A DNA stretch of 38,390 nt from the IMG/VR virus record IMGVR_UViG_3300049027_000038, positions 1-38,390 of that record; one strand, given 5' to 3'. Positions 1 to 38,390 of the stretch are shown piece by piece (position 1 is the stretch's first letter; every line of letters begins with the position of its first letter). The notes beneath the pieces were generated by a model. It saw nothing but the letters and a program-made list of their open reading frames with translations, ran no database searches and was not told the DNA's origin. Position numbers and translations under genes: made by a program. The stretch comes from a virus.

Positions 1-135
1 CGCGCCAACCTCGCAGACGCCTACCTCGCAGGCGCCAACCTCGCACGCGCCAACCTCGCAGACGCCAACCTCGCAGACGCCAACCTCGCAGGCGCCAACC
101 TCGCAGACGCCTACCTCGCAGACGCCAACCTCGCA
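1..135 (+). repeat. Nine tandem 15-bp units encoding pentapeptides
   Basis: Nine consecutive 15-base units of the form NNCGCCNACCTCGCA tile bases 1-135 exactly. They vary only at the first one or two bases (D/G/R codon) and at the codon that is AAC or TAC. A tenth unit begins at 136 and decays after six bases. Synonymous positions are almost invariant, so the array looks young or kept uniform by slippage and recombination. It continues off the left edge, so the total copy number is not known. Confidence 0.95.
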
Positions 136-552
136 GACGCCAGGAATGTTCCGGAAACCAATGGCTCGGAATCCGTCCAGAGCGCTACCCGCGAAGAATG
201 GCAGGCGCGGCGCGCCACCAATGCCCGCGAACGCGCACTGCGCTACCGGGAGCGCAACCCCGACGTGCCGGTAGTTGAGGCGCTGGACGCCAAGATCCTG
301 GAACGCGTGGAGGCCAATCCTGACGCGCTGAATATGGGCGCTTGGCATACCTGCGAAACGACGCATTGCCGCGCCGGCTGGGCCATTCACTTGGCCGGCG
401 AAGCTGGCTATGCGCTGGAGCGCAAGTACGGCGATTCCGCCCGCGCTGGGGCTGCGATCTATCGCGCCAGCGTCGGGCATGTGCCGCACTTCTACGCCAG
501 CAATGAGCGCGCACTGGAAGATATCCGCACCCGCGCTGCGGAGCAGGCATGA
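1..552 (+). CDS. Pentapeptide-repeat protein, 5'-truncated by window edge
   Basis: The open frame runs from base 1 without a stop, so the true start is upstream of the window. The first 45 codons read as nine A-(N/Y)-L-A-(D/G/R) pentapeptides, the A(D/N)LXX pattern that folds into a right-handed quadrilateral beta helix. After a short linker comes a separate domain with WHTCETTHCRAGWAIHL, a Cys/His-containing segment that I have seen attached to pentapeptide repeats in phage accessory proteins but whose function I do not know. A GTG at 265 could start a shorter product, but the repeats are in frame with no break. The stop overlaps the next ATG (ATGA), so it is the visible head of the early operon. 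Role unknown; a DNA-mimic or scaffold role is only a family-based guess. Confidence 0.8.
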   Translation, partial: RANLADAYLAGANLARANLADANLADANLAGANLADAYLADANLADARNVPETNGSESVQSATREEWQARRATNARERALRYRERNPDVPVVEALDAKILERVEANPDALNMGAWHTCETTHCRAGWAIHLAGEAGYALERKYGDSARAGAAIYRASVGHVPHFYASNERALEDIRTRAAEQA

Positions 553-719
553 CCACCGCCATCATCACCCTGCTCCTGCTCGCCCTGCTGTGGCGACTAG
601 CCCGCAGGCCCAAAGTCAATCGCTACCTGTCGCCCATCGGCAAGCTGCGCCGCTACGTGGCACGTCAGCGCATGGCCCGCGTGATGGGCTGGCGTGATGG
701 GTGGTCCTGGATTCGTTGA
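549..719 (+). CDS. Small membrane protein, 56 aa
   Basis: ATG at 549 overlaps the preceding stop as ATGA; the stop is TGA at 717-719. Residues 4-16 form a short hydrophobic helix (AIITLLLLALLWR), followed by a strongly basic tail with many Arg and Lys. This is the signature of a small inner-membrane protein with a positively charged cytoplasmic tail. No family recognised. The tight coupling to the gene upstream and the erf ribosome-binding site at its end argue that it is translated. It could instead be a peptide whose main role is translational coupling. Confidence 0.65.
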   Translation: MTTAIITLLLLALLWRLARRPKVNRYLSPIGKLRRYVARQRMARVMGWRDGWSWIR

Positions 720-730
720 AGGAGAAACGT

Positions 731-1462
731 ATGAATGCTGTTGCAAAGATCGAGTCTCAGGAGCCCACGTCGATTCTGGCTCTGATCCAGCGGGCCGCGC
801 AGGACCCGGCCTGCGATATCGACAAGATGGAGCGCCTTCTGCAGATGAAGGAGCGCATGGACGCCCGCAACGCGGAGACGGCGTTCAACCAGGCGCTGTC
901 GTCGGCACAGGCCGATATCGGGCGCATCGCGGCGGACGCCACCAACCCGCAGACCCGCAGCAAGTACGCCACCTACGCAAAGCTGGATTCCATCCTGCGG
1001 CCGGTCTACACCCGCCACGGCTTCGCCCTGTCGTTCGATGAAACGGACAGCCCCAAGCCCGACCATATCCGCGTGCTGTGCCACCTGACCCACAGCGCGG
1101 GCCACCGGCAGACCTTCCAGAAGGACATGCCGAACGACGGCAAAGGGGCCAAGGGCGGCGACGTGATGACCAAGACGCACGCGGCCGGTGCCGCCCTGTC
1201 CTACGGGATGCGCTACCTGCTGAAAGGCATCTTCAACGTGGCCATCGGCGAGGAAGATACCGACGGCAACGACCCGCGAGAACCAACGCTGAACGAGCGG
1301 CAGGTTGCAGACCTTGACTGCCTTCTGGATAGCACCGGGGCGAACAAGGCCCAGTTCCTCAAGTGGGCCAAGGTCACGCGGCTGGATGAGATCCCGGCCA
1401 AGAACTTCGACAGCGTGTGCCGCGAGGTGCAGGAACGCGCCCGCACGAGGGCTACCAAGTGA
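731..1462 (+). CDS. erf: Erf-family single-strand annealing protein
   Basis: 243 residues from the ATG at 731, preceded by GGAG about 7 bases upstream; an in-frame GTG at 701 lies inside the previous gene and is less likely. The core, roughly residues 55-185, has the ERF-family pattern (F..L...A...I...A.NPQTRSKYATYAKLDSILRPVYTRHGFALSF), ending in the conserved ALSYGMRYLLKGIFNVAIGEEDTDGN block. Erf proteins form rings that anneal complementary single strands and serve phage genome circularisation and recombination. The gene overlaps a YqaJ-type exonuclease (GTGA), its expected partner in a two-component annealing recombination system. The C-terminal 50 residues are a small charged domain of unknown role. 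Confidence 0.92.
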   Translation: MNAVAKIESQEPTSILALIQRAAQDPACDIDKMERLLQMKERMDARNAETAFNQALSSAQADIGRIAADATNPQTRSKYATYAKLDSILRPVYTRHGFALSFDETDSPKPDHIRVLCHLTHSAGHRQTFQKDMPNDGKGAKGGDVMTKTHAAGAALSYGMRYLLKGIFNVAIGEEDTDGNDPREPTLNERQVADLDCLLDSTGANKAQFLKWAKVTRLDEIPAKNFDSVCREVQERARTRATK

Positions 1463-2073
1463 TCCGGGAGATCATCTGCGACCAGGGGAGCCCGGAATGG
1501 TTCCTCGCCAGGGCCGGCATTCCGACCGCCAGCGAGTTCTCCACTGTGATGGCGAAGGGTAAGGACGGCGGGCGCTCCGTCACGCGGCGAAAGTACATGC
1601 TGCAGCTGTTGGGTGAGCGCCTGACTGGCGAAGTCGCCGAGAGCTATTCCAACGCCCACATGGAGCGCGGCAAGGTCATGGAGGCCGAGGCCCGCGACCT
1701 GTACCTGTTCCGCACCGATGCCGAACACCGGCTGGCCGGGACGTTCATCAACGACGAACTGGGAGCCGGGGCAAGCCCTGACATCGTTATCGGGCCTCGC
1801 GGTGGCGCTGAGATCAAGACCAAGCTGCCGCACCTACAGCTCGAACTGCTGCTTACTGGGGGACTCCCTGCCGAGCACAAGGCCCAGGTTCAGGGGCAGC
1901 TGCTCGTCACGGAATGGGACTGGATTGATTTCGTCAGCTACTGGCCTAAGTTGCCGCTGCATGTGGTGCGCGTCGAACGGGACGAGCCGTACCTGACCAC
2001 GCTGCGGCAAGCGCTTGCTGACTTCAACGGCGAGCTGGCGGCGCTGGCGCAGAAGTTTCAGGAGGCCGCGTGA
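1459..2073 (+). CDS. YqaJ/lambda-Exo-type recombination exonuclease
   Basis: 204 residues from GTG 1459, which overlaps the erf stop as GTGA; the longer frame from 1417 would sit inside erf. The N-terminus has the family motif QGSPEWFLARAGIPTASEF. Next come MERGKVMEAEARDLY (metal-binding Glu region), then GASPDIVIG with AEIKTK, which supplies the D...E-X-K catalytic triad of the PD-(D/E)XK fold, and HKAQVQGQLLVT with the conserved Gln. Family members degrade one strand of duplex DNA 5' to 3', making the single strand on which Erf acts. The position directly behind erf supports this pairing. No key residue appears missing. Confidence 0.93.
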   Translation: MIREIICDQGSPEWFLARAGIPTASEFSTVMAKGKDGGRSVTRRKYMLQLLGERLTGEVAESYSNAHMERGKVMEAEARDLYLFRTDAEHRLAGTFINDELGAGASPDIVIGPRGGAEIKTKLPHLQLELLLTGGLPAEHKAQVQGQLLVTEWDWIDFVSYWPKLPLHVVRVERDEPYLTTLRQALADFNGELAALAQKFQEAA

Positions 2074-2288
2074 TGCAGCGCCGCCACTACACCGACTCCG
2101 AAATCGCCTACATCGCAGCGCGATTCGCGGTAACGACCACGCATGTCATTGCGGGCGAGCTCCGCCGTACCGTCCACGGCATCCGCGCTGCGATCCACCG
2201 GCACAAGATCCGCCGCCGCGCAAAGGATAAGTCGGCGATCTACCGGACGTGGTCGCGCAGGAAGCGGGAGGAGCGCGCCAATGGCTGA
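2073..2288 (+). CDS. Small basic helix-turn-helix-like protein
   Basis: 71 residues from ATG 2073, which overlaps the exonuclease stop (TGATG); a GTG immediately before it (2070) is an alternative start. Residues 6-44 (YTDSEIAYIAARFAVTTTHVIAGELRRTV..IRAAIHRHKI) look like a trihelical SANT/HTH-type DNA-binding unit, and the remainder is Arg/Lys-rich. That composition suggests nucleic-acid binding, but I do not recognise a named family. The 3' end overlaps the following gene by eight bases. Confidence 0.7.
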   Translation: MQRRHYTDSEIAYIAARFAVTTTHVIAGELRRTVHGIRAAIHRHKIRRRAKDKSAIYRTWSRRKREERANG

Positions 2289-2754
2289 GCCGCAACGCTT
2301 CATCCTGCCGCGCCTCATGAGCCGTGAGGGCCGCGTCGCCAGCATCGCGAAATTCCTGCTGGCCCTGCCCATCGGCAAGAACTGGCAGATCGTGGTGACC
2401 GAGGCTCGCTCCACGCGCAGCGACGCCCAGAACCGCTATCTAAACGGCGTGGCCTACAAGCTGATCGGCGACGCCACCGGCTACGAGCGGGACGAGGTAT
2501 CCGAATACATGTGCGGCGCCTACTGGGGGTGGAGGGAACAGCGCGTTCCGAAGAAGCCCAGTAACCCGGATGGCATCGAAAGCGTACCGGTGCGCACCAC
2601 GACCACCGACGAGACCGGCCATCGCCGCGTGCTGTCCAAGATCGAGTTTGCGGATTACGTCGCTTTCGTGCAGCGGTTCGCGGCGAAAAAGGGCATCTAC
2701 ATCCCTGACCCGGACCCGGACTATGCCGAGCACCAAGAGCAGGTGGCGGCATGA
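2281..2754 (+). CDS. NinB/Orf-like recombination mediator (putative)
   Basis: 157 residues from ATG 2281; the open frame extends upstream only through the preceding gene. The central segment IVVTEARSTRSDAQNRYLNGVAYKLI resembles the RS-QN-LW signature of lambda NinB (Orf), which binds single-stranded DNA and helps load recombination proteins. It is followed by a charged tail with V..TTTTDETGHRRVLSKIEFADYVAFVQRFAA. Location next to erf and exo is what would be expected for a recombination mediator. The match rests on one motif and length, so another DNA-metabolism role is possible. It overlaps the next gene by four bases. Confidence 0.6.
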   Translation: MAEPQRFILPRLMSREGRVASIAKFLLALPIGKNWQIVVTEARSTRSDAQNRYLNGVAYKLIGDATGYERDEVSEYMCGAYWGWREQRVPKKPSNPDGIESVPVRTTTTDETGHRRVLSKIEFADYVAFVQRFAAKKGIYIPDPDPDYAEHQEQVAA

Positions 2755-3047
2755 CCGACCTGCGCAAGTACGCCGCCGGCCAGCATTGCGTCCGCTGCGG
2801 CGCCTGCGATGGCACTGTCGTGCTGTGTCACTACTTCGGCGCCCGTCGCCACAACTACGGCGGCGGCATGGGTCGCAAGGGACACGACGCCGTTGCGGCC
2901 CATCTCTGCAGCGCCTGCCACTCCCACATGGACACCGCGAGCCGCGACAAGGAAGGCCGCTGGCTCCACAGCGAGGAATTCCTGCACCTGTGCGCGATGA
3001 CCTGGATGCGCATTGCGGATGACCTACTCACGAGGAATCACGAGTGA
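2751..3047 (+). CDS. YbcO-like (DUF1364) putative nuclease
   Basis: 98 residues starting MTDLRKYAAGQHC, very close to the start of Escherichia coli YbcO (MADLRK.A.GRECQ). Cysteines C13, C16, C19 and C27 with the following H28, then the CSACHSHMD block, make a likely zinc site around an HNH-like (treble-clef) core. DUF1364 proteins occur in lambdoid nin regions beside rap and ninG, and are predicted to be Holliday-junction or structure-specific nucleases. Here it follows the NinB-like gene (ATGA overlap), so a recombination role fits. Enzyme activity cannot be judged from sequence alone. Confidence 0.75.
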   Translation: MTDLRKYAAGQHCVRCGACDGTVVLCHYFGARRHNYGGGMGRKGHDAVAAHLCSACHSHMDTASRDKEGRWLHSEEFLHLCAMTWMRIADDLLTRNHE

Positions 3048-3517
3048 CGAAGTACGCCGAGAACACCAGCGTCCCAAGCGAGAAGTCACGCGGGGAAATC
3101 GAGCGCACGCTCACGCGCTACGGTGCCGATCAGTTCATGTACGGATGGAAGGATGCCGCCGCGGTAATCGCCTTCCGTGCGAAGGGTCGGCACATCCGCT
3201 TCTTCCTGCCGATGCCAGATCGCATGTCCCGCACGATTACCCATACGCCCGGACGCGGCATCGCGCGTGGTCCGGCTGAGCGCGAGGCTGCATATGAGCA
3301 AGCTGTCCGGCAACGCTGGCGGGCACTGGCCCTGTGCATCAAGGCGAAGCTGGAAGCCGTAGAAGCCGGGATTACCGACTTCGAGGACGAATTCATGGCG
3401 CAGATCATCCTGCCCAACGGCCAGTCGATGAGCGAGCACGCCAAGCCGCTGATTGCCCGCGCCTACGACACCGGGAAGATGCCACCCCTGCTGCCTCACC
3501 TTGGGAGCGACGAATGA
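3044..3517 (+). CDS. Conserved phage protein of unknown function, 157 aa
   Basis: GTG start at 3044 overlaps the previous stop (GTGA). The protein has an alpha/beta look: YGADQFMYGWKDAAAVIAFRAKGRHIRFFLPMPD, then a basic linker, a helix rich in Arg and Ala (YEQAVRQRWRALALCIKAKLEAVEAGI) and a C-terminal FMAQIILPNGQSM. I have the impression of similar proteins in other temperate phages next to recombination genes, but know no function. No signal peptide, membrane segment or cysteine cluster is visible. Confidence 0.75.
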   Translation: MTKYAENTSVPSEKSRGEIERTLTRYGADQFMYGWKDAAAVIAFRAKGRHIRFFLPMPDRMSRTITHTPGRGIARGPAEREAAYEQAVRQRWRALALCIKAKLEAVEAGITDFEDEFMAQIILPNGQSMSEHAKPLIARAYDTGKMPPLLPHLGSDE

Positions 3518-3864
3518 CCAAGATCACCAAACTCGGCGCCGGCCATTACCGGTATCGCAACGGCGAGCCTGCCACGGTGCTGACGGTGGAGAGGCCGAAT
3601 ACCCGCCAGTCCGTTGTCAGCATGACTCAGGACGGCACGCTGAACTTCCATAATCACGATGGCCGCGTCATCGGGCCGACGTGCGCGCATGCGGGCGACC
3701 TCCTCCCCATCCCGCGCAAGGTGTGGGTGAACATCTTCTGTGAACGCGGGACGTTCGGTGTGCAGCGGTCTGGTGGCTACGAAACCGAGGCTGCCGCCGA
3801 TATGAAGGCGCTACCAGGCCGCATCGCCTGCGTCGAAATCGAGTTGCCGGGTGAGGAGACGTGA
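3514..3864 (+). CDS. Hypothetical protein, 116 aa
   Basis: ATG at 3514 overlaps the previous stop as ATGA; the longer open frame begins inside the upstream gene and is rejected. The protein reads MTKITKLGAGHYRYRNGEP... and looks all-beta, with an aromatic N-terminal third, a His-containing FHNHDGRVIGPTCAH stretch and an acidic end. No known motif. It belongs to the run of small early accessory genes. Confidence 0.7.
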   Translation: MTKITKLGAGHYRYRNGEPATVLTVERPNTRQSVVSMTQDGTLNFHNHDGRVIGPTCAHAGDLLPIPRKVWVNIFCERGTFGVQRSGGYETEAAADMKALPGRIACVEIELPGEET

Positions 3865-4049
3865 GCACTACGGCCAGCAGCACCAGTGTTACGGCGTGCA
3901 AGCGCTGTGGACAACAGCCGCTGTGGGTCGGTTTCCGCAATCGCTACGAGTGCCCCAACCTAAGCGAGCACGACTACGAGGATTTGCTGAACCGGCTCCG
4001 TAACGACCGAGAGCGTGGCGCCAACGTCTGGAATCAGGAGAACGGCTAA
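3861..4049 (+). CDS. Small zinc-ribbon-like protein, 62 aa
   Basis: GTG at 3861 overlaps the previous stop (GTGA), and the stop TAA shares a base with the next ATG (TAATG). The fold is suggested by one CxxC (CKRCG) plus a later C (YECPN), half of a treble-clef zinc ribbon; the acidic helix LSEHDYEDLLNRLRNDRE follows. Proteins of this size in phage early operons are often nucleic-acid or protein binders. No function is assigned. Confidence 0.65.
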   Translation: MSTTASSTSVTACKRCGQQPLWVGFRNRYECPNLSEHDYEDLLNRLRNDRERGANVWNQENG

Positions 4050-4375
4050 TGACCACCCCAACCCCTGTGCCGCCTGCGCTGAGTGCGGAGCGGCTGACGC
4101 GAATGATTCAGTTCTACGTGGATGATAACGAACCGGATACGGTGCGGGCTCTACGCGAACTCCAGTCCCTGCGCGAGCGGGTGGAGGCATTTGCTAGCCG
4201 CACTGATGATATCTCCGGGAATAGTTATCTCAACTGGCGCCTGCAACTCGGCGAACTTGCCAAGGATATGCGCGCAGCCATCGCCAATGGCGCGAAGGAT
4301 CGAGACCCCGTTACCGCCTATTACGAGGACAGGGCTGCGAGCGGCAATTCACCTTTGGAGGCACGTAAGCCATGA
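4049..4375 (+). CDS. Hypothetical helical protein, 108 aa
   Basis: Starts at the TAATG junction. Predicted mostly helical: LSAERLTRMIQFYVDDN, TVRALRELQSLRERVEAF and WRLQLGELAKDMRAAIANG look amphipathic. The first ten codons (MTTPTPVPPA) resemble those of the next gene (MTTPNDQQ), and the start regions share the bases ATGACCACCCC. No family recognised. Confidence 0.65.
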   Translation: MTTPTPVPPALSAERLTRMIQFYVDDNEPDTVRALRELQSLRERVEAFASRTDDISGNSYLNWRLQLGELAKDMRAAIANGAKDRDPVTAYYEDRAASGNSPLEARKP

Positions 4376-4914
4376 CCACCCCCAACGACCAGCAGTGCCC
4401 GGAGTGTAAATCCGATGACGGATTGGTATTCAACGACGTAACCAATGGTTGGCTGGTTTGCGAAGCCTGCAAAGGCACCGGCCGCAAGTCCGTGGCGAGT
4501 GAGGCGGTGGAGCGGTGGAAGGACGATCTTGGTAATCGTTGTGTGCTGGAAGAAGATTACGACGCCAAGGTCGCCGAGTGCGCAGAACTCCGCGCCGATG
4601 CTGCCGACCTGATGGCGCGCAATGGTGAACTGACAGCCGAGTGCGCGGCCAAGGATGCGCGGGTGGCGGAGCTTACGAAAATGCATCGTGAGGTGTGTGA
4701 ATGCGTCACTGAGGCGGTTGCTAGAGGTTTCCGGCTGAGTAGCGAACTCGCCGCCACACAGCAGGCGCTGCGGAAGTATGGACGGCACGACGAAGAATGT
4801 CTGATCGGCGAGCGCAAGAACAGTTACGAGATATCGTTTCACGACTGCACCTGCGGCTTCATCGCCGCCCTCGTGCCGCCCGCTGATGGTGGGGAGGGGA
4901 CGCCCCGTGGCTGA
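4372..4914 (+). CDS. Zinc-binding coiled-coil protein, 180 aa
   Basis: ATGA overlap with the gene before. The N-terminus has a rubredoxin-like or DnaJ-like zinc pair, CPECKSDDG then CEACKGTG, suggesting one four-cysteine zinc site. Residues about 60-130 form a long heptad-like coiled coil rich in Ala, Glu and Leu (YDAKVAECAELRADAADLM, then ELTAECAAKDARVAELTKM). The last third has further cysteines and a His (RHDEECLIGERK, HDCTCGF). Layout of zinc knuckle plus coiled coil suggests an oligomeric adaptor; function unknown. Confidence 0.7.
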   Translation: MTTPNDQQCPECKSDDGLVFNDVTNGWLVCEACKGTGRKSVASEAVERWKDDLGNRCVLEEDYDAKVAECAELRADAADLMARNGELTAECAAKDARVAELTKMHREVCECVTEAVARGFRLSSELAATQQALRKYGRHDEECLIGERKNSYEISFHDCTCGFIAALVPPADGGEGTPRG

Positions 4915-5188
4915 TTCGCGTAATCATGTTCGTAAGGTAACTGGAGACCCGCGACCCCAGCTAAGGAGCGTGGACCTCGCCGAGATCCGCGCGCGATATG
5001 TCGGATCGAAGATGGCCGCGCAAGTGGCCGCCGACCTTGATGCGCTATGGCACGAGGTGGACCGGCTGCGGTTTGCGCTCGCCGGCTCCGAGGGCCGGGC
5101 GACTCGCATCTTCGAAGAGAAGGAAGCCGTCGAACGGCGCATGTACCTGGTGCTGTCGAAGGTGCCCGGCGCGGGGATGCCGGTATGA
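4907..5188 (+). CDS. Hypothetical helical protein, 93 aa
   Basis: GTG at 4907 is chosen because a strong GGGGAGGGG tract lies at 4891-4899, about 7 bases upstream. The alternative GTG at 4886 has no comparable site. The protein is charged and helical (IRARYVGSKMAAQVAADLDALWHEVDRLRFAL) and could form a coiled coil. The stop overlaps the methyltransferase-like gene's ATG. No family assigned. Confidence 0.65.
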   Translation: MADSRNHVRKVTGDPRPQLRSVDLAEIRARYVGSKMAAQVAADLDALWHEVDRLRFALAGSEGRATRIFEEKEAVERRMYLVLSKVPGAGMPV

Positions 5189-5799
5189 CACTGGCATCTG
5201 TCAAACCGCTGCGCGTGCTGATCGGCGGCGAGTACTCCGGCATTGGCCGGGACGCATTCATTGCCGCTGGGCATGAGGCCATGAGCGCCGATCTGCTGCC
5301 CACCGAAAGGCCCGGTCCGCACTACCAGGGAGACCTGTTCGACGTGATCGATTTCCCTTGGGACTTGGCCATCTTCCACCCCGAGTGCACGCACATGAGC
5401 GTGTCCGGCGCGCGCCACTTCGCGGCCAAGCGCATGGATGGCCGGCAGCAGGCCGCCGTCGCCTTCGTCATGCGACTGGTGCGGCGGTCAGAGCACATTC
5501 CGAGGGTGGCTATCGAAAACCCGGTCAGCATCCTGTCCAGCGTATGGCGCAAGCCTGATTGCATCGTCCAGCCATGGGAGCACGGCCATGGGGAAACCAA
5601 GGCGCTGTGTTGGTGGCTGAAGGGCTTGCCGCCGCTGAAGGCCACCAACGTGGTGGAGGGCCGCACGCCGCGAGTCCACCACATGAGTCCCGGCCCGGAC
5701 CGCTGGAAGGAGCGCAGCCGTAGCTACCCAGGCGTGATGGCCGCTGCGGCTCAGCAGTGGAGCAACGTCAATGCCAGTTGGAGAAAGACCCTTGGATAA
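5185..5799 (+). CDS. Cytosine-C5-methyltransferase-like phage protein
   Basis: 204 residues from ATG 5185 (overlapping the prior stop). It begins with a Rossmann strand and loop (RVLIGGEYSGIGRDAF), followed by AIFHPECTHMSVSG in the position of motif IV (usually PPC/PCQ, with the nucleophilic Cys) and AIENPVS in the position of the ENV motif VI. The later segment QPWEHGHGETKALCWWLKGLPPL recurs in phage members of this group. Those proteins are shorter than classical C5 methylases and lack a clear target-recognition domain. Here the residue before the Cys is Glu instead of Pro, so activity is uncertain. If active it could protect phage DNA from host restriction. Confidence 0.75.
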   Translation: MTLASVKPLRVLIGGEYSGIGRDAFIAAGHEAMSADLLPTERPGPHYQGDLFDVIDFPWDLAIFHPECTHMSVSGARHFAAKRMDGRQQAAVAFVMRLVRRSEHIPRVAIENPVSILSSVWRKPDCIVQPWEHGHGETKALCWWLKGLPPLKATNVVEGRTPRVHHMSPGPDRWKERSRSYPGVMAAAAQQWSNVNASWRKTLG

Positions 5800-5995
5800 G
5801 AATTCCGGTGCCGTGTCATCTGTTCAATCGGAGGACGCCGGAAAGCTCGATCCGGCACGGCTGCTATTGATCGCGGAGTGCGCGTCGCAGTTGGAGGTGG
5901 ACTGGGCCGCCGACGCCGACGACATGGCGGTTATCGAAGGCTTCGATCGCCTGAAAGAGTTGCTGCGACCCTGGAGGGCGACCCGTGGAAAATAG
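5771..5995 (+). CDS. Small acidic hypothetical protein, 74 aa
   Basis: ATG 5771 has GGAG ten bases upstream and overlaps the end of the methyltransferase-like gene by 29 bases. A TTG at 5792, with its own GGAG, would give a 67-residue form with a shorter overlap, and I cannot choose firmly. The body is an acidic helix pair (LLLIAECASQLEVDWAADADD, then FDRLKELLRPW). Codons for GAVSSVQS sit in a 25-bp sequence repeated in the gene at 6083. Confidence 0.6.
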   Translation: MPVGERPLDKNSGAVSSVQSEDAGKLDPARLLLIAECASQLEVDWAADADDMAVIEGFDRLKELLRPWRATRGK

Positions 5996-6086
5996 CGTGC
6001 CATATGACAGATGCGCGTGGCCGATTGTCGCCAACAGCGGCCTGATCCTTTACTGGCTGTGCTGGAAATGCGGGAGGCGACTGTGA
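5985..6086 (+). CDS. Very small Cys/Trp-rich protein, 33 aa
   Basis: GTG at 5985 overlaps the end of the upstream gene, and the stop TGA overlaps the next gene's GTG as GTGA. The peptide is MENSVPYDRCAWPIVANSGL followed by a Trp-rich hydrophobic stretch and WKCGRRL. The CxxxxC-like cysteine positions and hydrophobic centre could be a membrane-associated or zinc-binding mini-protein. The support is positional (perfect coupling on both sides), so treat it as probable, not certain. Confidence 0.5.
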   Translation: MENSVPYDRCAWPIVANSGLILYWLCWKCGRRL

Positions 6087-6658
6087 GCGGGGAACATGTC
6101 GTGTGCCGCCGCTGTGGCGTGGCGAACACCGATTTTGACAATGAATGCCGTGGTTGCCGAGCCCCCATGGGAACCTGCGGTGCCGCGTCATCTGTTCAAT
6201 CGTGGCCCTGCTGCATCTGCGGCACCGCCAATCCGATGGCGAGCGACCACTGCAAGCAGTGCGACCACAGCCGCTACAGGTTGGTTGATGGCTCGCTGCA
6301 CGAGCGGCACTGCCTGCTGTTCATCGGCTCGCCGTGCGACTGTGAGGTCGGGCCAACGACCGATGCCGTGCCGTATGTCACCGATCTTCCGGCACTGTCG
6401 CCCGAAAGAATCTCGACGGTGCTGGGCGCAATCGAGCGAATTGATCGTCAGTCTGGCATCGGCGAATACACGCGCGTGTGTAGGGCGGCATTGTTGGAGG
6501 TGCAGCGCCAGCAAGGCCAGCCTGGGCATTCCGCACTGGGTCTTGCGGCCAAGAGTCTGGCCGTGCTCGCGTTGCAGTCGGAGCGGTACGGGAACGACGA
6601 AGATTACCAGCTGGCCGTAGACGCCGTGCTGGCGCTGACTCGCGAGGTGGTCCTTTGA
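6083..6658 (+). CDS. Double zinc-ribbon protein, 191 aa
   Basis: The GTG at 6083 overlaps the previous stop; the open frame extends to 6011 but that region is the previous gene. The N-terminal 75 residues hold four CxxC knuckles: CRRCG, CRGC, CCICG and CKQC, the pattern of two tandem zinc ribbons. A mixed segment and a C-terminal helical domain follow (ISTVLGAIERIDR, LAAKSLAVLALQSE). Ends with TTGA coupling to the next gene. Role unknown; zinc ribbons of this kind usually bind nucleic acid or protein. It carries the second copy of a 25-bp direct repeat (6178-6202). Confidence 0.7.
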   Translation: MSGEHVVCRRCGVANTDFDNECRGCRAPMGTCGAASSVQSWPCCICGTANPMASDHCKQCDHSRYRLVDGSLHERHCLLFIGSPCDCEVGPTTDAVPYVTDLPALSPERISTVLGAIERIDRQSGIGEYTRVCRAALLEVQRQQGQPGHSALGLAAKSLAVLALQSERYGNDEDYQLAVDAVLALTREVVL

Positions 6659-6894
6659 GCCCCGCCACCCTCCTCCGCACCCTGAAAGCCCGCCGCTGCA
6701 CCGTCGAGGTAAAGCCCGGCGGCCACCTGTATGTCATCCGCCGCGATGGCCGCGTGCTGGAGTTCTGGCCGAAGACGGCGACGTGGAAGGAGCGGCGCAT
6801 GGCGACGACGCCGGCGAACCTGCAGCTCTCGGCGAAGAACAAGGGGAAGGGTGTGGAGTCGCTGCTGGAGGCGCTGCCCGAGGCATCGACATGA
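6655..6894 (+). CDS. Hypothetical basic protein, 79 aa
   Basis: Starts with TTG at 6655 overlapping the previous stop as TTGA. The first 45 residues (LLRTLKARRCTVEVKPGGHLYVIRRDGRVLEFWP) show a helix followed by strands with a G-G-H turn. This vaguely recalls the HicA/dsRBD fold, but the HicA signature is not complete and no antitoxin is adjacent. The C-terminus is a basic linker and a short helix. Function unassigned. Confidence 0.6.
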   Translation: MSPATLLRTLKARRCTVEVKPGGHLYVIRRDGRVLEFWPKTATWKERRMATTPANLQLSAKNKGKGVESLLEALPEAST

Positions 6895-7202
6895 CCCTCC
6901 CTCTCGAATCCTCCACTGTGCTGGAAAGCGTGGCGAAGCTGCTGGGTGCCGTCGCGTTGGGCAGGATGAACTCGCATCCGCAGAGCAACTGGCTGCTCCA
7001 CCACGACCACCAGAGCGCCGCCGACGAGCTGAGTGATGACGAGCTAGTGGGCGCGCTGCTCGATGTGCTGGTGGCGAGGGGTGGCTACGCGATGAGCGAG
7101 GGCGGCCCGGTGGCTGGCGTGACCATCCTGCACCTCACGCGATCAGGCCAAGGCCCCACTCGCCTCGCGGCGGTGCTGGCGCTGGCGGAGGCGCTGCCAT
7201 GA
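6891..7202 (+). CDS. Hypothetical protein, 103 aa
   Basis: ATG 6891 overlaps the preceding stop (ATGA); a longer frame from 6783 is rejected because it would overlap the previous gene by more than 100 bases. The protein is acidic and helical with an Asp/Glu-rich middle (SAADELSDDELVGALLDVL). No cysteines, membrane segments or known motif. Confidence 0.65.
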   Translation: MTLPLESSTVLESVAKLLGAVALGRMNSHPQSNWLLHHDHQSAADELSDDELVGALLDVLVARGGYAMSEGGPVAGVTILHLTRSGQGPTRLAAVLALAEALP

Positions 7203-7450
7203 ACTGCGCTAACCCCTCCTGCCGGGTCAGCTTCGAGCCGAAACGGGCGGACCAGCTTTACCACAGCACTCGCTGCCGCCAGCAGTTCAACGCCAGCCGC
7301 ATCGGGGATGGGGCTTTGCGCATGGCCGTCTCCAAGGTTTCGCTGCTTAAGGGCGGCGCTGTGTCGGTTGTGCTGCGCTCGCTCCCCATAGACCGGGAAA
7401 ACGCGTTACAGGTCACGCCGGGGATGGTGGTGGAGGTTGTGTGTTCCTGA
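7199..7450 (+). CDS. Small treble-clef zinc protein, 83 aa
   Basis: ATGA overlap with the gene before. The N-terminus reads C-ANPS-C-RVSFEPKR-ADQLYHSTRCRQQF, the C(x4)C...YHS..CR pattern of small treble-clef zinc fingers found in many phage and bacterial proteins. The rest is a small beta region ending VVVEVVCS. It directly precedes and overlaps the excisionase-like gene by ten bases, so it may be co-translated with it. Function unknown. Confidence 0.65.
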   Translation: MNCANPSCRVSFEPKRADQLYHSTRCRQQFNASRIGDGALRMAVSKVSLLKGGAVSVVLRSLPIDRENALQVTPGMVVEVVCS

Positions 7451-7749
7451 CTGCGGACGAAGCCGCCCCGATTTTGCACTGTAATGCGGATACTGTCCGG
7501 CGGTTGGCGGCGGCTGGTAGCCTACCGGCCCGGAAGGTTGGACGGCGGTGGTTGTTCGAGCCTGAGCAGCTTAAGGCTTACGTGAGGGGAGAATGGCACT
7601 CTACAAACGGTCACCCGGCGGCCCCTGGTGGACTCGATTCACAGTACGCGGCAAGCCTGTTCGCCGATCCACCGGCACCACGGAGCGGGAGCGAGCGGAA
7701 GAATTCGAGACCGCGCTTCGGGCTCGTTTCTGGCGGCAAAGCCACTTAG
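7441..7749 (+). CDS. xis: Excisionase-like winged-helix (HTH_17) protein
   Basis: 102 residues from GTG 7441. Residues 1-52 match the MerR/excisionase-type winged helix (FLTADEAAPILHCNADTVRRL.AAGSLPARKVGRRWLFEPEQLKAYV), with recognition helix and wing both visible. Position immediately before int is typical for Xis, which bends DNA at the att arms and steers recombination to excision. The frame continues 157 bases into int in another frame, adding about 50 low-complexity residues (Gly, Pro, Ser). That tail is probably dispensable or simply tolerated, since the fold is complete before it. Confidence 0.75.
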   Translation: MFLTADEAAPILHCNADTVRRLAAAGSLPARKVGRRWLFEPEQLKAYVRGEWHSTNGHPAAPGGLDSQYAASLFADPPAPRSGSERKNSRPRFGLVSGGKAT

Positions 7750-8699
7750 GGGAGCAGGTCCATACGTGGCGCGAAGCCACGATTAGGTGGCGCGCTGATT
7801 CGGTCTGGCGCAAGAGTACCCGCGAGGCGAACGAGCGGGCACTAAAGCATTTCCAGCGACTGAATCCGGTGGTGGTGGCCGCCATTGATGCCGGAGTTTG
7901 TAAGGCTGCCAGACAGCATCTGGAGCGGTTGGGGTTGGCCGCCACATCGGTGAATCGCTACATGGCGGTGATGCGCGGTGTGCTGCGTGCGTGCGTCGAA
8001 TGGGGCTGGCTAACCCACGCCCCGCCCGTGCCAATGGCCTACGTGCCGGATCGGGAACCGGTGTGGCTAACCGCGCAGCAGTGCGAGGCCCTGATTGCGC
8101 AACTCCCCCAGCACCTGAGAGCCCCGGCGCTGTTCTGCGCCCTGACCGGCCTGCGGATGAGCAATGCCCGGGACTTGGAATGGTCGCGGGTAGATCTGGA
8201 GCGGGCGCATCTATGGATTCCGTCCAGCCACTACAAGACCCGCCGCGCCCATGGCGTGGCGCTACCGGCCGAGGCAGTGCAGTTGCTGGCCGCCATTCCA
8301 CGGGTCTCCGGCCACGTATTCACCTACCGCAGAGAGCGCATCCGCGGCACGTTCAACACCAAGGCGTTCCGGGCCGCCAGGAAGCGCGCAGGGCTGACCT
8401 GCCGCTGGCACGACCTGCGGCACACCTTTGCCTCGTGGCTGGCTGCAGCTGGGGCCTCGGACCGGGTATTGCAGGACATGGGCGGCTGGGCATCGGCCCG
8501 CATGCCGGGCCGCTACGCGCACCTGCGCAGCGCCGATCTGCGTCCGTGGGCGGATGCCGTCGGCACAAACGCTGTCACAGCCCTTACCGAAGCACTCCGG
8601 CCGGATGCGCCTAAGCGCTTGAAAAAACTGGTGCCGGAGATAGGAATCGAACCTACGACCCCATCATTACGAAATATCGGGGCTCGGAAAAAAGCCTAG
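7593..8699 (+). CDS. int: Tyrosine-recombinase integrase
   Basis: 368 residues from ATG 7593, preceded by GAGGGGAGA. Order: N-terminal beta arm-binding region (MALYKRSPGGPWWTRFTVRG), SAM-like core-binding domain (about 55-145), catalytic domain. Visible catalytic residues are R188 in CALTGLRMS, K215 in HYKTRRAHGVAL, H273 and R276 in WHDLRHTFASWLA, W299 in GGWAS, and nucleophile Y308 in GRYAHL. The last 30 codons run antisense to a copied tRNA 3' end, giving the GIEPTTPSL ending common in integrases that target tRNA genes. This ties int to the attP core at its own 3' end. Orientation and overlap with xis are as in other temperate phages. Confidence 0.95.
   Translation: MALYKRSPGGPWWTRFTVRGKPVRRSTGTTERERAEEFETALRARFWRQSHLGEQVHTWREATIRWRADSVWRKSTREANERALKHFQRLNPVVVAAIDAGVCKAARQHLERLGLAATSVNRYMAVMRGVLRACVEWGWLTHAPPVPMAYVPDREPVWLTAQQCEALIAQLPQHLRAPALFCALTGLRMSNARDLEWSRVDLERAHLWIPSSHYKTRRAHGVALPAEAVQLLAAIPRVSGHVFTYRRERIRGTFNTKAFRAARKRAGLTCRWHDLRHTFASWLAAAGASDRVLQDMGGWASARMPGRYAHLRSADLRPWADAVGTNAVTALTEALRPDAPKRLKKLVPEIGIEPTTPSLRNIGARKKA
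8629..8674 (-). other. attP: attP core: copy of tRNA 3' half, probably tRNA-Thr(CGU)
   Basis: Read on the minus strand this gives an anticodon loop ending (TTCGTAA), the 3' anticodon stem TGATG, a variable loop, a T arm (GTAGG-TTCGATT-CCTAT), acceptor strand CTCCGGC, discriminator A and CCA. No matching 5' half is present, so it is not a functional tRNA. It lies within the end of int, which is the classical attP position. The loop implies anticodon CGU (Thr), though the identity rests on the loop alone. Integration here would rebuild the host tRNA with phage-supplied 3' sequence. Confidence 0.85.
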
Positions 8700-8802
8700 G
8701 ATATTCAGGACTTACGATTTCCGTAGCCTCGCGGAAACGCTGAAATAATGGGGTGTGCGTGCACATTCCCTGTCACAGGGTGCTGGCAGTACGATTCCCG
8801 CC

Positions 8803-8991
8803 ATGCCCGGCCACCTCGTTAACCACCTCTGGTGCCCCTGCGGACGGGAGGCCTCGGTGCCCCATCGGCGCGAATGGGAGGGCCTGACCCGGGACCAGCT
8901 GCTGCCCAAGTTCAGGTGCTCGGTGTGCGGCCAACGGCCCTATGACGTGCGACTGATTTGGGTGGTGCCGCTCGATCACCCTCGCCCTTAA
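8803..8991 (+). CDS. Small zinc-ribbon protein beside attP, 62 aa
   Basis: ATG 8803 (MPGHLVNHLWCPCGREA...) is preferred over the upstream in-frame GTG/ATG choices. Cysteines in CPCG and later CSVCG form a CxC/CxxC zinc ribbon; between them lies WEGLTRDQLLPKF. The stop overlaps the end of the convergent spanin gene by four bases. I see no strong ribosome-binding site; the upstream region contains a CCCTG-TCA-CAGGG inverted repeat at about 8768-8780. No function assigned. Confidence 0.6.
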   Translation: MPGHLVNHLWCPCGREASVPHRREWEGLTRDQLLPKFRCSVCGQRPYDVRLIWVVPLDHPRP

Positions 8992-9221
8992 CGGCCATCC
9001 GCCAGCGCAGCCGCCCGACACTCAGCGATGACCTGCCAGGCAGCCGTAAGCGCTCTGGTCGTCGCCCCGAAGCTACGGTCCACTGGTGGTGGTGGCGTCT
9101 GGCACGCGAGCTGGATCACTGAGCGGTTGCCCGCCTGCGGCTTGGTAGGCTTGGTCGAGCAGCCCCCAAGTAGCGTCACTGTGCTGGCAATCGCGATACA
9201 CAGGCTCGTAGATCGTTTCAC
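8988..9221 (-). CDS. Rz1-type outer-membrane lipoprotein spanin (o-spanin)
   Basis: 77 residues starting MKRSTSLCIAIASTVTLLGGC: a basic N-terminus, hydrophobic stretch and lipobox LGGC with C21 as the lipidation site. The mature part is short and Pro-containing (QTPPPPVDRSF), as in Rz1 proteins. The gene starts inside the Rz-like gene in another frame and runs past its end, the classic overlapping spanin arrangement. It would pair with the i-spanin to fuse inner and outer membrane at the end of lysis. Confidence 0.85.
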   Translation of the reverse strand: MKRSTSLCIAIASTVTLLGGCSTKPTKPQAGNRSVIQLACQTPPPPVDRSFGATTRALTAAWQVIAECRAAALADGR

Positions 9222-9435
9222 GTTCGATGCCCTTGTTGATGGTGGTGAACTGCGGCCTTAGTCCGCCGATGGCCGTGGCCGCTGCCGTAGCGGCCTTTTC
9301 CCCTGCCGCCTGGGCTGCCCGTTCGATCACCAGCTGCTGGCTGTCATGGCGCCATCCATTTGCGCGCCAGCCGGTGGCCAGTCCGCCGCCGAAAAGCGCT
9401 GCAGCCCCACCGACGACGAGCCACGGATTCACCAC
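9073..9435 (-). CDS. Rz-type inner-membrane spanin (i-spanin)
   Basis: 120 residues. An N-terminal membrane anchor (about residues 4-22, VNPWLVVGGAAALFGGGLATGW) is followed by an Ala/Gln/Glu-rich periplasmic helix (QLVIERAAQAAGEKAATAAATAIGG) and a C-terminal tail. This is the topology of lambda-type Rz. It overlaps the DUF1996 gene start region by seven bases and contains the start of Rz1. It completes the lysis cassette. Confidence 0.85.
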   Translation of the reverse strand: MVNPWLVVGGAAALFGGGLATGWRANGWRHDSQQLVIERAAQAAGEKAATAAATAIGGLRPQFTTINKGIERETIYEPVYRDCQHSDATWGLLDQAYQAAGGQPLSDPARVPDATTTSGP

Positions 9436-10652
9436 AGCGTCCGGCCGTCGCCCAGCAGATAGGCGTGGCAGTCGAAGCCCGCGTTGATGCAGCGCTTCAC
9501 GAACGTGGCCTTAATGTCCTCGTTCCAGGCGATCCACACGTCCGCGTGATGCGTGATGCCGCCGGGCTTGCCCGCCTCGTACATGTCACTCGCGAGCCGG
9601 TACTGCGAAGCGTCCGCGCCGGCCTCCACCGTGTATGTGGTGTTGACCGTGATCTGCGGGATGGGCACCGGATGCGAGGCCGGGCAGCGCCACTCCGCCT
9701 GTCCATCGCGCGCCGGCTGGCCCTGGGTGCTCGCCATGTGGCTGCGGTGATCGGGCGAGTCCAGATTCTTGCCGTCCCAGCAGTTCGGGAAATCGAGGCT
9801 CGTATGCAGCTGGTGGCCCGCAGCACATGCGGGGATGGTGTTCTGCCACGCACCGCCGTCACAGGAGAACCGCGCGACAGTGAAGAAATCCGCATCCGTG
9901 ATGGCCGTCGCGGTGGCGCTGCGTCCGCCGATCATGCGCAGCCCATTGGGCGGGATCGTAATCTCCGCGTTCAGGAGGCCGTTGTATCCCTTCTTGTAAT
10001 AGACCATGAATTCTGTCGGCACCAGCGCGCGGCGTGTGACGGTGTTCACCATTGCCGGCATCCAGTAGCTGCTCAGATTGACCGTGCCGCCCGCGCAGGT
10101 GCTGGCGTTGGCGGCCAGCAGCGATTCGGTCGTGCTGGCGAAATCCGCGCTCCGATTGCCGAAGAAGGTGTGCAAATGCGAGGCACCCTGCTTGCCTGGG
10201 AAGATGATGGGATCATCGAACGCCATGTGGCTGTAGGCGCAAGGTACGCGGAAGCTGCCGATGTCGGACGGGCCTGGCAGGCTGGCCGGGTTGTCCGTCA
10301 CGAAGGGCTGCACACGGAACGTAGAATCGGTAGCGAGTACCGGGGCAGGCGCCGCAGCGGTGGGCAGCGCGGGACCCGCGGTGTACGTGGTCACCAGCAC
10401 GCCGGGCAGCGGGTCGCACTTGAACCGGCTACCCTTGGCCGCCTGGTTGGTCCAGGCGTTGCCCGCTGCGATGCAGGCGTCTTTGTCCTTCAGCGGCGCG
10501 AGGTTCAGGATCTTGCCCGTGCTGAAGTTCAGCAAGTTCCAGCCCGCGCCATCGGTGTATGTGCTGGTGCTGTCTGCCCTAGAGCTTCCGGCCAGCATGA
10601 GGGCTAGCATGCCCAGCAACAGGATCTCGATATCCAGACGATGGCTACGCAT
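9429..10652 (-). CDS. Secreted DUF1996 protein in the lysis cassette
   Basis: 407 residues from the ATG at 10652, with GAGGA about eight bases upstream; the 418-residue form starting at 10685 lies inside the holin-like gene. Residues 1-26 look like a Sec signal peptide (LLLGMLALMLAGSSRA, probable cleavage before D27). From about residue 110 to the end it matches DUF1996: SHLHTFFGN (H159, H161), SSYWMPAMV, IPPNGLRMIGG and FPNCWDGKNLDSPDHRSHM. DUF1996 is mostly known from fungal and some bacterial secreted proteins and has no settled activity. The N-terminal 27-110 region is extra. It sits between the holins and the spanins, so envelope action is a reasonable inference. Confidence 0.8.
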   Translation of the reverse strand: MRSHRLDIEILLLGMLALMLAGSSRADSTSTYTDGAGWNLLNFSTGKILNLAPLKDKDACIAAGNAWTNQAAKGSRFKCDPLPGVLVTTYTAGPALPTAAAPAPVLATDSTFRVQPFVTDNPASLPGPSDIGSFRVPCAYSHMAFDDPIIFPGKQGASHLHTFFGNRSADFASTTESLLAANASTCAGGTVNLSSYWMPAMVNTVTRRALVPTEFMVYYKKGYNGLLNAEITIPPNGLRMIGGRSATATAITDADFFTVARFSCDGGAWQNTIPACAAGHQLHTSLDFPNCWDGKNLDSPDHRSHMASTQGQPARDGQAEWRCPASHPVPIPQITVNTTYTVEAGADASQYRLASDMYEAGKPGGITHHADVWIAWNEDIKATFVKRCINAGFDCHAYLLGDGRTLW

Positions 10653-10959
10653 GTTCGGTGTCCTCATCGGCCAGTTTGCGGGCATGGTTCTCCACGGCTA
10701 TACGGTGGATATGGCTGGCTCGCCGCATCGTGAGCGTTCCGATGCCGGCGACAAACATCACCTCGTGCCACCGTGGCACCCATCCGTTGATGGCGCAGGC
10801 GATGCCTAGAACGGCTCCTGCGAAAATGGCGATCCGGGCATAGCCGTCCACGTCATCGCCGAATGTGACCGGCCTCGCGGAATACCGGATCAGCACGAAT
10901 GCGGCTATGGCAGTCGGCGTCGCAGCGAGGGTGAACAGCACTTGCAGCAATGCGTCCAT
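10645..10959 (-). CDS. Holin-like membrane protein, 104 aa
   Basis: ATG at 10959 (MDALLQVLF...); the frame open to 11031 would overlap the upstream gene. Hydrophobic segments lie at about residues 5-24, 41-59 and 66-78, with a charged C-terminus (RKLADEDTEHA). Small size, multiple membrane spans and the site just behind another holin-like gene and the endolysin suggest a holin or antiholin, but no family signature is clear. It overlaps the DUF1996 gene by eight bases. Confidence 0.6.
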   Translation of the reverse strand: MDALLQVLFTLAATPTAIAAFVLIRYSARPVTFGDDVDGYARIAIFAGAVLGIACAINGWVPRWHEVMFVAGIGTLTMRRASHIHRIAVENHARKLADEDTEHA

Positions 10960-10961
10960 GG

Positions 10962-11315
10962 TTAGCCCCCCGCCTTGCGGCGAATCCATCCCGGGACAAC
11001 TTCCCGGATGGTCTTGCCGAAGAAGGCGCAAATGCCGGTGAGCAGCGGCAGCGGGAGCAAATCAGCCTTGGGGATGAGGCCCCATACGGCAGCCCCGATC
11101 AGCGTGCCGAGCACGGCCATGGAGAAGATGCCGAATGCCACCCGCAGCCACGGCTCAGGGTCTGCCGCTTCCTCCTTGTGGAGCGCAGCTACGGCGCACA
11201 CCAGCGCGGCGGCAAAGGCCCATGCCCACATCCCGAACGCCACGGCCGCAAGCCCACTGGCCATGGCTCCTGTTGCTACCGCCTTGGCGGCGACGGTCCC
11301 GACTTCTTCCTGCAT
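10962..11315 (-). CDS. Holin-like membrane protein, 117 aa
   Basis: ATG 11315 has GGAG six bases upstream. Two long hydrophobic hairpins are seen at about residues 8-45 (Ala-rich, helical) and 56-100, with a basic tail (IRRKAGG). This fits a phage holin with several spans, located directly after the endolysin. Which of the two adjacent membrane proteins is the pore-forming holin cannot be told from sequence. Confidence 0.65.
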   Translation of the reverse strand: MQEEVGTVAAKAVATGAMASGLAAVAFGMWAWAFAAALVCAVAALHKEEAADPEPWLRVAFGIFSMAVLGTLIGAAVWGLIPKADLLPLPLLTGICAFFGKTIREVVPGWIRRKAGG

Positions 11316-11325
11316 AACTTCTCCG

Positions 11326-11802
11326 CTAAGCCTCGTTGGTGGATAGTTGGCTGCTGCTGGCGAGTACCGGCAGCGCGCCATAGGGGATATCTCGCTCCAC
11401 GGGCCAGCGGTATCCGAGAACTCGATCTGTGCTGAATGCTGAAATGCGGATGGCATCCGACTGGTTGCCACCGATGACGAGCAGGTGACCGCTTGCATCT
11501 CGCCCGGTGACGATGCCGACATGCCCGCCGCCCTTTCGGTCGAACACACCGACACAGCCGACAACCGGCTCCGCGAGAGTGATTCCCCACTCCAGCCATG
11601 CCTTGGCGCGGTAGTAGGCCTTCGGGAAGCTGATTCCAGCGCCCTGCATCCAGAATGCAAGCGCCCCGCCACACCAAGGCTGACCGAGCAGCCACCCGGC
11701 CTTGCCCCACATGCGGCGAATCCATGGTGAATCGTTCGGGCCGAGCGACTCCGTGACGCCGAGCTCCGCTCGCGCCAGAGTCAGCCAGGTTGGTTCGGTC
11801 AT
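11326..11802 (-). CDS. Endolysin, TIGR02594/CHAP-like peptidoglycan hydrolase
   Basis: 158 residues, ATG overlapping the fibre stop. Fits the TIGR02594 family of phage lysins: W-L-LARAELGVTES at the start, PWCGGALAFW with C44 as likely nucleophile, WLEWG, GGGHVGIVTG with H94, GGNQSDAIRIS with N113, and VLGYRWP near the end. That is a Cys-His-Asn active-site arrangement of NlpC/P60-like amidases or peptidases. There is no signal peptide, so release should depend on the adjacent holin(s). Confidence 0.85.
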   Translation of the reverse strand: MTEPTWLTLARAELGVTESLGPNDSPWIRRMWGKAGWLLGQPWCGGALAFWMQGAGISFPKAYYRAKAWLEWGITLAEPVVGCVGVFDRKGGGHVGIVTGRDASGHLLVIGGNQSDAIRISAFSTDRVLGYRWPVERDIPYGALPVLASSSQLSTNEA

Positions 11803-14510
11803 AGCGCCCCCGAGATCCCCGCGCCGTCCGCGCCCTTCTCTGCGGACCAGACTGCTATCGTCTTAAGGTTCATGGGGTTGGTCACCGAGCCGTTGCCCGG
11901 GTAACTGCCGACGTGCAGAGTCTCTGCGGTCAGGCTGTTCCCGGATGCGTAGTTGTTGGTGGTGGATGTAGCCGTCAGCTCCACACCGCTTCGGAACAGG
12001 CGGATCTGCCCCGTTCCGGCAACCGCCGTATTGAACGAGGCGACATCCACCTTCTCACTGGTGCTGAAGGCGTAGTTCTCAACGGTGAAGTTGGAGCCAG
12101 AGATCACGCCATTGAACAGGTACAGGTCGTTTTTGACGCTCGTGTCGGGATTAGACGAGAAAAACACCGTTTGATGCGCCGCCACGTTCGGGTTGCTCAT
12201 CGAGAACACTGGCGGATAGGTCGCCGCTGACGGCGCGCTTCGCTGTTCGTACCTAATCGCACAGGTCATTCCCGGGCTGGCCCCGAAAGTGGTTGCACAG
12301 GCCATAGTGTCGTCGGCGCCGTCGAAGCGAGCGAATCCATCGTAGACACCAGCGTTGACGATCCGCGGTTGCAAGCCGGAGGTAGCCTGTACCCAATGGC
12401 GGGAATTTCCGGTCTGGTCGTAGAGCGTGGTTACGAAAGCGGAATTCGCGCCCACGAAGCTCGCCAGAGCAGTGGTATCGAGCGCTCCGCCGGCCGCGTA
12501 CCCAATGTCCTGCTCTGCGTTGTCGCTGCTACGGCGGACGCGAATCAGCGAACCGGAGTAGCTAGAAAGCAGGCGGGTAATGCCGCCTGCGGACCACAGG
12601 CTCGTGGTGTACGGATCGAGCACGCCTCCTGCGCGGTAGTCCTTCGCGAGCGCAGCGATCCATGTAGCGCCGTTGTCGAACGTCTGCAGGCTCAGGACAT
12701 CAACCGCCCCCGCCGTGGTGGATACGGTTGGAGCTGTTCCGGTGAGCCAGTAGAAGTTCGCCGGCCATGCGACGGAGTACGATGCGCCTTGGGCGATTCT
12801 GACTCCGATGGTTGCGCCCTTCCCGCTTCCCGGCAGGCCGGTGAAACCGATGCTGGTGACATTGGCAGACAGCGCCAGCGTGAAGTAATTGCCCAGCGAG
12901 CAGTCAACCGTGACCGCTCCGGTCGAGATCGGCAGGGCTGTGACGGCATTCCCGGCGCTGCCCGATCCAAGGTCCGCACCGTCGAATTCGATTCCCGTTG
13001 ACGTGTAGCGCAGGAACTCTCCTGCCCCCCTCTTCGGCAGCTCGTCCTGCATCGCCTGGATATGAGCTGCGATGGTGGCCGCAGACGTAGCAGCAGGACG
13101 CGCAAGCCACGACTGGATCTTCCCGGAACCGCCATACGTAAAGGTGTTGTCGCCATCTACGTCCACTGCCATTTTGCCGAGCGCAGAACGCTCTGCGAAT
13201 GTGATGCCATCCGACACTAGCCCGCGGGCCGCGTACAGCATGCAAAGCGCGCCCCAAGATGCCCGATTGGCATACGGACCACCGGGGTAGTTGGCTAGGA
13301 AATAGTCGTATCCGGCCTTGACCGGGCTGTAAGCCGGCTGGTTGCTCAACGTGAGCACGTCGAAGCCTAGGTTGTAGCCCGAATACGTGACATTGAAGTC
13401 GTCCGGGAGCTGGTTCACCACCTGGGCACCAGCCGGCTCGGAGATCAGGTCATGCTCAGTCCCGGTGCTTGGACTGGAAGCATTGAAAGCTCCCGCCAAC
13501 AGCACCAGCTCCCTGTGCTTCAGGCGGATCAGTTCCTCGCCATTGAGCGGGCTGTACTCATCCGCGACGGAATTGAACAGCTGATAGAGATTGCTCAGTT
13601 GCCCCTGGAACATGATGGTGACGGAGCCGTCCTGTGCGGAGGCCAGGACGCGTCGATAGAGCTTGTAGGCCTCCTCGATTACGGTGTCGTCATCGATGGC
13701 ATTGGGATAGTCCGACAGGAACGTCCCGTAGCTGTCGTCGTTGGCGAAGATCGGCGTGTCGAGGTTCTGCCCGATGGGAATATCAGGGCGACCATAGAAG
13801 GTGTTCAGGCAACTGATAATCTTGGGCTGATAGACATGTCCGTTAGCGGCCCCGCAGGCCAGAATGTCCACTTCGCCCAGGTCCGCCAGCCGATGCATCA
13901 TGGCGAACGCGCCGATGTCGTCGCAGTCGTCGCCGATGTCGGTGTCATGGATCAGCTGGATGCGGTCTACGTTCGGTCTTGGTCGATAGGCGACAATTTC
14001 ATCTAGTGCCGCCTGTACTTCGGTCGCGACTAGATCGGAATCCGTGTTGTCGTAAGTAATGTCTTCGGCGGCGCCGCCCCCGCCCCCCCCGGACTCCGGC
14101 TCCCAGGCCCCATCCTTGCGAACGTATCCTGTTCCGTCGCTGGGCGCGTCCTGCAAACCAGCTGCCAGCACCCAGCCAGCATCCGACGACAGCGCATCGT
14201 ATCGGTACAGTCCGCCGTCGTCTCCGTTGAGTGCCAGACCAACCAACTCGGGGGCGGTGAACTCCCACGCCGATCCCTCGTCCACGTACTGCGCAAGGTC
14301 GTCCTCATGGCCAGTCCACGACCCTGTGGCAGGGCTAGAAACAATGTACGCATCTCCATCGGCGGGAGACCCAGGCGGGGCGGTCAGGTCCATGGCTAGA
14401 ACCTTGGCCACAATACGCCCGTCAATCTGGTGGAGCGCAGCATTAAGCCCGGCTGCCGGATCAAGAGTTCCTTCCGGGACGTAGCCAATGCCGTAGTTCT
14501 TCGTTGCCAT
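11799..14510 (-). CDS. Tail fibre with nucleoside-hydrolase-like and lectin-like domains
   Basis: 903 residues. Order: residues about 20-140 match DUF2793 (ALHQIDGRIVAKV, PPGSPADGDAYIV, LGW-type repeats), often at the start of phage tail proteins. Residues 141-146 are a Gly6 linker, and about 182-490 look like an inosine/uridine-type nucleoside hydrolase. The key motif there is D189-T-D191-I-G-D-D-C-D197-D198, then MMHRLADLGEVDIL. Residues about 650-903 resemble the arabinofuranosidase-type catalytic-like/lectin domain (LIRVRRSSDNAEQDIGY, FVTTLYDQTGNSR). It follows the tail tip gene, so it is probably the receptor-binding fibre. Whether the hydrolase site is active or only a binding fold is not visible. 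Confidence 0.7.
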   Translation of the reverse strand: MATKNYGIGYVPEGTLDPAAGLNAALHQIDGRIVAKVLAMDLTAPPGSPADGDAYIVSSPATGSWTGHEDDLAQYVDEGSAWEFTAPELVGLALNGDDGGLYRYDALSSDAGWVLAAGLQDAPSDGTGYVRKDGAWEPESGGGGGGAAEDITYDNTDSDLVATEVQAALDEIVAYRPRPNVDRIQLIHDTDIGDDCDDIGAFAMMHRLADLGEVDILACGAANGHVYQPKIISCLNTFYGRPDIPIGQNLDTPIFANDDSYGTFLSDYPNAIDDDTVIEEAYKLYRRVLASAQDGSVTIMFQGQLSNLYQLFNSVADEYSPLNGEELIRLKHRELVLLAGAFNASSPSTGTEHDLISEPAGAQVVNQLPDDFNVTYSGYNLGFDVLTLSNQPAYSPVKAGYDYFLANYPGGPYANRASWGALCMLYAARGLVSDGITFAERSALGKMAVDVDGDNTFTYGGSGKIQSWLARPAATSAATIAAHIQAMQDELPKRGAGEFLRYTSTGIEFDGADLGSGSAGNAVTALPISTGAVTVDCSLGNYFTLALSANVTSIGFTGLPGSGKGATIGVRIAQGASYSVAWPANFYWLTGTAPTVSTTAGAVDVLSLQTFDNGATWIAALAKDYRAGGVLDPYTTSLWSAGGITRLLSSYSGSLIRVRRSSDNAEQDIGYAAGGALDTTALASFVGANSAFVTTLYDQTGNSRHWVQATSGLQPRIVNAGVYDGFARFDGADDTMACATTFGASPGMTCAIRYEQRSAPSAATYPPVFSMSNPNVAAHQTVFFSSNPDTSVKNDLYLFNGVISGSNFTVENYAFSTSEKVDVASFNTAVAGTGQIRLFRSGVELTATSTTNNYASGNSLTAETLHVGSYPGNGSVTNPMNLKTIAVWSAEKGADGAGISGAL

Positions 14511-17500
14511 CAGACGATTACCTCAATGGACGGGCCCGCGCCCGTCAGGCTGTTTAGTTGGACGACGCTAACAGTCACGGGACCGGTGAGCGTGGATACA
14601 TCCTGCGTCAGCGCTTGAGCGGTCGTGTCCTGCGTGATGATGATTGCGCCGTCTTCGAAAGTGACGCGATACCCAATGAATCCCGCTCCGTGCGCGGCCT
14701 GAGCGCCGCCACCCAGCCGCCCAACACCCTGCCAGCTCACAATGATGTCCGCGCCACCTCTGCGGGCACTGAGATAGGCCGCACGTCGCTCAGTGCGAGT
14801 TGCGCCGGTGAATTCCATGGCCACTACAGTCCCGGTATCCGTCGGGTTGCCGTTGCTGGTCGCACGGAAGGTGATGGTCCTGCCAATGTCAGTAACTTCA
14901 GCAGGCTGGAACAGCAGAACTCCTCGGTTCAGGAAGATGAACCGGCTTCCGGCCGGATGCTCGTGCGTATCAGTAGCCCTGCGTCCTCGCAGCAAATACG
15001 ACAGCTCCCACTGCCCTTCGCTGGTCTCGTCCGCATTGGCAAAGTTCACCAGTTCAATGTTGGGGCCGTTCGAATCCTCACTCACCACGGCGGCTAGATT
15101 TTGGCGGTTCATCATGCCCGCCAGCGTGCTATCCAAAAGCGTGGCGGTTTCCTGCGACAGCCTCACGGATAGCGTGTTCAGGGAATCCGGGAACTCCTGT
15201 GGATGATCCCCCAGAGTTGCTGTCAAAGCGCCCATCACGCTAGCCGACGCAATCGCCCCGAGCGTGGCATAGGTCGCGCCACCGTCGTAGCTGTACTCGA
15301 TCACACAGCCACTCCACGACGGCAGGATTCCAGCGGCGGCGATGTAGTAGGCCGGCTGGTCGTCCGCATCCCGCAGCAACGGAATGTCCAGCACCTCGAT
15401 CAGCGTCGGCCCGGGTACATTGGATGGCGGGTTTCCGGCCGGAATGACCGGGATGCCTTCAACCTCAACGCCATAGGCGCTCTGCCGGTCGCGCACTGCC
15501 GTATAGGTCTGGTAGCCGTCGTACAACTCCGCCCGGGTGATCACTACGCGCTCTGTCTTGCCGCGCACCGAGCGGAACACCGCATCCGTCGGCGTGAGAC
15601 CGATGGAGCTATCAGGCAGGCTGAACTGCACCTCCCCTTTCGCCCGCTCTACCATGACCTTGTGCATGACGGCCGCTGCGGTGGCAGCGCGATCCGCGGT
15701 CATGACGACACTGGACTGCACCGATTGGGAATCCTGGGCCCGCCAATCCCCAACCCGCTCGCTGCGCTGCATGGACGGATCCAGTCCGCCGGCATCTACG
15801 TCGTAATAGTTCAGATTCAGGAGGCGCGGGATCGCAAGAGAATCAAGCATTCGGACCTCATCCAGGTCCGCACCGTCATCGACCATCATGTCCTCTGTGA
15901 TGGTCGCCACCACGTCCTGGCCGCGCGGCACGAAGTGGATCTGGCTATCCCAGTCCCCGGCGTCGTAATTGTAGATTCCCGCCAGCTCCTGGAGACAGGC
16001 GGCAACGGACTGATTCGGCTGGGTGTTGACCATGAATCCCATGACTTCCGCCTCCGGAAGCATGGTCACGTCAAGCATGTCATCGGGGATATTTGCCCTG
16101 CGAACCAGCGCAGTCACAATATCGGTCAGCCTCGCGCTTCCATTCTCCGCGGCCTGGGACACTAGCCACGCATAGCTCTTGGCCACCGGGTAGTCGACTC
16201 CGTAGGTCAGGCCTGGCGTCATGTCGCCGTTGGCCACCGCCTCGGTGTAGGCCTCCTCCCAGAATGCCTCGGTGTCGTCCTCGCTGCCCGAGAGGATCAC
16301 CGGATCCAGAGGGTACGTGGTGACCGTCGGGACGCCGCTGACGGTCTGCGTGGTGTAGGCCTGCAGCTGCTTGTAGCCACCAACCAACTGGATGGCCCCT
16401 ACTCCAGGCGGTCGGGGAACGCGCTGGATCTCCACCAGCGCATCCGCATGGCCAAAGAACCCGCCACCCGTCACGATGCCGCCGACGCAGTTGTTGCCGC
16501 CTCCGGGCGCTCGACTTACTACGGCATTGTTTCCCCAGACGCCAGACCAAGGAAAGTCATAGTCACCAAATTCTTCGCCACTGAGGCGCGGGCTCCACCA
16601 GTCGGTCCGCGCCAGATCCACTGACAACAGCGGCGGTACGAAGTTGCCGTGGTATTGGCAAAATAGGGAGCCACCGCTCCAATATGGCACCACGCCTTGG
16701 TAGTACACCGGCTCGTAATAGTTCCAATGCTGGTACACCGATACACGCTCGCCGGCATCGGCTGCATGAGCGGGCGCCATCGCGAACCGATCAGGAGACC
16801 AGCCCAACTGGTTCACGTATTCCCCTGGGGTCCACCCATAAAAGCCGCCCGGGCCAGCTGCGTTACCTTCTGCTACGGCCAAGGAGAACCCACCGTTGAC
16901 CGAATCCCCGCCATACCAGTTGCCTGCTAGATCTCCCGGCGAGGAGATGCCGGTAAGCGGTAGGAAGTAGCGGGCGCGGTGAAAGTTCTCAGTGGCATAG
17001 GGCGTTCCATCGCCCCACGGATCCAGCACGTCATTCCGCAATACCGGCGTCGCAGAGGCGTTGGTAACCTGGAACGTCCACTGCGGAATTGCGCCACGCA
17101 TGTCGGTGACGTCCTCATCCACCATAACCATGTAGGCAGTGCCGCGGTAGTACGGGGTTGTTCCTACACCTCGGATCGCTTCAAGGTCCTCGGAGACATC
17201 CTGATCCCATGCACCGGTGAACAGTCGCGCCTTGTTCAGGAACAGCAGATTGCGCGCAACGACCGTGCCTTCATCCAGTCCATAGGCTGCGGCCACATCG
17301 GTATCTATGCCCTCAGCTTCGGTGTATTCAGGATCCTGGCCGTCATAGACCTTCTTGCCGTTGCGCCAGACGCGCAGATAGCCGCCGATGGGACCCTCAC
17401 AAACGCGAACCGCATAGGTACGGTAGACGTGCTCCTGTTCAGTCTTCGGACCACCCTTACCGCTTCCCTCCTCGACCCACTCCTTGCGGGTCACGCCACG

Positions 17501-17734
17501 ATCCATCACATTTCCGGCGAACGGCGGGGAGGTCCCGAAGATGATCGGACGCGGCGCGCCTTCACTGCCGGTCTGACTGCCCAGATCGCCGAGCGCCGGC
17601 CCTCGGATGACCTGCGGATCAATGACGCTGCCGGCCACGGAACCGAGCGTATAGCCAAGCTGAGCGCCGTATGGTCCGCCGATCACGAATCCGACAGCGG
17701 CGCCACCAAAGGCCAATACTGAACGCAGGCTCAT
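14510..17734 (-). CDS. Tail tip / host-specificity protein (gpJ/GTA-gp15-like)
   Basis: 1074 residues. It opens with a Gly-rich hydrophobic stretch typical of GTA-like tip proteins (LAFGGAAVGFVIGGPYGAQLGYTLGSVAGS), followed by RPIIFGTSPPFAGNVM and long beta-rich regions with RVWRNGKKVYDG. The C-terminal part has fibronectin-like strands (RISW-type repeats, VSWQGVGRLGGG). It follows the NlpC/P60 gene and DUF2460/DUF2163 proteins, matching the tip block of RcGTA-type tails. It would form the distal tail hub that carries the fibre and contacts the receptor. The stop is coupled to the fibre ATG (TGATG). Confidence 0.85.
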   Translation of the reverse strand: MSLRSVLAFGGAAVGFVIGGPYGAQLGYTLGSVAGSVIDPQVIRGPALGDLGSQTGSEGAPRPIIFGTSPPFAGNVMDRGVTRKEWVEEGSGKGGPKTEQEHVYRTYAVRVCEGPIGGYLRVWRNGKKVYDGQDPEYTEAEGIDTDVAAAYGLDEGTVVARNLLFLNKARLFTGAWDQDVSEDLEAIRGVGTTPYYRGTAYMVMVDEDVTDMRGAIPQWTFQVTNASATPVLRNDVLDPWGDGTPYATENFHRARYFLPLTGISSPGDLAGNWYGGDSVNGGFSLAVAEGNAAGPGGFYGWTPGEYVNQLGWSPDRFAMAPAHAADAGERVSVYQHWNYYEPVYYQGVVPYWSGGSLFCQYHGNFVPPLLSVDLARTDWWSPRLSGEEFGDYDFPWSGVWGNNAVVSRAPGGGNNCVGGIVTGGGFFGHADALVEIQRVPRPPGVGAIQLVGGYKQLQAYTTQTVSGVPTVTTYPLDPVILSGSEDDTEAFWEEAYTEAVANGDMTPGLTYGVDYPVAKSYAWLVSQAAENGSARLTDIVTALVRRANIPDDMLDVTMLPEAEVMGFMVNTQPNQSVAACLQELAGIYNYDAGDWDSQIHFVPRGQDVVATITEDMMVDDGADLDEVRMLDSLAIPRLLNLNYYDVDAGGLDPSMQRSERVGDWRAQDSQSVQSSVVMTADRAATAAAVMHKVMVERAKGEVQFSLPDSSIGLTPTDAVFRSVRGKTERVVITRAELYDGYQTYTAVRDRQSAYGVEVEGIPVIPAGNPPSNVPGPTLIEVLDIPLLRDADDQPAYYIAAAGILPSWSGCVIEYSYDGGATYATLGAIASASVMGALTATLGDHPQEFPDSLNTLSVRLSQETATLLDSTLAGMMNRQNLAAVVSEDSNGPNIELVNFANADETSEGQWELSYLLRGRRATDTHEHPAGSRFIFLNRGVLLFQPAEVTDIGRTITFRATSNGNPTDTGTVVAMEFTGATRTERRAAYLSARRGGADIIVSWQGVGRLGGGAQAAHGAGFIGYRVTFEDGAIIITQDTTAQALTQDVSTLTGPVTVSVVQLNSLTGAGPSIEVIV

Positions 17735-18192
17735 GGCGCAGGCACCTCAACCCATGGCCGGTACACTTCAAATACCACCTGACGCAAGCGACCAACCAGC
17801 GACTGCTCGATGACCCCATGCAAGTTGTGGGAATGGATCACCGACAGGTGGCCGTCGGGATGACGCGCAACGATGCCCATGTGCGACGGTTCCCCCGCGC
17901 CCCAGCGCACCAGGGCGACATCCCCCGGCTGCGCCTGGTCCACCGGCAGAGGTGCCCCCCAGCGCTCCCTGCACCCGCTACGCAGCGAGTCCTCCCACGG
18001 CTCCCGGCCGTAGCCACGCACGTCCTCGCCCGGCAGGCCGCTCTTGGCGCCCGCCAAGGCGACCAGACCGACACAATCCACCGCCCAGGGCTTGCGGCCA
18101 CGGTGCCGCCAGCGGGTGCCGCGCAGGCTGCGAGCCGCCGTCACGAATGCATCCGGACCATGGCCCACCGGCAGCGCCTCGTAGGGCCTCAT
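17731..18192 (-). CDS. Tail-tip NlpC/P60 peptidase
   Basis: 153 residues from ATG 18192; the longer open frame reaches 18348 inside the DUF2163 gene. Motifs of NlpC/P60 cysteine peptidases: AVDCVGLVALAG with nucleophile C40, PGDVALVRWG, SHMGIV with H104, then a His-rich tail (VIHSHNLHGV). In this tail module the enzyme sits at the tip and opens peptidoglycan during DNA entry. All expected catalytic positions seem present. Confidence 0.85.
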   Translation of the reverse strand: MRPYEALPVGHGPDAFVTAARSLRGTRWRHRGRKPWAVDCVGLVALAGAKSGLPGEDVRGYGREPWEDSLRSGCRERWGAPLPVDQAQPGDVALVRWGAGEPSHMGIVARHPDGHLSVIHSHNLHGVIEQSLVGRLRQVVFEVYRPWVEVPAP

Positions 18193-19115
18193 GGCTCGGC
18201 TGCGCCTGGCCGCGGGACAAACGATGGCTCGTACTGCTCGCCCGGCGTCAGTGCGCCAGCATCCTCGCTGAGGATGTGCGGCTCGCCCTTGAAGTTCGGG
18301 CCGTTGCTGTAGAGGGTGATGCAGTCCTCGAGATAACGCTTGCGGCACTCCGGGCGGATTCGGTAGGTGTCGCCGGACGCGATGGGGTATGGCGTGGTCT
18401 CGGCGAGCGTGACTTGCAGACCGTCAACCGACTCCACCGCGAACTCGCCCCCCGCGTTGTCGCCGGTCAGCCATTCGCCGCGGCCGGGGAAATAGCCCAT
18501 CACGTCGCCAATGAAGGTGCGGTTGTTCTCCGCGCCAACCGAATCCACTTCGCCATTGACCCACAGCGGCGCGAGATCCACCCCGCAGCCGGTCTGCGAG
18601 TCTGCCGGCGTCTCCCCGAAGTTCGCCCGGCACAGCACCGAATCGACAAACCCAACCGCCTTCTTCAGGCGCACCATGATCGACAGCAGCTCCGGCATCC
18701 AGAGCAGGCCGTGCTTGATGCGAACCTCCCCGAGATCCCCGAAGCCCTTGACCACATGACCCATGGAGAGATCGCGGTAGTTCACGAGGTAGCAGATCCA
18801 GGCGGCATCCACCATCTCGCCGGCCTCGATCATTTCCTCGGTGATGCCGGTCTCGTCGGAGATGAGCGCGTTGGCTTCGGCGTTGTCGACCGAATAATCG
18901 GCAGACGTGGCGAGCATGGAGGGGTCGAAGCCGTGCGTCGCGACGTAGGTCACCGCGCCATCGGAGTCTGCTCCGTCGTCATAGGTCACGGCCTGATCCA
19001 GCGACGTGAGTCCGTAGACAGCGCCGCTCTTGAGGATGAGCTTCAGCAGGTAACAGGTCGTCGTCTGGCCGCTTTGCAGGTGGGCCAGAAGTGCCGGCGG
19101 GACGTTGCGGCTCAT
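18189..19115 (-). CDS. DUF2163-type distal tail protein
   Basis: 308 residues. Begins with LLAHLQSGQTTTCYLLKLILKSG and contains the DUF2163 pattern YLVNYRDLSMGHVVKGFGDLGEVR, FVDSVLCRANFGE, CGVDLAPL and RPECRKRYLEDC. These cysteine-bearing segments match the RcGTA g13-like hub protein. It lies between DUF2460 and NlpC/P60 with four-base overlaps at each end, as in the RcGTA order, so it should be part of the tail hub. Confidence 0.85.
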   Translation of the reverse strand: MSRNVPPALLAHLQSGQTTTCYLLKLILKSGAVYGLTSLDQAVTYDDGADSDGAVTYVATHGFDPSMLATSADYSVDNAEANALISDETGITEEMIEAGEMVDAAWICYLVNYRDLSMGHVVKGFGDLGEVRIKHGLLWMPELLSIMVRLKKAVGFVDSVLCRANFGETPADSQTGCGVDLAPLWVNGEVDSVGAENNRTFIGDVMGYFPGRGEWLTGDNAGGEFAVESVDGLQVTLAETTPYPIASGDTYRIRPECRKRYLEDCITLYSNGPNFKGEPHILSEDAGALTPGEQYEPSFVPRPGAAEP

Positions 19116-19714
19116 GCCAGACGATCTTCCAGCAGTGGGACATCGCCTGTCAGGAACAGGCCATCATCACTCCGGTTGTCGCCAGAGAATGGCAGTTCGT
19201 CCACGTCGAACATCACCGGAACATCGAATTCCCCGGACCAGCGCAGCACATGGCCTGCGGTTGTGGTGAACGTCGCGATGCCCGTTGTGTAATCGACACT
19301 CGCGGTCAGTGCCGCGCCGTTGTGCGTCATGGTCACAGTGCCGCTCACTGGCTTGCGGATGTTGCGCGTGACGGACTGGCCACCAAAGGAATACACCTTG
19401 ACGAGTTGGACTGACTGCGGCGCGCCAGTGCCCAGCACAGGCAGCGCCTCGTCTTCGGCCTCGTAATCCTGCCAGTCCTTCACACGGAAGCTGTGGACAC
19501 CGGCCATGCAGGCGTTGAAGACATCAATCACCGCCTCATGCTGGTAAGGCTTGAGATTCCTGTACAGCAGGTTGAAGCGATATAGCGGCATGGACTGCTG
19601 CGCGTTGCGCATGATTATTCCGGACCTCAAGCCAATGCGCCGCGTCTTCCACGTCGGCCCGGCTCCGGATCCGAACGCGATGCAGTCCAGAAGCCGCTGT
19701 TCGATGAACGCCAT
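19112..19714 (-). CDS. DUF2460-type distal tail protein
   Basis: 200 residues. Start AFIEQRLLDCIAFGSGAGPTW, then GIIMRNAQQSMPLYRFNLLYRNL, the DUF2460 (TIGR02217) pattern. A second beta-rich half follows with FGGQSVTRNIRKPVSGTV, VDYTTGIATFTTTAGHVLRWSGEF and VPVMFDVDELPF. RcGTA g12-like proteins form the ring linking tube and tip hub. ATG overlaps the tape measure stop as TAATG. Confidence 0.88.
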   Translation of the reverse strand: MAFIEQRLLDCIAFGSGAGPTWKTRRIGLRSGIIMRNAQQSMPLYRFNLLYRNLKPYQHEAVIDVFNACMAGVHSFRVKDWQDYEAEDEALPVLGTGAPQSVQLVKVYSFGGQSVTRNIRKPVSGTVTMTHNGAALTASVDYTTGIATFTTTAGHVLRWSGEFDVPVMFDVDELPFSGDNRSDDGLFLTGDVPLLEDRLA

Positions 19715-21666
19715 TAGCCGAGCCTCGACGCTTGGCGCTGCTGGCGAGAGGCGTCCAGCGCGATCTGCCGGCGCGAGCGCTCATCCATGCGCCCCTGTAC
19801 ATAGATATTCTGAGTGACCCCGCCGCCAGCCATGGCCAGCTGGTGATTCGGCGTGATGCGGCCCGACTGGCGACCCATCATCAGGTAGTCACTGCCACCG
19901 ACCGACAGCAGTTCCGGGCCGCGCTCGTTGACGGGGTAGAGCATGCCCGCGCCGACCGGGCCACCAGACGCTTTACCGCCGCCGAACAGGGCGCTACCCC
20001 ACGAAATCGCAGCATCCAGCCAGCCGCCGCCCTTGCCTTCCTTGCCAAACAGCTTCTCCGCGATCTGCGCCGCAAGGGCATTGGCGACCATGCGATCCAG
20101 CATCTGCTTGAAGGACTTGCCGATGTCGGAGAAACTTCCGTTCATCGCGTCATACAGGCCATCGGAAAGGATGTCCTGCGTGTTGCGGAATGCTTCCTCC
20201 ATGAAGATGCCTAGCTCAGTGGCCTGCGCCTTTAACGTATGGCCAAGCTTCTTCCCGGTAGCTTCGACTTCCGGCAGCAACGCGTCGAGCGCTTCGTCGT
20301 AACGTTCGTTGAAATCCTCCGCTGTAATGCGGCCTGAATCCCTCAGTTCGTTAAGTGCTGATTCAATCTCCGCAAATTGAGCTAGTTGCTTCTCGGTACT
20401 GGTCCTCGAAAGCTCGTCCAAGACCTCGTAGAACTTCTCCATTGGGGAGATGTTGATCTTGCGAGACGTGACGATGATCTCTTCCAACTCGGCGGGAGCG
20501 GCAGGGGCCTGACTACCGCCGCCCGCGCCAACCTTCTGAGTGGCAACCGCCGCCGCTCCCGCCGATTTCTGGATCGCGTCGTACTGCTCTTGTAGGCCCC
20601 GCAGTCGGTCCGTGAGGCGCTTGCGCTGCCCCTCATAGCCGCCTTCAAACACACGAGCCAGCGCTTCCTTGGGCGTCTTTTCCAGGTTCTCCAAAGCCTT
20701 GCGCACGGTGTCGATTTCATCGGACAGGGCTACCGCGTCATCAAAGGCTGGGCCGCCCATGCGGGCAATGCCTTCACCGACCCACCTGGCGAAGCCAGCG
20801 ACTTTCGGGATTGCGGCAGCGGCGGCGCTCGCTACCCCAGCCATCCCTGAGATGATTGCTGCGAAGCCGTCCTTCACTTCCTTGCTATTCAGCAAGTCGG
20901 CGAGATCGTTGATTGCCTCCGTGGCTCCAGTGACGCTGCCGCCCTTGCCTTCAAGCAGGTCGCCAAACGCGTTCTTGAGTCCGGTAAGGGCGCCGCCGAG
21001 TGTGTTGCGGGCTGCCTCGGCGGCGCCGCCATAGGAACGTTCCAATTCGTTCAGGATGACCCGCTGCGCACCGGCCTTGTCGCCAGCTTCAACGAACCGC
21101 TTCACCAATTCCTTCTGTGAGTCCGACAGGATGACGCCAGAGCGGGCCAGCTGCGTCATGCCCTTCTGCGGATCCTCCAGGGCCTTGCCGACGAGCTTGG
21201 CCGCGCTCTCTAGATCCGTGCCGAGGGCGGTCGACAGGTCCAGTGTGGACTTCAAAGCCCGGTCGAAGTTGACGCCCTGTATGGACCGGAAGCGCAGCAG
21301 CAACTGCTCGGCTCCCTGGATGGCCTCGTCATCGAATGTCGTCAGGCGCTGCAGTTCGCTGGCCATGTCAGCCAGCTGTGCTGTAGTCCGGCCAGCAGAA
21401 CCGCCACTGGCCTTTACCGCGTTGTCCAGCAGGGCGAAGGCGCGTTCTGCATCAATCGTGGCGTCGATCACCGCCTTGAAGCTAATACCGACGCCGATGG
21501 TCGCAAGGGCTGTCGCGATGCCCCTGCCGATGCCTGAGAACGCGCCCTTGATCGCATTGGCGCGCTTCTTGGCTTCGCGCTCGGCCTTGTCCATGCCGCC
21601 CGTAAAGCCGCCGATCTTCGCAATGAGATCCATCGTCAACGATCCGAGTGAGCGAGAAGCGGCCAT
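19714..21666 (-). CDS. Tail tape measure protein
   Basis: 650 residues, starting on the gpGT stop (TAATG). N-terminal amphipathic helices (LGSLTMDLIAKIGGFTGGMDKAEREAKKRANAIKG), a Gly-rich hydrophobic segment (IGRGIATALATIGVGIS), long helical stretches and a region with DLSTALGTDLESAAKLVGKALEDPQKGMTQLARSGV typical of tape measures. Position between chaperones and distal tail genes confirms it. The C-terminus has Gly-rich segments and R/Q-rich helix. By the known proportionality of tape length to tail length (about 0.15 nm per residue), the tail would be near 95-100 nm. Confidence 0.9.
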   Translation of the reverse strand: MAASRSLGSLTMDLIAKIGGFTGGMDKAEREAKKRANAIKGAFSGIGRGIATALATIGVGISFKAVIDATIDAERAFALLDNAVKASGGSAGRTTAQLADMASELQRLTTFDDEAIQGAEQLLLRFRSIQGVNFDRALKSTLDLSTALGTDLESAAKLVGKALEDPQKGMTQLARSGVILSDSQKELVKRFVEAGDKAGAQRVILNELERSYGGAAEAARNTLGGALTGLKNAFGDLLEGKGGSVTGATEAINDLADLLNSKEVKDGFAAIISGMAGVASAAAAAIPKVAGFARWVGEGIARMGGPAFDDAVALSDEIDTVRKALENLEKTPKEALARVFEGGYEGQRKRLTDRLRGLQEQYDAIQKSAGAAAVATQKVGAGGGSQAPAAPAELEEIIVTSRKINISPMEKFYEVLDELSRTSTEKQLAQFAEIESALNELRDSGRITAEDFNERYDEALDALLPEVEATGKKLGHTLKAQATELGIFMEEAFRNTQDILSDGLYDAMNGSFSDIGKSFKQMLDRMVANALAAQIAEKLFGKEGKGGGWLDAAISWGSALFGGGKASGGPVGAGMLYPVNERGPELLSVGGSDYLMMGRQSGRITPNHQLAMAGGGVTQNIYVQGRMDERSRRQIALDASRQQRQASRLG

Positions 21667-22372
21667 TACTTGTCCTTCTTGACCTTGCTAGTCAGCAGTG
21701 CCATGACTTGCTCAGGAGTCGCCACGGGTTCTTCCTCGCGAGGCCACGCCATGAACGTGCGCATCTCGACCGTGGGCGCGAGGCCCTGCCTGAGCTTGGT
21801 GAGCGCGTCGATCAGAACGACCCCTAACCGGGCTACCGCGGCGTCATTGCGCAGGATCGGATTCAGGGGGCCGTACTTGGCGCGGTACTGGAGCCAGATG
21901 CTCCAGTCGTCGGCCGTGATGGTTTCCTGGAGTTCGCGGAACGGCGCGCCGAGGGCGAGCGAGAGTTCGCACCACGCTTCATCCTCGGCGGTGATTTTTT
22001 TCCGCTACCCTCGTTCAGGAGGTTGATCTCGGTGATCAGCCCCGCGAACATGGTCAGATCCAAGCCGAATGCGTCATCCTCGATCTCGAAGAGGCGCGAT
22101 CCCTTCTCGGTGTAGACGCACCGATGAATGACCATGTAGGTCACGTCCTGCCCGCGAGACTGCGCCGATGCAACGGCAATCTGGTCTGCCGCAGTGAGCT
22201 TGCGTAGGTACACCGGAATGATGTCCTCGCGGTACTCCTCGGAACGCTCCTCGATAGCCGGATCAGCCCACTCCTCTTTGGGAAGCAGCGGCCGGTAACG
22301 CACCTTGATCTCGCGTTTCACCAGCGGATTGCCGGTCACAAGGCCTGCGGCCTTGAGCTGTGCCAGGTCCAT
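21666..22372 (-). CDS. gpGT-like tail assembly chaperone, -1 frameshift product
   Basis: A join: frame 0 from 22372 down to the A7 run at 22001-21995, then re-reading its last A in the -1 frame to the TAA at 21668-21666. The result is 235 residues. The N-terminal 126 residues are shared with gpG. After the shift the chain reads KK-ITAEDEAWCELSLALGAPFRE and then WSIWLQYRAKYGPLNPI, a clean protein-like sequence resembling the lambda T domain, which recruits the tube protein and tape measure. It ends on the tape measure ATG. The frameshift itself is inferred from the slippery sequence and from this open continuation. Confidence 0.85.
21863..22372 (-). CDS. gpG-like tail assembly chaperone (non-shifted product)
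   Basis: 169 residues if no frameshift occurs. Starts MDLAQLKAAGLVTGNPLVKREIKVRYRPL; the part up to about residue 124 is an ordered helix/strand protein. The tail after KK is Arg/Ser/Pro-rich (SPPRMKRGANSRSPS), unlike its neighbours. In lambda-like phages the shorter gpG is made in excess over gpGT, both acting as chaperones for the tape measure and tube. Located between tube and tape measure genes, as expected. Confidence 0.8.
   Translation of the reverse strand: MDLAQLKAAGLVTGNPLVKREIKVRYRPLLPKEEWADPAIEERSEEYREDIIPVYLRKLTAADQIAVASAQSRGQDVTYMVIHRCVYTEKGSRLFEIEDDAFGLDLTMFAGLITEINLLNEGSGKKSPPRMKRGANSRSPSARRSANSRKPSRPTTGASGSSTAPSTAP
21995..22001 (-). promoter_or_regulatory. A-AAA-AAA slippery heptamer for -1 frameshift
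   Basis: Seven consecutive A on the minus strand (T7 on the plus), read in frame 0 as GGA-AAA-AAA. Slipping back one base places both AAA codons on AAA again, the most shift-prone heptamer in bacteria. It sits just before the point where frame 0 becomes low-complexity and the -1 frame opens into a T-like domain. I did not identify a firm stimulatory hairpin or pseudoknot downstream. Confidence 0.85.
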
Positions 22373-22375
22373 GCG

Positions 22376-22843
22376 TTACGCCTTCACGGTCAGCACCGGG
22401 AAGTCCGACACCTGCAGCGCGAGGTTGTTGGCGACCTTCTGACCCACCGCGAGCGTCCAAGGATAGTCGCTCACGTAGCCCTCGAACGTGATGAACGTAC
22501 GCGTGGTCGGCAGGTCGAATTCCTCGTTGGAATCGATGGTCGGCAACGACGTGCCGTCCGACAGACCAAGCGCCCAGTTCAGCGTAGTGCCGGCGCGGTA
22601 CAGCTCGTGCAGCCGCACATGGGAGGTGTTGGTCGGATCGAACAGGATGCCAAACGTCGCAGCACCAGGCGTCAGCAGTCCGGCCTCGAATCGACGCGCC
22701 TCATCGCTGATGCAGGTCGTGTCCAACTGATCCCGCTGCGCGGTCAGCCCGTCCAGCGTGGTGACGCAGCCGACTTCGACAACCGAACCCGAACCTTCCG
22801 GGTCAATAAAATAGAGGTTTGACCCCTGTACATTCAAGCTCAT
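22376..22843 (-). CDS. Major tail tube protein
   Basis: 155 residues. ATG at 22843 has GGGAG about seven bases upstream. The sequence is beta-rich (SLNVQGSNLYFIDPEGSGSVVEVGCVTTLDGLTAQRDQLDTTCIS, later FDPTNTSHVRLHELYRAG and EFDLPTTRTFITFEGYVSDY), matching phage tail tube proteins that stack as hexamer rings. It lies directly before gpG, the standard order. Its leader carries its own terminator and hairpins (22867-22954), so it may be controlled separately from the head genes. Confidence 0.85.
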   Translation of the reverse strand: MSLNVQGSNLYFIDPEGSGSVVEVGCVTTLDGLTAQRDQLDTTCISDEARRFEAGLLTPGAATFGILFDPTNTSHVRLHELYRAGTTLNWALGLSDGTSLPTIDSNEEFDLPTTRTFITFEGYVSDYPWTLAVGQKVANNLALQVSDFPVLTVKA

Positions 22844-22866
22844 AGCAATCTCCCATCTGTGGGTTT

Positions 22867-22884
22867 GGCTGCCTCACGGCAGCC
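22867..22884 (-). promoter_or_regulatory. GUGA-tetraloop hairpin in tail tube leader
   Basis: On the minus-strand RNA a perfect 7-bp stem GGCUGCC/GGCAGCC closes a GUGA (GNRA) loop. The 3' end of the hairpin lies 23 bases before the tail tube ATG, just ahead of its ribosome-binding site. A closely similar hairpin sits 25 bases before the capsid gene. Confidence 0.8.
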
Positions 22885-22900
22885 GCGGTAAAGCACTCGG

Positions 22901-22928
22901 AAATAAAAAAGGCCGCATCGCTGCGGCC
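22901..22928 (-). terminator. Rho-independent terminator before the tail tube gene
   Basis: On the minus strand a perfect 7-bp stem GGCCGCA/TGCGGCC closes a GCGA loop and is followed by TTTTTTATTT. It follows the DUF3168 gene stop (22963) and precedes the tail tube start. It should reduce read-through from the head module into the tail genes unless an antiterminator acts. Confidence 0.85.
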
Positions 22929-22940
22929 TCGCCTTTCGGT

Positions 22941-22954
22941 CTATCTCCCGACAG
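22941..22954 (-). promoter_or_regulatory. GGGA-tetraloop hairpin after the DUF3168 gene
   Basis: On the minus strand CUGUC-GGGA-GAUAG forms a 5-bp stem (one G-U pair) with a GNRA loop. It lies nine bases downstream of the DUF3168 stop and 12 bases before the terminator stem. The stem core CUGUC...GA(C/U)AG recurs in the capsid leader. Confidence 0.55.
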
Positions 22955-22962
22955 TCCCAGGG

Positions 22963-23340
22963 CTATCGATCGGTCCAGAATTCCACGGTCAACGAGGCCC
23001 GGTACAGCCCAGTCGGCTGATCCTTTTCCTCGCCGTTATAGGCCACTACGTAGCCGAAGGGCTCGAAGGCATCGCGCAGCGCCATCAGCACTGCGCGGGC
23101 CGCGGTGACGGTTGGCGCGTAGGCGTCCACCTGAATGCCGGCCTGATCAGTGTCAGGCAGGTCGCCGAGGTAGTTCTCAGGTTGGCCGTAGACCAGTTGC
23201 CATACGGCATAGGGCAGCGCATACAGCGGCTGCCCGGGCTGAGGAGCCGAGGCGAACGGCCAGAACCTGACTGGACTTGTCCCGATCAGCGCCTTTACGG
23301 CGATGGACGCGGACGCATAGGTAAAGATCGGCGGAATCAT
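22963..23340 (-). CDS. DUF3168 tail completion protein
   Basis: 125 residues. Fits the DUF3168 family of tail terminator/completion proteins (gpU-like): MIPPIFTYASASIAVKALIG, PLYALPYAVWQLVYGQPENYLGDLPDTDQAGIQVDAYAPT, then ARAVLMALRDAFEPFGYV. It overlaps the gp10-like gene by four bases and is followed by the leader of the tube gene. Confidence 0.85.
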   Translation of the reverse strand: MIPPIFTYASASIAVKALIGTSPVRFWPFASAPQPGQPLYALPYAVWQLVYGQPENYLGDLPDTDQAGIQVDAYAPTVTAARAVLMALRDAFEPFGYVVAYNGEEKDQPTGLYRASLTVEFWTDR

Positions 23341-23807
23341 TTGATGCCCAGCTTGGTCAGCTCTTTGCCGGCTTCCGCATCCATCGCCGCGACCACCTGC
23401 GCCAGCGCTTGCTCGCCCTGTTGTGCCGCTGGCCGCAGGAACGGCTGCGCCTTGGTGCCGGAGGTGCCCATCTCGACGTGCCTCCAGTGCGTCGTATTGC
23501 CGCCCGGCAGGTTGCCGGCATCAGCCTTCATCCTCGCCCCGCCCATGACGCCAACCCGCATCGTCGGGCCGCCATAGGACTTCTCGCGCCTGCGGCTGGC
23601 CGCCTGTACGGCGATGTTCTTGGCGATGTTCTCCCTGGTCTGCGGGTCGTCAATCGACTGCGCATTCCTACGGGCCGCACCGCGGATCACGTTGGCGCCT
23701 TTTCGCAAAGCCCGGCGCATGGCGCGGTTCCCGATGGCATCAGGAAGCTTGCGCATCTTGGCGAGGATGGGATCCAGGCCCGTAAGCTTCACCTCGAAGT
23801 CAGCCAT
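23337..23807 (-). CDS. HK97 gp10-like tail component
   Basis: 156 residues from ATG 23807 (MADFEVKLTGLDPILAKMRKLPDAI). The frame open to 23966 lies inside the glycosyltransferase gene and is rejected. Family pattern of HK97 gp10: LRKGANVIRGAARRNA and HWRHVEMGTSGTKAQPFLRPA. It probably acts at the head-tail joining ring. The gene starts eight bases inside the preceding glycosyltransferase gene, showing that the inserted cassette is translationally continuous with the structural genes. Confidence 0.85.
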   Translation of the reverse strand: MADFEVKLTGLDPILAKMRKLPDAIGNRAMRRALRKGANVIRGAARRNAQSIDDPQTRENIAKNIAVQAASRRREKSYGGPTMRVGVMGGARMKADAGNLPGGNTTHWRHVEMGTSGTKAQPFLRPAAQQGEQALAQVVAAMDAEAGKELTKLGIK

Positions 23808-24483
23808 GGGGCGCCGCCGCCGGCTGCATCCCGCACATCTCCCGGAACTCCCGGAACCAATCCAGTGACCGGCGGGCGTTCTGGTAATGGGCAAAGGCCG
23901 GGATTCCTGCAGTCCAGTGCAGGAGGCCAGCTGCGGAATCATCCTGCCCCTCATCCACCAGAACATTCCAGTTCGCGGGAAGCTCGCCTATATCCTCGTT
24001 CGGCAGAAACCGGAATTGCAGCACTTCCAGCTTCTCGGCCGTGCTGAGGTAGTCAGCATCGATGCCACGCCATGCCGGATGCGCGCAATTGAACAGCATC
24101 AGAGATGCCCAGTTCTTGCGCTCGTAATTGGTCTGCTCGCACTCCATCGCTGTGCCGATGTATTTGCGCTCGTGCTCGCTGCGGTAGACCGGATGCTTCA
24201 CCACCTGAACCGCGTAGGCGTCGTCATGCAGGGCGTTAAGTCGCGCCACGTCTCCCAACATCAGCATGTCGGAAGCGTCCGCGAAGATCGCCCATCCCTT
24301 GTAGTCGCACAGGCTCGGAACCAGGAACCGCGACAGCGTGAAGGCGTTGGAGCCTACAGGCAGTCCGCACGATGTCAGCGGAACGATGCTGGCCGGCTGA
24401 GAGGCGCGCTTGATGACCGAATGCGCGAATACGTGGAAGCCGTGCGACTCCCGAGCGTCGTAGCCACAGAACAGCCGGATCAC
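23800..24483 (-). CDS. GT-A/GT8-like glycosyltransferase
   Basis: 227 residues. Begins with MIRLFCGYDARESHGFHVFAHSVI and contains FADASDMLML, in which D69-A-S-D72 stands where the metal-binding DXD of GT-A enzymes would be. A further segment has KYIGTAMECEQTNYERKNWASLMLFNCAHPAW, a pattern of GT8-like and related phage transferases. Such enzymes move a sugar from a nucleotide donor to a protein, DNA or glycan. The acceptor here is unknown. It is the last gene of the inserted cassette and overlaps the gp10-like gene. Confidence 0.75.
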   Translation of the reverse strand: MIRLFCGYDARESHGFHVFAHSVIKRASQPASIVPLTSCGLPVGSNAFTLSRFLVPSLCDYKGWAIFADASDMLMLGDVARLNALHDDAYAVQVVKHPVYRSEHERKYIGTAMECEQTNYERKNWASLMLFNCAHPAWRGIDADYLSTAEKLEVLQFRFLPNEDIGELPANWNVLVDEGQDDSAAGLLHWTAGIPAFAHYQNARRSLDWFREFREMCGMQPAAAPHG

Positions 24484-25043
24484 GCCTTCACTGCCTCAAG
24501 CCGCATGTCGCGGTGATCCCGTCCCGCCGGATGGAACTGCGTCGGAAGGTGCTTGACCTTGGCAAATCCATTGGCCAGCAGGATCGACTCCAGTTCTTCC
24601 GGCGAATACCCCCATGGGTGGCACATGTACTTGTCGCCCGTCCGGGGATCGCCATAAATTCCCCACCGGGCTAGCTGGTCTGGATCCTTGCCGCCGCGCT
24701 TCCGGCCGCTGAGATAGTTCTCGCAACACTTCACGAGGTTGGGCAGTTCCAGAATCAGCCGTCCGACTGGCTTCAAGAGCCGCCGCCATTCAGCGAGTAC
24801 CGCTTCGATCTCCCAGCGATAGAAGTGCTCGAACAGGTGAATAGCCGTCAGATCCTTGGCGCACTCATCCGGCAATGGAATCGCCTTCGCATCGCACAGG
24901 ATTTCCGGGTCCCGGGGGGCGCTCGGATTTCGGGCAACATCACAATTGACGTAGCCATCCCACACTCGGGCACCGCAACCTACATTGAGGCGCACACCGT
25001 CAGTAGGAATTTCCACGCCTCGCTTGCCTCGCTCGGTTGCCAT
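24480..25043 (-). CDS. Class I SAM-dependent methyltransferase
   Basis: 187 residues. Motif I is LNVGCG (19-24), followed by an acidic residue at D35 (YVNCD) and AIHLFEHF (about 68-74), RLLKPVGRLILELPNLVKC and YSPEELESILLANGFAKV. This matches small Rossmann-fold methyltransferases acting on sugars or small molecules. The start at 25043 overlaps the upstream glycosyltransferase-like gene by 64 bases; an alternative GTG at 25016 would shorten this. It probably modifies a glycan made by its neighbours. Confidence 0.8.
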   Translation of the reverse strand: MATERGKRGVEIPTDGVRLNVGCGARVWDGYVNCDVARNPSAPRDPEILCDAKAIPLPDECAKDLTAIHLFEHFYRWEIEAVLAEWRRLLKPVGRLILELPNLVKCCENYLSGRKRGGKDPDQLARWGIYGDPRTGDKYMCHPWGYSPEELESILLANGFAKVKHLPTQFHPAGRDHRDMRLEAVKA

Positions 25044-25726
25044 TGCCAGTACGCCAGTCGTTGCAGAAATCCGCGGCGCTCATCCGGTGAAGGATCAGCG
25101 GGCGCCATCAAGTCGTTGCCGTAAAGCGTTGCCGCCGCCCCGCCCTCGCAGACCACCGGAATTCCAGCGATGCAGGCATCTACCGCGACATTGGAATGTC
25201 GGCAGACGACTAGAGAGGCGCCGCGCAATGTGTCCTCAATCGGGCCGTCTACCGTTCGGCAGTCCAGTGATTCACCGGGCTTCTTCGGCCGGAACACCGG
25301 CTCGCGCTCGGGGTAGGCTGCGCGCACGCGGCGCAATGCCTTCTGCTCCCACGACAAGCCAGCAAAGCCCAGTTGGCGCCGGGACTTTCTGCCCATGCCG
25401 ACGATCACTACCGGGCCGGCAGGATCCGCATCATTGCGAAGCTCGCCGTTCCATCGGTCGCCGGGAACATCCATCAATCTCACCGGATGATCGGCGTTGA
25501 CCGTGAACCGACAGTGCGTGTCGCGATTCCAGTAGGCCAGATCCCATGCGATCCATGTACCGCCCGCCCTGAGGTGCGCATCCAGTCTCGGCCGCCTGCC
25601 CATGTGGCCAGCGCCCCAGGTCATCAACAGTCCGGAGATTCCGGAAGGTTCGGCCTCGCGCATAGCCAAGAGCATCCGCGTTCCACGCTGGGAAACATCC
25701 GGACCCAGCAGGTACTCACAGGCCAT
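24980..25726 (-). CDS. Glycosyltransferase-like protein A
   Basis: 248 residues from ATG 25726, which overlaps the upstream stop; an upstream start at 25780 is possible. Segments GGTWIAWDLAYWNRDTHCRF, ASLVVCRHSNVAVDACIAGIPVV and GFLQRLAYWQWQPSEASEAW suggest a GT-B-like or capsule-transferase-like fold. In such folds the C-terminal Rossmann half binds the nucleotide sugar (helix after SNVAVDACIAGIP). The end of the protein resembles that of the gene at 26537-27229, so the two are likely paralogues. No catalytic residue can be named with confidence. Confidence 0.6.
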   Translation of the reverse strand: MACEYLLGPDVSQRGTRMLLAMREAEPSGISGLLMTWGAGHMGRRPRLDAHLRAGGTWIAWDLAYWNRDTHCRFTVNADHPVRLMDVPGDRWNGELRNDADPAGPVVIVGMGRKSRRQLGFAGLSWEQKALRRVRAAYPEREPVFRPKKPGESLDCRTVDGPIEDTLRGASLVVCRHSNVAVDACIAGIPVVCEGGAAATLYGNDLMAPADPSPDERRGFLQRLAYWQWQPSEASEAWKFLLTVCASM

Positions 25727-26552
25727 CGATGAACTGCTGCAAATCCTTAGCGGCCTGGTCGACCGAATACGCGCTGGCAAGGAACCGATCCGATACCACT
25801 TCGCGTGCCGATTGGTCCGTCAGCCGGTCGAAAGCCTCGGCCAGCTCCGACAGGTCATCCGCCCACAGCTCCACGCCGCAGCGAGTCTCCCGATATCCAC
25901 ACTCGCGGTTCCCGATGAACGGGGTTCCGCTGCCGTGGGCATTGGCGAGCTTCACGTTGGACTTCCAATGCCGCGAGACGTAGCCGCCGCTGTCGCGCAT
26001 GCCGAGCACAATGTCCGCCTCTGCCAGGTGATCCGGGTTTACCACGAATCGCCAACCCCGGCGCTCGCACAGCGACTCAATGCCGGCGCGCAGACTGCCG
26101 AGATATTGGGCCGCACCCTCATAGGCCACCGCCTGCGCGTGCTTGCGCACCGGATTGACCTTGATTCCCGGTCGGTGGTGGTGCGGCAGGACCATCCCAG
26201 GCAGGCCGCGATCACAGTCCGCGCGCATCTGTGCCGTGGGCCAGATGATCGCCGTTGGGTTCAGGCGGGCGATCTCCGCCCTCACCCATGCAACCGCCTG
26301 CTCCCTGCTCCATTCGTAGGCCGACGGCTGCGGGTAGGCGTCCACCACATCCCATACCCAGAGACGGCCTTTCAGGCTTCGCAGCAGCACGTCAGGGACG
26401 CGCTTCACCACGACGGCCATGTCGGCGCGGCTCATATCCACGGCCGACGCCATGGGGATTGCCGTGGCTCCCATGGCAGACGCGAGTTGCGCCCCGCGAA
26501 CCTGCCAGCTGCCAGAGGTCCCCTTTCCGGTAAAGATCACCCGAGCAGCCAA
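25716..26552 (-). CDS. GT-B-type glycosyltransferase-like protein
   Basis: 278 residues. Start MAARVIFTGKGTSGSWQVRGAQLASAMGATAIP resembles the GT-B N-terminal Rossmann half. The C-terminal half has WRFVVNPDHLAEADIVLGMRDSGGYVSRHWKSNVKLANAHGSGTPFIGNRECGY, with a KLANAHGSGTPFI segment like the donor-binding helix of GT-B enzymes. It overlaps both neighbours. The acceptor and donor sugars are unknown. Confidence 0.65.
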   Translation of the reverse strand: MAARVIFTGKGTSGSWQVRGAQLASAMGATAIPMASAVDMSRADMAVVVKRVPDVLLRSLKGRLWVWDVVDAYPQPSAYEWSREQAVAWVRAEIARLNPTAIIWPTAQMRADCDRGLPGMVLPHHHRPGIKVNPVRKHAQAVAYEGAAQYLGSLRAGIESLCERRGWRFVVNPDHLAEADIVLGMRDSGGYVSRHWKSNVKLANAHGSGTPFIGNRECGYRETRCGVELWADDLSELAEAFDRLTDQSAREVVSDRFLASAYSVDQAAKDLQQFIDGL

Positions 26553-27229
26553 TGGAACGCCTCGCCAGATTCGATTTCAGCCATGCGCCATTGCGCCCAG
26601 GCCAGCCGCTGGAACATTCCCAGCCGGCCGGCGTCCGTGTTGTCCTGTTCACCAATCCATCCCGGCATGTGCGACTCAACCGGAATGCCCATCATCAGCG
26701 CCTTGACCGCAGCGCCACTGCCCCAGGTCACAACCTTTCCAGCCTCTGCCAGGTCCTGCTCAAGCGGAACGCATGGCCCGGTTCCGGGATGAGACCTGAT
26801 GCGGTCACATTTCGGCCGCCAGCTGCGAGGCTGGGCAGTAGGTGGCGATCCAATGCCCCGCTGGACTAGCCCCACCGTCTCGCCTTCCGTCCGCCATGGA
26901 GCCAGCTCCACGCCCAACGCGTTGTAGCGGTCAGGCGCGCCGACAGGAAACATCCCGGCGGTGTTATGGCGGTTCCTGGCCAGATGCAGCCAGCGGCCTC
27001 CCATGAAGCCGTTGCCCCATGTGGCGTTCTCGGCAACGATCACCGGTCGGCCGTCGCGCTCGTATTCCCGGGCCACCGAATCAGCCGTGCCAATCCTGTT
27101 CCACGTCACCAGCAGATCAGCCTGCCCCATTCCCTCCGCCACCTCGTACCCGACTTCCCGCAGGCCGTGCGTGAAGGCGGCCCAGCGCTCAGGCGGCGCG
27201 AGTCGTCGCAGGTTCAGGTAGCACTTCAT
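26537..27229 (-). CDS. Glycosyltransferase-like protein B (paralogue of A)
   Basis: 230 residues. MKCYLNLRRLAPPERWAAFTHGLREVGYEVAEG, then DLLVTWNRIGTADSVAREYERDGRPVIVAENATWGNGF, and later VVTWGSGAAVKALMMGIPVESHMPGW and FQRLAWAQWRMAEIESGEAF. The C-terminal blocks line up with those of the gene at 24980-25726. The fold looks like a capsular-polysaccharide or GT-B-like transferase. It overlaps the next gene upstream by 41 bases. Confidence 0.6.
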   Translation of the reverse strand: MKCYLNLRRLAPPERWAAFTHGLREVGYEVAEGMGQADLLVTWNRIGTADSVAREYERDGRPVIVAENATWGNGFMGGRWLHLARNRHNTAGMFPVGAPDRYNALGVELAPWRTEGETVGLVQRGIGSPPTAQPRSWRPKCDRIRSHPGTGPCVPLEQDLAEAGKVVTWGSGAAVKALMMGIPVESHMPGWIGEQDNTDAGRLGMFQRLAWAQWRMAEIESGEAFHWLLG

Positions 27230-27722
27230 CCGGGGCCATCATGGGAAAGCAGGTCAGAGCAGAGCCGGGAGTGCAATTCACTACCTCGATCTTGCGGTTC
27301 AAGCTGCGCCACGCCTGATACTCGTTCAGGTGGTTTCGGCGCTGGTGCGGCTTGGTGTTGCGTAAGCCATTCACGTAAGGGCCGAAAAAGTGCGTTCCCT
27401 GCATATCGAAGCCGAACAGCAGGATCCTCGTCGCGCCCTGCAGCTTGGCCGCCTCCAACGCGAGAACTCCTGAATTCGTCGTCTGCGCGATCTGCGGAAG
27501 CTGCAGTTGCACCACGTCCTCAACGCGATGCATTGCGTACCGGCGCGGAATGCGCATCGCCTCGGGATACTTGGCCCACCAGCCTTTGTCGCTGGCCGCA
27601 ATCACTTCTGCCCAAGGGGCGAGCTGGAACGCGCAGCCCACAACTCCCAATTTCATTCCACGAAGCCGCTCTGCGAGCTCGACCGATGCAGACGGCCCGG
27701 GGGCCAGTAGCGCCCAGATCAT
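27189..27722 (-). CDS. MptE/DUF115-like or sialyltransferase-like Rossmann protein
   Basis: 177 residues. Begins MIWALLAPGPSASVELAERL with a P-G-P-S loop, followed by KLGVVGCAFQLAPWAEVIAASDKGWWAKYP and NSGVLALEAAKLQGATRILLFGFDMQG. These features occur in DUF115/MptE-like proteins and in the CstII-type sialyltransferase fold, where a GxGPS loop and a GFD segment bind the nucleotide donor. It is the first cassette gene in transcription order, coupled to the head-closure gene by four bases. Donor specificity cannot be seen. Confidence 0.55.
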   Translation of the reverse strand: MIWALLAPGPSASVELAERLRGMKLGVVGCAFQLAPWAEVIAASDKGWWAKYPEAMRIPRRYAMHRVEDVVQLQLPQIAQTTNSGVLALEAAKLQGATRILLFGFDMQGTHFFGPYVNGLRNTKPHQRRNHLNEYQAWRSLNRKIEVVNCTPGSALTCFPMMAPDEVLPEPATTRAA

Positions 27723-28060
27723 CCGACGACGCGCACGCCTTCCGACACGGGCAGCGTCATGTATTCAATGCCACTGTCCTTGTCGGTCAGCACTCCGAGG
27801 ATCCTATATGCCAACCCACGATGCAGGAATCGCATGGTGGCGTTGATGTTCTCCCGATGGCGGATCACGAACTGTCCGCGAACCTCGGATTGCTGGGCAG
27901 CAGCGGCAATGAACGCGCTCACGCTTGCCGGCTCAACCGCCGCCCAAGGTTCGGCAATCGTCACCCATGCGATGACCATCTCTCCGGTAGTCGAATCTTG
28001 TGTAGTCTGCTGCTCCTGCAGCTCGGGCTTGTGCCGCAGCCGGCCGGCCTCGATAGCCAT
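27719..28060 (-). CDS. Head closure protein (head-tail adaptor)
   Basis: 113 residues, MAIEAGRLRHKPELQEQQTTQDSTTGEMVIAWVTIAEPWAAVEP..., the pattern of SPP1 gp16/HK97-type head closure proteins (RLRHRVTIQ..., then VRGQFVIRHRENINATMRFLHRGLAYRIL). It sits behind the gp6-like connector, as expected. The glycosyl cassette follows it. Confidence 0.82.
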   Translation of the reverse strand: MAIEAGRLRHKPELQEQQTTQDSTTGEMVIAWVTIAEPWAAVEPASVSAFIAAAAQQSEVRGQFVIRHRENINATMRFLHRGLAYRILGVLTDKDSGIEYMTLPVSEGVRVVG

Positions 28061-28452
28061 TACCGCACCGTAGACTTGCGCAGCCCGGAGAGAATCGCCG
28101 TGGCTCCGCGCGACAGAGTGTAGCCGTGGCCTTGGTGCGACTCGACCGCGTTGTCTCCGCCGCCCTCTCGGAAGCGGAACTGCGACGCCAGCTCAATGAG
28201 GGTCGCAGCCTTCACGGTCGGATGCAGCGCGTCTGATGGCACCGGGTCGTCATTCGAGTCTCGCAAGATCTCGCCGTCTGAATCCACTTCCGGCACGTAC
28301 AAGCGCCAGTTGTCCTTCAGCCAGGACGCCACAGCGCCAGAGATCGCGGGGATGAAGATGTCCAGCCACGGATCGTGGGGACTGCCGCCGGAATCAGACT
28401 CGTCAATGCGCAGGTGCGGATAGCACTCTGCCTTGGTGACGAGGTCGATCAC
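28060..28452 (-). CDS. gp6-like head-tail connector
   Basis: 130 residues. MIDLVTKAECYPHLRIDESDSGG, then DPWLDIFIPAISGAVASWLKDN, and the family-type LHPTVKAATLIELASQFRFREG. This is the helical core of HK97 gp6-like connectors that bind under the portal. Starts within the overlap of the collagen-like gene (four bases) and abuts the closure protein. Confidence 0.82.
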   Translation of the reverse strand: MIDLVTKAECYPHLRIDESDSGGSPHDPWLDIFIPAISGAVASWLKDNWRLYVPEVDSDGEILRDSNDDPVPSDALHPTVKAATLIELASQFRFREGGGDNAVESHQGHGYTLSRGATAILSGLRKSTVR

Positions 28453-29273
28453 GCCGGACCCCGGTCGATGGTCTTAACCGGCGCCGTCTTGTCGATGCCG
28501 TTACGGCCGTCCTTGCCATCCCGCCCCTTGCGAGCCGCAAGGATCCAGTCCTCCGCCCTTTCGAGGCAGGGCTTGGCCGAGGTATCGCGCTTGGCGATCC
28601 ACAAGGCGCCGTCGTGGGTCATGGACTCGCCGGCCTTCGCCAGTTTGCCCTCAGCCCAGAACCCGGAATGTCGCATGTACGGCAACACGAACTCGGTAGC
28701 CTTCTGCGAGCCGGTCAGGCGGATGACAAAGCCGCGCTCGGCGTCGAACTCGCCCTGAGCAGTCTCGAAGCTCAGGCCGTCAACGCCATCTTTACCGTCC
28801 CTGCCGATCCCATCTTTGCCGTCTTTTCCGACGACGATGCCCAGCGACTTGGTGCGGCCGTCTGTCAGGGTAACGACCAGCGCGCCCTCGCGGTCGATCA
28901 GGAGGTCAGCAACCCCTGCGCCGTCCTTGCCGGGTTCGCCTTTGATGCTGACGCCTGGATCTCCCGGCGGACCTGGATCGCCATCCTTCCCGTCCTGTCC
29001 ATGACGGATGGGGTTCGCCTCGAAATAGGCCTTGGTCTGCACGCCTACGTAGGACTGCACCAGAGACTTGAGCTGATCGGTGGCCAATAGTTCGGCAACT
29101 ACCTCCAACACGTCCACCTGGTCTGCATCCGCGCCCTTCTCGCCGGGATCCCCCGGAGGGCCGCGCACAGGCTCCCGAGTCTCCAGTGCTTCAAGGCGCT
29201 TGAGCAGCGGAGCGATTGCGCCGTGCATGACCTCGGCCAGCTGCTCGCCGATCTTCTCGATATCAAGCGACAT
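28449..29273 (-). CDS. Collagen-like phage structural protein
   Basis: 274 residues. The N-terminus is a coiled coil (IGEQLAEVMHGAIAPLLKRLEAL). Gly-X-Y blocks follow: GPPGDPGEKGADA, then DGKDGDPGPPGDPG and KGEPGKDGAG, then GKDGKDGIGRDGKDG and a last one near the end (KGRDGKDGRNG). Between them lie small globular segments, including TRKSLG-type and the ALWIAKRDTSAKPCLERAEDWILAARKG unit, similar to Trp-rich carbohydrate-binding modules. Located between portal and connector genes, so it is probably displayed on the head or neck. Triple-helix trimers are expected from the repeats. Confidence 0.8.
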   Translation of the reverse strand: MSLDIEKIGEQLAEVMHGAIAPLLKRLEALETREPVRGPPGDPGEKGADADQVDVLEVVAELLATDQLKSLVQSYVGVQTKAYFEANPIRHGQDGKDGDPGPPGDPGVSIKGEPGKDGAGVADLLIDREGALVVTLTDGRTKSLGIVVGKDGKDGIGRDGKDGVDGLSFETAQGEFDAERGFVIRLTGSQKATEFVLPYMRHSGFWAEGKLAKAGESMTHDGALWIAKRDTSAKPCLERAEDWILAARKGRDGKDGRNGIDKTAPVKTIDRGPA

Positions 29274-30651
29274 TCGCTAGCCTCGTATTGAGTGACTTTC
29301 TGGCCGCATGGGCGATAGCAGCTGCGACCATGGAGCGCTGCTGCTGTTCGGCTTCTGGATCAGGTTCCGGCTGCGGGGGCGGAGCAGGCGGGACTGGTGC
29401 TGCGATCTTGTTCTGCCGGACCTGATCCAGCGGATAGTCCTGCTGCTGCATGTAAACGGTGTCACCACCTTCAAGCGGCGGGTAGTTGAACTCGCGCCGG
29501 CCTTCGTTCGGGGTAGCGATTCCGTCCGCGACCAGCTTGCCGTAGACCACGCTGCGCTTCTCGGCATCCATGCGCAGCAGAGGCTCCGTGTCCAGAACAA
29601 CGCCCAGCGGCGCCGAAACCCCCAGGCCCTCGTCCAGCAGGTACTCCATCGATTCGATGTGCGACTGCAGCGCGAAGGTGTAGTACATGTTGGCCATGTC
29701 ATCCACCTTCATTCCGGCGGGTATCTGACCCATACCGATGATGAAAGGCGGAACGCCGAACGGCTGGCAGATCTGCTCATCCGAGTACCGCATCTGCTCA
29801 ACCAGCTGCGAGTCGGCCGACTTCATCGCAAAGGCGGTGAACTTCATGTCCGCCCCGATCACCGCGACCTTGCCGACGTTGGCGCCCGTGTAGTTGGTGT
29901 TCCAGTAGTCGCGGACAGTCTGCGCGTCGGTCTCGCTCATGCCTGCTGGGGCAGTAAGGATGCCGCCAGGCTGGGCATTGTTCCCGAAGAACTCTGCCGA
30001 GGATTTCAGGATCTTCAGATTCTTCAGGGCCGGCCAATGAGCCGCGCACAGTGGCGGCACTCCCACCAGCCAGTGGTGCAATGTGATGCAGCGGTCGTGG
30101 ATGATCTCCCGCGCTGGAACAACGAGATTCTGCGCCGGGTAGTCTTGCGGCAGCTTGTTCAGCGCGTCCGTCTGGAGCTGGTAGTACACCGCTCCAGTCT
30201 CGGAAACCATCGGCTGCACCCGGCAGGGGTCCAGCACATAGAGGCCAGTCACAACGCCGCGATTGTCGCGACGCTTGAGAATATAGGCGTTGCCTTGCGT
30301 CAGCTTGGAGATCATCCAGGCTTCGCGGAACTGCTGGGCAGTCTGGTAATCGTTGGGCTTGCGCAGCACCGGGGAATACGCAGGGTTGCTGACACGCTTC
30401 CAGATGCCGTTGTCGTCCTCGCTCTGCAGGCCGAACGGGAGCTTTCCCATGTCGGTCACGATGCGCATCACGCAGGCATAGAGCGTCGGGTAGCACAGCA
30501 GATCGCCGCACGTCTCTGTGACATTCATCTGCCAGGCGCCGGCAAAGGGTTCCGTTACGGAACGCCAGCCCCCGCGGTTCGGGACCGCGGACAGCAGCTT
30601 CTGCCGAGTCGCGGCGTTCTGCAGTGCGCCGAGCAAGGTCAGCTCACCCAT
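29263..30651 (-). CDS. HK97-family portal protein
   Basis: 462 residues. Typical portal features: VTETCGDLLCYPTLYACVMRIVTDMGKLPFGLQ at the N-terminal quarter, NDYQTAQQFREAWMISKLTQGNAYILKRRD, PALKNLKILKSSAEFFGNNAQPGGIL, YSDEQICQPFGVPPFIIGMG, and a C-terminal Pro/Gln-rich tail. Portals form the dodecameric DNA channel at one capsid vertex. Position between small head genes and the collagen-like protein fits. Confidence 0.93.
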   Translation of the reverse strand: MGELTLLGALQNAATRQKLLSAVPNRGGWRSVTEPFAGAWQMNVTETCGDLLCYPTLYACVMRIVTDMGKLPFGLQSEDDNGIWKRVSNPAYSPVLRKPNDYQTAQQFREAWMISKLTQGNAYILKRRDNRGVVTGLYVLDPCRVQPMVSETGAVYYQLQTDALNKLPQDYPAQNLVVPAREIIHDRCITLHHWLVGVPPLCAAHWPALKNLKILKSSAEFFGNNAQPGGILTAPAGMSETDAQTVRDYWNTNYTGANVGKVAVIGADMKFTAFAMKSADSQLVEQMRYSDEQICQPFGVPPFIIGMGQIPAGMKVDDMANMYYTFALQSHIESMEYLLDEGLGVSAPLGVVLDTEPLLRMDAEKRSVVYGKLVADGIATPNEGRREFNYPPLEGGDTVYMQQQDYPLDQVRQNKIAAPVPPAPPPQPEPDPEAEQQQRSMVAAAIAHAARKSLNTRLANVA

Positions 30652-30829
30652 TCGGCTTCATCCCGCGAGTGATGTAGACTGCCGCTCCAATCAGGAAACA
30701 TCCCGCGGCGAGTAGCCCCGGACCTGCGCCGACCATCACGCTCACACCGGCGACCACGCATCCAGCGCCGCCCACAGCGAAGCCGATCACATAGGTCAGG
30801 GGGTTGACGGCCAGCGACTTGAAATTCAT
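30644..30829 (-). CDS. Small membrane protein, 61 aa
   Basis: MNFKSLAVNPLTYVIGFAVGGAGC then a second hydrophobic stretch (GPGLLAAGCFLIGAAVYI): two probable membrane spans with a short loop. It overlaps the portal by eight bases and the gene before by one. Phages of this type sometimes carry such small proteins near the portal; the function is unknown. Confidence 0.65.
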   Translation of the reverse strand: MNFKSLAVNPLTYVIGFAVGGAGCVVAGVSVMVGAGPGLLAAGCFLIGAAVYITRGMKPNG

Positions 30830-31065
30830 CAGGCTTCAGCCTGCACGTCCCGGCGCTTGTATGTGCGCTTGGGCTTGCCGGTGCGCGGGGAGATATCCTG
30901 CGGCTCATCCGGCATATCCACCGATTCCGCCTTTACGGCGTCGGTTTCGTAGTCCGCAGCGCGGACGACCCGCGCCTTAATGAATACTCGGGCCGCCTGG
31001 TCGGCCATCTCAAACGTCTCGCCAGGAACGTGGCGCCGGAACTGTTTGATCGCTGTAACCTTCAC
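30829..31065 (-). CDS. Small head-region protein, 78 aa
   Basis: GTG 31065 is chosen as start, since AGGAG lies about nine bases upstream and the codons read KVTAIKQFRRHVPGETFEM; the frame open to 31149 runs through the previous gene. It has a C-terminal basic segment (RTGKPKRTYKRRDVQAEA). The layout resembles small proteins placed between capsid and portal genes in HK97-type modules. Function unassigned. Confidence 0.6.
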   Translation of the reverse strand: MKVTAIKQFRRHVPGETFEMADQAARVFIKARVVRAADYETDAVKAESVDMPDEPQDISPRTGKPKRTYKRRDVQAEA

Positions 31066-31199
31066 TTCTTCGTCTCCTGTTGCGCCGCTTCCATCCGTGC
31101 GAGCCGGTGTTGTGCCTTCTTGCATAGGCTGCTGGCAGGCTTCCTGCACAGCAACCGAACCAGCTTGCGCTGCCTATTGATGCACCCTTGGCAGGCCAC
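31062..31199 (-). CDS. Small basic CxxC protein, 45 aa
   Basis: A 45-residue frame missed by length-filtered ORF calls: GTG 31199 with AGGAG seven bases upstream, stop overlapping the next GTG. The peptide starts MACQGCINRQRKLVRLLCRK and has a CxxC and a strongly basic helix. The ribosome-binding site follows the capsid terminator T-run directly, so it would be read by transcripts that pass the terminator. Function unknown. Confidence 0.6.
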   Translation of the reverse strand: MACQGCINRQRKLVRLLCRKPASSLCKKAQHRLARMEAAQQETKK

Positions 31200-31208
31200 A
31201 TTCGCTCC

Positions 31209-31243
31209 TAAAAACCCAGCCGGGAGAGGTCCCTCCCGGCTGG
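31209..31243 (-). terminator. Rho-independent terminator after the capsid gene
   Basis: On the minus strand an 11-bp perfect stem, CCAGCCGGGAG/CTCCCGGCTGG, with a 6-base loop (GGACCT) is followed by GTTTTTAGG. It begins eight bases downstream of the capsid stop codon. It would lower transcription of the portal and later genes relative to capsid unless Q-type antitermination acts. Confidence 0.85.
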
Positions 31244-31250
31244 AATGCCC

Positions 31251-32687
31251 TTAGCAAGCGCTCGGGAACCCGTCGATCCACTGAACTGCGCCGGTACGAC
31301 GCTTGCCCCACCAGATCGCACGCTCGGCGAGGAACGCCCGGGAGTTCGTCTGGAACATGCTCACGAACGGCGAGCCGTTCGAGGTCACGGTCGCGGACGA
31401 GGAACCCACCGGGGTATCGCTCATCTCGATGGTGGCGTGATCCGAGAAGTCCAGCGTCACGCTGCCATCGTCGGCCAGCCAGATTTCCGACTCATCCACC
31501 AGGATGAACGGAGCACCGCCCGAACCGCCGTTGTTGGCGAGGTACTGAGACACCCGAACCGGAACACCGTCGATGCTGCCACCCGTGTTGCTCATGGTCG
31601 GGAACACCCGATTGCCCAAGGGGTCACGACGGCCAGCCAGCAACCGCGCCACTGCCGGAGTGGTGTAGTACGCCGGGCGGGCACCCATGTACGTGGAGTC
31701 CCACGGAGCCCACAGGCGGTCGATGGCGCACTGGATGTCATCCGGATCCAGCGACGAGGGGCCGGCGACCGGCGACACGCCATTCAACAGGCCCGCCGGA
31801 TTGACACCGGAGACCGCCGCGATATCGGGATCGAACAGATCCGAATCGACGCGCTCAATCGATGCATCCGACAGCCCATCGCGCAGCAGAACTTCTGCGG
31901 CCGGATCGGACAGGCGCAGGAGTTCCTTCGTGGACACCGCAATCGCGGCCACCTTGGTGAACTCCGTGTTGTAGGCGATGAAGTCGAACTTCGTCACCGG
32001 CTTGGACTTGCCCTGGCCGGTCCACTTGGCCGTACCGCCACTGGTCTGCCCGCCGATGCGAGCGTTGAAGGGGGCGGGACGGAACTGGGCCTGACCGATC
32101 AGGGTTCGCGGACGCAGGTAGTTGACGAAATCACCACCCCAGGTCTGCGCGTACACCAGCGGGGCCGCCCACGTCGAATCCGTGGTCGTACCAGCGGGCA
32201 CGGTCGCCTTCTGGCGGAACATCTGGCTCAGATCCGCACCTTCCGCCTGGAACTTCAGCGTCTTGACGACGGCCTCGGAGTGCGGGTAGTGGGCCTCGGC
32301 CAGTTTGAACGCCTTGCCATGGTCGCCTCGCGCGACACCCAGGCACATGGCGTAGCGGGCGGCCAGGATGCCGGGCTCCAGCTTCTCGACTTCCTTGATG
32401 CGGACATCGATTCCAGTGCGGCCGGTCGCAGCGGTCGCGGCCTTCGCCTGCGCCTGCGGGAGAACCGCATCCGCATTGGCGGCGTCCATGGCTTCCAGGT
32501 CGCGCAGATTGCCGATGTTCTTGTCCACCGTGCCAATCGCGGCCTTGAGGGTGTCGAATTCCTCCTGCTCGCCGGTATCCAGCGTGCGGGACTGTTCGGT
32601 CGCTTTGGCCTGGATGGCCTTCATGCGGTCCGCCTGGGAAAGGCGGGTCGCCTGCAGATCAGCGATCTGCTCGGAATAGGTCTTCAC
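31251..32687 (-). CDS. HK97-type major capsid protein
   Basis: 478 residues from GTG 32687 (GGAG nine bases upstream). Residues about 1-100 are a coiled-coil scaffolding (delta) domain: TYSEQIADLQATRLSQADRMKAIQAKATEQS, ending in an Ala-rich stretch. The mature protein follows, with PAGTTTDSTWAAPLVYAQTWGGDFVNYLRP, LIGQAQFRPAPFNARIGGQT and PAYYTTPAVARLLAGRRDPLGNRVFPT patterns of HK97-fold proteins. The prohead protease upstream likely cuts the delta domain off. Leader hairpins and a strong terminator frame it, as expected for a highly expressed gene. Confidence 0.93.
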   Translation of the reverse strand: MKTYSEQIADLQATRLSQADRMKAIQAKATEQSRTLDTGEQEEFDTLKAAIGTVDKNIGNLRDLEAMDAANADAVLPQAQAKAATAATGRTGIDVRIKEVEKLEPGILAARYAMCLGVARGDHGKAFKLAEAHYPHSEAVVKTLKFQAEGADLSQMFRQKATVPAGTTTDSTWAAPLVYAQTWGGDFVNYLRPRTLIGQAQFRPAPFNARIGGQTSGGTAKWTGQGKSKPVTKFDFIAYNTEFTKVAAIAVSTKELLRLSDPAAEVLLRDGLSDASIERVDSDLFDPDIAAVSGVNPAGLLNGVSPVAGPSSLDPDDIQCAIDRLWAPWDSTYMGARPAYYTTPAVARLLAGRRDPLGNRVFPTMSNTGGSIDGVPVRVSQYLANNGGSGGAPFILVDESEIWLADDGSVTLDFSDHATIEMSDTPVGSSSATVTSNGSPFVSMFQTNSRAFLAERAIWWGKRRTGAVQWIDGFPSAC

Positions 32688-32694
32688 TTGGTTT

Positions 32695-32806
32695 CACTCC
32701 ATCAAACGGGATGCGTTGCCTCACGGCAATGCGTTCGACTGTCTCGCGACAGCCGCTATGCAGCCTTATGGCCCGCGTTCCACGGCGGGCCTGCCTGCGA
32801 ATTAAG
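32695..32806 (-). promoter_or_regulatory. Capsid gene leader with three hairpins
   Basis: The gap between protease and capsid genes holds three stems on minus-strand RNA. At 32770-32791, GGCCCGC/GCGGGCC with an eight-base loop. At 32737-32754, GGCUGUC-GCGA-GACAGUC with a GNRA loop (one G-U pair). At 32713-32732, GCAUUGCC-GUGA-GGCAACGC (one U-G pair). The last ends 25 bases before the capsid GTG. None carries a U-run, so they are not plain terminators. No convincing promoter is seen. Confidence 0.7.
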
Positions 32807-33397
32807 TTAGCGCAGCGAGATCGCCCCGCGCTTCAGGTGTACGTCTCGGGCCGAGATAAGCTTGATGCCGCGCTCGCGCAGCACGTCCGCATCGGCGGAT
32901 TTGATTGCAGTGATGAGGTCGCGCGACAGGGGCGCCATCGACTTCACCGCCGTGATGACCGCTTCCGGAAGCGCCGGAATGGTCACGCTCGAAAGCTCAT
33001 AAACCTCGACTTCCTGATAGTCCACGCCGGCATCGGTGAACGCGTACTTGATCGGCTTAAAACCGATGCTCACCGCGCGGACCAAGCCGTGCTTGATCTC
33101 GCCCCATGCAACGTCCAGCCGCTCCTTGAGCGTGGCCGGTTCGCTGATCTCTGGAATCTCCGCCTCGAACGGAATGCCTTTCTTAGTCGGTGTGCCGAAA
33201 TTCACGGTACCGATCGGCATGTCGTGGCGGTGCTGGTGCAGCAGCGCAAGCGGGTTCTTGAACTTCACACCCATCGGGTTGATCGTGTCCCCGACGCGAT
33301 CCAACGCGGGAGTTGTAGCCCAGCCACGGAAGGTGCGCCGGCTGTCGCTTACATCCTTCACCTCGAAGGCGGCATATGCGCGTGTCGAAAGTTCCAT
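32807..33397 (-). CDS. HK97-type prohead protease (U35)
   Basis: 196 residues from ATG 33397; the frame open to 33535 overlaps terL. Catalytic-type motifs: LLHQHRHDMPIG (H54 or H56 region) and GLVRAVSIGFKP with S110, the pattern of HK97 gp4-like serine proteases that cleave the capsid delta domain during maturation. The gene is directly before the capsid gene. Small gap to terL (TAG-AA-ATG). Confidence 0.9.
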   Translation of the reverse strand: MELSTRAYAAFEVKDVSDSRRTFRGWATTPALDRVGDTINPMGVKFKNPLALLHQHRHDMPIGTVNFGTPTKKGIPFEAEIPEISEPATLKERLDVAWGEIKHGLVRAVSIGFKPIKYAFTDAGVDYQEVEVYELSSVTIPALPEAVITAVKSMAPLSRDLITAIKSADADVLRERGIKLISARDVHLKRGAISLR

Positions 33398-33399
33398 TT

Positions 33400-35274
33400 C
33401 TAGCCCACCATGAACATGCGAATTTCCTGCTTCTTCTCCGGCGCCGCATTGGCTGCACCGAAGGCCATCACCACTGCGACAATGGCGTCGATCTTGTTGA
33501 CTGATTTCTGTTTGGATAGCCAGCGGTTGTCCCACTTGTCCTGCTCGATCACCGCGGACATGATTGCCGAGATGAGAACCGGGTTCTTTCTGAACCTGAC
33601 CCTCCCCTCAAGCATCGCGTCCTCAAGGGCGCGAAGTGATGCAGGGAACCACAGCCCTTCCGCCTGGCGACCGTCCCGTTTGGCAGCGGCCTCCATCTCT
33701 GGAGTCGCTTTGCCCTTCTTCGTGCCGCCCTGCGGGTGCTCCACGAAGTTCAACTTCAGCCCGACAGATTCCGCGTCCTGCTCAAACCGGCGAAACGCAT
33801 AGCGGTCATAGGCGACCATCGCCACGTCAAAGTCTTGGTCGTATTCGACCATGGTCTGAGCGACGTGCAGATAGCTGATGTTCTCCCCAGGCGGGGCGTG
33901 CAGAAACCCCTGCTTCGCCCATACCGGATACGGCAGCTTGTCCCGCTCGAAGCGGGCCTGCATCGTGTCTCCAGGGGTCCACGCCTCGATCCACGCGTCG
34001 AAAGTCGGCTTCCTGACCTTCGCCACTGTCCCGTCTTTCTGCGTAACCTCTACTTCCTTGTCGCCGGTCTGCACTACCGCGCCCATGGCGGTAATGTCCC
34101 GGTTCTGCGAAAGATCCAGGCCGAGATTCACTCGCTTGCCGCGGTGTTCGGCAATGTCGAAGTCCACCATCAGCGGCTCGACCACCTCCCGGCTCATCCA
34201 GGCTTCTTCGGCGTCGGTCCACATGCAGAAGTGCAGCCGCAGGATGTTGTTCTGCTTGCTCGGAATGTTCTTGGCCTGCGCCACAACGCTCGCCAGATAC
34301 TCCTCGGTGATCGTCACCCCGAGTAGGGGGTTGGCCTTCGGCCAGCACCGCGGATCATTGAGGGGGTCGTCGCCCTCATCCAGCGAGCACACGAACGAGA
34401 ACAGCTCGTCATCCAGAACCCGACCTACGAAGGTCGGATCCGTCACGGCATCCTCATGTCCCGCCGCGACCTTCACGGCCCATTCGTGCTCGTGCCACGC
34501 CACAGAATTCCGGTCCGAGCCGGAGTTGGTGATCATGAACAACAGCGGCTGGCGGCGGAACTTGAAGCCTCGCTCCAGCATTTCCAGGATCTTGCCGTCC
34601 GGCAGCTCATGAACCTCATCCGCGAGGACGAAGTACGGCCTTGGGCCAGATCCCGACTTTCCGGTATCCCGCGACACCGGGCGGAAGAAGCTCCCGCTCG
34701 CGTGATGGGCCATGTTGTATTCACGGCCCGGGCCGCCGGAAAAGTCGATCCGCTTCCGCAGGGCGGGAGACTGGTTGACCATCTTCACCGCGTCGGCAAA
34801 GAGGATGCCGGCCTGATCGCGCTTCGCAGCAGCAGAGTAAATCTGTGCCCCAGCCTCGCCGTCCGCTGTCATCCCGTACAGGCCGATACCGCCGGCCATG
34901 GGGCTCTTGCCGTTGCCCTTGCCCTGCTCGATATAGGCTCGCCGGAAGCGCCTGGTGCCGTTGGCGCGCTTCCAGCCAAACAGGCTACCGACGATGAAGG
35001 CTTGCGAGGCGTGCAGTTCAAAGGGCTTACCCTCGAACTGTCCCTCGGACAGCTTCAGCACCGTCTCGAAGAAGCCGAACGCCCTATCCGCGGCATCCGT
35101 GTCGAATGTCAGGCCTCGCCGCGACCCTTCCTCCAGGTCCTTCAGGTGGCGTCGGCAGGCATTGCGGACATGTGGCCCGGCGATGATCTCGCCAGCCACC
35201 ACCGATTGGGCGTAAGCGCTAGTGCGGTCGGCCGAAGAATTGGTCCGCAGGATCTTCTTCGCCGTCGTCGCCAT
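33400..35274 (-). CDS. terL: Terminase large subunit
   Basis: 624 residues. ATPase: Walker A QGKGNGKS (117-124) in YIEQGKGNGKSPMAGG and Walker B YFVLADE (D219, E220), then a coupling motif MITNSG. Nuclease: LGLDLSQNRD (D387) and later AYDRYAF and VNKIDAIVAVVMA, which give the acidic cluster of the RNase-H-like headful or cos nuclease. Closest to the Terminase_1 type of HK97-like phages. It overlaps terS by 56 bases. No key motif is missing. Confidence 0.95.
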   Translation of the reverse strand: MATTAKKILRTNSSADRTSAYAQSVVAGEIIAGPHVRNACRRHLKDLEEGSRRGLTFDTDAADRAFGFFETVLKLSEGQFEGKPFELHASQAFIVGSLFGWKRANGTRRFRRAYIEQGKGNGKSPMAGGIGLYGMTADGEAGAQIYSAAAKRDQAGILFADAVKMVNQSPALRKRIDFSGGPGREYNMAHHASGSFFRPVSRDTGKSGSGPRPYFVLADEVHELPDGKILEMLERGFKFRRQPLLFMITNSGSDRNSVAWHEHEWAVKVAAGHEDAVTDPTFVGRVLDDELFSFVCSLDEGDDPLNDPRCWPKANPLLGVTITEEYLASVVAQAKNIPSKQNNILRLHFCMWTDAEEAWMSREVVEPLMVDFDIAEHRGKRVNLGLDLSQNRDITAMGAVVQTGDKEVEVTQKDGTVAKVRKPTFDAWIEAWTPGDTMQARFERDKLPYPVWAKQGFLHAPPGENISYLHVAQTMVEYDQDFDVAMVAYDRYAFRRFEQDAESVGLKLNFVEHPQGGTKKGKATPEMEAAAKRDGRQAEGLWFPASLRALEDAMLEGRVRFRKNPVLISAIMSAVIEQDKWDNRWLSKQKSVNKIDAIVAVVMAFGAANAAPEKKQEIRMFMVG

Positions 35275-35608
35275 GGTTCACTTTGGTTTCGTCCACCGGA
35301 GTTGCCCCCAGCTTCGACAGCAGCGCACTGAGTACCTTGGCCGCGTTCTCGCCAATACCGTCATCCGTGTCTAACCGGGCCGCGAACTGACACGCCATGC
35401 GCAGCAACACCCGGTGACCGGAGTGCAACCACGGCATGTCCACAGCGAATTCCCGCCAGTACCGTCGTTGGTCCTCGGTCATGGCCGAATACGGCTCGCC
35501 GAGCGGCCTGGTGCGCTTCGGCGCCTTGCGGTCTTTGAAGCGCCCGGGGTTCTTGATTGCAGCCCCGGAAGCATCGGCCTTCGCCTTCGGAAGTCGCGGC
35601 TTAGGCAT
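35219..35608 (-). CDS. terS: Terminase small subunit (putative)
   Basis: 129 residues from ATG 35608. A basic N-terminal stretch (PKPRLPKAKADASGAAIKNPGRFKDRKAPKRTRP) resembles P27-type small terminases, followed by MTEDQRRYWREFAVDMPWLHSGHRVLLRMACQFAARLDTD and an acidic tail. Position before terL and overlap support the call. A longer frame to 35719 would cross the intergenic C9 tract and is rejected. It would recognise the packaging site. Confidence 0.75.
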   Translation of the reverse strand: MPKPRLPKAKADASGAAIKNPGRFKDRKAPKRTRPLGEPYSAMTEDQRRYWREFAVDMPWLHSGHRVLLRMACQFAARLDTDDGIGENAAKVLSALLSKLGATPVDETKVNHGDDGEEDPADQFFGRPH

Positions 35609-35703
35609 TGACTGACTTTGTTCCCTGAATTGTGGATGCGCGTAAAGAGGAGCGGGGTACGGTGTCCACGACAAGTGCTTGAAAACGTTGATAATCCCCC
35701 CCC
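35609..35703 (-). other. Noncoding segment between HNH and terS, possible cos region
   Basis: About 95 bases with no convincing gene. On the plus strand a run of nine C (35696-35704) borders the HNH stop. The rest holds AT-richer stretches (TTGAAAACGTTGATAAT). In HK97-like phages the HNH protein and terminase act on a cos site near these genes, and cos overhangs are often G/C-rich, which makes this the best place to look. No symmetry good enough to name the cut is visible. Confidence 0.3.
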
Positions 35704-36009
35704 CTATGTGCGGGGCCACCCATCGTCGCCTACCGACTGCTTCACCTTACCGCCTCGCTCTGCCCTGGTCTTGTCTCCATGGCAGGGCTCCTTGCATAGG
35801 TACTGCAGGTTGGCGTCATCGTCTGTGCCGCCCTTGGATGTTGAGGTGATGTGATCGACTTCGCCGTCTAGGGTGACTCGGCCACACTTGCGGCAGGTGT
35901 ACTGGTCGCGTGTCTTGACGCGCTCGACTATGCGGCGCCAGGGTCTGCCACCTCGGCCGTTACCCCAGCGGCTTGCGCCCGCGGGTTTCGCAGAAGATGG
36001 TTCGGCCAT
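35704..36009 (-). CDS. HNH endonuclease of the packaging region
   Basis: 101 residues if it starts at ATG 36009 (GAGGG nine bases upstream); an ATG at 36036 is possible. The HNH core reads CRKCGRVTLDGEVDHITSTSKGGTDDDANLQYLCKEPCHGDKT: zinc ligands CRKC and LC..PC, metal D/H in VDHI, N in ANLQ, and a final H in CHGDKT. Such HNH proteins next to terminase genes are required for cos cleavage in HK97-like phages. Location directly upstream of terS supports that role. Confidence 0.9.
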   Translation of the reverse strand: MAEPSSAKPAGASRWGNGRGGRPWRRIVERVKTRDQYTCRKCGRVTLDGEVDHITSTSKGGTDDDANLQYLCKEPCHGDKTRAERGGKVKQSVGDDGWPRT

Positions 36010-36163
36010 CCTCGGCTTCCCTCTCAAGTACCGCATGTGCCAACCCTATCCGCAGAACCAGCACGGGGAGCTGCCCGGGCTCCATGACAACCTGAGCACG
36101 GACTACCGAATTGATCTCTTGGCCATCCAGCACAACGCGGCGAACTGGGGTCAATGCGCTCAC
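35960..36163 (-). CDS. Small hypothetical protein, 67 aa
   Basis: GTG 36163 overlaps the upstream stop (GTGA). Sequence MSALTPVRRVVLDGQEINSVVRAQVVMEPGQLPVLVLRIGLAHAVLE: a compact beta-rich protein. Its 3' end overlaps the start of the HNH gene by about 50 bases. I have no function for it; it may be a small phage regulator or packaging accessory. Confidence 0.6.
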   Translation of the reverse strand: MSALTPVRRVVLDGQEINSVVRAQVVMEPGQLPVLVLRIGLAHAVLEREAEDGRTIFCETRGRKPLG

Positions 36164-36435
36164 AGCGGCCTTCCCGCCATGTCCACCTGACGCTCTACCT
36201 CTCCACCCTGTTCATCAAACTCGCCTGCTGTAGCTCGGGCCAGTAGCTCCATTGCTGCGGCACACGCGAATCCTGCATCCGCTATGCGGTTTAGCCCGGC
36301 GGCAACTGCGGCAACATCCATTCCGGGTACGGCCGCTGGCGGTGGAATAGCTGGTTCGCCCTGTCCCATGCTGTTCTCGCCTTGGCCTTGATGGCTTCCC
36401 GCCTTCTGGCGCATGCGCTGCAGGGTTTCACTCAT
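36160..36435 (-). CDS. Hypothetical helical protein, 91 aa
   Basis: ATG 36435 has GGAGGGGAA immediately upstream, so the upstream in-frame ATG at 36450 is less likely. Pro-rich middle (IPPPAAVPG) and an Ala-rich helix (VAAVAAGLNRIADAGFACAAAMELLARA). No known family. Overlaps its neighbours by four bases on each side. Confidence 0.6.
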   Translation of the reverse strand: MSETLQRMRQKAGSHQGQGENSMGQGEPAIPPPAAVPGMDVAAVAAGLNRIADAGFACAAAMELLARATAGEFDEQGGEVERQVDMAGRPL

Positions 36436-36881
36436 TTCCCCTCCAGCCATATGCTGCGCATCAACGCAGCTGTCTGTGCGTCCCTAGCTGGCGACCGGTA
36501 GGGCTGGCGATTAGGCAGGCCGATCATTTCAGCCAACTCAATATCACGCTTCCCGGCTATCAGAGTCGCAACTGAAATAACGGCCTCTGTGCGCAGGAAC
36601 CACTCGCCATGGACCCGATCTGCCTTCAGATGCTCGAAGGTGTACGCCTCGGCATTCACGGGCATCCACATGTGCCCCATGAGCCTCAGCTTTACCGGGG
36701 AACTTCCGCACAACTGCCTGAATCGCTTATCGATGTTCGACGTAATGCCGAACTTAATGCGCGAAGCGTCTGGCGCCTCTATTGCGTAGAGGATCGTATA
36801 CGGCAGAAAGCCAAATGTGCCGCTGCGGCGCTCAGCCTGAGCAGCCAATCTGTTCCCGCTAGTCTTGCCTGCGATCTGCAT
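36432..36881 (-). CDS. GIY-YIG-type (T5orf172/MUG113-like) protein
   Basis: 149 residues. The core segment LYAIEAPDASRIKFGITSNIDKRFRQLCGSSPVKLRL and WMPVNAEAYTFEHLKADRVHGEWF fits the T5orf172/MUG113 branch of the GIY-YIG fold: Tyr near the start, KFGIT, R, and the E of E-A-Y followed by H and GEWF. These proteins occur widely in phages and may nick DNA, but activity is unproved. It is the first gene after the putative Q gene. Confidence 0.75.
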   Translation of the reverse strand: MQIAGKTSGNRLAAQAERRSGTFGFLPYTILYAIEAPDASRIKFGITSNIDKRFRQLCGSSPVKLRLMGHMWMPVNAEAYTFEHLKADRVHGEWFLRTEAVISVATLIAGKRDIELAEMIGLPNRQPYRSPARDAQTAALMRSIWLEGK

Positions 36882-36970
36882 CAGCAGATCCGTGCCAGGC
36901 GACTAACGGCTGAAGACCCCATTTCTGGGGCAGTGTGCGATGTTGGTGTTATGGCTGATGTTGAATGCAC
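36882..36970 (-). promoter_or_regulatory. Gap after the Q gene with possible late promoter
   Basis: Between the putative Q gene and the first late gene. The minus strand has TTGTAA, a 17-base spacer and CATAAC, a weak sigma70-like pair that would fire toward the late genes. A CCCCAGAAATGGGG stem lies further downstream, without a U-run. Only the position makes this attractive as a Q-responsive late promoter. Confidence 0.3.
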
Positions 36971-37495
36971 TTACAACACCCCGTCTTCGCGCTCGCCCTG
37001 TGGAACCCTCCAGCCCATGCCGCGCAGGATGTCTGCGAGGGATTGCCGGGCCTGCTTCAGGTACCTGGTTGTGGCATCTGAACTCATGTGCAGCTTGTTT
37101 GCTACGTACTCAGTCCCGTACTGCCCGTGACGCTCCCATGCGATAAGCACCCGCACCCGGGATTCCAACAGGCTCCCAACAGCGTTATTGACCGCACTGA
37201 CGATCTCGGGCACCTCGGCGATGGGCGTCACCACCCGGAGCGGAGCCCGGGGAATCAGCAGGCCGGCCCGATGCAGGACATTCTCCGACGGCAGGCCCAG
37301 GCCTGTAGCTGTACCGCCCTGCTGGAAATTGAACCAGCGCGTTACCGCCTCCATGATCCACTTCGTCTGGGCCGATGCCCGCGACAGGTTTCGCCGATCA
37401 CGCTTTGGCAGCTTGGCCACCATCGCATCATAGGCGGCCATCTTTTCGACTTCGGACACTGCTACGGCCATTGGATCTCCATTGAATTTACGCAC
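36971..37495 (-). CDS. Putative Q-type late antiterminator
   Basis: 174 residues from GTG 37495 (AGGGG seven bases upstream; ATG 37471 with GGAG is a good alternative). The C-terminal third has an HTH-like stretch: WERHGQYGTEYVANKLHMSSDATTRYLKQARQSLADILRGMGW, similar in style to phage Q/sigma-region-4-like proteins. The N-terminal half is basic and helical (LPKRDRRNLSRASAQTKWIMEAVTRWFN). Its place as the last small regulator before the packaging genes is the expected place for Q. The assignment is chiefly by position and fold. Confidence 0.55.
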   Translation of the reverse strand: MRKFNGDPMAVAVSEVEKMAAYDAMVAKLPKRDRRNLSRASAQTKWIMEAVTRWFNFQQGGTATGLGLPSENVLHRAGLLIPRAPLRVVTPIAEVPEIVSAVNNAVGSLLESRVRVLIAWERHGQYGTEYVANKLHMSSDATTRYLKQARQSLADILRGMGWRVPQGEREDGVL

Positions 37496-37504
37496 TAAAT
37501 ACCC

Positions 37505-37675
37505 CTAAGAAACTGTCGCCTGATCCACCCTCATCCTCGCAATGCACCGTGCGGCAGCCCTCGCCTCACGCTTGACCTTCCTGCGGCTAGGCGGGATAGC
37601 ACTCCTGCGCCATGGCGTTAGCGGGTTGTTCCCGGGCTGGGGAATGCCTTCGATTCGGCCGCGCTTCATGGTCAT
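37505..37675 (-). CDS. Small very basic protein, 56 aa
   Basis: ATG 37675 overlaps the stop of the upstream mini-gene as ATGA, with GGTGGG in front; upstream in-frame starts to 37726 lie inside that gene. The protein is MTMKRGRIEGIPQPGNNPLT followed by a stretch with many Arg, Lys and Pro (SRRKVKREARAAARC). It looks like a nin-region basic peptide; it may bind RNA or DNA. Function unknown. Confidence 0.65.
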   Translation of the reverse strand: MTMKRGRIEGIPQPGNNPLTPWRRSAIPPSRRKVKREARAAARCIARMRVDQATVS

Positions 37676-37800
37676 TCTGCCCACCATGGCTTCTTTCGGC
37701 CGTAATCCACCATTGCCAGCACCCACACAACCACGAAGGCCGAGCCGCCAACTACGCCACAGATAAATCCAACCAAGTCGGCTATGTACGGACTAAACAC
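37672..37800 (-). CDS. Mini membrane protein, 42 aa
   Basis: Found below the usual length cut: GTG 37800 with GAGGGAG upstream, stop overlapping the next ATG. Sequence MFSPYIADLVGFICGVVGGS then a hydrophobic helix (AFVVVWVLAMVD) and a short basic end (YGRKKPWWAE). A single membrane span with a basic cytoplasmic end is likely. It overlaps both neighbours, supporting translation. Function unknown. Confidence 0.65.
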   Translation of the reverse strand: MFSPYIADLVGFICGVVGGSAFVVVWVLAMVDYGRKKPWWAE

Positions 37801-37990
37801 GATATTTCTCCCTCATGGACTGCATCACAGCGAGGGCTTCTACGTAGTTGGGCCAAGCGGCGCAATAACTGTTCTGCCAAAGGATTCCTTGCGCGCCATT
37901 GACGCCCATCTCATCCTGCACCGCGTTTCTATGGCGGTCGTGGGCCTCGCGGGCGGCCCGTAACTCTTGCAGAACTTCGCTGTCGGTCAT
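37793..37990 (-). CDS. Hypothetical helical protein, 65 aa
   Basis: ATG 37990 overlaps the upstream stop (ATGA). Sequence MTDSEVLQELRAAREAHDRH, then NAVQDEMGVNGAQGILWQNSYCAAWPNYVEALAVMQSMREKYRV. Mostly helical, no known motif. Part of the small-gene run before Q. Confidence 0.6.
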   Translation of the reverse strand: MTDSEVLQELRAAREAHDRHRNAVQDEMGVNGAQGILWQNSYCAAWPNYVEALAVMQSMREKYRV

Positions 37991-38184
37991 TCGCGGTACC
38001 TCGCAAGCACCCACTCATCGATCCACACATAGAGACCCCAGACCGCCAGCCCAAGGAGTGTCGGCATAAACACGAATGCCAGAATCTTTCCGTCGGTAAT
38101 GACTAGAAGCGCGATAAACCCCGCCAGCAACGCCAGCGCGACGGCCGTCAGCAACCATGCCAAGACGATGCGCGGCACTCTCAC
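37987..38184 (-). CDS. Two-span small membrane protein, 65 aa
   Basis: GTG 38184 is preferred: it overlaps the upstream stop as GTGA and has GGAG seven bases upstream; ATG 38190 would place GGAG one base away. Sequence begins MRVPRIVLAWLLTAVALALLAGFIALLVI and continues with a second span (AFVFMPTLLGLAVWGLYVWI), then a charged end. A membrane-embedded phage accessory protein is likely; function unknown. Confidence 0.6.
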   Translation of the reverse strand: MRVPRIVLAWLLTAVALALLAGFIALLVITDGKILAFVFMPTLLGLAVWGLYVWIDEWVLARYRE

Positions 38185-38390
38185 CGGCATGCTCCACACT
38201 TCGCATTAGGGCTCTCGGTACAGGCTTCGAGGTAGCTCCTGACAAACTCCGCCAAGTTCTCGTACTTGCCCCAGCCGTTCTCCGCCTCGAAAGACCGGAA
38301 GCGCTCAGGGTCTGCTAATAGCGTCTCCAGGCCCTTGGTCAGCAAAGGAATGAGTTGGCTGGCAGTGTTGATCCCGATCTCTTCGGGGCG
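38181..38390 (-). CDS. Partial hypothetical protein, 5' end outside window
   Basis: Open frame from the window edge (38390) to TGA at 38181-38183, 69 codons visible. The sequence includes SQLIPLLTKGLETLLADPE and FEAENGWGKYENLAEFVRSYLEACTESP, a clear helical protein-like sequence with an N-G-W-G-x-Y-E-N block that I associate with phage proteins of the early region. The start and N-terminus are missing. It couples to the next gene by GTGA. Confidence 0.65.
   Translation of the reverse strand, partial: RPEEIGINTASQLIPLLTKGLETLLADPERFRSFEAENGWGKYENLAEFVRSYLEACTESPNAKCGACR

Follow-up and report, generated by a model that had tools for sequence, protein, structure and literature searches.

A variable glycosyltransferase and methyltransferase cassette at a phage neck-gene joint, possibly modifying the virion

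The window analyzed here, a 38,390-nucleotide stretch of viral DNA (IMG/VR record IMGVR_UViG_3300049027_000038), contains a cassette of six genes (A–F) on the minus strand, running from position 27722 to 23800 between the head-closure gene Hc1 and a gp10-like gene. We give about even chances to the explanation that it represents a mobile, late-expressed set of soluble glycosyltransferases (GTs) with a methyltransferase, building a short O-methylated glycan on what we infer to be one of the phage's virion proteins. The analysis unites, as one family of modular GT/methyltransferase cassettes, scattered genes annotated as "hypothetical", "sialyltransferase" or "putative morphogenetic", P1 pmgO/pmgP/pmgQ and D3 orf7 among them.

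Locus layout and gene assignments

The joint is bordered upstream by Hc1 (27719..28060, minus strand; PF05521, E 1.4e-23; phrog_25) and downstream by a gene encoding an HK97-gp10-like neck/tail-completion protein (23337..23807, minus strand; PF04883, E 5.9e-8; phrog_5). The sequence-only reading had placed six overlapping ORFs between these genes; all were found there on the minus strand, and re-reading of starts and stops confirmed an overlap for every neighboring pair: 4 nt for Hc1/A, 41 for A/B, 16 for B/C, 64 for D/E, 4 for E/F and 8 for F/gp10. The C/D overlap is 11 nt, given a D start at ATG 25726, which, judging by the D relatives, is probably used instead of TTG 25780. This arrangement within the neck operon leaves no intergenic gap in the cassette for a private promoter. 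Homologs of each of the six ORFs occur in other phages with the gene order kept, so A–F are not chance ORFs. As had been noted before, the cassette includes no flippase or polymerase; in addition, no membrane segment was found in A–F (highest 19-residue mean hydrophobicity 1.58, below the transmembrane level).

Gene A (27189..27722, minus strand; phrog_4603, E 3.9e-29) encodes a GT42/sialyltransferase-like transferase. Its profile (22 members) matches residues 1–162 of CstII (E 7e-5), with all top 8 matches being sialyltransferases, and the similarity to GT42 (CstI/CstII) spans the CMP-sugar binding part. Positions 156 and 162 of CstII, which we take to be its catalytic tyrosines, are aligned with non-Tyr residues in A; for this reason, we name the protein GT42-like and not a GT42 member. 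Residue H111 is invariant in the 22 members and lies outside the reliable alignment to the CstII general base His188. The label originally proposed for A was MptE/sialyltransferase-like, of which only the second half survives: a pterin kinase (MptE) assignment was rejected, as a weak, below-cut-off PF01973 match appears only in P1 PmgO/PmgP and the profile search favors sialyltransferases.

Genes B (26537..27229) and D (24980..25726), both on the minus strand, are the two paralogous GT-like genes recognized earlier, although they are not side by side, the GT-B protein C being encoded between them. The B profile produced no meaningful match to PDB sequences, and structure prediction was therefore used. 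The AlphaFold2 model of B (pLDDT 91.5) resembles retaining beta-Kdo transferases (GT99/GT107/GT140 fold): the top Foldseek and VIA-align rows are all KpsC, WbbB or KrkA (Z 11.5–9.3), while the next unrelated row scores 6.8. Profiles of B and D collect one and the same set of 41 members, and D is predicted, by its homology to B only, to possess a fold of the Kdo-transferase type.

Retaining beta-Kdo transferases feature an HP motif (PMC10148158) and a QXXXD motif containing the nucleophile (PMC10148158, PMC12887879). B shares the overall fold and the HP motif with KpsC (GT107), WbbB (GT99) and KrkA (GT140); the motif is kept as R-x-H147-P148 and, according to a motif tally, also in B-type members. 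Unlike these enzymes, the window B protein is phage-encoded, much smaller and devoid of the nucleophile Asp, as the QXXXD position reads QRGIG with G for Asp. D has lost both motifs, with K in place of HP. The nucleophile motif is present, as QVPGD, in the type IV relatives L045, L065 and L102–L106. Given that B lacks the nucleophile and D both motifs, their donor and mechanism may differ from those of the structural relatives. No B homologs were found in plasmid records.

Gene C (25716..26552, minus strand) encodes a GT4-type GT-B glycosyltransferase. Its AlphaFold2 model (pLDDT 91.7) has the two-domain GT-B fold, with a Foldseek match to SdgB (E 6e-9) and VIA Z of about 20 to the GT4 enzymes BshA, PimA and SenB over more than 250 residues; PF13524 is weakly detected in 2 of 8 C members. 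Gene E (24480..25043, minus strand; PF08241, E 2.8e-6) encodes a SAM-dependent methyltransferase of the sugar O-methyltransferase type, whose best NCBIfam match, an oligosaccharide methyltransferase, falls under the cut-off of that model. Gene F (23800..24483, minus strand; phrog_28018, E 2e-27) encodes a GT-A-type glycosyltransferase resembling Pelagibacter and Caulobacter phage nucleotide-sugar transferases. Its profile matches WbbM (0.0059) and a GT8 (0.09), and the acidic pair D69 and D72 is invariant in 15 members. The transferase nature initially suggested for all six proteins is thus borne out by the CstII profile for A, confident structure models for B and C, paralogy with B for D, Pfam for E, and profile matches with the acidic pair for F.

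Variation at the joint and relatives in other phages

We surveyed 42 loci spanning the Hc1–gp10 junction. The cassette is absent in six, where Hc1 adjoins gp10 (with a 4-nt overlap in one), and the cassette-free sister phages L079, L034, L028, L039 and L043 illustrate the usual adjacency of connector genes postulated by the sequence-only reading. The other 36 joints are occupied by at least nine different gene sets, so that the variability at this exact joint which that reading had looked for is present. Nearly all occupied joints contain GTs together with a methyltransferase. A is the first recognizable cassette gene in all 36, and in L029 it occurs without other cassette genes. The gene sets are scattered on the portal tree, requiring at least 13 changes (3 for the six-gene set), and we therefore consider the cassette a mobile module. 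A DNA-level search of phage records with the cassette returned no match. HNH-like ORFs lie within the cassettes of L054, L056, L060 and L061, and L024 carries a TviD-like gene.

Cassette relatives were found in phages D3 and PAJU2, Caulobacter jumbo phages, Citrobacter phage phiNP and coliphage P1. In D3, the Caulobacter jumbo phages, Tetraselmis virus S20, P1, P7 and prophages of several proteobacterial classes, the neighbors of homologous sets are virion or late genes. Homologs of A include P1 PmgO (E 1.5e-59 against the A profile), D3 orf7 and PAJU2 gp10. PAJU2 (gp10–gp12) possesses A, a GT and a methyltransferase at the identical Hc1/gp10 joint; D3 (orf7, orf12, orf13) has the same combination in a split arrangement, with A after the capsid gene. 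In both phages, the GT and the methyltransferase come from other families (phrog_6804 and phrog_6564, respectively) than their window counterparts. The Caulobacter CcrSC/CcrColossus block comprises A, B, D, F and a methyltransferase in a row. In contrast to the window, it is located between a tail protein and an endolysin gene, includes a GT9-like gene, lacks C and has a different methyltransferase.

The P1 genes pmgO-pmgP-ppp-pmgQ (hdmB-hdmC-ppp-hdmD in P7), annotated as "putative morphogenetic" and located in a late-regulated region, encode the A homolog PmgO, a second A-like protein PmgP and a GT, PmgQ. Unlike the window, this set has no B, C, D, E or F homologs, includes a protein phosphatase (ppp) and adjoins tail/baseplate genes. 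Owing to PmgO, P1 offers a system in which the virion-glycan idea can be tested. In pelagiphage Mosig, F and D relatives are found beside RuvC and ribonucleotide reductase genes, outside virion genes.

Capsid and tail-tube proteins are proven targets of the GT and methyltransferase genes of Che8 and cluster O (Corndog group) mycobacteriophages (Freeman et al. 2023, cited in PMC11600133 and PMC12619734). The Che8 cluster, gp108–110 (GT2+Methyltransf_24, GT2 and GT25), shares with the window several soluble GTs and an O-methyltransferase; however, it lies at the genome end, not between neck genes, and serves phages of mycobacteria, not Gram-negatives. A, B, C, E and F gave no significant profile or BLAST match to Che8 gp108–110 and no mycobacteriophage matches.

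Proposed glycan, its acceptor and competing explanations

In the mechanism we favor, A would carry out the initial, unvarying transfer to the acceptor, since no other member is common to all sets and A can occur by itself (L029). Chain extension would fall to B, C, D and F, drawing on sugars from the host pool, since no sugar-nucleotide genes were detected among the window genes checked. The donors suggested by the GT42-like and Kdo-transferase-like folds are CMP-activated ulosonic acids together with hexoses; nearly all Gram-negative hosts synthesize Kdo. E would cap the glycan with a methyl group. As acceptor we envisage a virion protein available in many copies while particles assemble, and the changing outer sugars could be driven by selection on properties of the particle surface, such as grazing, antibodies or debris binding. 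We counted the solubility of the enzymes, the overlap with neck genes, the exchange of gene sets at this joint, the homologous sets beside virion or late genes elsewhere and the Che8-like mix of GTs and methyltransferase in favor of the virion-glycan reading. The original suggestion that the cassette could act on a structural protein agrees with this make-up, but in sister phages the presence of the cassette is uncoupled from capsid, tail-tube and collagen-like alleles, and the pelagiphage relatives of F and D lie outside structural modules.

The capsid allele was rejected as a determinant of the cassette. The L063/L028 pair (46% identity beside 97–99% identical neighbors) is suggestive, but in the full matrix four alleles are common to both cassette states, with 88% capsid identity between L032 (cassette present) and L028 (absent), and likewise between L063 (present) and L039 (absent). 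Tail-tube and collagen-like alleles did not separate cassette-bearing from cassette-free close relatives either, and the collagen-like protein was rejected as a private acceptor, being also present in phages with empty joints. Nor is a glycan mentioned in the published work on P1 by cryo-EM and virion proteomics; this, like the dispensability of pmgO, pmgP and pmgQ for plaque formation, counts against a virion glycan.

We further speculate that Gram-negative phages draw on host pools of CMP-Kdo (or a related CMP-ulosonic acid) and hexoses to decorate their virions with an exchangeable glycan capped by methyl groups. This would be an unrecognized system across siphophages, jumbo phages and P1, with A/PmgO as the constant priming enzyme and with transfer between phages as a unit. 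We regard this broad generalization as unlikely. Should phages of Gram-negative bacteria glycosylate their particles, a large phage group would be able to exchange the chemistry of the particle surface as a trait, with a bearing on phage stability, immune recognition and phage–phage gene exchange.

The main rival is a late role on the host side: precursors of host surface glycans, while still in the cytoplasm, would receive terminal Kdo-like sugars and methyl caps from the enzymes, which would keep progeny from binding debris or exclude superinfecting phages. The closest folds to B belong to capsule and O-antigen synthesis enzymes, including WbbB, which puts terminal Kdo on O-antigen; host-glycan-altering phage GTs are well known, and the TviD-like gene of L024 would fit such a role. 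Nevertheless, gtrABC/wzy-type serotype or O-antigen conversion clusters encode a membrane flippase, polymerase or transferase, none of which is present in A–F. Moreover, the genes are part of the late transcript for virion proteins, which in the window leaves no space for a lysogeny promoter, and the same families recur in phages whose hosts (Caulobacter, Pseudomonas, E. coli, alphaproteobacteria) have different surfaces. We consider this explanation possible, though on balance unlikely.

Modification of a single neck protein (gp10-like or Hc1), affecting head–tail joining and not the virion surface, appears improbable. In the window, PAJU2, D3 and L080 the cassette does adjoin a gp10-like gene, and in phiNP its neighbor is a minor-tail/neck-like gene; however, cassette-free sister phages retain homologous Hc1 and gp10, and in the Caulobacter phages and P1 a long distance separates the cassette from neck genes.

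It is still less probable that A–F are passengers, whether selfish or neutral, that occupy a recombination hotspot and play no part in the particle. Their frequent presence/absence changes, the HNH-like ORFs in four cassettes and the dispensability of pmgO, pmgP and pmgQ for P1 plaques are compatible with this view, but most catalytic-type motifs and reading frames are kept across deep divergence, all six genes stay readable even in TAG-recoded relatives, and GTs co-occur non-randomly with methyltransferases.

Least probable of all is decoration of phage DNA with hypermodified bases against restriction: although DNA-acting phage GTs are known (cited in PMC12619734) and L001 and Mosig have DNA-related neighbors, the scanned part of the window ORFs encodes no base hydroxylase, hydroxymethylase or thymidylate-synthase-like protein, P1 knockouts of single genes, reportedly with pmgO/pmgP/pmgQ among them, left antirestriction unchanged, and the folds are those of polysaccharide GTs.

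Layout of the cassette and variation at its joint

By gene content, the 38,390-base window, an IMG/VR virus record, represents a temperate siphophage-like virus; it encodes a tyrosine-type integrase (7593–8699, plus strand). Its minus strand carries, in order, TerL, protease, major capsid protein, portal, a collagen-like protein, adaptor Ad1, head closure gene Hc1 (27719–28060), the cassette, a gp10-like gene (23337–23807), tail terminator, tail tube, tape measure, tail tip and fibre. The six-gene cassette that the sequence-only reading placed at the Hc1/gp10 joint is confirmed: minus-strand ORFs A (27189–27722), B (26537–27229), C (25716–26552), D (24980–25726), E (24480–25043) and F (23800–24483) overlap one another and the genes on either side, by 4 to 64 nt. 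The Hc1–A boundary leaves no space for a private promoter, and cassette G+C (0.61–0.66 per kb) does not differ from that of the flanks. The collagen-like protein (28449–29273) has a C-terminal domain resembling the end of portal family phrog_1289; encoded between portal and Ad1, it is found in relatives both with and without the cassette.

Relatives were gathered from viral contigs with B, portal, F and A as queries, and from bacterial genomes with B. Among 42 loci spanning the joint, 36 hold a cassette and six are empty, counts that are not independent since several loci are near-identical pairs; the gene sets differ, so the variability anticipated at this exact joint is indeed observed. Empty joints show an Hc1/gp10 overlap of 4 nt (L079) or 8 nt (L034), or space for a single gp10-sized gene only (L028, L039, L043, L067). 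The window's A-B-C-D-E-F set recurs in L010, L014, L016–L019 and L023; the other sets, written with GT for glycosyltransferase and MT for methyltransferase types, are A-B-D-GT-MT24-F (L009, L013, L042), A-B-MT-C-D-F (L021), A-MT24-B′ (L045, L065), A-GT-MT23 (phage PAJU2, L052–L062), A-MT11-GT2 (L027, L030, L032, L035–L037, L040, L063), A-GT-TviD-like (L024), A-MT11-A′ (L064) and A alone (L029). Among recognisable cassette genes A comes first in 36/36 occupied joints, with small or HNH-like ORFs ahead of it in a few. Mapped onto a tree of portals from 33 phages, the gene sets require a minimum of 13 changes; the six-gene set requires three, and the empty state at least three forced by supported branches. 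Given this scatter, the window carries one state of an often-exchanged module.

ORFs judged by eye to be HNH-endonuclease-like lie within the variable joint of PAJU2-type cassettes (L054 7803–8249, L056 16062–16943, L060 11772–12602, L061 12850–13557) and are possible agents of cassette exchange. The third gene of the L024 variant (11844–12467) resembles the N-terminal part of TviD, a Vi polysaccharide protein (E 6e-12, below cut-off). In sister phages sharing the six-gene cassette (L016–L020, whole loci), TAG is apparently read as glutamine: it occurs in frame in 35 gene copies (15 gene families, three loci), mostly opposite Gln in relatives, ends none of 41 genes, and is accompanied in the same records by tRNAs with anticodon CTA (tRNA clusters at L108 1231–1575 and L109 927–2016).

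Predicted enzyme classes

Profile matches (A, E, F), structure models (B, C) and the B/D superfamily support the transferase-type classes assigned from sequence. A matches phrog_4603 "alpha-2,3-sialyltransferase" (E 3.9e-29), and the top eight PDB-sequence matches of its 22-member profile are all sialyltransferases (CstII, E 7e-5); two CstII catalytic tyrosines are not preserved in the profile alignment. The AlphaFold2 model of C (pLDDT 91.7) has a GT4-type GT-B fold (Z about 20 in structure comparison). E matches Methyltransf_11, its closest NCBIfam model being an oligosaccharide methyltransferase, scored under that model's cut-off. F is a GT-A-type enzyme whose acidic pair is invariant; its matches to WbbM and GT8 are weak. 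A hydrophobicity check of all six found no transmembrane-grade segments.

For the B model (pLDDT 91.5), every top-ranking fold belongs to a retaining beta-Kdo transferase (KpsC, WbbB, KrkA; Z 11.5–9.3, next unrelated 6.8), which points to a Kdo-transferase-like fold. Known features of such enzymes are negligible mutual sequence similarity and two motifs, QXXXD (nucleophile) and HP (PMC12887879, PMC10148158). The superfamily of B and its paralog D has three motif states: QVPGD+HP (L045, L065, L102–L106), QRGIG+HP (B type) and neither (D type). In some marine viral contigs F-type and D-type domains are apparently fused in single ORFs of about 550 aa (L094 2182–3831, L095 1951–3600, L099 5279–6922, L100 7992–9635), an independent sign of joint working.

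Relatives in other phages

PAJU2 carries A, a glycosyltransferase and a methyltransferase, all three at the same joint; D3 has A behind the capsid gene and a glycosyltransferase and methyltransferase ahead of gp10. In prophage-like loci of Gamma-, Beta- and Alphaproteobacteria the cassette group lies among head/tail genes wherever such genes are recognisable, and Caulobacter jumbo phages have an A-B-D-F-methyltransferase block flanked by a tail protein and endolysin. Pelagiphage Mosig has F and B/D-type relatives outside virion genes, so the link between cassette and virion module is strong, not universal. Prophage-like regions of Kiloniellaceae MAGs (L085, L086, L087) contain A-B-methyltransferase-F sets; tail genes in these regions, for a 202-aa protein and tip proteins, are akin to the window's.

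Coliphage P1 was reached via PAJU2's A: PmgO (E 1.5e-59) and PmgP (E 5e-10) match the A profile, and PmgQ is a glycosyltransferase related to phiNP gp30. In a genome-wide CRISPRi study of P1, pmgO, pmgP, ppp and pmgQ count as nonessential, a result that the article also credits to a deletion survey (PMC10695390). For a P1 knockout library, plaquing and antirestriction are reported as unchanged in 24/29 mutants, a figure for the library as a whole (PMC9024508). The published work on the structure and proteome of P1 makes no mention of glycans. Flexible glycans are seldom resolved in structures and were not sought there, so this silence is weak negative evidence.

Candidate acceptors

The make-up of the cassette (soluble glycosyltransferases and a methyltransferase), its translation together with neck proteins and the exchange of sets, presumably for outer sugars, behind a single constant enzyme all fit a cytoplasmic glycan assembled on an intracellular acceptor. 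To our knowledge, the sole proven phage system of this make-up is that of mycobacteriophages. There the enzymes act on capsid and tail-tube proteins (PMC11600133, PMC12619734). The Che8 cluster encodes GT2, GT25 and Methyltransf_24 domains, the same kind of make-up as A–F, but lacks significant similarity to them, so the likeness is one of functional analogy. A virion protein, as proposed from sequence, is the favoured and a plausible acceptor, about as likely as not. Host-surface glycans are the main alternative, though a rather unlikely one. One specific neck protein as the target is improbable. A mere passenger role is more doubtful still, and DNA as the target the least probable. The chief interest lies in tying untested P1 and D3 genes to a concrete, testable hypothesis.

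A tempting correlation of candidate-acceptor alleles with the cassette proved false: sister phages with and without it have capsid alleles in common (88%), and their tail-tube and collagen-like proteins show no consistent difference. Some four alleles of the major capsid protein, roughly 50% identical, occur amid TerL, protease and portal of 70–99% identity (L027, L028, L032, L035–L037, L039, L043, L063); at these loci the swapping of capsid alleles does not depend on the cassette.
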